From: an uncultured Bacteroidales bacterium
GTDB taxonomy: Bacteria > Bacteroidota > Bacteroidia > Bacteroidales > UBA932
Assembly: GCA_945983015.1 (NCBI GenBank)
Contig: CAMFSN010000002.1
Span: forward strand, 1 to 39,572
DNA length: 39,572 bases
Reading direction: 5' to 3'
The notes under the pieces were generated by a model. The model ran no database searches and was not told the DNA's origin. It worked only from the letters and a program-made list of their open reading frames with translations. Shown in pieces: positions 1 through 39,572 of this stretch; the stretch's first letter is position 1, and each line of letters begins with the position of its first letter. The position numbers were made by a program, and so were the translations under genes.

Positions 1-50
1 TCAGCGGTAATCTGATCGTTGAACGCTTTCTGAAGATTTTCTGAAATCAT
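1..50 (-). CDS. Probable ferritin, N-terminal fragment cut by the window edge
   Basis: The reverse strand from base 50 reads ATG followed by 16 full codons, MISENLQKAFNDQITA, running off the left edge. This resembles the first helix of bacterial non-haem ferritins, which typically begin with a short M-[IL]-[SK]-x-x-[LM]-Q-x-A-[LF]-N-x-Q-I-x-A-E pattern. Ferritins store iron as a mineral in a 24-subunit shell. Too little is visible to check the ferroxidase residues. The fragment is below the ORF-track length limit, so it is not listed there. It is divergent from the Sel1-like gene at 243. No clear TAnnTTTG promoter is seen just upstream. The call rests on a short motif only. Confidence 0.68.
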   Translation of the reverse strand, partial: MISENLQKAFNDQITA

Positions 51-173
51 AGTATAAATAATTAAATGTTCAATTTTGTCAGCGGCTTACTGATGCTGCA
101 ATGAATGTGCCAATGGAACAATTGTCAATTATACAAATTCTTCGAAAATGCAGTACTATTTATAAAATAGATT

Positions 174-181
174 TATATTTG
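174..181 (+). promoter_or_regulatory. Putative -7 box (TATATTTG) for the Sel1-like gene
   Basis: TATATTTG matches the Bacteroidota -7 consensus TAnnTTTG. It lies 61 nt before the ATG at 243, giving a leader of roughly 55 nt. No good TTTG -33 element is seen about 20 nt upstream. The rest of the 51-242 gap holds an AT-rich stretch with a short palindrome (ACAATTGT) near 118 and no further gene. Confidence 0.4.
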
Positions 182-242
182 TAGATGGCCGGATGTGGAT
201 GGAGTGAGCCTATAGGTATACTGAAATTCAAATCTTATATAT

Positions 243-2114
243 ATGAACGATAGCATACACGAGTTGATCTGCGAATTTAAATCAGCAGAAGCATTCTGGG
301 CAGCGGCAAAAAACGTACTTACAGATAAGTATAGCCAGAAGATGTTCCTAAATATAGCAAACCAGAGAAACCACATCGTCCATCTGCTGAAGGATATAGA
401 TAAGATACAGGAATTGGCAGAAAAGGGCAATCCCTATATGCAGTATGCCCTCGCACGGCTACACGAGACTCTCGCACTGGAGGCCAATTCGAACGAAATC
501 TGCGAAAAAAACTACGAAGCCGCACTGCAGGCCGGAATAGCTGATGCCGGAGCTCAATTGGCATTTATGTATAGGGATGCTGACCTGGGGGAAGTGGATA
601 TAAGGCGATTCAGAAGCCTTATGGATCAAGCACTTGAAAATGATAGCACGAGAGCGGTGCAATTCCGCCTGCACGAGACGATATTCGGCTCGGACTACGT
701 GGATGCAGATGAGGAAAAGGCGATTGGCCTATTGGATGAATATCTGAAGAATACGCCAGAAGAAGAGGATCCTTACTACTTCCGCCTGAGGGCTGTAGCT
801 AAAGAAAGGCTCGGGAGGAAGGCAGAGGCGGAAGAGGACTATAAAAAGGCGATAGAGCTGGGAGACAGCGAATCCTTTTTCCTGCTCGCATCTTTGAAAT
901 GCTGCGACGATCAAGGCAATGTCGTGGATATGGAGACCTTTATGGAGCTGATGGAAAAAGGTCAGGAGGCGGGTGCGCCTTCAGCTTATTTGGAAACAGC
1001 TTGTCTGATGACAAGTGAGTATTACGAAGGTATGGACGAGGAGACGAGGACACAGGTGAGAGATATTCTGAAAGAGGATTTGGCCCTGGGTGCAAGTTTG
1101 GGTGAAAGCTATGCCGCCTACTTTATGGGCTCCTATTTTGAGAATGGGGATTATGGCTTTGAACAGGACTTCGGACAAGCCTGGCAATGGTACTCAAAAG
1201 GGGCACTTCTTAGAAACAGCAGTTGCTATCAATCTCTGAGCAGGATGGTTCTTGAGGATAAAACTGCTCCGGAACGCTACGACGAGGCTTTTGGCTACGA
1301 ATGTGCCTATAGGGCTTATGCTTTGAAGGCTGATACTCTCGACATTATAATCAGCGGCTATAAAAAAGGATTTCTGACTCATCACGCTGCGGTGATAGAA
1401 GAGTTCTATCTTCCTATTTATGAATCACTTACAGCTGACAAGGATGAGCCAGAGATAGAAGAGGATTGCTTCAGCGAGTATGACGACCCCGACATCGTGG
1501 TGGCGGAGTACAAAAATGAATCTGAAGATAATCTGGAAGAATTGGAAAATATCTGCCGAAGCTGTCTGGAGCAGGCCCAAGAGGCTATGCAGGAATATAC
1601 GGCCCCTTGGAAGATAGGAGAATTGGCCCGAGAATATGCCGATGCCGCAGATAGGCTGAAAGAATATGAACATCTACTGAATACTCTCTACAGTCTGAAC
1701 GACAAGATGCTGGATCTGATCTGTGACCACCCTCGACTAAAACTCAGGCTCAGCCGTATACAGCTGGAAGTACTTGGCTGGATAGAGGCTAAAAGCGGAC
1801 ACGATCTGTCTATCAGGGAGGATTTGGAGAATGAGGCGAGGGAGCTTGAGAGATGCATAGAATTGGCAGACCAGAACCGCCTCGACGAGATTCCACAAAA
1901 GGACTTGCTGAAAAGAGATCCGGTAGAGTGGACCAAGCATTGGGAACAGGTCATAGACAGGGCAGACCAAATGGCCTATGAGAAGCTCAGCGACATCCCT
2001 CACGGAATGGGCTGGTGCTTTGCTTTCTGGAGTGAGAGAAAAGCCGCCCTGAGAAAACTAGGCATAGATTGGAAAGACCCTCACCAGATGAATCCTGGGG
2101 TGATTTTCGACTAA
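243..2114 (+). CDS. Sel1/TPR-repeat protein of unknown function
   Basis: This is a 623-residue soluble protein with no signal peptide or membrane segment. It carries several helical solenoid repeats of Sel1/TPR type, for example around residues 65-110 (YMQYALARLHE, AGAQLAFMY), 175-215 (a TPR-like AEAEEDYKKAIELG unit) and 290-330 (AAYFMGSYFENGDYGFEQD, then AWQWYSKGA). Such repeats normally mediate protein-protein contacts. The last ~100 residues are not repeat-like and end in a Trp-rich tail (GMGWCFAFWSERKAALRKLG, then MNPGVIFD) that looks like a distinct conserved domain, which I cannot name. A central acidic stretch (DKDEPEIEEDCFSEYDDPD) separates the two parts. The start at 243 is the first ATG in frame. 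No partner is evident from neighbours, since the next gene is an unrelated hydrolase 50 nt away. Confidence 0.75.
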   Translation: MNDSIHELICEFKSAEAFWAAAKNVLTDKYSQKMFLNIANQRNHIVHLLKDIDKIQELAEKGNPYMQYALARLHETLALEANSNEICEKNYEAALQAGIADAGAQLAFMYRDADLGEVDIRRFRSLMDQALENDSTRAVQFRLHETIFGSDYVDADEEKAIGLLDEYLKNTPEEEDPYYFRLRAVAKERLGRKAEAEEDYKKAIELGDSESFFLLASLKCCDDQGNVVDMETFMELMEKGQEAGAPSAYLETACLMTSEYYEGMDEETRTQVRDILKEDLALGASLGESYAAYFMGSYFENGDYGFEQDFGQAWQWYSKGALLRNSSCYQSLSRMVLEDKTAPERYDEAFGYECAYRAYALKADTLDIIISGYKKGFLTHHAAVIEEFYLPIYESLTADKDEPEIEEDCFSEYDDPDIVVAEYKNESEDNLEELENICRSCLEQAQEAMQEYTAPWKIGELAREYADAADRLKEYEHLLNTLYSLNDKMLDLICDHPRLKLRLSRIQLEVLGWIEAKSGHDLSIREDLENEARELERCIELADQNRLDEIPQKDLLKRDPVEWTKHWEQVIDRADQMAYEKLSDIPHGMGWCFAFWSERKAALRKLGIDWKDPHQMNPGVIFD

Positions 2115-2164
2115 AATTTCAGCTTTACTTTGTACAAGGAAATTATAAATAATAACACTCGATT

Positions 2165-3121
2165 ATGAAAAAATCTGTTAAAATCACTTTGATAGTGGCA
2201 GCTGTCCTTCTGGGACTCGTGCTAGTGGTCGCAATAGGCGGCGGACTCTATATGGTGGGCTATGCCCTGGATAGGGACGAGGTCGAAGCTGACAAGCTGG
2301 AAGAGAGAGAAAAAGCTGAACGCAAATGCCCTGGAATCCTCTCCTGGTGGGATACCCTCGAAGCAGAAGGCATCCTGAAGGACACCACTATGATAACTGC
2401 AGACGGCAGAAAACTCTACGCCCAGTATGCCGCAGCGAAAGAGCCTTCCACAAAGACCGCCATACTGCTGCACGGATACAAGAACAATCCGGTAACTATG
2501 GCAGTGTATGCCAAGATGTATCGAGACTCCCTGGGCTACAACGTCTTCATTCCGGCCATGCCTTCTCACGGCTTGAGCGAGGGCAAAGCCATACAGATGG
2601 GATGGAAGGACAGACTTGACATACTCTCCTGGATACCAGTGGCACACGAGCTATTCCAGGACGAAGCTCAGGTGGTTCACGGAATGTCTATGGGAGCAGC
2701 TTGCACGATGATGATAAGCGGAGAAGAGACTCCGGATTATGTTAAGGCTTTCATCGAGGATGCCGGCTATACCGATGTCTGGAATATGTTCGCCGACCAG
2801 CTTAAGGAATTGTTCGGACTTCCTCCTTTCCCTGTGCTTTACGGAGCCAGCTTCATCTGCCAGCTGAAATACGGCTGGTCCTTCCGCGAGGCTTCTGCAG
2901 TAAAACAGGTAGCAAAGAGCAGCAAGCCTATGTTATTCATCCACGGCGGAGCTGACGACTTCGTGCCTACCTATATGCTATACCCTTGCTATGAGGCTAA
3001 GACTCAAGGCTATAAGGAGATATGGGAAGCCCCTGGTTCTGCCCACGTATATTCTATCATCGATCACCCTCAGGAGTATCAGAACAGAGTAAGGGCCTTC
3101 CTCGAAAAGGCAGGAGTCTAG
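2165..3121 (+). CDS. Membrane-anchored alpha/beta hydrolase
   Basis: The 318-residue product begins with a basic n-region and one long hydrophobic segment (about residues 7-32), so it is probably anchored in the inner membrane or exported. The rest is an alpha/beta-hydrolase fold of the BEM46/YfhR-like serine hydrolase group. An oxyanion-type LLHGYKNNP motif lies near residue 101. The nucleophile elbow GMSMGAA (Ser near 175) follows, then a late acid in HGGADDFVP (Asp near 263), and a histidine in GSAHVYS (near 295), giving a complete Ser-Asp-His triad. The substrate cannot be read from sequence; esterase or acyl-hydrolase activity is the family expectation. Its stop codon overlaps the convergent epimerase gene by 4 nt. 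Confidence 0.85.
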   Translation: MKKSVKITLIVAAVLLGLVLVVAIGGGLYMVGYALDRDEVEADKLEEREKAERKCPGILSWWDTLEAEGILKDTTMITADGRKLYAQYAAAKEPSTKTAILLHGYKNNPVTMAVYAKMYRDSLGYNVFIPAMPSHGLSEGKAIQMGWKDRLDILSWIPVAHELFQDEAQVVHGMSMGAACTMMISGEETPDYVKAFIEDAGYTDVWNMFADQLKELFGLPPFPVLYGASFICQLKYGWSFREASAVKQVAKSSKPMLFIHGGADDFVPTYMLYPCYEAKTQGYKEIWEAPGSAHVYSIIDHPQEYQNRVRAFLEKAGV

Positions 3122-3993
3122 TATATCTCTATAGTATAAGAAGCTTCAAAGCTTTGATGGGCAGGGAGGGCATTGACCCAGTCTCTGCCCTTATAGTCTC
3201 CAGTGTAGCCTACGCTATCGCATCTTCCATACCAAGGCTCAATGCAGATAAATGGAGCATTTTTCCCTGGAGGAGACCACAGGCCCACTACTGGGGCATT
3301 AAATTTCAAGCCTAGCAAAGGCCTCTTTTCCTTATCCAGCAGTGTCACCTCCTTAAGCTGAGAATCTTGAAGGATGAGAGTGTCCACCTCGTCGAAACTG
3401 TCCCTGGATAAAGGCAGCAAACCTTCTTCATCCAATTCCAGAGGATAGCGTTTCAGAGCATCTACGCAGCCCTTTTGAGCTATCCTGACACATTCCAATC
3501 CCTCCTTTTTATCGAAGGCGAAATAGCCCCTCTCCTTCTGCGCGGCATCGAAATGCGGGTAGAAAAAGGCCGGATGAGCCCCTATCTGAAAATAAATCTC
3601 CTTATCAGAGGGGTTTTCCACCTTCCAGCCCACTTCTATGCAGGAGTCCTTAAGGGTATAGCTGATATCCAGCACAAAAGGATAGGGAAAACACTTGAGA
3701 GTCCTCTCATCTGAACATAGCCTGAAACAGATACTGTCAGAACTCTGTGAGAGCAAACTGAATACGCTGTCCCTTGCAAAACCGTGCTGACTCATAGCAT
3801 AACTCTTTCCTTCCACTCTAAACTCTCCTTCCCAGAGACTTCCCACTATAGGGAAAAGCACCGGAGAATGTCTCTTCCAGAACAAAGGGTCAGCCTGCCA
3901 GAGATATTCGATGCCATTTTTCCGGATGCTGCACAACTCAGCTCCTTCCGGCTTTACTCTAAGCTGAACATACTGATTCTCAAGACTGTACAT
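3118..3993 (-). CDS. Aldose 1-epimerase family protein (LacX/GalM-like)
   Basis: This 291-residue cytosolic protein has the beta-sandwich sequence pattern of galactose-mutarotase-like proteins of the LacX subgroup. The N-terminal YVQLRVKPEGAELCSIR is followed by LWQADPLFWKRHSPVLFP, MSQHGFARD with the first conserved His near residue 78, and GAHPAFFYP with the second conserved His near 150. A glutamate in ICIEPWYGR near 260 fits the catalytic base. The family interconverts alpha and beta anomers of aldoses. The gene overlaps the end of the upstream SDR gene by 14 nt, so it is the last gene of the minus-strand operon that begins with the 5-alpha-reductase homologue. A sugar mutarotase has no obvious role in steroid metabolism, so it may be a passenger or act on a sugar conjugate. 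Confidence 0.85.
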   Translation of the reverse strand: MYSLENQYVQLRVKPEGAELCSIRKNGIEYLWQADPLFWKRHSPVLFPIVGSLWEGEFRVEGKSYAMSQHGFARDSVFSLLSQSSDSICFRLCSDERTLKCFPYPFVLDISYTLKDSCIEVGWKVENPSDKEIYFQIGAHPAFFYPHFDAAQKERGYFAFDKKEGLECVRIAQKGCVDALKRYPLELDEEGLLPLSRDSFDEVDTLILQDSQLKEVTLLDKEKRPLLGLKFNAPVVGLWSPPGKNAPFICIEPWYGRCDSVGYTGDYKGRDWVNALPAHQSFEASYTIEIY

Positions 3994-4789
3994 ATTCTTT
4001 CTTTCCTTTGGTTTTCTTCCAGATATATCTTATGAGGGCATCAGGGGCCAGTTTAAGCAGAACTGGCAGATAATAGCACATAAATGCCGGATAGCAGATT
4101 TTCCGTCCTCTCCACATACTTCTCAGAGCCCTCTTAGCAGTCTTTGAAGGCTTCTGGATAAAATGTATGTCCGTTCCGAATTTCAACAGCTTCTCGTTCA
4201 GCCCATAAAGGGTGGTGGACACCGCGGCAGGGCATACTGCACAAAGCTTTACTCCGCTGCCTTTCAATTCATTATGCAGGGCTTTGCTGAAAGTCTTCAA
4301 AAAGGCCTTGCTCGCCGCATAACAGTCCAGCCCAGGCACCGGCAGATGGGCCGCGATGGAAGCCACGTTCAAAATATAGCCGCAACCCCGCCTCTTCATA
4401 TCCTCGGCGAAGAGAGTGCAGAGCCTCAGCGGGGTATAGTTATGCAGAATCAGCATCCTTTTCGCCTCTTCCAGCCTGTCCGGCGTCAGCGGCTCGTAAA
4501 AAAACATTCCGGCATTGTTCACCAGGATATCCACTTCGAAGCCCTTTTCCTTACAGTAAGCGTATAGTCTATCCGCCGAGTCCTCGTATGCCAAGTCCAT
4601 CTCTAGTGCCTGCACTTGACCCCCAGCTCTGAGCAGCTCCTGCTGCGCTTTCGGGAGCTTTTCGCTATCGTTACTGACTATCAGCACATTACATCCAGCC
4701 CCCGCGAGGAGTCTGGCTATCTCCAGGCCAATCCCCGAGCTTCCTCCAGTAACCAGCGCATTCGGACTGTGTGCTATCTTCCTGCGCAT
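3980..4789 (-). CDS. Short-chain dehydrogenase/reductase, candidate hydroxysteroid dehydrogenase
   Basis: This is a classical SDR. The cofactor motif is TGGSSGIG right after the start, followed by the structural NNAGM motif and the catalytic Ser of NVASIAAH with YAASK (Tyr-x3-Lys). I chose the ATG at 4789 (269 residues) over the ORF-track start at 4846. The longer form would overlap the upstream reductase by 73 nt and adds a Gly/Lys-rich tail unlike SDRs, whereas the shorter one overlaps by 16 nt. The C-terminus (MCYYLPVLLKLAPDALIRYI, then Lys-rich) is hydrophobic and resembles the membrane-associating tails of 17-beta-HSD/ketoacyl-CoA reductase-type SDRs. Position directly after two steroid-type ene-reductase homologues suggests a 3-hydroxysteroid dehydrogenase. 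That is inference from context; the stereochemistry (3-alpha or 3-beta) and cofactor cannot be told from sequence. Confidence 0.82.
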   Translation of the reverse strand: MRRKIAHSPNALVTGGSSGIGLEIARLLAGAGCNVLIVSNDSEKLPKAQQELLRAGGQVQALEMDLAYEDSADRLYAYCKEKGFEVDILVNNAGMFFYEPLTPDRLEEAKRMLILHNYTPLRLCTLFAEDMKRRGCGYILNVASIAAHLPVPGLDCYAASKAFLKTFSKALHNELKGSGVKLCAVCPAAVSTTLYGLNEKLLKFGTDIHFIQKPSKTAKRALRSMWRGRKICYPAFMCYYLPVLLKLAPDALIRYIWKKTKGKKEYVQS

Positions 4790-6012
4790 TTCTCTTCTGC
4801 TTTTTCCACTTCCTTTGCCAATTTCGCCGGCAAATTCTCCACACACCTATGGCACCTCATCTCGAGGGTGTACATCCTTCCTATGCAATAGTTCGAGTGT
4901 CCGCAAGTGCTGCATTCACACTCCCCGCTTCGCATCTTGTTCACGAAATCCGTGTCGTGAACCAGGGCCCTTGCCACCTGCACTGCCACAAATCCGCTGT
5001 CCAGCACTTTCTCGATTCCCTGCTTGGACACCATTCCTCCCACATAGATAAGCGGCATCTTCAAGGCCTTTCTAAACTCCAGCGCGTCCTCCAGGAAATA
5101 AGCCTCCTTGTAGGGTACGCTCGGAATCATCTTCCTGCCTGCCACTGCCAGTCCCGCCTTCAGCCACCAGAAGGACTTCATATCCATATAGTAGGCCAAT
5201 GTCTTTAGCGGCATTGAGCCTCTCATCACTTCCATCGGAGCCTTGCTTACGAAGCCCGCCGAGAGCACCAGGGCATCCACACCCAGCCTTTCCAGTTCCT
5301 TTGCGACCTCCAGACATTCCGCCCTCTGCATTCCCTTCTTAAATCCGTCGTGCATGTTCATCTTTACGATGATGCCCATATCGGCAGGGGCCACTTCCTT
5401 TACTTTGTTGATAACCAGACGCATAAAGCGCATCCTATTCTCCAGGCTGCCACCCCAGCGATCCTTTCTGTGATTAGTGTATGGAGAAAGGAATTGGCTT
5501 ATCAGATAACCGTGTCCCGCGTGAATCTCCACGCAGTCGAAACCGGCCTCGTGGGCGAGCAGCACTGCTTTCCCGAAGTCTTCCACGATCTGCAGAATCT
5601 CCTCCTCCTTAAGGCCACGCACGAAGGTCGGGGAATAGAGGTTAAAGCCTCCTGAAGCTCCCACGGGAGTGCAGCCGCAGGTAGATCTGTGAGTCATATT
5701 ACCGCAGTGTCCGAGCTGTATGGAAGCCTTTGCCCCTTCGGCGTGTACGGCATCTGTGAGTTTTTTCAAATCGGGAACTATCTCAGGACGCATCCATAGC
5801 TGGCCTTTGAAGGAGAGTCCGCTCTGGCTGACTGCGGCATAGGCCACAGTGGTCATACCGACTCCGCCTCTCGCTACGGCAGTGTGATAGTTGAAAAGGT
5901 CTTGGGAAGGGCTGTTGTTATAAGCCATATTCTCAAAGGCCGCTGAACGGATTACCCTGTTTCTAATAGTTACAGGGCCTATCTGACAAGGGGTGAAAAT
6001 CTTTGATTCCAT
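4774..6012 (-). CDS. Old Yellow Enzyme-type NADH:flavin oxidoreductase, candidate 3-oxo-Delta4-steroid reductase
   Basis: The 412-residue product is an FMN-binding TIM barrel of the OYE / 2,4-dienoyl-CoA reductase class. It starts with the typical FTPCQIGPVTIRNRVIRSA and carries the hallmark HAGHGYLISQFLSPYTNHR followed by DRWGGSLENR near residues 180-205. GGM and VQVARALVHDTDF near the end match the phosphate-binding and barrel-closing region. It lacks the C-terminal FAD/NAD(P) domain of the ~650-residue BaiCD/BaiH/FadH enzymes. It does keep a Cys-rich tail (CECSTCGHSNYCIGRMY, then MRCHRC) that may hold an Fe-S cluster with non-standard spacing. One nucleotide separates its start from the stop of the 5-alpha-reductase homologue. 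Paired with that gene, it is a good candidate for the 5-beta-reductase or another ene-reductase of a steroid/bile-acid pathway. Confidence 0.88.
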   Translation of the reverse strand: MESKIFTPCQIGPVTIRNRVIRSAAFENMAYNNSPSQDLFNYHTAVARGGVGMTTVAYAAVSQSGLSFKGQLWMRPEIVPDLKKLTDAVHAEGAKASIQLGHCGNMTHRSTCGCTPVGASGGFNLYSPTFVRGLKEEEILQIVEDFGKAVLLAHEAGFDCVEIHAGHGYLISQFLSPYTNHRKDRWGGSLENRMRFMRLVINKVKEVAPADMGIIVKMNMHDGFKKGMQRAECLEVAKELERLGVDALVLSAGFVSKAPMEVMRGSMPLKTLAYYMDMKSFWWLKAGLAVAGRKMIPSVPYKEAYFLEDALEFRKALKMPLIYVGGMVSKQGIEKVLDSGFVAVQVARALVHDTDFVNKMRSGECECSTCGHSNYCIGRMYTLEMRCHRCVENLPAKLAKEVEKAEEKCAGR

Positions 6013-6013
6013 T

Positions 6014-6787
6014 TTAGTAGATGAAAGGTATCAGTCGTTTTGTGTGTTTACTGTCAAATTCTTCAGGAAATTCCTCCTGATATCTGTCGTGGATGCGGGC
6101 TGAGCGAGGGCCGAGATTGGCAAAGGTCCAGAGGACGAAGACGGCTCCGGACAAAGACCAGGTCAGGATAGCAAAGCCGGTCCATTCCAGCAGCTCGCCG
6201 AAATAATTGGCAGAGCTGACATAACGGAACATCCCTCCCTTAGGTAGATAGTGGGCAGTGTCCCCAGGCTTGCGGAGATGACGTATAATGTTATCTGACT
6301 GAATGTTAACGAACATTCCAAAGAAGAAAATCAGGCTTCCGCAGATAAAGCGGGGGTCGAGCAGATAACTGTCGGGGTACATCTCGAGGGGAGAAATATA
6401 AAAGATCCAACCCCCTTGCATAAGGGCGTTCAGGGTGTTGAAAACGACTCCCATCAAAATGATGCTGACCGGCATTCGGCTTTTCCCTTTGATAAGGAAG
6501 GGAAAGATGAAGGATCTCTGGAAGTAATGAAGCTCGAAAAGCAGGAGGAATATCAGGCGGCAGAGGCTGTCTTTTCTCTCGGAAAGGAGCCAGAGCAGGA
6601 GCATCGCGATGAAAACCGGAGACTCCATCAGTACCCAGCCCAGCTTGTTATCCAGGGAAGGTCCCCACTTTTTATTATAAAATTTGCCGTAACCGGCATC
6701 GATAAAATGCAGCGCTATGAAAACCACCAGGGCGATAGCGCTCATTATTAGAAGAAACAAATTAAAATTTTGTACAGTAAGAGTCAT
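6014..6787 (-). CDS. Steroid 5-alpha-reductase family membrane protein (SRD5A-like)
   Basis: This multi-pass membrane protein closely matches the animal and bacterial 3-oxo-5-alpha-steroid 4-dehydrogenase family. In the 257-residue form it has MESP (Glu55, the position of the catalytic Glu of SRD5A2 in QELP) and ELHYFQRSF (Tyr88, matching the HY Tyr). The NADPH-site block NIQSDNIIRHLRKPGDT lies at 161-177, and FRYVSSANYFGELLEWTG at 187-204. The C-terminus is IPFIY, as in the family. I chose the ATG at 6787 because it gives the family length (254-259 residues) and lies just after a TAAATTTG promoter box. The ORF-track start at 6835 would put the start upstream of that box. It is the first gene of the operon. 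The expected reaction is NADPH-dependent reduction of a Delta4-3-keto steroid to the 5-alpha (allo) form; the substrate is inferred. Confidence 0.88.
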   Translation of the reverse strand: MTLTVQNFNLFLLIMSAIALVVFIALHFIDAGYGKFYNKKWGPSLDNKLGWVLMESPVFIAMLLLWLLSERKDSLCRLIFLLLFELHYFQRSFIFPFLIKGKSRMPVSIILMGVVFNTLNALMQGGWIFYISPLEMYPDSYLLDPRFICGSLIFFFGMFVNIQSDNIIRHLRKPGDTAHYLPKGGMFRYVSSANYFGELLEWTGFAILTWSLSGAVFVLWTFANLGPRSARIHDRYQEEFPEEFDSKHTKRLIPFIY

Positions 6788-6802
6788 ATATTCTAAATCC
6801 CA

Positions 6803-6810
6803 CAAATTTA
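6803..6810 (-). promoter_or_regulatory. Putative -7 box (TAAATTTG) of the steroid-reductase operon
   Basis: On the minus strand TAAATTTG lies 15 nt before the chosen ATG at 6787, which would give a leader of about 10 nt. It sits inside the longer ORF-track version of the gene and so supports the downstream start. No clear TTTG -33 box is present at the usual distance. Confidence 0.45.
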
Positions 6811-6883
6811 GCAATTCTTTCCGAAAAGCCCACAAGTAAGTCTTGGCAGGTCAAAGCTCCTTTTAAATGAATACGAAAATCAC

Positions 6884-6891
6884 TATTTTTG
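6884..6891 (+). promoter_or_regulatory. Putative -7 box (TATTTTTG) four bases before the GSCFA start codon
   Basis: TATTTTTG matches TAnnTTTG and is followed by only GTGC? no further than 4 nt before ATG at 6896. If transcription starts about 5 nt after the box, as in characterised Bacteroidota promoters, the mRNA begins at the A of the start codon and is leaderless. Confidence 0.45.
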
Positions 6892-6895
6892 TGCG

Positions 6896-7747
6896 ATGGT
6901 CAAACTTAGTACTACGGTGGCTGTAGGCAGAAGCTCAAAGCCTATTTCCCTGAAAGACGAAATTGTACTTTTGGGGAGTTGTTTCGTAGATAACATAGCA
7001 GACAAACTTGAAAGTGCAGGCTTTCGGATTACTGCGAATCCCTTCGGTACCATCTACAACCCTGCATCCATAGCCCAGGCAGTGGAACTGCTGGATTCCC
7101 AGAGGCTTTTCACGGCAGAAGACTGCGTAAAGATGGGGGCAGGAGTGGATAAAGTCTGTTCCTTTTACCACCACAGCAGCTTTGCCCGTAAGGAAGAGCA
7201 GGAATTTCTGGACAATGCGAACAAAGAGTTGGAGAGGGCGCGGGAGAATTGGCATAAAGCGAATAAAGTCATAGTCAGCCTGGGCACGGCTATGGTATGG
7301 GAGCACAAGGAAGAGAAAGGAAACAGGCTAGTTAGCAACTGTCTGAAACGCCCTGGCTACGAGTTCGAACATAGGCTCTTAAGCCTGGAAGAAGTGAAGA
7401 GCGCCTTAAGCTCGATAGTGAAAGTTCATCCCGAGAAAGATTTCATATTTACGGTCAGCCCTATTCGGCATTTGGGCGAGGGAGCCCATCAGAATAGCTT
7501 GAGCAAAAGTCTTCTACATCTGGGAGTCGCGGAATTGGGATTGGAGTATTTCCCAGCATATGAAATAGTTCTGGATGAACTGAGAGATTACCGCTTCTTT
7601 GCAGAAGACCTGGTACATCCCAGCAAAACGGCGATAGAAATCATCTGGGAGAGGTTCCTGGACTATGCCGGAGTTCCTGAAGAAAAAATACTCATAGAGC
7701 AGAACGAGAAATCCAGCAAATACCTGAAACATGTCAGAAGAGATTAA
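6896..7747 (+). CDS. GSCFA domain-containing protein
   Basis: The 283-residue product begins in the way GSCFA proteins of Bacteroidota do: an opening beta-strand, then ISLKDEIVLLGSCFVDNIAD, then NPFGTIYNPASIAQAVE. The eponymous GSCFA motif is GSCFV here. Later SLGTAMVW near residue 122, TVSPIRHL near 185 and EDLVHPS near 238 fit a fold related to SGNH/GDSL hydrolases, with Ser in the first motif and His in the last. The biochemical role of the family is not established to my knowledge. The gene overlaps the following antiporter gene by 17 nt, so the two are translationally linked. The start at 6896 aligns with the family N-terminus although it sits 4 nt after a promoter box. Confidence 0.87.
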   Translation: MVKLSTTVAVGRSSKPISLKDEIVLLGSCFVDNIADKLESAGFRITANPFGTIYNPASIAQAVELLDSQRLFTAEDCVKMGAGVDKVCSFYHHSSFARKEEQEFLDNANKELERARENWHKANKVIVSLGTAMVWEHKEEKGNRLVSNCLKRPGYEFEHRLLSLEEVKSALSSIVKVHPEKDFIFTVSPIRHLGEGAHQNSLSKSLLHLGVAELGLEYFPAYEIVLDELRDYRFFAEDLVHPSKTAIEIIWERFLDYAGVPEEKILIEQNEKSSKYLKHVRRD

Positions 7748-9983
7748 TTTTGTTCGTGATCTGGCCATTATTCTGGTGTCAGCCGGAATATTTACCATCA
7801 TTTCCAAGGCTCTGAAACAGCCTGTCATTCTGGGCTACATCCTGGCCGGCTTCCTGATAGGTCCAGGGATAGAGTTTTTCCCCGGAATCAGCAGTATGGA
7901 CTCCGTGCACCAGTGGTCAGAGATAGGCATTATCTTTATGATGTTCGGTCTGGGACTGGAGTTTAGTTTCAAGAAGCTGATGAAAAGCGGCAGCACTTCC
8001 ATCATCACCTCCATGTGCAAGCTCCTGGGAATGTTCCTGATAGGCTTTGTGACCGGACAAGCGCTTGGATGGAGCCGTATGGAAAGTATGTTCCTGGGAG
8101 GAATGCTGCCTATGTCCTCCACTATGGTGGTAGCCAAATCCTACGAGGAAATGGGGCTTAAGAGCAAGCCTTACAGCGGGATTGTCTTCGGCACCCTGAT
8201 AATAGAGGACATCGTGGGCATTATCCTGATGGTGCTCTTTTCCACCATAGCCGTCTCTGCCAAATTCAGTGGCAAGGAATTGTTCGGAGCTCTCGGCAAA
8301 CTCGCCTTCTGCCTGGTACTCTGGTTTGTGGTGGGCATCTATCTCATCCCCACCCTGCTTAAGAAAGCCCGCAGATTCCTCAACGACGAGATTCTGCTGA
8401 TAGTCAGCATTGGCCTGTGTTTCGCGATGGTGGCGATGTCCGAAAAGATGGGATTTTCAGCAGCCTTAGGGGCTTTCATAATGGGCTCAATCCTGGCCGA
8501 AACCATAGAAAGCGAGCACATAGAAAGGCTCGTATCCCCTATCAAAGACCTCTTCGGAGCCATCTTCTTCGTGTCTGTGGGAATGATGGTATCTCCTCAG
8601 ATACTGGCCCACAACTGGGCGACGATACTGCTTCTGGTACTGATTCTTCTCATTTTCGACATTATCTTCGTCTGTGGAGGCGTACTGCTCTCCGGCAAGG
8701 GGCTGGACAATGCCATTCATACCGGATTCAGCCTTGCCCAGATGGGTGAATTCGGATTCATCATAGCCAGCGTAGGAGTGGGTCTGGGAGTGGTGAGCGA
8801 TTACATTTATCCTCTGATAGTAGCCGTCTTCGTGCTAAGCAACCTGATAGCTCCTTTTGTAATCCGCAGCTCCACTCCTGTCTATAAATTTCTAAAGAAA
8901 AAACTACCAGAAAAAGTTCTGAACAGAATAGATGGCGAGAGCAAAGACAATTCCGACAGTAGCAATGCAGAGAAGAGCGAATGGAAGGTTCTGATGAAAT
9001 TCTACCTGCTGAGAATAGGAATCTATGGTGTCATACTCATAGCGGTTTACTCTGTCTGCGTTCAGTTCATCTGCCCTGTAGTTCTTAAACTGTTCCCGCA
9101 TCTGAATCCAAGCTGGGTATCCATAGTAAATGTCAGCGTCAAGTTACTGGCGATGTCCCCTTTCCTCTACGGGATGTGCATCAGTTCCGGCTCCATCAAC
9201 AAATCCGCCTATAAGCTGCTCAAGGCCAAGGAGTCTAACAAATGGCCCATCCTGGCCCTCGTCCTGCTGCGCTCCTTCTTCGCTATCGGCATAGTCATAG
9301 CCGTGATAGCCAGTCACTTCAAACTCGCCGGTTGGACTGCCGTGCTGATAGTGTTCGGAGGACTTGTATTCATCATAGTGGGAAGGAATTACTTCCAAAA
9401 ACGCTTCAAGTTCGAAAAGCAGTTCTTTTATAACCTTAACGTCAAAGAGCAGGAAGCTGAGCGGAATGCCCAGGTTCTCAGCTCGGTACAAAAGACCCTC
9501 AACGGCTACGACGTACATCTCGAGCAATTCGAGATTCCATCCAACTCCAGTCTGGCAGGCAAAAAGCTTAAAGACATCGCTCTTAGAGCCCAAAGTGGAG
9601 CCAACATCATAGAAATAAAACGCGGCGGCCGCAGCATCATCATTCCTAACTCGGATCAGGTGCTCTACCCTGCCGACAAGGTGCTTGCCGTAGGCAGCAG
9701 CCAGCAGATAGACAAACTGAAAGATATGCTGAAGGAGGCCACTCAGAGTGAAAGCAGCAATGATGAATTCGAAGTCATCTGCATAGAGATAGACAAAGAG
9801 TCTCCACTCTATGGGAAGACTCTTCGCTCAGCCTCACTGAGAGACTATAAATGTATGGTGATAAGTGTACTTCGGGGAGAATCCTTCATCACAAACCCTA
9901 AACCCGAGTTCCACTTCGAACTCTCAGACAAGGTCTGGATCGCAGGAGAGAAGAGCAGTTGCGAGTGGTTCAGAACTCAGTAA
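7731..9983 (+). CDS. Cation:proton antiporter, CPA2 family (KefB-like) with C-terminal TrkA_C domains
   Basis: This 750-residue inner-membrane protein has 11-13 hydrophobic segments in its first ~390 residues and more around 430-560. The CPA2 signature includes VILGYILAGFLIGPG near residue 30, MMFGLGLEFSFKKL near 68 and MLPMSSTMVVAKSYEEMG near 125. Two cytosolic regulatory domains of TrkA_C (RCK-C) type follow: SSLAGKKLKDIALRAQSGA to LAVGSS (about 605-660) and SPLYGKTLRSASLRD to the end (about 690-750). The full RCK-N nucleotide-binding domain of KefB/KefC is not evident; instead there are extra membrane segments between transporter and TrkA_C repeats. Likely role: K+ or Na+/H+ exchange. Its 3' end overlaps the convergent HAD gene by 14 nt. 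Confidence 0.87.
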   Translation: MSEEINFVRDLAIILVSAGIFTIISKALKQPVILGYILAGFLIGPGIEFFPGISSMDSVHQWSEIGIIFMMFGLGLEFSFKKLMKSGSTSIITSMCKLLGMFLIGFVTGQALGWSRMESMFLGGMLPMSSTMVVAKSYEEMGLKSKPYSGIVFGTLIIEDIVGIILMVLFSTIAVSAKFSGKELFGALGKLAFCLVLWFVVGIYLIPTLLKKARRFLNDEILLIVSIGLCFAMVAMSEKMGFSAALGAFIMGSILAETIESEHIERLVSPIKDLFGAIFFVSVGMMVSPQILAHNWATILLLVLILLIFDIIFVCGGVLLSGKGLDNAIHTGFSLAQMGEFGFIIASVGVGLGVVSDYIYPLIVAVFVLSNLIAPFVIRSSTPVYKFLKKKLPEKVLNRIDGESKDNSDSSNAEKSEWKVLMKFYLLRIGIYGVILIAVYSVCVQFICPVVLKLFPHLNPSWVSIVNVSVKLLAMSPFLYGMCISSGSINKSAYKLLKAKESNKWPILALVLLRSFFAIGIVIAVIASHFKLAGWTAVLIVFGGLVFIIVGRNYFQKRFKFEKQFFYNLNVKEQEAERNAQVLSSVQKTLNGYDVHLEQFEIPSNSSLAGKKLKDIALRAQSGANIIEIKRGGRSIIIPNSDQVLYPADKVLAVGSSQQIDKLKDMLKEATQSESSNDEFEVICIEIDKESPLYGKTLRSASLRDYKCMVISVLRGESFITNPKPEFHFELSDKVWIAGEKSSCEWFRTQ

Positions 9984-10569
9984 TGTCTATATAAGGCATC
10001 CCCACCTTCACACTGCCTCCGTCCACTTCCGGACGGTCGCCTATCATAACGGCCTCCGAAGGCTCGCAACCCACTATCTGACAAGCTGTCAGGAAAACTG
10101 ATGCGGAAGGTTTGAAGCCTCCCAGAGACGGGGAATCCAAAAGGTACTCGAAGAGGGAAGGATCTATCTTCAAAGCCTTCAGCTTATTCTCTATGTTTCC
10201 ATAATCGGAGAGAACCAGGACTCTGCATCCTTCCTTTTTCAAGGCCTTAATCTTATCCACTATCCCTGGACGGGCACAATAGTGCTTCTCCAGCACTTGA
10301 GCCATATGAACCATATAGGAATTATTATACCAATCCCTTACATACTCAGGGCTCTGTCCGCTTTTCTTAGCCACCAGGGCGAAAAACTCTGAATAGCCCA
10401 TAGTTCCGGTATTCTGGAGACGAAGTTCCTTGCGGGCAGCGCGTTCGCTTGACATCAGGACAAGTGAAGACCAAAAACCCTTTCCGAGATATGAGAGGAT
10501 GATACGCTGTTTGAGTTTCTTTCTGTCATACAGCGTACCATCCAGGTCGAATATATATACTTTCTGCAT
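9970..10569 (-). CDS. HAD superfamily hydrolase, subfamily IA
   Basis: The 199-residue cytosolic protein has all HAD motifs. FDLDGTLYD (nucleophile Asp8 and acid Asp10) comes first, VLVLSDYGN holds the motif II Ser, a Lys follows in GGFKPSASVF, and VMIGDRPEVDGG is the motif III/IV acidic pair. The helical cap lies at about residues 20-95. HAD-IA enzymes are mostly small-molecule phosphatases; the substrate cannot be told. The start codon overlaps the stop of the upstream phosphohexomutase by 1 nt. The gene is the last of the ruvX-def-phosphomutase-HAD operon, so a phosphosugar is a fair guess for substrate. Confidence 0.87.
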   Translation of the reverse strand: MQKVYIFDLDGTLYDRKKLKQRIILSYLGKGFWSSLVLMSSERAARKELRLQNTGTMGYSEFFALVAKKSGQSPEYVRDWYNNSYMVHMAQVLEKHYCARPGIVDKIKALKKEGCRVLVLSDYGNIENKLKALKIDPSLFEYLLDSPSLGGFKPSASVFLTACQIVGCEPSEAVMIGDRPEVDGGSVKVGMPYIDITEF

Positions 10570-11936
10570 TAACTACGAATACCGCCGAAGCGCTCTGTCA
10601 AAATATCACTGACTTCCTTTATTCTAGAGTGAAGCTCCTCCTGAGTCGTGGCCTCACAGATAAACCTGAGATAAGGCTCAGTATTGGAAGGACGGATGTT
10701 AAACCACCAGCTAGGATACTCCAGACGGAAGCCGTCGAAATCCATATACTTCTGAGGCTCTCCCAGAGTCTGTCTGAAATGCTCACATACAGCCTGCATA
10801 GCTCCAGCCTTGTCCTCCAGACGGAAGTTAATCTCGCCGGAGTTCTGATACTTGGCGATGCGGGAGATCTGCTCACTGAAAGAGATTCCCTGCTTTTTGA
10901 GCTGAGAGACTATCCTCAGGACTATCAGAGAAGCCAACAATCCGCTGTCAGAGTAGAAGAAGTCCTTAAAATAGTAATGTCCTGCCAATTCTCCTCCCCA
11001 CAATCCGTCGAGCTCGCGAAGTTTCGGAGCGGCAAAGGCACGGCCCACCCTCCAGGTGTGCACATCGGCATTGTATGCCTCCAGATACTCGGAGACGGCC
11101 TTGGAAGAGCGTATCTCCTGTAACACCACCGGATTCTTAGCCCCGCGCTCGTCACAGAAGTAGAGAGCCATCATAGCGATCAGCAAGTCAGGGGCTACAA
11201 AACCACCTTTTTCATCCACGAACATCACTCTGTCGGCATCTCCGTCATAAATGACACCGATATCTGCACCGGCCTTGAGCACTGCCTCTTTCAAAGGCTC
11301 CACGTTCTTAGCTACCAGAGGATTTGGCTCGTGATTAGGGAAACTTCCGTCAAGAGTATCGAAAAGATACTGAGGCTCATCCCCGAAGACTTCCTTTGCG
11401 AAAAGGTTAGCCATACCGTTGGAGAGGTCAAAGACTATCTTCAGATTCGAATAATCCCCCTTATACTTGAGCATAAAGTCGATATAGTCCTTATGTATGT
11501 CCATAGGATGTACGCTTCCCCTCTGCGCCGCCGCAGGAGTAGGACGAGCCTGCTCTATCCATTCCTTAATCTGTCCCAAACCTCCGTCCAAGCCCACCGG
11601 CAGCGCCTGGCTTCTGGAGACTTTCATTCCGTTGTATTTGGCGGCATTGTGTGAAGCGGTAATCTGAACCGAAGCGTCGAAACCATAATTGGCCGTAGCG
11701 AAATACACCATAGGTGTGCTGGTAAGGCCCAGATCATAGACATCGGCTCCGGCACTGAGAATACCCTCCACAAGGGAATCGTGAATCTCAGGAGAGGATA
11801 CACGGCAGTCTCGTCCCACCGCTATCTTTTTAGTGTTCAACAGTTCAGGTAGGAAATAGCCCACCTTGAACGCGGTTTCTTTATCAAAATCGACTCCGTA
11901 GATACCACGGATGTCATAAGCGTGAAATGCTCCCAT
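10569..11936 (-). CDS. Phosphomannomutase/phosphoglucomutase (ManB/AlgC-type)
   Basis: The 455-residue enzyme belongs to the alpha-D-phosphohexomutase superfamily and interconverts hexose 1- and 6-phosphates via a phosphoserine. Visible motifs in order: FHAYDIRGIYG at the N-terminus, the active-site ITASHNAAKYNGMK (phosphoserine near residue 98), the metal loop YDGDADRVMF (near 236), the sugar-specificity loop GGELAGHYYF (near 318) and the phosphate-binding RPSNTEPYLR near the C-terminus. Its length is normal for the PMM/PGM group. It feeds precursors for nucleotide sugars and surface glycans. It follows def by 2 nt and overlaps the HAD gene by 1 nt. Confidence 0.92.
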   Translation of the reverse strand: MGAFHAYDIRGIYGVDFDKETAFKVGYFLPELLNTKKIAVGRDCRVSSPEIHDSLVEGILSAGADVYDLGLTSTPMVYFATANYGFDASVQITASHNAAKYNGMKVSRSQALPVGLDGGLGQIKEWIEQARPTPAAAQRGSVHPMDIHKDYIDFMLKYKGDYSNLKIVFDLSNGMANLFAKEVFGDEPQYLFDTLDGSFPNHEPNPLVAKNVEPLKEAVLKAGADIGVIYDGDADRVMFVDEKGGFVAPDLLIAMMALYFCDERGAKNPVVLQEIRSSKAVSEYLEAYNADVHTWRVGRAFAAPKLRELDGLWGGELAGHYYFKDFFYSDSGLLASLIVLRIVSQLKKQGISFSEQISRIAKYQNSGEINFRLEDKAGAMQAVCEHFRQTLGEPQKYMDFDGFRLEYPSWWFNIRPSNTEPYLRFICEATTQEELHSRIKEVSDILTERFGGIRS

Positions 11937-11938
11937 AA

Positions 11939-12493
11939 TTACTTGATTATAGTTTTATATTGTGTCCTTACTTTTCCTTTCGCTATGTTAGCGAGTTTGC
12001 CCTGCAGCATCTTCCTGCGGATAGGTGGCACCAGGTCTGTAAATACGCAGCCGTCCAGATGGCTCATTTCGTGCTGCACCATACGGCAAGCGAACTTATC
12101 CAACTCCTCCGTCACCTTCTCGAAATTCTCATTATAGTACTCCACCTTGATGCTCTCAGGCCTGCATACGTCGTAGTAAATGTTCGGTAAGCTCAGACAG
12201 CCTTCGGCATACTCGCATTTCTTCTCCGACTCCTCCAGCAGTACTGGATTAATCATAACCCTCTTAAAATCTTTCAGATAAGGCATATCGTCCACCATAG
12301 CGGTGCCATCCACGATGAGGACTCTCAGAGAGACTCCTATCTGAGGGGCGGCAAGGCCGCAGCCGTCAGCCACTTCCAGGGTGTCCCACAAATCCTTGAC
12401 AAGGGAACTGAGAGCCTCCCTGTCATTCAAATCGGCTTCCAGGGCCTTTTTTCTCAAAACCTCCGAGCCGTACAAATAAATCGGTCTAATCAT
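11939..12493 (-). CDS. def: Peptide deformylase
   Basis: This 184-residue enzyme removes the formyl group from the N-terminal Met of new proteins. All three conserved motifs are present: GCGLAAPQIG (about residues 43-52), EGCLSLP (Cys metal ligand, near 97) and MVQHEMSHLDG (HExxH metal ligands, near 137). The N-terminus MIRPIYLYGSEVLRKKA is typical of the family. The start codon overlaps the stop of ruvX by 4 nt (ATGA), so translation is probably coupled. It is a core housekeeping gene. Confidence 0.96.
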   Translation of the reverse strand: MIRPIYLYGSEVLRKKALEADLNDREALSSLVKDLWDTLEVADGCGLAAPQIGVSLRVLIVDGTAMVDDMPYLKDFKRVMINPVLLEESEKKCEYAEGCLSLPNIYYDVCRPESIKVEYYNENFEKVTEELDKFACRMVQHEMSHLDGCVFTDLVPPIRRKMLQGKLANIAKGKVRTQYKTIIK

Positions 12494-12906
12494 TTCTTTC
12501 TGTCCAAATAACTCTGCAGTATGATGGCGGCACTAATTTTATCCACCTCCGCCTTATCCCTACGGCGGGAATACTTCATCCCCCCGTCTATCATCGCCCG
12601 ATGTGCCAGAACGGAAGTAAATCTCTCGTCTTCAAGGCTAATGGGAATCTCAGGAAAGGCTTCCTGCAATTTTTTTATGAAAACATCCACTTCGGGAGCT
12701 GTTTGAGCTGGAGCCCCATTGAGATTAAGCGGATAACCCAGCACAAATCGTGTAATCCTCTCCCCCGAAGCATCGTATTTTTTAAGATAATCTATTATCT
12801 TTGCAGATGGCAGTGTTTCCAAGCCGGAAGCGAAGATGCCGAGAGGGTCACTTACCGCCAGACCGGTACGCGCCTTCCCGTAATCTATCCCTATGATTCT
12901 GTCCAT
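12490..12906 (-). CDS. ruvX: Putative pre-16S rRNA nuclease / Holliday junction resolvase-like RuvX (YqgF)
   Basis: The 138-residue RNase H-fold protein has the family opening RIIGIDYGKARTGLAVSDPLG with the catalytic Asp near residue 7. An internal FVLGYPLNLNG and the ERFTS motif (LEDERFTSVLAH near 97) follow, then RRDKAEVDKISAAIILQSYL with the late Asp residues. In E. coli this protein matures the 5' end of 16S rRNA; the older name is Holliday junction resolvase-like. It is the first gene of the ruvX-def-phosphomutase-HAD operon. A promoter box ends 7 nt before its ATG. Only 22 nt separate it from the divergent M23 peptidase gene. Confidence 0.94.
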   Translation of the reverse strand: MDRIIGIDYGKARTGLAVSDPLGIFASGLETLPSAKIIDYLKKYDASGERITRFVLGYPLNLNGAPAQTAPEVDVFIKKLQEAFPEIPISLEDERFTSVLAHRAMIDGGMKYSRRRDKAEVDKISAAIILQSYLDRKK

Positions 12907-12913
12907 TGCACTG

Positions 12914-12921
12914 CAAATTTA
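12914..12921 (-). promoter_or_regulatory. Putative -7 box (TAAATTTG) for ruvX
   Basis: TAAATTTG on the minus strand ends 7 nt before the ruvX ATG at 12906, so the predicted leader is only 2-3 nt. It occupies most of the 22-nt divergent gap. No matching box is seen for the plus-strand M23 gene, whose promoter may lie inside ruvX. Confidence 0.5.
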
Positions 12922-12928
12922 GCAAAAT

Positions 12929-13777
12929 ATGGGAAGTAAAAAAACACAAAGAAAGCTATATCGACTGTCTCTGGTGGAAGATGCCACTCACGAGAAGATT
13001 TATGCCCTTAAGTTCAGCAAGGCGAATTTTTTCTGCCTTCTGAGCCTTTTCCTCTGCACCCTTGTCGGAGCCATCTACTCTCTGCTTGTCTTCACCCCTC
13101 TGCATTATAGCATCCCAGGCTATCCGGACGCTGATTTCCGCAGTCAGGCCATTTCCAACGCAGTGAAAATAGACTCCCTTGAGAGCGCGATGATACGCTG
13201 GGAGCTCTATGCCGAGAATCTGCAAAGGACATTGGCAGGAGAACAAAGTCTTTCTCTGGAAGAGGTGGCAAAGGACTCCCACAGAGAGGCTTACCTGCAG
13301 AGCAAGAGCGAAGTCTATCTGCAGCGGCAGGATTCCCTATTAAGGGCCAAGGTCGGGGCGGAAGAGCAGTACGGACTGTCGTCTTCCGGAAAACGCGATC
13401 TGCCTATAGAGGGTGTGCACTTCTTCAGCCCTCTGGTGGGAGTGATCACGAACAGCTTCGATATGGCGACCCATCCGGCGGTGGACATTGCAGCTCCGGC
13501 TAACAGCGTAGTGAAAGCCACCCTCGACGGGACGGTGATATTCGCCGGCTGGAGCAACGAATACGGCTATACCATCAGCCTGCAGCATAGCGGGGATATG
13601 GTATCCACCTACAAACATAACCGTTCTCTGCTGAAAAAACAGGGAGACAGGGTCAGCGCCGGAACTCCTATCGCCTATGTAGGCAATACCGGAAGCACCT
13701 CCAGCGGAGACCATCTGCATTTCGAATTATGGCACAAGGGCAGCGCAGTTGACCCTAGCCTTTATATTTCTTTCTGA
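12929..13777 (+). CDS. M23 family metallopeptidase (LytM-domain cell-wall hydrolase)
   Basis: The 282-residue protein has a basic cytosolic N-terminus, one membrane segment (about residues 34-58) and a periplasmic part with a short helical region followed by a LytM/peptidase M23 domain (about 160-280). Zinc-site motifs are present: ATHPAVDIA (His-x3-Asp), TYKHN and the terminal HLHFELW. M23 enzymes cleave peptide bridges in peptidoglycan. It may act during cell elongation or division; the type II anchor keeps it at the inner membrane. The last base of its TGA is the first base of the dxr ATG, so the two genes are translationally coupled. Confidence 0.92.
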   Translation: MGSKKTQRKLYRLSLVEDATHEKIYALKFSKANFFCLLSLFLCTLVGAIYSLLVFTPLHYSIPGYPDADFRSQAISNAVKIDSLESAMIRWELYAENLQRTLAGEQSLSLEEVAKDSHREAYLQSKSEVYLQRQDSLLRAKVGAEEQYGLSSSGKRDLPIEGVHFFSPLVGVITNSFDMATHPAVDIAAPANSVVKATLDGTVIFAGWSNEYGYTISLQHSGDMVSTYKHNRSLLKKQGDRVSAGTPIAYVGNTGSTSSGDHLHFELWHKGSAVDPSLYISF

Positions 13778-14928
13778 TGGAAAAACGTAAAGTAGCCATC
13801 CTGGGCTCCACCGGTTCCATAGGGACCCAGGCCCTGGACGTAATAAGACAGCACAGGGACCTCTTCGAGGTAGAGTTGATCAGCGCTAACAGAAGCCTGG
13901 ACCTGCTCTGCTCCCAAGCCTTGGAATTTGATGCGGCCAATGTAGTAATCTGCGACGAAAGCCTTTATCCTGAGTTGAACGAAAGGCTAAAGCACAGCGA
14001 CAGCAAAGTATTTGCCGGCATAGACAGCCTCTGTGAACTCATTACTTCCCCCCGAGTGGACATAGTACTGGGGGCGATGGTGGGCTTCAGCGGGCTCAGG
14101 CCTACCCTGGCAGCCCTCGAGGCCGGCAAGATAGTCGCCCTCGCTAACAAAGAAACCCTGGTGGCCGCAGGACAGATCGTCACTTCCTGTATGAGGAAGA
14201 ACAATGCGGTAATCCTGCCTGTGGACAGCGAACACTCCGCCATCTTCCAATGCCTGCTGGCCGCCCAGGGCAATGCCCTCAGCCGCATTCACCTGACCGC
14301 TTCCGGAGGGCCATTCCGCTGCTGGACTAAGGACAGGATTATGAAAGCGAAGGCCAGCGAGGCCCTCAAACACCCTAACTGGAATATGGGAGCCAAGGTC
14401 ACCATAGACTCCGCCACGATGATGAACAAGGGATTCGAACTAATCGAAGCCTGCTGGCTCTTCGACGTAGAGCCGGATATGGTGAACGTGCTGGTCCACC
14501 CCGAATCCGTCATCCACTCTATGGTGGAATTTGAAGACGGTGCTGTCATAGCCCAACTCGCCTCCCCCGATATGAGAGAGCCCATAGGCTTTGCCCTCTC
14601 TTTCCCCGAAAGGCTGAGCGTGGGGAACAAGCGCTTGGACTTTGCCAATTTGTCAGGCCTTCACTTCGAAGCTCCGGACACTGAGCGCTTCCCTAATCTG
14701 GAATTGGCCAAATCAGCCTTCCGCCGTGGTGGAAACATCCCTTGCGCCCTGAATGCCGCAAACGAAGTGGCGGTAAAAGCCTTTCTGGAGGACAGGATAA
14801 GTTTCTACGGGATCACCGATTTGATAGAGCACTGCATCAATGGTGTGGCTTTTGTGGCTAATCCGAGCCTGGATGACATTTTCGCCACTCACGAGAATTG
14901 TATGAGAATGGCGCAAGAACTGATTTGA
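13777..14928 (+). CDS. dxr: 1-deoxy-D-xylulose 5-phosphate reductoisomerase
   Basis: This 383-residue enzyme is the second step of the MEP isoprenoid pathway (DXP to MEP, using NADPH). The N-terminal Rossmann motif is AILGSTGSIGTQALDVI. ALANKETLVAAGQIV (near 125), PVDSEHSAIFQ (metal-site Asp/Glu near 150), TASGGPFR (near 180), and HPNWNMGAKVTIDSATMMNK (near 210) are all intact. Length is normal. It shares an operon with the M23 peptidase upstream and rseP 1 nt downstream; dxr-rseP adjacency is common in bacteria. Its product feeds the undecaprenyl route that uses UppS, also in this window. Confidence 0.97.
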   Translation: MEKRKVAILGSTGSIGTQALDVIRQHRDLFEVELISANRSLDLLCSQALEFDAANVVICDESLYPELNERLKHSDSKVFAGIDSLCELITSPRVDIVLGAMVGFSGLRPTLAALEAGKIVALANKETLVAAGQIVTSCMRKNNAVILPVDSEHSAIFQCLLAAQGNALSRIHLTASGGPFRCWTKDRIMKAKASEALKHPNWNMGAKVTIDSATMMNKGFELIEACWLFDVEPDMVNVLVHPESVIHSMVEFEDGAVIAQLASPDMREPIGFALSFPERLSVGNKRLDFANLSGLHFEAPDTERFPNLELAKSAFRRGGNIPCALNAANEVAVKAFLEDRISFYGITDLIEHCINGVAFVANPSLDDIFATHENCMRMAQELI

Positions 14929-14929
14929 A

Positions 14930-16225
14930 ATGCTGATTTTATTTAAGATTTTACAAGTGATACTGGCTCTCTCGCTGCTGATTATAGTGCACGAAGCAGG
15001 GCATTTTCTCTTTGCCAAACTCTTTCACATAAGGGTTGAGAAATTCTATCTCTTTTTCGACGTGGGAGGAAAGGCTCTGCTGAAATTCAAGAAGGGAGAA
15101 ACTGAATTCGGAATAGGCTGGCTGCCTTTCGGAGGGTATTGCAAGATATCCGGTATGGTGGACGAGTCTATGGATATGGAGAGTCTGAAAAAAGAGCCTA
15201 AGGCTTGGGAGTTCAGAACGCATCCGGCCTGGCAGAGACTTTTGGTGATGGCGGGAGGTGTACTTTTCAACTTCATCTTCGCCATTTTCGCCTATAGCCT
15301 TATCAGCGGAATCTGGGGCAGTGCATACCTGCCTAACAAGGATGCCCAGATATATCCAAACGAATTGGCCCGAGATATGGGATTCAAGGCCGGAGACCAC
15401 ATCATCAGCCTGGACGACTACCAGCCTCAGGACTTTTCAAACCTGCAGGCCGACCTTATCAGAAGGCAGACCCAGAAAGTTACCTTGCTCAGGGGCGCCG
15501 ACACCTTGAATCTGTATATGGACCTGTCCAGAACCTCAGAGATTCTTAATTCCCCATTGATGTTCGACCTGGCGATGCCTTTCATAGTGGATTCAGTGGC
15601 TTCCCCTCAGAACGCCACGCAGCTGAGAAAGCACGACAGAATCCTGAGCGTGGAGGGAGAGGACGTCGCCTTCTTTCAGGATGCCGCTCCGGTACTTGAA
15701 AAATACGCGGGAAGGGAAGTAAATGCCCTCGTGGAAAGACAGGGAGAGCTGATAAGCCTGCCATTGCAGATAGACAGTGCAGGAAGGATTGGCATATATA
15801 TACAGGCGCCGGAGGTGGAGCGCAGAAAGTATAATGTAGTGGAGAGCATAGGAGAGGGCTTCAGACGGACGGGTGGCACCATTAAGGGCTATCTGCAGGA
15901 CTTGAAGCTGGTGAGCAAGCCTTCGACGGGAGCATACAAATCAGTGGGCAGTTTCATCTCCATAGGGCAGATCTTCCCCGACAAATGGGACTGGTACCAG
16001 TTCCTTTCCATCATAGCCCTGCTTTCCATAATGCTTGGAGTTATGAACCTGATTCCGATTCCGGGACTGGACGGAGGGCATATACTCTTTACCCTCTACG
16101 AAATGATTAGCGGAAGGAAGCCTTCGGAGAAGTTCCTGATGGTGGCTCAGCTTATAGGAATGGCCCTGCTGCTGATGCTGCTGGTCCTGGCTTTCGGCAA
16201 TGACATATCGAGATTAATACATTGA
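14930..16225 (+). CDS. rseP: RIP metalloprotease RseP (site-2 protease)
   Basis: This 431-residue polytopic membrane protease has the zinc motif IVHEAGHFLFAKLF (HExxH near residue 21) in the first membrane segment and the second conserved motif NLIPIPGLDGGH near residue 377 in a later one. Between them lie PDZ-type sequences (for example ARDMGFKAGDHIISLDDYQP and ATQLRKHDRILSVEGEDV), so two PDZ-like domains are likely, as in RseP. The family cuts membrane-embedded anti-sigma factors and signal peptide remnants. The gene starts 1 nt after the dxr stop. The ATG at 14930 begins a hydrophobic segment, as expected. Confidence 0.95.
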   Translation: MLILFKILQVILALSLLIIVHEAGHFLFAKLFHIRVEKFYLFFDVGGKALLKFKKGETEFGIGWLPFGGYCKISGMVDESMDMESLKKEPKAWEFRTHPAWQRLLVMAGGVLFNFIFAIFAYSLISGIWGSAYLPNKDAQIYPNELARDMGFKAGDHIISLDDYQPQDFSNLQADLIRRQTQKVTLLRGADTLNLYMDLSRTSEILNSPLMFDLAMPFIVDSVASPQNATQLRKHDRILSVEGEDVAFFQDAAPVLEKYAGREVNALVERQGELISLPLQIDSAGRIGIYIQAPEVERRKYNVVESIGEGFRRTGGTIKGYLQDLKLVSKPSTGAYKSVGSFISIGQIFPDKWDWYQFLSIIALLSIMLGVMNLIPIPGLDGGHILFTLYEMISGRKPSEKFLMVAQLIGMALLLMLLVLAFGNDISRLIH

Positions 16226-16230
16226 GAATA

Positions 16231-17214
16231 ATGAGAAAGACAGTCTTAGCTTTATTAACTTTGGCACTTTGCCTCACGGCCTGTAAAACTAACAGCAGCC
16301 TGCTGCCTTCCATCAGCGGAAAGGCGGGCGAAGTGTTGGTGGTAATCGAGAAAGAGGATTGGGACGGAAGTCTGGGAGAGAGTGTCAGGAGTGTTATGGA
16401 GGACGAATATCCATACCTGCCTATGTTCGAGCCGAACTATACGCTTATCAATGTACCCCAGGGGAATTTCATAGAAATGTTCCAGGTGCATCGCAATATC
16501 ATCTTTTTCAATATCAACCCCCAGAATCAGCTTTCGGGCATAAAGATAGTTAGGGACAGATGGGCCTCCCCTCAGATTATCATAAACATAGATGCCTTCA
16601 CCGCCCGGGAAGCCGAGGAGATTTTCAAAAAGAACCAGGAGAACATAATCAACGCCATAGAGCAGGCTGAAAGAGACAGGGTGGTGAGAAATACCATACG
16701 CTATGAGAACAGGGAGGTATCCGCAAGGGTGCTGCCTGTCTTCGGGGGCTCGGTAAAGGTGCCCTCAGGATATGAGTTGAGGAAACTTTCACACAATTTC
16801 GCCTGGATAGAATATAGCAAGCGCAATTCCAGTCAGGGTATTTTCATCTATCGCTATCCGGTGGAAGGGGATGACCTGCAGATGGAAAAGATCATCAGGA
16901 AAAGAGACCAGATTCTGAAGAACAATGTCCCGGGACCGGACGAAGGCTCTTATATGAAGACGGCGGACTATTGGATGCCGGAGACCAAGTATATCAGCTA
17001 TAGGGGCAGACAGTTTGCCCAGACTCACGGCCAATGGGATCTGGAAGGCGCCTATATGGGAGGACCTTTCGTGTCGCATAGTTTCTACTCCCCTGACGGG
17101 ACGGAAATAATCGTGGTGGAAGCCTGGGTATATGCCCCTAAGATGAACAAGAGACAGCTTTTCAGACAGGCTGAATCTCTGCTTTATACTTGGGAATGGA
17201 AAAAGGAAGAATAA
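16231..17214 (+). CDS. DUF4837-type lipoprotein
   Basis: The 327-residue product starts with a short signal peptide ending in the lipobox LTAC (Cys near residue 18), so it is a lipoprotein. I chose the ATG at 16231 rather than the TTG at 16222 used in the ORF track. The ATG gives a compact n-region (MRKTVLALL) and still follows rseP by only 5 nt. The mature part (SGKAGEVLVVIEKEDWDG, then a long stretch with QVHRNIIFFNI and an ending WEWKK) matches what I recall of the Bacteroidota family DUF4837. No catalytic motif is recognised. It is the last gene of the M23-dxr-rseP operon, so a cell-envelope role is likely. Confidence 0.78.
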   Translation: MRKTVLALLTLALCLTACKTNSSLLPSISGKAGEVLVVIEKEDWDGSLGESVRSVMEDEYPYLPMFEPNYTLINVPQGNFIEMFQVHRNIIFFNINPQNQLSGIKIVRDRWASPQIIINIDAFTAREAEEIFKKNQENIINAIEQAERDRVVRNTIRYENREVSARVLPVFGGSVKVPSGYELRKLSHNFAWIEYSKRNSSQGIFIYRYPVEGDDLQMEKIIRKRDQILKNNVPGPDEGSYMKTADYWMPETKYISYRGRQFAQTHGQWDLEGAYMGGPFVSHSFYSPDGTEIIVVEAWVYAPKMNKRQLFRQAESLLYTWEWKKEE

Positions 17215-17217
17215 TAA

Positions 17218-17249
17218 TTTGCTTTAATAAAATTTATTCTCTATATTTG
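17218..17249 (+). promoter_or_regulatory. Bacteroidota-type promoter for tRNA-Glu (and rpsT)
   Basis: TTTG at 17218-17221, a 20-nt spacer and TATATTTG at 17242-17249 match both halves of the -33/-7 consensus. The tRNA begins 12 nt after the box. No separate promoter is seen between the tRNA and rpsT, so they may be co-transcribed. Confidence 0.7.
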
Positions 17250-17260
17250 CATTCCTTTTT

Positions 17261-17332
17261 GGTCGGTTCGTATAACGGTTAGTACTCAAGATTTTCATTC
17301 TTGCAACAGGAGTTCGATTCTCCTACCGACTA
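17261..17332 (+). tRNA. tRNA-Glu (anticodon TTC)
   Basis: The acceptor strands GGTCGGT and ACCGACT pair over 7 bp with a terminal G-T. The D arm contains TATAACGGTTAGTA, the anticodon stem is CAAGA/TCTTG around the loop TTTTCAT giving anticodon TTC (Glu), and the T arm is AGGAG TTCGATT CTCCT. Length is 72 nt without an encoded CCA. A good promoter lies 12 nt upstream and rpsT follows 21 nt downstream. Confidence 0.93.
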
Positions 17333-17353
17333 CGAAAAATAAAAAAGATTAAT

Positions 17354-17611
17354 ATGGCAAACACAGCTTCAGCAGAAAAAGCAGCTCGTCAGGGCGAGAG
17401 GCGCAGATTGCATAACAGGTATTATGCAAAGACTACCAGGAACGCGATTCGCGATATCCGTAACACTACAGACAAAAGCACAGCAGAGGCAGCAGCTCCT
17501 GCAGTATATGCTAAGATAGACAAACTTGCTAAGATCGGTGTAATTCATAAGAACAAGGCCGCTAACCTTAAGAGTGGAATTCAGAATTACATCAACAAGT
17601 TGGCAAAATAA
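17354..17611 (+). CDS. rpsT: 30S ribosomal protein S20
   Basis: This 85-residue, strongly basic, mostly helical protein matches S20: [18 protein letters not shown] at the start, RNAIRDIRN in the middle and [18 protein letters not shown] near the end. It binds 16S rRNA during early 30S assembly. It lies directly downstream of tRNA-Glu and is followed by a strong intrinsic terminator. Its codon use is A-ending and regular, as expected of a highly expressed gene. Confidence 0.97.
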
Positions 17612-17632
17612 AAGTGATTTAGAAATGTAAAG

Positions 17633-17659
17633 CCGAGCTCATTTGAGCTCGGTTTTTTT
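17633..17659 (+). terminator. Intrinsic terminator after rpsT
   Basis: CCGAGCTC, loop ATTT and GAGCTCGG form a perfect 8-bp stem followed by seven T. It serves rpsT and overlaps the last codons of the convergent FeoB-associated gene. On the minus strand the downstream tract (CTTTACATTTC) is only weakly T-rich. Confidence 0.92.
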
Positions 17660-17797
17660 ATTCCTCGAAGCGGGGCAGGAGGAAGAAAGGGGACAGCCGC
17701 AGCAGGAACGCTTCTGCCTCTTCTTATGCTGAAACCATAGTGAGAGCAGCACCAGCAGCACTACCACCGCGAGGACTATAATGCTAGGCAGGTTCAT
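17639..17797 (-). CDS. FeoB-associated Cys-rich membrane protein
   Basis: I start this gene at the ATG at 17797 (52 residues), not at the ORF-track start at 17920, which lies inside feoB. The result is one membrane helix (about residues 4-22: SIIVLAVVVLLVLLSLW), then a basic stretch and a Cys cluster (CCGCPLSSSCPAS). This is the pattern of the small proteins that follow feoB in many Bacteroidota and Firmicutes. They are thought to assist ferrous iron uptake, perhaps by binding metal at the cytosolic face. The start overlaps the feoB stop by 4 nt (ATGA), so expression is coupled. The 3' end runs into the shared terminator hairpin. Confidence 0.86.
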   Translation of the reverse strand: MNLPSIIVLAVVVLLVLLSLWFQHKKRQKRSCCGCPLSSSCPASRNKKTELK

Positions 17798-20148
17798 ATA
17801 CTGAATAAGAGATAAGCTATCCAAGCCACAATCCAGGCCGTAAGACACTGAAAGATAATCACAAAGAGCGACCATTTCCCTCCCAATTCCCTGCGAATGG
17901 CGGTAACGGCGGCCACACAAGGGGTATAAAGCAGACAGAATACCATCATCGCCACGGCAGAGGCGGTAGTGAGCATATTCTCCACCCCGAGTAGGTTCAT
18001 AGTGGAAACCACGCTCTCCTTAGCCATAAAACCGGACACCAGGGATGTTACCACCCGCCAGTCCCCGAGTTCCATAGGAGCGAAAAGTGGAGATAGCAGT
18101 CCGGATATCCTGGCAAGTATGCTGTCAGAATAATCCGTCACCTGATTAAGAGTGAAATCAAAACTCTGCAGGAACCATATCACTATGGTAGCCAAGAAAA
18201 TAACAGTAAAAGCCTTCTGGACAAAGTCCTTGGTCTTATCCCAAAGCAGATGTCCCACGTTGCGCGCCTGAGGAAGCCTGTAGGAAGGCATTTCCATCAC
18301 GAAAGGGGCCGCTTGGGAGCGACGGCGGATGAGCTTGATGCCTATGGCGGAGCAAATCCCCAGCACTATTCCCAGCAAGTACATCGAGATCATCGCCAAG
18401 GCTGCGTGATCAGGGAAAAAGGCTGCCGCAAAGAAGGCATAGATAGGAACCTTGGCAGAACAGCTCATAAAAGGAATCAGCAGTATGGTAGCCCTTCTGT
18501 CTCTGGCGCTTGGCAGGGTCCTCGCGGACATTACGGCAGGCACCGAACAGCCGAAGCCTATGAGCATAGGCACAATGCTTCGTCCGGAAAGACCTATCTT
18601 TCTTAAGAAGGCATCACAGACAAAGGCAATTCTGGCCATATATCCGCTATCTTCCAATATAGACAGGAAAAAGAAAAGGACTATTATTATAGGAATAAAG
18701 CTCAGCACGCTGCCTACCCCGCCGAAAATGGCATCCACCACCAGAGAGCGAAGCATTCCGCTTACTTTCCAGGATTCGAAAAGCGAGTCCACAGTTGCCC
18801 CCAGAGCAGCAATCCCATCAGAGAGAAGTCCCTGAAGTGGCGCCCCTATAACATCGAAACTCAGCCAGAAGACCAGAGCCATTATCAGAATAAAGGCTGG
18901 CAGGGCTGTATATTTTCCGGTGAGAATCTTATCAATCTTATTCGAGCGAAGCCTCTCCTTGCTCATACGAGGCTTTGCTATGGAACGGGCGCAAAGCTTA
19001 CGGATAAAGGAATAGCGCATATCCGCCATAGCGGCATAGCGGTCCAATCCCCTCTCCTCTTCCATTTTAGAGACTATGTCTTCCAGAATTTGCTTCTCCT
19101 TCAGATCGAGCCCCAGAGCCTCAAGCACTTCCTGATCTCCTTCGATAAGTCTGGACGCAGCGAAGCGCTTTGGTAATCCTGCCACCTTCGCCTGATCCTC
19201 TATCAGATGCATAACAGCGTGCAGGCATTTGTGCACCGCCCCTTTATGATCCTCCGGAGAACAGAAATCCTGCCTTGCCGGCTTTTCCTGAAATGTGGCT
19301 ATGTGCACGGCGTGCTCCACCAGTTCTTCCACGCCCTCTCCCTTCGCTGCGCTAATCGGCACCACCGGCAGGCCAAGTTCCCTTTCCAGCACATTCAGAC
19401 GGACCGTTCCTCCATTGCCTTTCAATTCGTCCATCATATTCAAGGCCAATACTATCGGCACGTCCAGTTCCATCAGCTGCATAGTGAGATAGAGATGCCT
19501 TTCTATATTTCCGGCATCCACTATATTGATAATGGCTTTAGGCTTATTTTCAAGAATGAATCGACGAGAGACCAATTCTTCCTGGGTATAGGTGGAAAGG
19601 GAATAGATCCCGGGAAGGTCTGTGACAGTAATCTCCGGATGGTCCTTGAGGCTGCCGTCCTTTCTATCTACTGTTACTCCAGGAAAATTACCCACGTGCT
19701 GATTCGAGCCTGTCAACTGATTGAAGAGAGTGGTCTTGCCACTGTTCTGCTGTCCTACCAGGGCGAAAGTAATCTTTTCTCCCTTAGGCAGAGGATGGGC
19801 GTGATCCTTAGAGTGGTATTTTCCTTCCTCTCCGAAACCAGGATGAGAGTTCAGATCGTGAGCCGATGAGCTATACGCCCATTCCTTACTGATGTTGTCC
19901 TCTTCCTGCTCCAGAACCGAATCCTGAACAGGCTCCACTTCGACTTTATCCGCCTCACTGCTTCTTAGGGTAAGGCTATAGGACTGGATGCTCAATTCCA
20001 AAGGGTCACCCATAGGGGCCTTACCCTGCAGGGTGATGACAGAGCCTGGGATGAGACCCATTCCGAGCAGGTGTTGTCTGAGACTTCCTTCGCCTCCTAC
20101 ACTTAAGACCTGAGCACTTTGGCCTATATTAAGTTCACTGATTTTCAT
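17794..20148 (-). CDS. feoB: Fused FeoA-FeoB ferrous iron transporter
   Basis: The 784-residue protein joins a FeoA SH3-like domain (residues 1-74, MKISELNIGQSAQV, HLLGMGLIPGS) to FeoB. A charged, His-containing linker (about 75-125) leads into the G domain with G1 GQQNSGKTT (132-140), G3 DLPGIYSL, G4 NMMDE and G5 SAAKGEG. A helical GDI-like region follows, then the polytopic permease with two Gate-type segments (for example GFGCSVPAVMSARTLPS and MAKESVVSTM). The protein imports Fe2+ across the inner membrane. FeoA-FeoB fusions are usual in Bacteroidota. It heads a two-gene operon with the Cys-rich helper. Confidence 0.96.
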   Translation of the reverse strand: MKISELNIGQSAQVLSVGGEGSLRQHLLGMGLIPGSVITLQGKAPMGDPLELSIQSYSLTLRSSEADKVEVEPVQDSVLEQEEDNISKEWAYSSSAHDLNSHPGFGEEGKYHSKDHAHPLPKGEKITFALVGQQNSGKTTLFNQLTGSNQHVGNFPGVTVDRKDGSLKDHPEITVTDLPGIYSLSTYTQEELVSRRFILENKPKAIINIVDAGNIERHLYLTMQLMELDVPIVLALNMMDELKGNGGTVRLNVLERELGLPVVPISAAKGEGVEELVEHAVHIATFQEKPARQDFCSPEDHKGAVHKCLHAVMHLIEDQAKVAGLPKRFAASRLIEGDQEVLEALGLDLKEKQILEDIVSKMEEERGLDRYAAMADMRYSFIRKLCARSIAKPRMSKERLRSNKIDKILTGKYTALPAFILIMALVFWLSFDVIGAPLQGLLSDGIAALGATVDSLFESWKVSGMLRSLVVDAIFGGVGSVLSFIPIIIVLFFFLSILEDSGYMARIAFVCDAFLRKIGLSGRSIVPMLIGFGCSVPAVMSARTLPSARDRRATILLIPFMSCSAKVPIYAFFAAAFFPDHAALAMISMYLLGIVLGICSAIGIKLIRRRSQAAPFVMEMPSYRLPQARNVGHLLWDKTKDFVQKAFTVIFLATIVIWFLQSFDFTLNQVTDYSDSILARISGLLSPLFAPMELGDWRVVTSLVSGFMAKESVVSTMNLLGVENMLTTASAVAMMVFCLLYTPCVAAVTAIRRELGGKWSLFVIIFQCLTAWIVAWIAYLLFSI

Positions 20149-20165
20149 ATTGCGCTTAAACTGCG

Positions 20166-20173
20166 CAAAAATA
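20166..20173 (-). promoter_or_regulatory. Putative -7 box (TATTTTTG) of the feo operon with an inverted repeat in the leader
   Basis: TATTTTTG on the minus strand lies 17 nt before the feoB ATG. Directly after it is the short inverted repeat TGCGC-AGTTTAA-GCGCA (20152-20168 region), which could be a small operator. No recognisable Fur or DtxR consensus was seen. The 20149-20226 gap holds no other gene and no clear terminator for the porin. Confidence 0.4.
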
Positions 20174-20226
20174 ATAAAAATATCCTATGACTATTATCCC
20201 TATATCTAAGGAGAAGACTGGTCAGC

Positions 20227-21561
20227 TCAGAACGTGAACTTTGACATTAGCTGAATTCGGTGATTGAAAACCCAATGCAGATTATCTGTAGCCAGACCAT
20301 TGAGTCCCACGCAAGTGTAACTGATCTTTCCATCAGCCGACTGGAGTTTCACATAATCGCCATACTGAGCAGCCGTAAGCTGATACTCGAGAGCCAGAGT
20401 GAAGAATTTTCCCACATTCCAGCTCAGTGTAGGAGCTATCCTGAATGCGGAATTCAGGTTAGGATATGCACTCTTGCAGAGGTAATTGCCGGTATCCAAA
20501 TCCTTTTTAGCATCATTGTCATAAGCCGAAGTAGCCGCATACTTGGCTCCTTCCATAGCAGGAAGCAGGGGCTCCAGGGTGCCGAGACAATTGGCATATC
20601 CTAAAAAGAGCGAAGCCTTGTAGGTCTTGCCGTAGGAAATGGAGAGCCAGGAAGAGGATGTGAGGGTCGGAGTGTATTCGCGGGACCCGTCAGCATTGAT
20701 GGAACTGAGTCCATAACCTCCGAAAAGATTCATATGCTCTCCAGCCTGGGCGAGCACGGACTTGGCTTTGAGCCTGAAAAGACCTTTGGAGTACTGCAGG
20801 TATCCAAAGAGCGAGAAAGTGGTGATGCTCTCGTCTATCAAGGCAGTTGCCGTCTTGACCCTGGGACGGATACTGAGCATATCGGCTCCCAGACGGGCAG
20901 TGAGACCCTCGTGGGAATAGTTCAAGCCAGCATATAGCTCGGGAATCATAGAATACTTTTGATAATTGGCCGAAGCTCCCTCAGGACCGGCGGAAGTATA
21001 CTGCACCTGCCAGGTTCCGGCAGTCAGAAGGCTGAATCTGTCGGAGAGTTTCCAGGTGGCGGACAGCTGAGGGCTGCGGGAGAATGGGCCGAAAGGCACG
21101 CCGATCTCCAGGGCTATGCAGTCAGGAATATCGGCTGCCATAGGGTGCCAGGATTGGCCTAATCTGAACTTGTGCCCCTTAGGACTTGCTATATCCATAT
21201 AGGCCTGCCGAAGACGGAAAGTGGCGGTGCCTGTGACTCCGGAAAGCCCGCTGTAAAAGTCCGCCTCTATCTTCGCGCTGAATTTGAAGCCCTGATACTC
21301 ATAGCCTTTGACATCCAAGCCGAGCCTGGAAGTAAGACTGGCCCACTTCATCGTAGGGATGGCGTTCAGGTCCTCTCCGGCCTCGCTTAGACTCCGGTCC
21401 AAAGGCAGATAATTATAGAGTTCCGCCGTACCGGATTTACTAAGATGAGAATCGTAGGTGAAGTAATTCCTGACAAAGCCATAGGGCTTTATCTCTTGAG
21501 CGAAAGCACTGGCGATTATACAGGCCAGTGCTCCCACAAAAAGTATTTTCTTAAAATTCAT
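20227..21561 (-). CDS. Outer-membrane porin-like beta-barrel protein
   Basis: The 444-residue product begins with a signal peptide (MNFKKILFVGALACIIASAFA, cleaved near AFAQ). It then shows alternating hydrophobic/polar strands with many aromatic residues and ends in Phe (LMSKFTF), the outer-membrane beta-barrel signature. Segments such as GFKFSAKIEADFYSG, TATFRLRQAYMDIASPKGHK and RLGQSWHPM are typical of porin-like proteins of Bacteroidota that resemble DcaP-type porins. It lies 2 nt after the DASS symporter gene, so the pair may move the same substrate across both membranes. Specific substrate is unknown; dicarboxylate or sulfate follows from the partner. Confidence 0.77.
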   Translation of the reverse strand: MNFKKILFVGALACIIASAFAQEIKPYGFVRNYFTYDSHLSKSGTAELYNYLPLDRSLSEAGEDLNAIPTMKWASLTSRLGLDVKGYEYQGFKFSAKIEADFYSGLSGVTGTATFRLRQAYMDIASPKGHKFRLGQSWHPMAADIPDCIALEIGVPFGPFSRSPQLSATWKLSDRFSLLTAGTWQVQYTSAGPEGASANYQKYSMIPELYAGLNYSHEGLTARLGADMLSIRPRVKTATALIDESITTFSLFGYLQYSKGLFRLKAKSVLAQAGEHMNLFGGYGLSSINADGSREYTPTLTSSSWLSISYGKTYKASLFLGYANCLGTLEPLLPAMEGAKYAATSAYDNDAKKDLDTGNYLCKSAYPNLNSAFRIAPTLSWNVGKFFTLALEYQLTAAQYGDYVKLQSADGKISYTCVGLNGLATDNLHWVFNHRIQLMSKFTF

Positions 21562-21563
21562 CC

Positions 21564-22985
21564 TTAAAATCCTATGAAGATCAGAACTGCATAACCCAAC
21601 ACCAGACCTACCACTCCCATTATGATACCCATCTTAGACATATCCTTGGTTCCCACCAATCCGGTAGAAGATGCGATGGCATTTGGCGGAGTGCTGATAG
21701 GCAGTATCATAGCCACTGAAGTAGAGATAGCCAGACCTACGAGCAGGGCTGCCGAGCCACCGAATGCACTGAGGTCAACCGCAGCTGCCACTGTAGCCAG
21801 GATAGGCAGAAGCAGGTTCGCAGCCGAGGTGTGTGAAAGGAAATTCGCGATGGCGTATCCCACGAGTCCGGAGACGATGATAACCACCAGGGCCGGCATT
21901 GTAGCGAAAGGAATGGCCTCCACCAAAACCTTGGCAAGACCTGTCTTCATAAGGGCTGTACCCAAGGCAAGTCCTCCTGCCACCATCCAGAGCACATCCC
22001 AGTTGATCTCTTTGAAGTCATTCTTCGAGAAGACTCCAGTAACTACGAACACGGCGAATGGAATAAGAGCCACCTCATAGGAATTGAGGCCTGTACGCTT
22101 CTCAGGGATAAGCCAGAGAAGTATAGTGACAATGAAAGTAACAGCCACTACCCAGAAACGGAAATCCTTCTTACGATCAGCCTTGATCTCGAGATTGATC
22201 TCCTTAGCCTTGAATGGGAAGAAGAGCAAGAGAAAGAACCAGGCGATGAGCAGCATCACTATTACAAAAGGGACCATCTTCAGGCACCACTCTCCGAAAC
22301 CTATCTCTATACCCAGGTTCTCCTTCAAGTAACCCAGCGCGATGACATTAGGAGGGGTTCCGATAGGAGTTCCGATACCTCCGATATTGGCGCCTATAGG
22401 AATTGCGAGGGCCAATCCGATGCGTCCCTTTCCATCAGCGGGCAGGTTCTTGAGCACAGGTGCGAGGAAGGCAAGCATCATAGCTGCAGTAGCGGTATTG
22501 CTCATAAACATCGAGAAGACGGCTACCACGAGCAGGATTCCCAGAAGGACGGTCTTAGGGTTCTTGCCGAAAGGGGCGAGAAGGACCTTGGCCAAAACCA
22601 CGTCGAGACCCACCTTGGTGGCTGCGATGGCAAGCACGAAGCCGCCCATAAAGAGCATAATGGTAGGGCTTGCGAACTGAGCCATAAAGTCCTTGTAACT
22701 AACCAATGTGCCGAGATTCTCCGCCGAACTCAGGAAGGAGAATTGGCCGTTTGATACTGTGAATATGAGGAGGACCATCGTAATGATGGATGTGGCCCAA
22801 GCTGGAACCACCTCGAGTATCCACATAAATGCTGCAAACACGAAAAGCGCGATTGTCCTCTGCTGAACTACGGTAAGACCTTCTATTCCGAACCACCCTG
22901 TAGGCATCACGAAAAGAAATACGGAGACTACCAACAGAAGGGGCAGGAGCACACAGTGTTTCACACTGAATTTCTTATCTTTCAT
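21564..22985 (-). CDS. DASS family sodium:dicarboxylate/sulfate symporter
   Basis: This 473-residue inner-membrane protein has about 11 hydrophobic segments and both DASS/SLC13 substrate-binding motifs. The first is SNTATAAMMLAFLAP near residue 160, and the second occurs as the paired Asn-Thr-like turns in GTPIGTPPNVIALGYL (near 205) and STPPNAIASSTGLVG (near 430). A conserved FLSHTSAANLLLP lies near 385. The family couples Na+ to uptake of C4-dicarboxylates, citrate or sulfate. It is the first gene of a two-gene operon with a porin. Its promoter box overlaps a hairpin that looks like the gdhA terminator. Confidence 0.9.
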   Translation of the reverse strand: MKDKKFSVKHCVLLPLLLVVSVFLFVMPTGWFGIEGLTVVQQRTIALFVFAAFMWILEVVPAWATSIITMVLLIFTVSNGQFSFLSSAENLGTLVSYKDFMAQFASPTIMLFMGGFVLAIAATKVGLDVVLAKVLLAPFGKNPKTVLLGILLVVAVFSMFMSNTATAAMMLAFLAPVLKNLPADGKGRIGLALAIPIGANIGGIGTPIGTPPNVIALGYLKENLGIEIGFGEWCLKMVPFVIVMLLIAWFFLLLFFPFKAKEINLEIKADRKKDFRFWVVAVTFIVTILLWLIPEKRTGLNSYEVALIPFAVFVVTGVFSKNDFKEINWDVLWMVAGGLALGTALMKTGLAKVLVEAIPFATMPALVVIIVSGLVGYAIANFLSHTSAANLLLPILATVAAAVDLSAFGGSAALLVGLAISTSVAMILPISTPPNAIASSTGLVGTKDMSKMGIIMGVVGLVLGYAVLIFIGF

Positions 22986-23000
22986 ATATATACTATAAAA

Positions 23001-23035
23001 AAATTTGCGTCACGAAAATGCGGCGCAAATTTAGT
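23001..23035 (-). terminator. Possible gdhA terminator overlapping the DASS promoter
   Basis: On the minus strand AAATTTGCG and CGCAAATTT form a perfect 9-bp inverted repeat around a 14-nt loop, followed by TTTTATAG. This has the form of an intrinsic terminator 26-60 nt after the gdhA stop. Its left arm also contains the TAAATTTG box proposed for the DASS gene. Confidence 0.5.
23026..23033 (-). promoter_or_regulatory. Putative -7 box (TAAATTTG) of the DASS-porin operon
   Basis: TAAATTTG lies 40 nt before the DASS ATG, predicting a leader of about 35 nt that contains the second arm of the hairpin. No TTTG is seen at the -33 position. Confidence 0.45.
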
Positions 23036-23060
23036 CAATATTTTTCGTATATCCTACCCG

Positions 23061-24404
23061 TTAGATAACTCCCTGCTCAAGCATAGCGGTGGCGACCTTC
23101 ATAAAGCCGGCGATATTAGCCCCCTTTACATAGTCTATGCTTCCGTCAGGCTGTGTGCCGTACTTGACACAAGACTCGTGGATGGAATGCATAATAAAGT
23201 GTAGTTTGCTGTCCACCTCCTGAGCGCTCCAGCTGAGATGATTGGCATTCTGAGTCATCTCCAAACCGGAAGTGGCGACCCCGCCGGCGTTCACTGCCTT
23301 GCCAGGGGCAAAGAGCACTCCATTGTGCTGGAAGAACTTGATGGCATCAGGCTGGCAGCCCATATTGCTGACCTCGCAGCAGCACCAGCAGCCATTGGCC
23401 TTAAGTTCAGCGGCATCCTCGGCGTCCAGTTCGTTCTGGAACGCACAAGGCAGGGCGATGTCGCAAGGCACACTCCAAGCCTTCTTGCCAGCTACGAAAT
23501 GAGCCTTTTCAGGGAAACGCTCGGCCATATCCTCCACCCGATTACGGTTAGAAGCCCTCATCTCAAGCATATAGTCTATCATCTCGGAATCTATACCCCC
23601 AGGAATCTGGCAAACCCCGTCCGGACCAGAAATGGCCACCACCTTGGCGCCCAGTTCCACGGCCTTCTTGCAGGCTCCCCAGGCTACATTCCCGAAACCG
23701 GAAACGGCTATCTTATGTCCCTGAACCTCCTTGCTTTCACGCTTGAGCATATTCTGAAGGAAGTACAAGGCTCCATAACCCGTAGCCTCTGGACGCAGGA
23801 TCGAACCTCCCCAGTTCATTCCCTTTCCAGTGAGCACACCGGTATTATATTGACGGGCCAATTTAGTGTACATTCCGTTGAGATATCCTATCTCGCGGGC
23901 TCCCACACCTACGTCTCCTGCCGGAATATCCTGGTCAGGGCCTATGCAACGCCACAATTCCAACATAAACGCCTGACAGAAACGCATTATCTCGGCATCA
24001 CTCTTTCCTACAGGGTCGAAATCGGAGCCACCCTTGGCCCCGCCCATAGGCAAAGTGGTAAGTGCATTCTTAAAAGTCTGCTCGAAGCCCAGGAATTTGA
24101 GCATAGAGGGGTTCACCGCCTTATGGAAACGAAGTCCACCCTTGTAAGGGCCTATGGCGCTGTTAAACTGAACCCTGTATGCCAAGTTCGTCTGAACCTG
24201 TCCTGCATCGTCCACCCAGGTCACCCTGAAGGTGAAAATCCTGTCCGGCTCGACCATTCTCTCCACAATCTTCGCCTTCTCGAATTCCGGATGCTGATTA
24301 TAAATTTCTTCTACACTTTCCAGTACCTCCTGCACCGCTTGGAGATACTCGCTTTCCCCAGGATGCTTAGCCTGGAGTCTGGTCATTAGTTCTGTGGTTT
24401 TCAT
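23061..24404 (-). CDS. gdhA: NADP-type glutamate dehydrogenase
   Basis: This 447-residue protein matches the hexameric small GDH class (E. coli GdhA is the same length). Substrate-site residues lie in GPYKGGLRFH and the catalytic-lysine segment LPMGGAKGGSDFDPVGKSD (near residue 125). The dinucleotide-binding segment is KIAVSGFGNVAWGACKKA near 230, and ANAGGVATSGLEMTQN is near 380. It converts 2-oxoglutarate and ammonia to glutamate, the main nitrogen-assimilation step of many gut Bacteroidales. Coenzyme preference for NADP is the usual one for this class and is not proven here. It lies 18 nt after ompH in the same direction. Confidence 0.95.
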   Translation of the reverse strand: MKTTELMTRLQAKHPGESEYLQAVQEVLESVEEIYNQHPEFEKAKIVERMVEPDRIFTFRVTWVDDAGQVQTNLAYRVQFNSAIGPYKGGLRFHKAVNPSMLKFLGFEQTFKNALTTLPMGGAKGGSDFDPVGKSDAEIMRFCQAFMLELWRCIGPDQDIPAGDVGVGAREIGYLNGMYTKLARQYNTGVLTGKGMNWGGSILRPEATGYGALYFLQNMLKRESKEVQGHKIAVSGFGNVAWGACKKAVELGAKVVAISGPDGVCQIPGGIDSEMIDYMLEMRASNRNRVEDMAERFPEKAHFVAGKKAWSVPCDIALPCAFQNELDAEDAAELKANGCWCCCEVSNMGCQPDAIKFFQHNGVLFAPGKAVNAGGVATSGLEMTQNANHLSWSAQEVDSKLHFIMHSIHESCVKYGTQPDGSIDYVKGANIAGFMKVATAMLEQGVI

Positions 24405-24422
24405 GGTTTTTTAAACGACAAA

Positions 24423-24983
24423 TCAGTTAGCCGCTGCAGCCTTTGCTGCCAATTCCTGCTGGAGAGTCTCCACAGTGCGTCCCTCAGGAATACCGAGAGC
24501 CTTACGGGCTGCAGGGGTAAGGTCAACACTCTGTGTATCATCTATATACAAAGCTGTATTTACATCGATGACATAAATGTATCCACCTTCTTTGGCCAAT
24601 TTGTTTACAGTATCGATGGCTTTCTTCTGTATAGGTGCCATAAGGGTCTGCTGCTGCTGAGCCAATTCCCTGTCGATGCTGCTTTCAAACTCCTGAATAC
24701 GGGATACGATGCCCTGGATTTCCTTCTCCTTGCTCTGACGAACTGCAGGAGTCCAGGTCTCAGCCTTCTGCTGATAAATGGAATACTTACTGTTATATTC
24801 CTCTATCATAGCCGTATAAGTCTCCTGAATTTCCTTGTTGGAAGCCTCCAAGGCGGCACGAGCCTCATCTGACTCAGGCATAAGTTGAACCAATTCAGTA
24901 AAATTAACGTGTGCGAATTTAGGCTGAGCTGCTGCGCTGAGAGCAAACAACGAGGCCACAGCCACCAAAATTACTTTTTTCAT
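24423..24983 (-). CDS. OmpH/Skp-family periplasmic chaperone
   Basis: I use the ATG at 24983 (186 residues), which begins a clean signal peptide (MKKVILVAVASLFALSAAAQ); the ORF-track start at 24998 adds five residues. The mature protein starts with FAHVNFTELVQLMPE, as OmpH proteins do, followed by a long charged helical hairpin (about 40-120) and a closing alpha/beta segment (GYIYVIDVNTALYIDD). Skp/OmpH holds unfolded outer-membrane proteins in the periplasm on the way to the BAM complex. The gene follows bamA directly, an arrangement widespread in bacteria. Confidence 0.92.
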   Translation of the reverse strand: MKKVILVAVASLFALSAAAQPKFAHVNFTELVQLMPESDEARAALEASNKEIQETYTAMIEEYNSKYSIYQQKAETWTPAVRQSKEKEIQGIVSRIQEFESSIDRELAQQQQTLMAPIQKKAIDTVNKLAKEGGYIYVIDVNTALYIDDTQSVDLTPAARKALGIPEGRTVETLQQELAAKAAAAN

Positions 24984-24998
24984 ACTATCTAAACTCAT

Positions 24999-27905
24999 TT
25001 AAAATTGCTGTCCTATCACGAAATGGAACTGACTTCCGCCCAAGCCTTTAGCCCTGCCGTCGAAACCGTAGCCCCAGTCCACACCTATCAGACCGACCAT
25101 AGGGAGGAACACTCTCACACCCACACCGGCAGAACGATAAATCTGGAAAGGATTGAAGTCCCTTATATCCGACCAGCAGTTTCCGCCTTCCATGAAAGCC
25201 AGGACAAAGATGGTGGAAGAAGGCTGCAGAATCAGAGGATATCGGAGTTCCACTGTGAATTTATCATATACATTTCCCGAATAAGCCCCACCGTCTGACT
25301 TGTAGGCAGTAGTCGTGTATGGAGTAAGGGAATAATTTTCATAACCTCTAAGGGAGATAACCTCGGAGCCGTAGGTGTTATAACCTGACATACCGTCACC
25401 ACCGAGCAGGAAGCCCTCGAATGGAGAATAGCCCCAATTCCTGTTATAATAGCCCAGATATCCGAACTGAGCCTTGGTCATCAGCACCAGGTCACCTATC
25501 AGCTTGATGTACTGGGTGGCGGATAATTTCCATTTGTGATATTCTATCCAACGATACCTGTCCTGAGCGCTCCAATTGTCATAATTCACGTCCTTGTAGG
25601 AAGGTACCGGAATCCTGTTCCCGTCTTCATCCAAGTCATACTTCCTGAACAGAGAGAAAGGAGGAGTCAAAGAGAGGGAGAAGGAGAACTCCGAACCGGC
25701 TCGAGGATATATCATCTGGTCCGTGGAATTTCTCATCAGATTAAGGGAATAGCTGATATTGTTCGCAAACCCATTATCGAAGATAAAGTATCCGGAATAC
25801 CAGTTGGTAAGCTTATATGTCTGCCAGTTAAGTCCGTTATAAAGCACGAAATAGTTATCCGGCCACTTGAGCCTGGTACCCAGGGAGGCTGACACGCCGA
25901 AGACTTCCATCTGCCTGTCGTGGCTAAGGATGTTAAGAGCCAGATATGAATTCGTCTGACGGGTATAATAGGCGGAGAGATTCAGAGAGGTAGGCTTCTT
26001 TCCGAAAAGCCAAGGCTCTGTAAAGCTGGCGGTGAGAGCAGTGTAGTAGGTACCGTTAGTCTGGAAGCGGAATGCCAGGTTCTGGGCATCTCCCAGAGGT
26101 ACAGGCCTCCAGGCATCCTTATCGAAGAACCTGTGAGTGGAGAAGTTGTTAAAGCTTACGCCCACCGTAGCCACAAAGGTATTACCACCCCAACCACCGC
26201 TGAGTTCCAGCTGGCTGGAAGGTTTCTCTGTCACATTAAGGATGTTAAGAGCCAGATATGAATTCGTCTGACGGGTATAATAGGCGGAGAGATTCAGAGA
26301 GGTAGGCTTCTTTCCGAAAAGCCAAGGCTCTGTAAAGCTGGCGGTGAGAGCAGTGTAGTAGGTACCGTTAGTCTGGAAGCGGAATGCCAGGTTCTGGGCA
26401 TCTCCCAGAGGTACAGGCCTCCAGGCATCCTTATCGAAGAACCTGTGAGTGGAGAAGTTGTTAAAGCTTACGCCCACCGTAGCCACAAAGGTATTACCAC
26501 CCCAACCACCGCTGAGTTCCAGCTGGCTGGAAGGTTTCTCTGTCACATTATAAATGAGGTCCACAGTATTATCCCTCGGATTAGGAATCATACTGTATCC
26601 GGTCTGAGACATAATCGCCTCAGCATCGAACTGCCCCAGAGAGGCAATCTCTCGGATGGAACGTTCGAAATCACTTTGGCTGAAAAGGTAACCCGGCCTG
26701 GTAACTATCTGACGACGAACCACTTTCTCATTCGTCAGGTCATTACCGTTAATGATGATGTTGTTCAACACCGCCTGTTTTCCCTCAGAAATCCTCAGTT
26801 CCACGTCCACGGAGTCATTCTGTATGTTAGTTTCCACAGGATTGATGTTAAAGAAGAGATAGCCCTTGTCCCTATAGAGTTTGGATACGTCGTAATCTCC
26901 CTGCTTACCGCCTCCGAAGAGCCTTTTCTGCATAGAAACCACATCGTACACATCCCCCTTTTCTATACCCAGGATCTGGTCCAAAACCTCGGAAGAATAT
27001 ACGGAATTACCAGTCCAGTTGATGTCCCTGAAATAGTATTTGCTCCCTTCCTCGAGTTCTATGTCTATGTTTATCTTCTTCTTAACCTTTCCATTCTTCC
27101 CGACTATGTCCACAATATAGACACTATCCCTTACTATGCGGGCATCGCGATATCCGGCCTCATTCAGGGTGCTGACCAGATTCTTCTTATCCTCGGGGTA
27201 ATCCTTCTCGCTGAATTTTTTACTATTAAAGAAGTTATAGAATTTGTTAGACTTGGTCTTCTTCATAGATTTGGCGAGCTTGTATTCCGAGATGTCATCC
27301 ACGCCTATGAAGTTAATGTCCTTAATCCTAACTTTAGGGCCCTTATCTATGTGAAAATAAACCCTTATGGCATTCTTTACCACCGTATCCTTCTTCACTT
27401 CCGTATCCACCTCGCAGAGAAGGAAGCCCTTTTCCGCATAGAAGCGTTTGATTATGCCCTCGGCAGTGGTTCTGGAATATTCGGAGAAATCCCCACCCCT
27501 TCTGAAACCTATCCTCTCATTCAGTTCCTTCTTATCTCCGGACTTGATTCCGGTATAATCCCAACCGGACATCCTGGGACGCTCCAGAATGGCTATTCTC
27601 AAAAATACGGAATCCTTTGTCGCGCTGAGAGAATCGGCGTAGATGGCCACGTCCTCAAAATAGTTCTTCGAGATCAGCCTCTTGATGGCAGAGGATACCT
27701 CTTCTCCAGGGAGAGTCACTTTTCTTCCCTCAAAAAGCCCAGACTGGGCGGCTATCTGAGCCGAGTCGAAATAGGTATTACCCTCCACGCTCACTCCAGC
27801 TATAACATATTGTTTAGGTCGGTTATAGTCCACCTCGACCTGAGCCTTCATAGAAAAACAGGCACAGGACAGGGCGAAAACCGTCAACACTCTCTTAAAC
27901 TTCAT
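24999..27905 (-). CDS. bamA: BamA outer-membrane assembly factor carrying an exact internal tandem duplication
   Basis: The product has a signal peptide (MKFKRVLTVFALSCACFSMKA), a POTRA series (about residues 25-440) and a C-terminal Omp85 barrel ending in HFVIGQQF. BamA folds and inserts outer-membrane proteins. I start at 27905 for a compact signal peptide; the ATG at 27917 is equally possible and the ORF track uses a GTG at 27926. The unusual point is that a 104-residue block at the start of the barrel (from VTEKPSSQLELSGGW to YLALNIL) occurs twice in tandem with no nucleotide differences. The frame is 975 codons in the ORF track; without one copy it would be about 871, the normal size for Bacteroidota. 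The family identity is certain, but the duplicated form may be an assembly error or an impaired allele. Confidence 0.93.
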   Translation of the reverse strand: MKFKRVLTVFALSCACFSMKAQVEVDYNRPKQYVIAGVSVEGNTYFDSAQIAAQSGLFEGRKVTLPGEEVSSAIKRLISKNYFEDVAIYADSLSATKDSVFLRIAILERPRMSGWDYTGIKSGDKKELNERIGFRRGGDFSEYSRTTAEGIIKRFYAEKGFLLCEVDTEVKKDTVVKNAIRVYFHIDKGPKVRIKDINFIGVDDISEYKLAKSMKKTKSNKFYNFFNSKKFSEKDYPEDKKNLVSTLNEAGYRDARIVRDSVYIVDIVGKNGKVKKKINIDIELEEGSKYYFRDINWTGNSVYSSEVLDQILGIEKGDVYDVVSMQKRLFGGGKQGDYDVSKLYRDKGYLFFNINPVETNIQNDSVDVELRISEGKQAVLNNIIINGNDLTNEKVVRRQIVTRPGYLFSQSDFERSIREIASLGQFDAEAIMSQTGYSMIPNPRDNTVDLIYNVTEKPSSQLELSGGWGGNTFVATVGVSFNNFSTHRFFDKDAWRPVPLGDAQNLAFRFQTNGTYYTALTASFTEPWLFGKKPTSLNLSAYYTRQTNSYLALNILNVTEKPSSQLELSGGWGGNTFVATVGVSFNNFSTHRFFDKDAWRPVPLGDAQNLAFRFQTNGTYYTALTASFTEPWLFGKKPTSLNLSAYYTRQTNSYLALNILSHDRQMEVFGVSASLGTRLKWPDNYFVLYNGLNWQTYKLTNWYSGYFIFDNGFANNISYSLNLMRNSTDQMIYPRAGSEFSFSLSLTPPFSLFRKYDLDEDGNRIPVPSYKDVNYDNWSAQDRYRWIEYHKWKLSATQYIKLIGDLVLMTKAQFGYLGYYNRNWGYSPFEGFLLGGDGMSGYNTYGSEVISLRGYENYSLTPYTTTAYKSDGGAYSGNVYDKFTVELRYPLILQPSSTIFVLAFMEGGNCWSDIRDFNPFQIYRSAGVGVRVFLPMVGLIGVDWGYGFDGRAKGLGGSQFHFVIGQQF
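25925..26238. repeat. bamA tandem duplication, copy nearer the 3' end of the gene
   Basis: These 314 bases are identical to 26237-26550. The period is 312 nt (104 codons), so the frame is preserved. The two copies share a 2-base junction (TA). Flanking bases diverge at once on both sides. Confidence 0.97.
26237..26550. repeat. bamA tandem duplication, copy nearer the 5' end of the gene
   Basis: Second member of the exact 312-nt-period direct repeat. It encodes the segment directly after the last POTRA domain, which is the beginning of the beta-barrel. Confidence 0.97.
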
Positions 27906-27925
27906 TCTCCGAGTCATAAAACTCA

Positions 27926-27933
27926 CAAATATA
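27926..27933 (-). promoter_or_regulatory. Putative internal -7 box (TATATTTG) before bamA
   Basis: TATATTTG lies between uppS and bamA on the minus strand, 8 nt before the ATG at 27917 and 20 nt before the ATG at 27905. It would let bamA be transcribed apart from nadK-uppS. Confidence 0.4.
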
Positions 27934-27939
27934 ACTCTT

Positions 27940-28638
27940 TTATTTTACTTTTCCGAAACGTCTGTCTCTGGAGGAATACTCTTTGATGGCATCCAGGAGA
28001 TTCTCCTTCTTAAAATCCGGCCACAGGGTATCCGTAAACACAAACTCCGAATAAGCCGCCTGCCAAAGCATATAATTGCTAATCCTCTTCTCTCCGGAGG
28101 TGCGGATAATCAGGTCCGGATCCGGAATCCCCGCGGTCACCAGAGCCGCATCCACATCTTCGTAGCCTATCTGCTCCGCACTCTTCCCGCTCTGCAGCAA
28201 GTGCTTGACAGCCTGTAGGATATCCCACTTTCCGCTGTAGCTGAGCATTACGCACAAGTCCAAAGCGGAGTTCTTCTCCGTCGCCTTCTCCAGCTTATTC
28301 AAGGCCAATTGCAAAGTGCCCGACAGCCTCTCCCTGTTTCCCAGGGCCCGAAAGCGCACTCCGTTATCCATCAAGGTGGCATATTCGTTCTTTATGGCTT
28401 TCATCAACAGCGACATCAAAGCCGAAACCTCATCCTGAGGCCTAGTCCAATTCTCCTCGGAAAAGGTGTAGAGAGACAGGTACCTGACCCCGAGCTCCAC
28501 GCAGGCCTCAGTGATATCCCTCACCCTTTCCACCCCTTCAATATGTCCACTGGAACGCGCTTCTCCGTGAGCCTGTGCCCACCTGCCATTCCCATCCATA
28601 ATGATGGAGATATGTTTAGGAATAATCAAATCTGACAT
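27940..28638 (-). CDS. uppS: Isoprenyl transferase, undecaprenyl diphosphate synthase
   Basis: I start at the ATG at 28638 (232 residues), 1 nt after the nadK stop. The ORF-track start at 28719 lies inside nadK and adds a non-conserved tail. Motifs in order: ISIIMDGNGRWAQAHG with the catalytic Asp near residue 14, RSSGHIEGVERVRDI, YTFSEENWTRP near 70, and DLIIRTSGEKRISNYMLW near 185 with the Arg residues that bind pyrophosphate. The enzyme makes the C55 lipid carrier for peptidoglycan and glycan export, using isoprenoid units from the Dxr pathway also encoded here. Confidence 0.95.
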   Translation of the reverse strand: MSDLIIPKHISIIMDGNGRWAQAHGEARSSGHIEGVERVRDITEACVELGVRYLSLYTFSEENWTRPQDEVSALMSLLMKAIKNEYATLMDNGVRFRALGNRERLSGTLQLALNKLEKATEKNSALDLCVMLSYSGKWDILQAVKHLLQSGKSAEQIGYEDVDAALVTAGIPDPDLIIRTSGEKRISNYMLWQAAYSEFVFTDTLWPDFKKENLLDAIKEYSSRDRRFGKVK

Positions 28639-28639
28639 A

Positions 28640-29452
28640 TTATTGAGTGTTTCTGACATCCTCGCCCCATAACAGTTTGGTTCGCAAAGCTTGTATGAAA
28701 TTAGACTTGCCGAGTACAAGTTTTTTTAACTTGAAGGGTGCGGAGCTCACCGAAATGGCAGTTCCGCTCGGCACGACGAGGTCCCTGTTATCCAAAGACA
28801 ATGCCAAGGCCGCGGATTTCCTGTCCACAGCCCTGATTTCGATTTTCGAAGCGCCTGGCAGGACCAAAGGCCTTAGGTTCAGGTTATGAGGCGCTATAGG
28901 GCTTAGAATGAGAGCATCCACATCGGGCCGGCATATCGGGCCGCCTACGCTTAGAGAGTAAGCTGTACTTCCGGAACTGGTGGATACCAGAATTCCATCT
29001 GCCCAGTAAGTGGGCAATATTTCAGAATCGACACTGACATCCAAAGCCAGGGTTCCTGTACCCAAACGCCTTACAGCCACTTCGTTAAGGGCATAGGGAT
29101 AGATGTTTTCAAATTCCGGAGCTTCCACCTTCACCTCTATCATAGCCCTTTCCTCTATGCTGTAATCCCCATCTGTCAAAGCCTTGGACACCTCCTCCAC
29201 CTTATTCTCGGACAGGAAGCCAAGTCTTCCCAGATTCACGCCCAGCACCGGAATCCCCCATTGGCAGGCCAGACTGGCAGCCGTCAAAAAGGTCCCGTCC
29301 CCGCCGAAGCTTAGGAGGAGCTCGGTGGAAGGGGCCAATTGGCCTTCAACTTTATAAAGCTCCATACCAGCAGCGCGCAAAGAGGCGAGCAGGGATTCGA
29401 TGGAAGGGTCCTGCTGAAGGGAGTTTTTCTTTATTAAGTAAGCAATTTTCAT
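28640..29452 (-). CDS. nadK: NAD kinase
   Basis: The 270-residue enzyme phosphorylates NAD to NADP. It has the signature LLSFGGDGTFLTAA (GGDGT near residue 49) followed by PVLGVNLGRLGFLSE. NEVAVRR lies near 123 and DGILVSTSSGSTAYSLSVGG near 154. It is the first gene of a nadK-uppS-bamA-ompH block, divergent from pdxJ with only 45 nt between start codons. A promoter box ends 9 nt before the ATG. Confidence 0.95.
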   Translation of the reverse strand: MKIAYLIKKNSLQQDPSIESLLASLRAAGMELYKVEGQLAPSTELLLSFGGDGTFLTAASLACQWGIPVLGVNLGRLGFLSENKVEEVSKALTDGDYSIEERAMIEVKVEAPEFENIYPYALNEVAVRRLGTGTLALDVSVDSEILPTYWADGILVSTSSGSTAYSLSVGGPICRPDVDALILSPIAPHNLNLRPLVLPGASKIEIRAVDRKSAALALSLDNRDLVVPSGTAISVSSAPFKLKKLVLGKSNFIQALRTKLLWGEDVRNTQ

Positions 29453-29461
29453 TTACGGCCT

Positions 29462-29469
29462 CAAATTTA
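29462..29469 (-). promoter_or_regulatory. Putative -7 box (TAAATTTG) for nadK
   Basis: TAAATTTG on the minus strand ends 9 nt before the nadK ATG, predicting a leader of about 4 nt. It lies back-to-back with the pdxJ box, 13 nt away. Confidence 0.5.
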
Positions 29470-29482
29470 GCATAATATTTTT

Positions 29483-29490
29483 TATTTTTG
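29483..29490 (+). promoter_or_regulatory. Putative -7 box (TATTTTTG) for pdxJ
   Basis: TATTTTTG ends 7 nt before the pdxJ ATG, so the transcript would start within 2-3 nt of the start codon. Confidence 0.5.
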
Positions 29491-29497
29491 CACTCCA

Positions 29498-30220
29498 ATG
29501 ACAAGGCTAAGTGTTAATATCAACAAAATCGCCACTCTGAGAAACGCCAGAGGGGAGAATAATCCTGACGTCGAAAAAACTGCTCTCGACATCGAGAGTT
29601 TCGGGGCCGAGGGCATCACCGTGCATCCCCGTCCTGACGGCAGACACATCAGATATGAAGACGTTCGGGCCTTGAAGAAGATACTGCACACGGAATTTAA
29701 CATAGAAGGGAATCCGGAGCCTTCCTTCAGGGACTTGGTTATGGAAGTGGTGCCGGACCAGGTCACCCTGGTTCCTGACGGACACGACGCCATCACCTCG
29801 AACAGCGGCTGGGATACCATCCGGAATGCCAATTTTCTTTCTCAGATGTGCACCCTCTTTCATTCTGCGGGCATACGGGTCTCCATCTTTATCGACCCTG
29901 ATCCCCTGATGGCCGAAGGAGCTGCCCGCTGCGGAGCGGACAGGGTGGAGCTTTACACTGCCGCCTACGCGAAGAATTTCGCTTCGGATCCTCAAAAAGC
30001 CATAGCCCCCTATCTTGAGACTGCCCTGGCGGCAAGGCGCTGTGGACTGGGGCTGAATGCCGGACACGACCTTAATCTGGATAATTTGGAATACTTATTG
30101 AATAAAATAAACTGGATAGACGAAGTGTCCATAGGTCACGCCCTTATCTGCGACGCGCTGTATATGGGTTTGGAGAAAACCGTCCAGGCATATCTGGAAA
30201 AAACCAAGTCAAACATTTAA
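29498..30220 (+). CDS. pdxJ: Pyridoxine 5'-phosphate synthase
   Basis: This 240-residue TIM-barrel enzyme joins 1-deoxyxylulose 5-phosphate and 3-amino-2-oxopropyl phosphate to make pyridoxine 5'-phosphate. Family motifs: LSVNINKIATLRNARG at the start, AEGITVHPRPDGRHI near residue 42, QVTLVPDG near 87, VSIFIDPD near 128, and GLNAGHDLNLDNL near 185. Length is normal. It is divergent from nadK. The downstream ompH-like gene starts 10 nt after its stop. Confidence 0.96.
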   Translation: MTRLSVNINKIATLRNARGENNPDVEKTALDIESFGAEGITVHPRPDGRHIRYEDVRALKKILHTEFNIEGNPEPSFRDLVMEVVPDQVTLVPDGHDAITSNSGWDTIRNANFLSQMCTLFHSAGIRVSIFIDPDPLMAEGAARCGADRVELYTAAYAKNFASDPQKAIAPYLETALAARRCGLGLNAGHDLNLDNLEYLLNKINWIDEVSIGHALICDALYMGLEKTVQAYLEKTKSNI

Positions 30221-30229
30221 ACGTACGAT

Positions 30230-30850
30230 ATGAAAAAAACAGCTTTTATCCTGAGCATCTGCTCATTGCTTGTGGCTATCGCCGCACTTGTCCTGAATTT
30301 CGTTCCTTGTAATAAAACGGCCGAATGCAGCGGAGAAGAAGAGCAGGTATCCAGCAAAACCGAAACTGAGGGCATCGCTTATTTTAACCTCGACGAAGTA
30401 ATCTCTGCATATCAGTTCGCCATCGACCTGCAGCAGGCCTTCGAGCAGAAAGCCAAGGGCATTAACGACGACGTGAACCGCCGCAGGACTAAAATAGAAA
30501 ACGAAGATAAGGAATTGGCCGAGAAATTAAACAAAGGCCTGATTACCAGAAGTGTAGCTGAAGTCAAATACAACGACCTTCAGAACCGCGTAGCGGAATT
30601 CCAGCAGTTCGGCCAGCAGAAACAGAATGAATTGGCAGAAGAGCAGCAGGTAATCCTGAACAATATCGCAAACGCAGTGATGGAATACGTTAAGAAGTAC
30701 AATGCCACTCACAACTATTCCGTCATCCTCAGCACTCAGGGCAATCTCCTGTCCCAGCCTGTAGTGACTGCCGCTGAAAGCCTGAACATCACCGCCGAGC
30801 TTATCGAGGGTCTTAACGCTGAGTATCAAGCTAATAAATCGAAGAAATAA
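30230..30850 (+). CDS. OmpH/Skp-like protein, second copy
   Basis: This 206-residue protein has an N-terminal hydrophobic segment (about residues 5-25, FILSICSLLVAIAALVLNF) ending near a Cys (VPC). The Cys is not in a good lipobox, so it may be a membrane anchor or an atypical signal. The mature region shows the OmpH pattern: IAYFNLDEVISAYQFAID, a long charged coiled-coil (about 65-150) and a closing YSVILSTQGNLL. It is a periplasmic chaperone-like protein, distinct in sequence from the one after bamA. It sits between pdxJ and a LysM gene whose TTG start is 2 nt after its stop. Confidence 0.82.
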   Translation: MKKTAFILSICSLLVAIAALVLNFVPCNKTAECSGEEEQVSSKTETEGIAYFNLDEVISAYQFAIDLQQAFEQKAKGINDDVNRRRTKIENEDKELAEKLNKGLITRSVAEVKYNDLQNRVAEFQQFGQQKQNELAEEQQVILNNIANAVMEYVKKYNATHNYSVILSTQGNLLSQPVVTAAESLNITAELIEGLNAEYQANKSKK

Positions 30851-30852
30851 TT

Positions 30853-32283
30853 TTGAAGAAAAGCCTTTTTACAATCCTGCTACTCCTCTCTTTCACTCCT
30901 TTCGGACTGAAAGGGCAGGAGCAGGAATATCCGAAAGTGGATGTCAGGGTATCCTCGGACAAAATCCGTCGAGGCTCTCAGTTTTTCTATAGCCACGTGG
31001 TCGAGGAAAAACAGACTCTTTACTCCATATCCAAGGCATACGGGGTATCCACTGTCGATATCATAGAAGCTAATCCTCGGCTGGACTTGAACAATAAGCC
31101 CCTACAGGCCGGGAAGATCCTGCTTATACCTATTCTTAACAAGATAGAAAACACTTCCTTGCCTGAAGAGATTGAAGGGATCGAGCAGCCTGACAGTTTG
31201 GAGAAAAGCTTACACATAGTGGATTCTCTAAGTTTCAAGGAAAAGGAAGTAAGTCTCAGCCTGCTGCTTCCATTCGCGGCTGACAGTTCGGCCAAGCGAA
31301 ACTATCTGAACTTCTACTTCGGTTCCCTTCTGGCAGTAAGAGATATGGCGATGCAAGGCCTCAACCTGGATGTGAAGGCTTTGGACATCACCAAAGAATC
31401 TGAATTCGAAGCTATTCGCGAGGCCTTGGGAGAGAGCGACGTCATCATCGGCCCTGTCAGTTCTGCCGACATAAAGAAAGTGTATAGGCTGCTGCCGGAT
31501 AACAAATACATAGTCTCGCCTCTGGACACCAGGACGGAAAGCCTGACGAAAAACGGCAGAATCATACTCGCCTCCACGCCGGCCAAAACTCAGATAGAGG
31601 ATGTGACTATCTGGCTTAAGGAAGATATGGAAGGCGGAACGGATTCTCTGATAGTGGTAAGAGAGACTAACTACAAGATTACTCCTACCGAAATCCTGAT
31701 GTTACAGGCCCTGGATCTGCCGTCCATAGAGAGGCTGGTGGAGATAGACTATGCCCTTTCAAATGGCCTGGAGATGAATGAGTGGTTTAACTCCCACACT
31801 CATCTTGGAGACACTCTTACCAGAGTGGTTGCGGCTTCCGAGCACGACATCTTCGTTAAGGATGTCATACGTAACGTCTATCTGCAGAACAACCTGAAGA
31901 AAAACACCATTATATATGGTCCGGCAAAGACCCGCTCTGAAGAGATGGAGGAAATGTGTGATGCCAGACTTCACTCCAGCGTTAGCTTTCACATTAATTA
32001 CGATGATCCGGAGGTTATCCGTTTCATTAAGGACTACCGAGCCCTGTATCAGTGTGAACCGGACAGTTTCGCCTTTCACGGCTATGACACCACCCGCTAT
32101 TTTATCTCCCTTTACGCCTACTTCGGAGAAGAGTTCTTAGACCACATTCAATCTTATACCTATAGCGGACTGCAGACCTACTTCCGCTTCGAAAGGCCGG
32201 ATGGCTGGGAAGGTGCAGTCAATGCCGGTCTCAGAAGACTGGTGTATTCTCCTGGATTCAAACTCGAGATTTGCGACAAATAG
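30853..32283 (+). CDS. LysM domain protein with periplasmic-binding-protein-like region
   Basis: This 476-residue exported protein starts at a TTG (30853). No ATG exists near the signal peptide (MKKSLFTILLLLSFTPFGLKG), so TTG is probably genuine. A LysM peptidoglycan-binding motif covers about residues 46-94 (YSHVVEEKQTLYSISKAYGV, then LQAGKILLIP). The rest (about 125-470) looks like a type 1 periplasmic binding fold: VSLSLLLPFAADSS, SDVIIGPVSSADI, NKYIVSPLDT and a C-terminal FAFHGYDTTRYFI. It resembles proteins annotated as amino-acid ABC substrate-binding/LysM in Bacteroidota and, more loosely, LpoA-type envelope factors. No ABC transporter is encoded nearby, so an envelope-sensor or enzyme-activator role is as likely as transport. 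Confidence 0.78.
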   Translation: MKKSLFTILLLLSFTPFGLKGQEQEYPKVDVRVSSDKIRRGSQFFYSHVVEEKQTLYSISKAYGVSTVDIIEANPRLDLNNKPLQAGKILLIPILNKIENTSLPEEIEGIEQPDSLEKSLHIVDSLSFKEKEVSLSLLLPFAADSSAKRNYLNFYFGSLLAVRDMAMQGLNLDVKALDITKESEFEAIREALGESDVIIGPVSSADIKKVYRLLPDNKYIVSPLDTRTESLTKNGRIILASTPAKTQIEDVTIWLKEDMEGGTDSLIVVRETNYKITPTEILMLQALDLPSIERLVEIDYALSNGLEMNEWFNSHTHLGDTLTRVVAASEHDIFVKDVIRNVYLQNNLKKNTIIYGPAKTRSEEMEEMCDARLHSSVSFHINYDDPEVIRFIKDYRALYQCEPDSFAFHGYDTTRYFISLYAYFGEEFLDHIQSYTYSGLQTYFRFERPDGWEGAVNAGLRRLVYSPGFKLEICDK

Positions 32284-32301
32284 ATTTTTTGCATAGATTT
32301 G
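32270..32301 (+). promoter_or_regulatory. Promoter of radC
   Basis: TTTG at 32270-32273, a 20-nt spacer and TAGATTTG at 32294-32301 match the -33/-7 consensus. The radC ATG is 23 nt downstream of the box. The -33 element lies within the end of the LysM gene. Confidence 0.65.
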
Positions 32302-32323
32302 CGTTTGACTAAAAACGCGAACT

Positions 32324-33010
32324 ATGAAGATCAAAGAAATCTGTCTAAGTGAAAGACCTCGGGAGAGGATGCTTTCCGCAGGGCCTTCAGCCCTTTCAAA
32401 CGGGGAATTATTAGCCCTTATCATTCGTAACGGTACTGCCCAGATGAATGTTCTGGACTTATCCCGACATCTGCTGAATAAATGCCAAGGCTCCCTCGTA
32501 GCCCTTTCCCGTCTGAGCATTGAGCAACTCTGTGAAATCAAAGGTATAAAGGAGGACAAGGCCTGCATTATCCAGGCTGTGTTCGAATTGGGCAGGCGCT
32601 TCATTTCCGAAGGTCAGGAAAGGGAGACTCCCCGCATTGCCAACTCCTTGGATGCTTACAGATTGCTGCTGCCTTTGCTGAAAGGGGTTGCCCACGAAGA
32701 GGCCTGGATTATTATCCTGGACTCTGCCCACAAAGTCCTGAACCTGCAAGCCATAGGGATAGGCAACTCCGAATCAGTGGTGATAGAATCCAAGCAGATA
32801 GTAAGAATGGTATTGGAGAACGGGGGTTCAGCCCTGATTCTGGCCCACAATCACCCAAGCGGGAATGCCTATCCCTCGGAGGCCGACATCAAAATGACTC
32901 AGAATCTGAGCAATGCCTGCGGCATATTCAATATCTCCCTGCTTGATCATCTGATCGTCTGCGACGGAGAATATTATAGTTTCTCGGAGAGCAAATGTAT
33001 TGGAAAATGA
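32324..33010 (+). CDS. radC: RadC family JAB1-domain protein
   Basis: The 228-residue protein has the usual helix-hairpin-helix region (RPRERMLSAGPSALSNGELL, then LCEIKGIKEDKA) and a C-terminal MPN/JAB1 metalloprotease-like domain. The metal motif is intact in LILAHNHPSGNAYPSEADI (His-x-His...Ser-x2-Asp, near residue 175). Its true function is unclear; the link to DNA repair suggested by the name is disputed. The last 14 codons (GEYYSFSESKCIGK) are repeated 775 nt downstream with only silent changes, so this 3' end appears to have been replaced by an inserted cassette. Confidence 0.93.
   Translation: MKIKEICLSERPRERMLSAGPSALSNGELLALIIRNGTAQMNVLDLSRHLLNKCQGSLVALSRLSIEQLCEIKGIKEDKACIIQAVFELGRRFISEGQERETPRIANSLDAYRLLLPLLKGVAHEEAWIIILDSAHKVLNLQAIGIGNSESVVIESKQIVRMVLENGGSALILAHNHPSGNAYPSEADIKMTQNLSNACGIFNISLLDHLIVCDGEYYSFSESKCIGK
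32965..33008 (+). repeat. radC 3'-end direct repeat, copy in the intact gene
   Basis: These 44 bases match 33740-33783 at 42 positions. Both mismatches are at third codon positions (TCG/TCA and AGC/AGT) and the stop differs (TGA/TAA), so both copies encode GEYYSFSESKCIGK. Confidence 0.95.
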
Positions 33011-33022
33011 TATAAATGTATA

Positions 33023-33030
33023 TATCTTTG
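33023..33030 (+). promoter_or_regulatory. Putative -7 box (TATCTTTG) for hicAB
   Basis: TATCTTTG fits TAnnTTTG and lies 20 nt before the chosen hicA start at 33051, which argues against the ORF-track start at 33000. Confidence 0.5.
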
Positions 33031-33050
33031 TCTTGCCAAACGATCAGGAT

Positions 33051-33245
33051 ATGAGGAGGTATAAAGTTAGTCAAATCATCAAGCTCCTTGAGCAGGATGG
33101 GTGGGCAATAAAAAAATGGACGGGCGATCACAGGCAATTTACGAACCCGAACAAGCCGGGGAAGGTAACGATAAGAGGAAAACCAAGCGACACTTTAAGT
33201 CAGGAACTATTAAATAGCATTTTCAAACAAGCAGGGTGGAAATAG
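33051..33245 (+). CDS. hicA: HicA-type toxin
   Basis: I start at the ATG at 33051 (64 residues), because the ORF-track start at 33000 lies inside radC and upstream of the promoter box. The product has the small dsRBD-like HicA pattern: MRRYKVSQIIKLLEQDGW, then TGDHRQFTNP containing the catalytic His, GKVTIRG, and a closing LNSIFKQAGW. HicA toxins cut mRNA and arrest growth until neutralised by HicB. The antitoxin gene starts 23 nt after the stop. The codon use is A-richer than the surrounding genes, which fits acquisition by transfer. Confidence 0.92.
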   Translation: MRRYKVSQIIKLLEQDGWAIKKWTGDHRQFTNPNKPGKVTIRGKPSDTLSQELLNSIFKQAGWK

Positions 33246-33268
33246 TCACCCTGCAAAAACAAAGAGAT

Positions 33269-33676
33269 ATGGCAAATAAAATTGGAATAATAATTGACTG
33301 GGATGGTCATAACTACGCATCCTGCACTGAAAACGAAGATATCGCCTGCATCGCTACCGGAAAGACTCTAGAAGACGTAAAGGCAAATATGCTCGATGCC
33401 CTACAGCAGCATATCGATTGGATGAAGGAGGACGGTGATCCGCTTCCTGAAGAGTTCTGCGGAGAATGGGATCCTGAATGGCATCTGACCACAAGGGCCC
33501 AGCTGAAGTATTCAGATGCGTTTATCACTCGAAAAGCGCTTGCAGAGGTCACGGGTATCAATATCCAGCAACTCAGCCATTATGCAAGCGGATGGCGCCA
33601 TCCGCGTCCTGAGATGCAGCGACGCATCACTGAAGGAATTCGAACTATCCGGCAGAAATTAGCCATTATTTCCTAA
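33269..33676 (+). CDS. hicB: HicB-type antitoxin with C-terminal helix-turn-helix
   Basis: I start at the ATG at 33269 (135 residues); the ORF-track start at 33236 overlaps hicA. The N-terminal half (IGIIIDWDGHNYASCTENED, ATGKTLEDVKANMLDAL) is the partial RNase H fold of HicB antitoxins. The C-terminal half (ITRKALAEVTGINIQQLSHY, then RHPRPEMQRRITEGI) is an XRE-like helix-turn-helix that probably binds the hicAB promoter for autoregulation. It pairs with HicA directly upstream. The two genes form a cassette bounded by duplicated radC 3' ends. Confidence 0.92.
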   Translation: MANKIGIIIDWDGHNYASCTENEDIACIATGKTLEDVKANMLDALQQHIDWMKEDGDPLPEEFCGEWDPEWHLTTRAQLKYSDAFITRKALAEVTGINIQQLSHYASGWRHPRPEMQRRITEGIRTIRQKLAIIS

Positions 33677-33739
33677 TTATATGCCAGCATCATAATAATA
33701 ACAATGTGAGCAAAAACTCAAATTAATGTGTCAAGCTTC

Positions 33740-33783
33740 CGGAGAATATTATAGTTTCTCAGAGAGTAAATGTATTGGAAAAT
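33740..33783 (+). pseudogene. Displaced 3' end of radC (remnant repeat copy)
   Basis: The sequence reads GEYYSFSESKCIGK followed by TAA in the frame of radC but has no upstream radC coding sequence. It immediately precedes the tRNA-His promoter, and an ATTG at a -33-like distance from the TATATTTG box lies within it. That suggests it is the ancestral radC end in its native place next to tRNA-His. The 33677-33739 stretch before it has no gene. Confidence 0.85.
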
Positions 33784-33796
33784 AAAAAACATTTTG

Positions 33797-33804
33797 TATA
33801 TTTG
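33797..33804 (+). promoter_or_regulatory. -7 box (TATATTTG) of tRNA-His
   Basis: TATATTTG, repeated identically at the second tRNA-His copy. The expected start site, about 5 nt after the box, coincides with the first base of the leader hairpin. Confidence 0.65.
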
Positions 33805-33808
33805 CAGT

Positions 33809-33828
33809 CCTTTAGCACGCGCTAAAGG
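33809..33828 (+). other. Perfect hairpin in the tRNA-His 5' leader
   Basis: CCTTTAGC and GCTAAAGG pair over 8 bp around an ACGC loop. It lies at the predicted 5' end of the precursor, 6 nt before the tRNA, and is conserved in the second copy. It may protect the leader or guide RNase P, or be a terminator-like or regulator site. Confidence 0.7.
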
Positions 33829-33834
33829 ATATAT

Positions 33835-33908
33835 GGTGCGATTAGTTCAGTTGGTAGAGCACTAGATTGTGGTTCTAGGTGTCGTGGGTTCGAGCCCCAC
33901 ATCGCACC
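33835..33908 (+). tRNA. tRNA-His (anticodon GTG)
   Basis: The acceptor strands GTGCGAT and ATCGCAC pair over 7 bp, with the extra encoded G(-1) opposite C73 that is specific to tRNA-His. The anticodon stem CTAGA/TCTAG encloses TTGTGGT, giving GTG. The T arm is GTGGG TTCGAGC CCCAC. No full CCA is encoded. Two hairpins with T-tracts follow. Confidence 0.96.
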
Positions 33909-33915
33909 CCCTGAT

Positions 33916-33947
33916 GACGCTCTCGGACAGATCCGAGGGCGTCTTTT
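33916..33947 (+). terminator. Intrinsic terminator of tRNA-His
   Basis: GACGCTCTCGGA and TCCGAGGGCGTC form a 12-bp stem with one G-T pair and a CAGA loop, followed by TTTT. Confidence 0.85.
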
Positions 33948-33951
33948 CATT

Positions 33952-33979
33952 AAGAGGATGAAGTTCATCCTCTTTTTTT
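33952..33979 (+). terminator. Second terminator, overlapping the end of the histidine kinase gene
   Basis: AAGAGGATGAA and TTCATCCTCTT pair around a single-base turn region and are followed by a run of T on the plus strand. It backs up the tRNA-His terminator; on the minus strand the arm is not followed by T, so it is a poor terminator for the kinase gene. Confidence 0.75.
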
Positions 33980-35239
33980 CGTATCCCAGATAAACTCGAG
34001 GCCGCCCTCCTCAGGGATGCGGGCAGAAATGCTACCCCCGTGGAAGTTCACCGCATTCCTTACCACAGAAAGTCCCAGGCCACTCCCGACCTCCTCCCGA
34101 GGATCTTCTGAGCCGAGAATATCCAGACGAAAAAATCGCTCAAAAATCAGCTCCAGCATCTCTGCAGGCACTCCCCTGCCGCTATCCTTATAGATAATAC
34201 GCATAGGCGAGTTCTCCTCCTGTTCCTTTCGGACAGTAATCACAGTGTTCCTCCCCGCATACTTGCATGTGTTTTCCACCAAATTACGGAAGATGGCATA
34301 TATTAAGCTGTAATTTCCCTGCATACGGGCATCGTCTCCCAGCAGGTTGACAGCCGTCATCTCCTTCTCCTTCAATTTATGAGAAAACTCATCCAATACC
34401 CCATCGAGAATCTCCTTCAAGGAAAGATCTTCCACTTTTATTAATTCCGGAGCCTCCTCTATCTTCGTCACTATGGATATGTCCCTGAGCAGATCCGAAA
34501 GCCTGAGAGACTGAAGGTACGCCCTTTGAATAAAGAGTTTCCGGCGTTCCTCATCCAGATCCGGGCAGTCTACCAAGGCCTCCAGATAGCCCCTCATGCT
34601 GCTTACTGGAGTCTTGAGCTCGTGTGCGATATTGTGAGTCATCTCCCTTTTCATCCTTCTGTTCTCTTGCTTTTCACTCTCCACTTTATTCAAGGCCAAT
34701 TCCAATTCCCTATAGTTCTTGAGCATAGCCCTGCCTATGGCAGCCAGCACCAAAAGAAGAAGCAGAACGCTGGCTATCAGATAAAAGGAAGCCGGCCTAA
34801 GAAAATGTTTGATGTCCAGTTCATAAGGTAGTGCCACCCTGACGATGCTGTCGCCATAGTCTTTCGCGAAATAGCAATATTCTCTTTTGTCCGTGTCAGA
34901 CTTCCGGATAGCCCAGCCCCGTCCCGATACTTTACAATCTCTAATCTCCGGACGGCTGCTGTGATTTTCCTTCAGACTGTCTGAAATGGAATCGAAAAGG
35001 ACCTTTCCATCCTCGGAAAGCAAGGTAATACGCACATCCTGCCCAGAAGGAAGCGAGGCAGAAAAATCTTGGCCGTCCTTATACATGTCCGCTATGGTCT
35101 CCATTCTGGCAGCGAGAATAGTCCTCTTACTGTTCTTTTCCAACTCCATTACATAGATGGAGGCGAGCAGCACGAATATCCCAAGCACGGCTCCCAGACA
35201 GATCAGAAGCATCTGTTTAAATGAATATCCTCCTTTCAT
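33965..35239 (-). CDS. Sensor histidine kinase, PhoR-like
   Basis: I start at the ATG at 35239 (424 residues), giving a 4-nt ATGA overlap with the regulator gene; the ORF-track start lies inside that gene. The protein has a membrane segment at about 8-30, a periplasmic domain of ~120 residues, a second segment (FYLIASVLLLLLVLAAIG) and then HisKA with HNIAHELKTPVSSMRGY. The ATPase domain follows with N-box NLVENTCKYA, G1 DSGRGVP, F-box FERFFRLD and G2 GSGLGLSVV. It autophosphorylates on His and passes phosphate to its regulator. Being divergent from a phosphate transporter suggests a phosphate-limitation sensor, though the signal is not proven. Confidence 0.9.
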   Translation of the reverse strand: MKGGYSFKQMLLICLGAVLGIFVLLASIYVMELEKNSKRTILAARMETIADMYKDGQDFSASLPSGQDVRITLLSEDGKVLFDSISDSLKENHSSRPEIRDCKVSGRGWAIRKSDTDKREYCYFAKDYGDSIVRVALPYELDIKHFLRPASFYLIASVLLLLLVLAAIGRAMLKNYRELELALNKVESEKQENRRMKREMTHNIAHELKTPVSSMRGYLEALVDCPDLDEERRKLFIQRAYLQSLRLSDLLRDISIVTKIEEAPELIKVEDLSLKEILDGVLDEFSHKLKEKEMTAVNLLGDDARMQGNYSLIYAIFRNLVENTCKYAGRNTVITVRKEQEENSPMRIIYKDSGRGVPAEMLELIFERFFRLDILGSEDPREEVGSGLGLSVVRNAVNFHGGSISARIPEEGGLEFIWDTKKRG

Positions 35240-35907
35240 AAGCATCTGTCTGTCAATGAATAACCAAAGCCACAACGGCTGAGCAGCATATCTTTGTAAA
35301 GACCCAGCTTGGCTCTGATGTGAGCGATATGCACATCTATAGTCCGTTCTGTCACATAAGGAGCTTCCGCCCACAACTCCTTTATCAATTCCCCGCGAGT
35401 GAAATAGGTCCCCTTGTGTTTTATAAGGAAAAGGAGGATATCGAACTCTTTTCTGGAGAAAAGAATTTCATCCTCAGCCAGAAAAGCTTTTGCGGACTTG
35501 GCATCTATCTTCAAAGGACCACAATAATACAGTGACTCCTCTTCTGAATAGGATCTCTTCAAAACCGCTTTTACCCTGGCCAGCAACTCCGCGCTGGAGA
35601 AAGGCTTGGAGATATAGTCATCGGCTCCGGAGCGAAAACCATTGAGCACATCCTCTTCTGCCGATCTTGCAGTCAGAAAAATAATGGGAATCTTGCAAGC
35701 CTGAGAGCGCAGGCGTTCAGCCATCTGATACCCGTTCATCCCGGGGAGCATCACGTCCAGAAGAATCAATTTGATGCCCGGCTTAATTTTAGCCATACCC
35801 TGTTCAGCGGAATTTGCCTCCACCGGCTTATAGCCAGCTCTTTCCAGGTTAAAGGACAGAATTTCCCGAAGGTCTCTTTCGTCCTCAACTATGAGAATTT
35901 CTTCCAT
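35236..35907 (-). CDS. Response regulator, OmpR/PhoB family
   Basis: The 223-residue regulator has a receiver domain (residues 1-118) with acidic pocket EDE (8-10), phospho-acceptor Asp51 in LILLDVMLPG, FLTARS (Thr near 79) and SKPFS (Lys near 101). A winged-helix DNA-binding domain (about 128-222) follows, ending in YVTERTIDVHIAHIRAKLG and RCGFGYSL. It is the partner of the kinase encoded directly downstream. Its start codon lies 4 nt after a TAnnTTTG box and next to four 11-nt direct repeats of Pho-box type, which suggests autoregulation together with the divergent transporter. Confidence 0.93.
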   Translation of the reverse strand: MEEILIVEDERDLREILSFNLERAGYKPVEANSAEQGMAKIKPGIKLILLDVMLPGMNGYQMAERLRSQACKIPIIFLTARSAEEDVLNGFRSGADDYISKPFSSAELLARVKAVLKRSYSEEESLYYCGPLKIDAKSAKAFLAEDEILFSRKEFDILLFLIKHKGTYFTRGELIKELWAEAPYVTERTIDVHIAHIRAKLGLYKDMLLSRCGFGYSLTDRCL

Positions 35908-35911
35908 ATCG

Positions 35912-35919
35912 CAAATGTA
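35912..35919 (-). promoter_or_regulatory. Putative -7 box (TACATTTG) for the two-component system
   Basis: TACATTTG on the minus strand ends 4 nt before the regulator ATG, so the predicted start site falls on the start codon. The 11-nt repeats lie immediately upstream where a -33 box would be, as in Pho promoters that rely on the activator. Confidence 0.5.
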
Positions 35920-35962
35920 GTTAAAATTGTGTTATGACCCTGTTAAATCTTTGTTAATTCCA
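35919..35962. promoter_or_regulatory. Pho-box-like array of four 11-nt direct repeats
   Basis: AGTTA at 35919 and TGTTA at 35930, 35941 and 35952 recur at exact 11-nt spacing. PhoB-family regulators bind direct repeats with an 11-nt period, so this is probably the binding site of the adjacent regulator, serving the two-component operon and the Na/Pi transporter. The consensus differs from the E. coli CTGTCAT half-site. Confidence 0.65.
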
Positions 35963-36028
35963 CTGCAGAGTCTTTTCGGACCACAAAAAATATGTCACTT
36001 TTGTCCTCGAAATTACGATTTATTGAAA

Positions 36029-37723
36029 ATGTTGACACAGATTTTTACCCTGTTGGGCGCTCTGGCGATGTTCCTCTACGGAATGAATATGATGAGCTCC
36101 GGAATTCAGAAAGCAGCAGGCAACAAACTCCGCTCCCTGCTCGGAGCAATGACTTCAAAGCCTATCAAAGGCCTTCTCACCGGAATGGGCATCACTGCCA
36201 TAATCCAATCCTCCAGTGCCACTACCGTGCTGGTAGTCAGTTTCGTAAGTGCGGGACTTCTGACATTGAAGCAGTCCATAGGCGTTATTATGGGGGCCAA
36301 TATAGGTACGACCATCACTGCCTGGATCATCTCCCTGCTCGGCTTTAAGTTTGATATCGCTGCCCTCGCGATTCCTTTCTTCCTGCTGGGCTTTATCCTG
36401 CTGCAACTGAAAAAGGACAGATACCACAACATCGGGGAGTTCGTTATCGGCTTCTGCCTGCTCTTCCTCGGCCTTTCACTTATCAAATCTTCTGTTCCCG
36501 ACCTCAAGAGCAATCCCGAGATTCTGTCATTCATTGCCAATTGGACCAACTGGGGCTTTGGAAGCATCCTTATCTTTGTGCTCTTCGGAACTATTCTGAC
36601 TTTGGTACTCCAATCCTCCAGTGCCACTATGGCGATTACCCTCATAATGCTGAACGAGGGCTGGATTCCATTCGAAATGGGGGCAGCGATGGTGCTGGGA
36701 GAGAATATTGGCACCACCATAACTGCGAACATAGCAGCGGCGATGGGAAACATAAATGCGAAAAGAACAGCCCTGACGCACACCGTTTTCAATGTCTTCG
36801 GAGTATTGTGGGCATTGGCCTTATTTCATCCTTTCGTGGCTCTGGACAAGGCGGTGGTCGGAATCGTCGGGGAATTCAATCCACTGGTAGGGCTTTCTAT
36901 GTTCCATACCCTTTTCAATACCATCAACAGCTTCATACTCATCTGGTTCATACCTCAACTTGAGAAATTGGTTATAAGAATCCTTCCGGACAAGAGGCCA
37001 GCTGAAGAGAAAAAGGATAAGCATCTGCGCTACATCAGCGGTGGTCCTGTGGCTACTCCTGAACTTGGGGCGACAATGGCCCTGATGGAGACGGCTAACT
37101 TTGCAGAGATATCCTCCAACGAAGTTCAGATAATAGAAGATGCAGTTGAAAATCTGGGGAATAGTGACTTTGAGCAATACCGCGAACGACTGGTCAAATA
37201 CGAGCAGATTTCTGACAATATAGAGAAAGAAGTAAACAATTTCTTGGGCAGTTTGTCTGAAGAAGAAGTCAGCTCCAAAACTGTCAGAATCATAAAAGCC
37301 CTTTACAGAATCAATTCCGAGCTGGAAAGCCTGGGGGATAGCGGAGAGTGCATTAGCCGCATACTGCAGAGGCTGAAAAGCAGCGGAGCAAGTTTAGGGC
37401 AGGAAAGGAAAAGAGGATTGGCCTTTATGCTGACGGGGCTCAGGAGTGCATATCAGACGATGATAGACAACCTCAAGGCGAAAGTGCCGGGAAGCAGTGA
37501 AAAGCAGTTCAATATGGCTCGGGCATTAGACGAGGAGAAGGCACTTAACTGCCTTAGAGACAAGCTTAGAGATGAGGAAATCGCAAGAATTGAGCGTTGC
37601 AGATTGACAGAAGAAGAGTACGCAGCGAGCACCCTCTACCTCGATGCGGTATCGGAATTGGAGAGGATGGGGGACTACCTTATCAATATCTCTCAGGCTA
37701 TGGAGCAGGCCAAGGTACTATAG
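36029..37723 (+). CDS. Na/Pi cotransporter family protein with PhoU-like C-terminus
   Basis: I start at the ATG at 36029 (564 residues), which begins the first membrane segment as in the family; the ORF-track start at 35927 lies in the regulatory region and precedes the Pho-box-like repeats. The inverted NptA repeats each carry the QSSSAT motif (IIQSSSATTVLVV near residue 64 and VLQSSSATMAITLI near 196), with GANIGTTITAWI and GENIGTTITANI after them. The C-terminal ~180 residues are a charged helical PhoU-like domain. It likely takes up phosphate with Na+ under control of the divergent two-component system. It overlaps the convergent GH3 gene by 6 nt. Confidence 0.92.
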   Translation: MLTQIFTLLGALAMFLYGMNMMSSGIQKAAGNKLRSLLGAMTSKPIKGLLTGMGITAIIQSSSATTVLVVSFVSAGLLTLKQSIGVIMGANIGTTITAWIISLLGFKFDIAALAIPFFLLGFILLQLKKDRYHNIGEFVIGFCLLFLGLSLIKSSVPDLKSNPEILSFIANWTNWGFGSILIFVLFGTILTLVLQSSSATMAITLIMLNEGWIPFEMGAAMVLGENIGTTITANIAAAMGNINAKRTALTHTVFNVFGVLWALALFHPFVALDKAVVGIVGEFNPLVGLSMFHTLFNTINSFILIWFIPQLEKLVIRILPDKRPAEEKKDKHLRYISGGPVATPELGATMALMETANFAEISSNEVQIIEDAVENLGNSDFEQYRERLVKYEQISDNIEKEVNNFLGSLSEEEVSSKTVRIIKALYRINSELESLGDSGECISRILQRLKSSGASLGQERKRGLAFMLTGLRSAYQTMIDNLKAKVPGSSEKQFNMARALDEEKALNCLRDKLRDEEIARIERCRLTEEEYAASTLYLDAVSELERMGDYLINISQAMEQAKVL

Positions 37724-39418
37724 GGAATCCTTCAACACCAGGTCCTTGAACTTGGCATGACGTTTCTCGTCAAGCAGCAGAAGGGTAAGCTTAAATTGGC
37801 CGTCGCGGGCACCTTCATCTATGCACCTCTGCTTGAAGGTCTCGAAGGAATCCTTGATAAGCCTGTAGGTGGCAGGCTCCTTGATGCGAAGACTGTCTCG
37901 CTTCGCCCCGTACTCACAGTTGATTTCCTTTAGGGCTGCATCTACCTTACGGGTAAACTCCTCTGCCTGTGCCTGAGTGGTGTTTCTGTCGCTGAACTCC
38001 CAATAGAAATCGTAGGAAGAACGCTCCTGATCGGCAAAGCCCACAAAGAAACGGGTGAGCATTCCACTCTCCTGTTCCACCTTATGCACTGCATCGCAGA
38101 ACTGTTTTTCGTAAAGTTTCTCACCTGTCATAGAGACTATACCCTTGGTCTTTTGAATAAGGTGAACAGTCGGAGAATTCTTGTATTTAGGCCCCACTTC
38201 GAGAAGGTCTGTCATATTGTAGCGGTAAAGTCCGGCCCATGTGGTGATGAATGGGCAGTAACGCTTACCTTCCTCGAGCTGAGACAGCTGCAGGAATTCC
38301 GGATTCTCCTTATCGAGATCTTCCTCTCGTACAAACTCGTAGTAGTGGAAATGAGGGAAAAGAACAGTATTCAGTGTATCGTCCATCACCAGACCGAAGC
38401 GGCACTCGGAGGCAAAATAGCCGAATTCCATATGGAGAGTATGCTCTGGAAGTGAGCCCTGGAATTTTTCTATGTACTTGTCGGTATTTCCACATTTCCA
38501 GGTGTTAAGAACTTGCAGATTAGGCCAATAATGCTTCGGCAGCACGGTCCCGTACTTGGCCTTCAAGTCCCTAAGCTCCTGTGCTCTCTTCGGATTCGGA
38601 TGTACGCAAGCCTCAAGCTCAGCACGAATCTCCGGAGCTATGTCAAGTTTCTTCGAGATGGTTCCGTTTTCGATGTCCGTTACGTAGTCGTCAAAGTATT
38701 CATTAACATTGTTCTGAAGCTCGACTATGGTGGAAGGATTGGCAGTGATAATGATGCTGATATCCTGCTCGATACCCATTCTCATCAGGACATAATACCG
38801 AGAGTTATAGTCAGTTATGGAGTAAACGCACTGTGGATTACTATAAAGCACTTTCATAAAGTTAGGGCAATCCCTCTGGGTTACTCCCGATACGGAGCCG
38901 TGGACGGTGCCGTCTGGAGCATATCCTTCCACAACCTTACCCACGATACTCAGAGCCTTGCCGGAATAAACCTTCGGGCGATTTCGGATGAAGTTAAACA
39001 GCCAGAGATGAGTCATCTTGCTGTAAACCATCTTCATATACTCCTGAGTCATAGGAATCCATTTCGGCTCAGCAGTAGAGCCTGAGGTGGTGGCATACAT
39101 TATCGGTTTGCCGGGGAAGAGGATGTCAGATTCTCCGTTTTTATGCCTTTCCACATAAGGGCGAAGGTCTTCGTATTCATTTACCGGAACATTCTGCTGC
39201 CAGAGTTTGAAGAGTTCCTCATCTGTTTTGGCTTCTAGGATTTGAGCAAAATTGTGCTCTTTTCCGTAAACGCTGTCTTTAGCGTAATTAATGATGTTTC
39301 TAAGAGTATGTGCGGCCGCATCCTGAGGATTCCGGCTGGCTTTGTTCAATTTTACGAGCTGGATACTGCCTGCACAAGAAAGCAGGAAATTGGCTACCAG
39401 CATATTTTTCACTCCCAT
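37718..39418 (-). CDS. GH3 family protein (acyl-acid amido synthetase-like)
   Basis: This 566-residue protein belongs to the GH3 branch of the adenylate-forming superfamily, known in plants for joining amino acids to jasmonate or auxin. Motif I for ATP is MYATTSGSTAEPKWIPMT (near residue 108), MEFGYFASECRFG (near 332) fits motif II, and LYRYNMTDLLEVGP (near 397) fits motif III. KGIVSMTGEKLYE lies near the C-terminal domain hinge. Bacteroidota often carry such a gene, but the bacterial substrate is not established to my knowledge. It stands alone, convergent with the phosphate transporter. No good TAnnTTTG box is seen upstream; a partial TAACTTG lies 40-50 nt before the start. Confidence 0.9.
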   Translation of the reverse strand: MGVKNMLVANFLLSCAGSIQLVKLNKASRNPQDAAAHTLRNIINYAKDSVYGKEHNFAQILEAKTDEELFKLWQQNVPVNEYEDLRPYVERHKNGESDILFPGKPIMYATTSGSTAEPKWIPMTQEYMKMVYSKMTHLWLFNFIRNRPKVYSGKALSIVGKVVEGYAPDGTVHGSVSGVTQRDCPNFMKVLYSNPQCVYSITDYNSRYYVLMRMGIEQDISIIITANPSTIVELQNNVNEYFDDYVTDIENGTISKKLDIAPEIRAELEACVHPNPKRAQELRDLKAKYGTVLPKHYWPNLQVLNTWKCGNTDKYIEKFQGSLPEHTLHMEFGYFASECRFGLVMDDTLNTVLFPHFHYYEFVREEDLDKENPEFLQLSQLEEGKRYCPFITTWAGLYRYNMTDLLEVGPKYKNSPTVHLIQKTKGIVSMTGEKLYEKQFCDAVHKVEQESGMLTRFFVGFADQERSSYDFYWEFSDRNTTQAQAEEFTRKVDAALKEINCEYGAKRDSLRIKEPATYRLIKDSFETFKQRCIDEGARDGQFKLTLLLLDEKRHAKFKDLVLKDSL

Positions 39419-39517
39419 AAATTTATAGTTTTCGGTTTCTTGGATTTAAAAAAAGCCATGCAAGTTAATAAATTTCAAGATAAAATAAAATAGACTTGAC
39501 TCGTACCTTAGGTTATG

Positions 39518-39572
39518 TTGTATATTTGCAGTCCTTTAGCACGCGCTAAAGGATATATGGTGCGATTAGTTC
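39518..39572 (+). repeat. 55-nt direct repeat: tRNA-His promoter, leader and 5' part, second copy
   Basis: Exact copy of 33794-33848 ending at the last base of the window. It includes the TATATTTG box (39521-39528) and leader hairpin (39533-39552). Confidence 0.97.
39559..39572 (+). tRNA. Second tRNA-His, 5' fragment cut by the window edge
   Basis: The last 14 bases, GGTGCGATTAGTTC, equal the first 14 of the tRNA-His at 33835 and have the same promoter and leader. Whether the rest is intact cannot be seen. Confidence 0.7.

Follow-up and report, generated by a model that had tools for sequence, protein, structure and literature searches.

An exact in-frame tandem duplication in bamA of a Bacteroidales draft genome is probably a product of library preparation and assembly

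BamA is described as a 16-stranded barrel (PMC12611786, PMC12578637); in F. johnsoniae it is essential, and the layout of the Bacteroidota versions includes an extended periplasmic turn, T1 (PMC12611786). As regards spontaneous tandem duplications, those verified experimentally in Salmonella had junction microhomology of at least 11 bp, and ones with 7 and 9 bp were not verified (PMC3411829). On the side of sequencing, an exact tandem repeat whose length exceeds k forms a loop in the assembly graph, and the number of its copies has to be worked out from read pairs or from coverage (PMC6052550); by one account microhomology-guided chimeras arise during library preparation (PMC8674242). Against this background we analyzed a window of 39,572 nt, by which we mean the whole stretch of DNA studied; it makes up the whole of contig C2 in a fragmented draft genome (1,419,056 nt, 123 contigs, completeness 81.3%, contamination 2.86%), and in it the beginning of the BamA barrel is encoded twice.

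The duplicated segment and its gene

The product of the 975-codon frame has the features of a BamA/Omp85 protein of the Bacteroidota type, namely several POTRA domains ahead of a barrel (4 stretches above the Pfam threshold, E 6.5e-38) and homology over both regions to the solved Bacteroidota BamA structures 9hj3, 9hiv, 9n2d and 9hjm, all of which match with E of 3e-164 or lower. The alignment with 9hj3_A (E 6e-190) covers both query residues 35-556 and 665-975. Together with the two neighboring genes, which are those normal for bamA (Table 1), these matches bear out the identification made in the earlier note on this DNA. The start of the gene is listed as a GTG at 27926; comparison with the proteins of relatives suggests that the real start is likely to be the ATG at residue 8 (27905).

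A search with Tandem Repeats Finder recovered a sole array in the window, with a period of 312, 2.0 copies, 100% matches and 0 indels. The exact match extends over 314 nt at a distance of 312, leaving a junction overlap of 2 nt (TA). The two 312-nt coding units are identical (0/312 nt differ) and free of stop codons, such that the frame remains open through both and the duplication adds 104 residues directly after the last POTRA domain; on exactness, frame and position alike the description in the earlier note holds. A direct repeat of 314 nt without a mismatch is far more than chance would produce, and a scan of the window found the array to be its only direct repeat of at least 24 nt with a partner no more than 5 kb away. 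No further copy of the 312-nt stretch was found elsewhere in the genome.

Table 1. Positions of the bamA locus, its duplication and comparable duplications in the same assembly
Feature	Contig	Position	Strand	Period (nt)	Junction overlap (nt)	Basis or remark
OmpH/Skp-like periplasmic chaperone gene	C2	24423..24998	-			normal bamA neighbor; Pfam PF03938, E 6e-26
bamA reading frame, 975 codons	C2	24999..27926	-			signal peptide, POTRA domains, barrel; translation, Pfam, solved BamA homologues
First 312-nt copy in reading direction	C2	26237..26548	-			about residues 460-563; barrel start, putative strands 1-5
Second 312-nt copy in reading direction	C2	25925..26236	-			about residues 564-667
Overlap TA closing the array	C2	26549..26550				2 nt; junction microhomology
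Undecaprenyl diphosphate synthase gene (uppS)	C2	27940..28719	-			normal bamA neighbor; Pfam PF01255, E 6e-83
Last 55 nt of the contig	C2	39518..39572				contig-end overlap of length k (k=55 graph); identical to 33794-33848
Tandem duplication	C2	25925-26550		312	2	bamA, in frame
Tandem duplication	C18 (L129)	19130-19722		295	3	GNAT acetyltransferase, frameshifted
Tandem duplication	C24 (L144)	13729-14865		566	5	truncated ftsX start before full ftsX
Tandem duplication	C32 (L152)	8532-8940		204	1	doubles 68 residues in DUF4434 protein, in frame

Each copy seems to contain the first five strands of the barrel (strands 1-5), the putative strands being SSQLELSGG, TFVATVGVSF, AQNLAFRFQ, TALTASFTE and SLNLSAYYT, and the stretch between the second and third of these matches the extended periplasmic turn T1 of Bacteroidota BamA (PMC12611786). 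The count of five strands per copy, already proposed in the earlier note, is plausible from the sequence and from what is known of the Bacteroidota layout; the AlphaFold models of a single-copy relative and of the window protein (mean pLDDT 54.6 and 44.6) are too poor for counting strands. The frame as written would give about 21 strands, and the collapsed form agrees with relatives. If the count is right, an odd number of strands has been inserted and strands 6-16 would consequently be inverted; selection should act strongly against five additional strands in an essential barrel.

Relatives and the remainder of the assembly

The relatives considered here are Bacteroidales genomes, several of them called Candidatus Cryptobacteroides. 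Of the 101 genomes of the genus that were searched, counting the one to which the window belongs, 96 have a bamA match, and the comparison with close relatives that the earlier note had proposed gave a uniform answer: the 104-residue unit is single in every relative, both in the 109 fetched loci (96 distinct) and in 10 further congeners, so that among about 100 relatives examined the duplication is absent from all. Two congeners in which the open frame is long (982 and 1104 aa) were checked for a duplication and both have a single copy. When one copy is removed from the window's gene the remaining 871 codons align over their full length with the nearest relative (L054) at 80.8% identity with one 1-residue gap. 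At the DNA level the 312-nt unit differs from its nearest relatives by about 18%, against no difference between the two copies, and the second copy therefore bears no sign of age.

Scanning 914 kb of the same assembly for exact repeats (contigs C1-C52, the longest ones in part) recovered four exact tandem duplications, with periods of 204, 295, 312 and 566 and all 100% identical (Table 1). The recurrence thus includes a gene-breaking case: the GNAT acetyltransferase broken on C18 is one uninterrupted frame in most congeners that carry the gene. As for the DUF4434 protein of C32, two homologues from the genome G022 have no matching residues over much of the doubled stretch. As a control, 1.29 Mb from seven congeneric genomes (an eighth sampled, G092, was left out as it offered masked sequence only) yielded no exact direct repeat longer than 64 nt and no tandem one of at least 60 nt; a second control, 0.78 Mb of the relatives' bamA loci, yielded no exact direct repeat longer than 42 nt. 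If equal rates are assumed, the probability that all four would fall in the window's own assembly is 0.03, or 0.009 when the bamA loci are added. With four events only, this enrichment is by itself suggestive, not overwhelming. The junction overlaps of the four sites sum to 11 nt, compared with a mean of 3.0 for random junctions (P = 0.0035), which indicates that the junctions are not purely random ligations; it is likely that microhomology guided the copying, whether in vitro or in vivo.

Two further exact repeats were not counted as tandem. On C26 (L146) a 289-nt repeat at a distance of 1636 (4960-5248 and 6596-6884) is common to the 3' ends of two neighboring lipoprotein genes and could represent gene conversion or an assembly join, and on C52 (L255) a spaced 262-nt direct repeat at a distance of 449 lies inside longer repetitive sequence (321-1031) beside an adapter-tailed contig end. 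Low-complexity repeats of the GAGTGA/GTGTGA type, with several periods, were also seen on C5 (L116; 1538-1860).

The draft also carries traces of its library and assembler. At least 13 of the 52 contigs examined (C9, C10, C15, C20, C22, C33, C34, C43, C45, C46, C48, C49 and C52; e.g. L255:1-45 on C52) end in the Illumina Nextera i5/i7 adapters, made up of the i5 index with TCGTCGGCAGCGTC, or the i7 index with GTCTCGTGGGCTCGG, followed by the mosaic end AGATGTGTATAAGAGACAG. There are none in the window itself, and 0 were found in the stretches from relatives or controls. Their presence at contig ends implies that reads ran through short fragments and were left untrimmed. Overlaps between contig ends reach a maximum of exactly 55 nt, none being longer, as is characteristic of a k=55 de Bruijn graph, e.g. 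under SPAdes defaults. Adapters and overlap ceiling are signs of poor read cleaning or assembly that are independent of the duplications. The window ends in such an overlap: its final 55 nt are a second occurrence of the leader and the 5' portion of the tRNA-His gene (33835-33911), which suggests that another tRNA-His-like gene starts at the end of the contig, at a branching point of the assembly graph. Chimeras of whole-genome amplification are unsupported, as their inverted-repeat signature is missing: no inverted exact stretch of at least 40 nt was found within any of the scanned contigs.

Origin of the bamA duplication

Given that the same draft contains three further perfect duplications, one of them gene-breaking, and leftover adapters, we conclude that the duplication in bamA is probably an artefact of library preparation and assembly, a reading drawn from the assembled sequence. 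It is most likely not a feature of the bacterium, which in all likelihood has a single, ordinary copy coding for a BamA of about 864-871 residues. The earlier note had warned that zero divergence meant either a very recent event or an assembly product, and the other duplications, the broken GNAT gene and the untrimmed adapters tip this choice toward assembly. The sequence of events that we favor would begin with a chimeric molecule or false read link by which a short library fragment is joined end to start with itself, guided by 1-5 nt of shared sequence. In the k=55 de Bruijn graph the false link would produce a closed loop, which the assembler would walk twice because 55-mers cannot resolve a 314-nt exact repeat; the periods of 204-566 would lie within the range of library fragment lengths. 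Counting against such an artefact, three of the four duplications could in theory be tolerated (those in bamA and the DUF4434 gene are in frame, and a full ftsX follows downstream), no adapter sequence was found at the bamA junction, and the junction overlaps exceed the random mean.

The latter excess also speaks for a real, very recent microhomology-mediated duplication, one carried by some or all of the sampled population while other cells keep the single-copy gene. We consider this unlikely, even though the insertion in bamA is in frame and without a stop, zero divergence is compatible with great recency, and bacterial populations in general often contain spontaneous tandem duplications (PMC3411829). 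Four events at the consensus level in 0.9 Mb would be extraordinary when the congeners have none, one of them breaks the GNAT gene, and the insertion of five strands in the essential barrel would be expected to be strongly selected against. Moreover, real recombination, too, makes use of microhomology, but the overlaps, 2 nt in bamA and 1-5 nt at the other sites, fall short of those in the verified cases, which have at least 11 nt (PMC3411829).

We regard it as improbable that a natural two-copy bamA, doubled in frame for strands 1-5, occurs at high frequency in this Bacteroidales population and is tolerated, perhaps with the extra strands looped out or single-copy cells coexisting. Still less credence can be given to a fixed and functional BamA of 21 strands, or with a looped-out segment, that has two copies of the lateral-gate strand. 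The frame is indeed open and continuous through both copies; against this, the duplication is seen in none of the about 100 relatives, the two copies are identical in a unit that stands about 18% off its nearest relatives and so show no age, strands 6-16 would come to lie inverted after an odd number of extra strands, and the published accounts give BamA 16 strands and call it essential (PMC12611786, PMC12578637). The tolerance, phase-variable slippage and mixed population that the earlier note had entertained find no support here, the other duplications and the adapters favoring an assembly product. Recombination between exact 312-bp direct repeats could in principle restore one copy, yet reversible slippage between one- and two-copy forms is the faintest of these prospects, since the original breakpoints overlap by 2 nt only, no relative examined has a second copy or remnant, and an ancestral state without the repeat implies that there was no pre-existing switch.

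If the duplication is an artefact, it matters for curation only: because this public draft has adapter-tailed contigs and, at a minimum, four tandem duplications that look false, its gene lengths, pseudogenes and "duplications" are not to be trusted without reads. If real, it would serve as an experiment of nature showing how far the lateral gate and the barrel topology of BamA can be altered.

Comparison with described systems

Among described phenomena, the duplication resembles the misassembly and chimeric-read artefacts of short-read data, of the kind sought by metaMIC (PMC9661791), in that the error is confined to one assembly, the copies are exact, the repeat is longer than the assembly k-mer, several cases occur in one genome and the library is poorly trimmed. 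It departs from the usual reports, which emphasize relocations and inter-genome translocations, in being a small tandem duplication in place. With spontaneous microhomology-mediated duplications (PMC3411829) it shares the direct tandem arrangement and the shared bases at the junction, but the verified ones there have at least 11 bp of microhomology in place of 1-5 nt, and here four consensus-level cases lie in one draft. Compared with the single-copy Bacteroidota BamA proteins (9hj3, 9hiv, 9n2d and 9hjm), the window's protein has the same POTRA and barrel architecture, aligns end to end outside the repeat and is encoded between the same neighbors, uppS and ompH/skp; it differs from them only in the exact second copy of residues 460-563.
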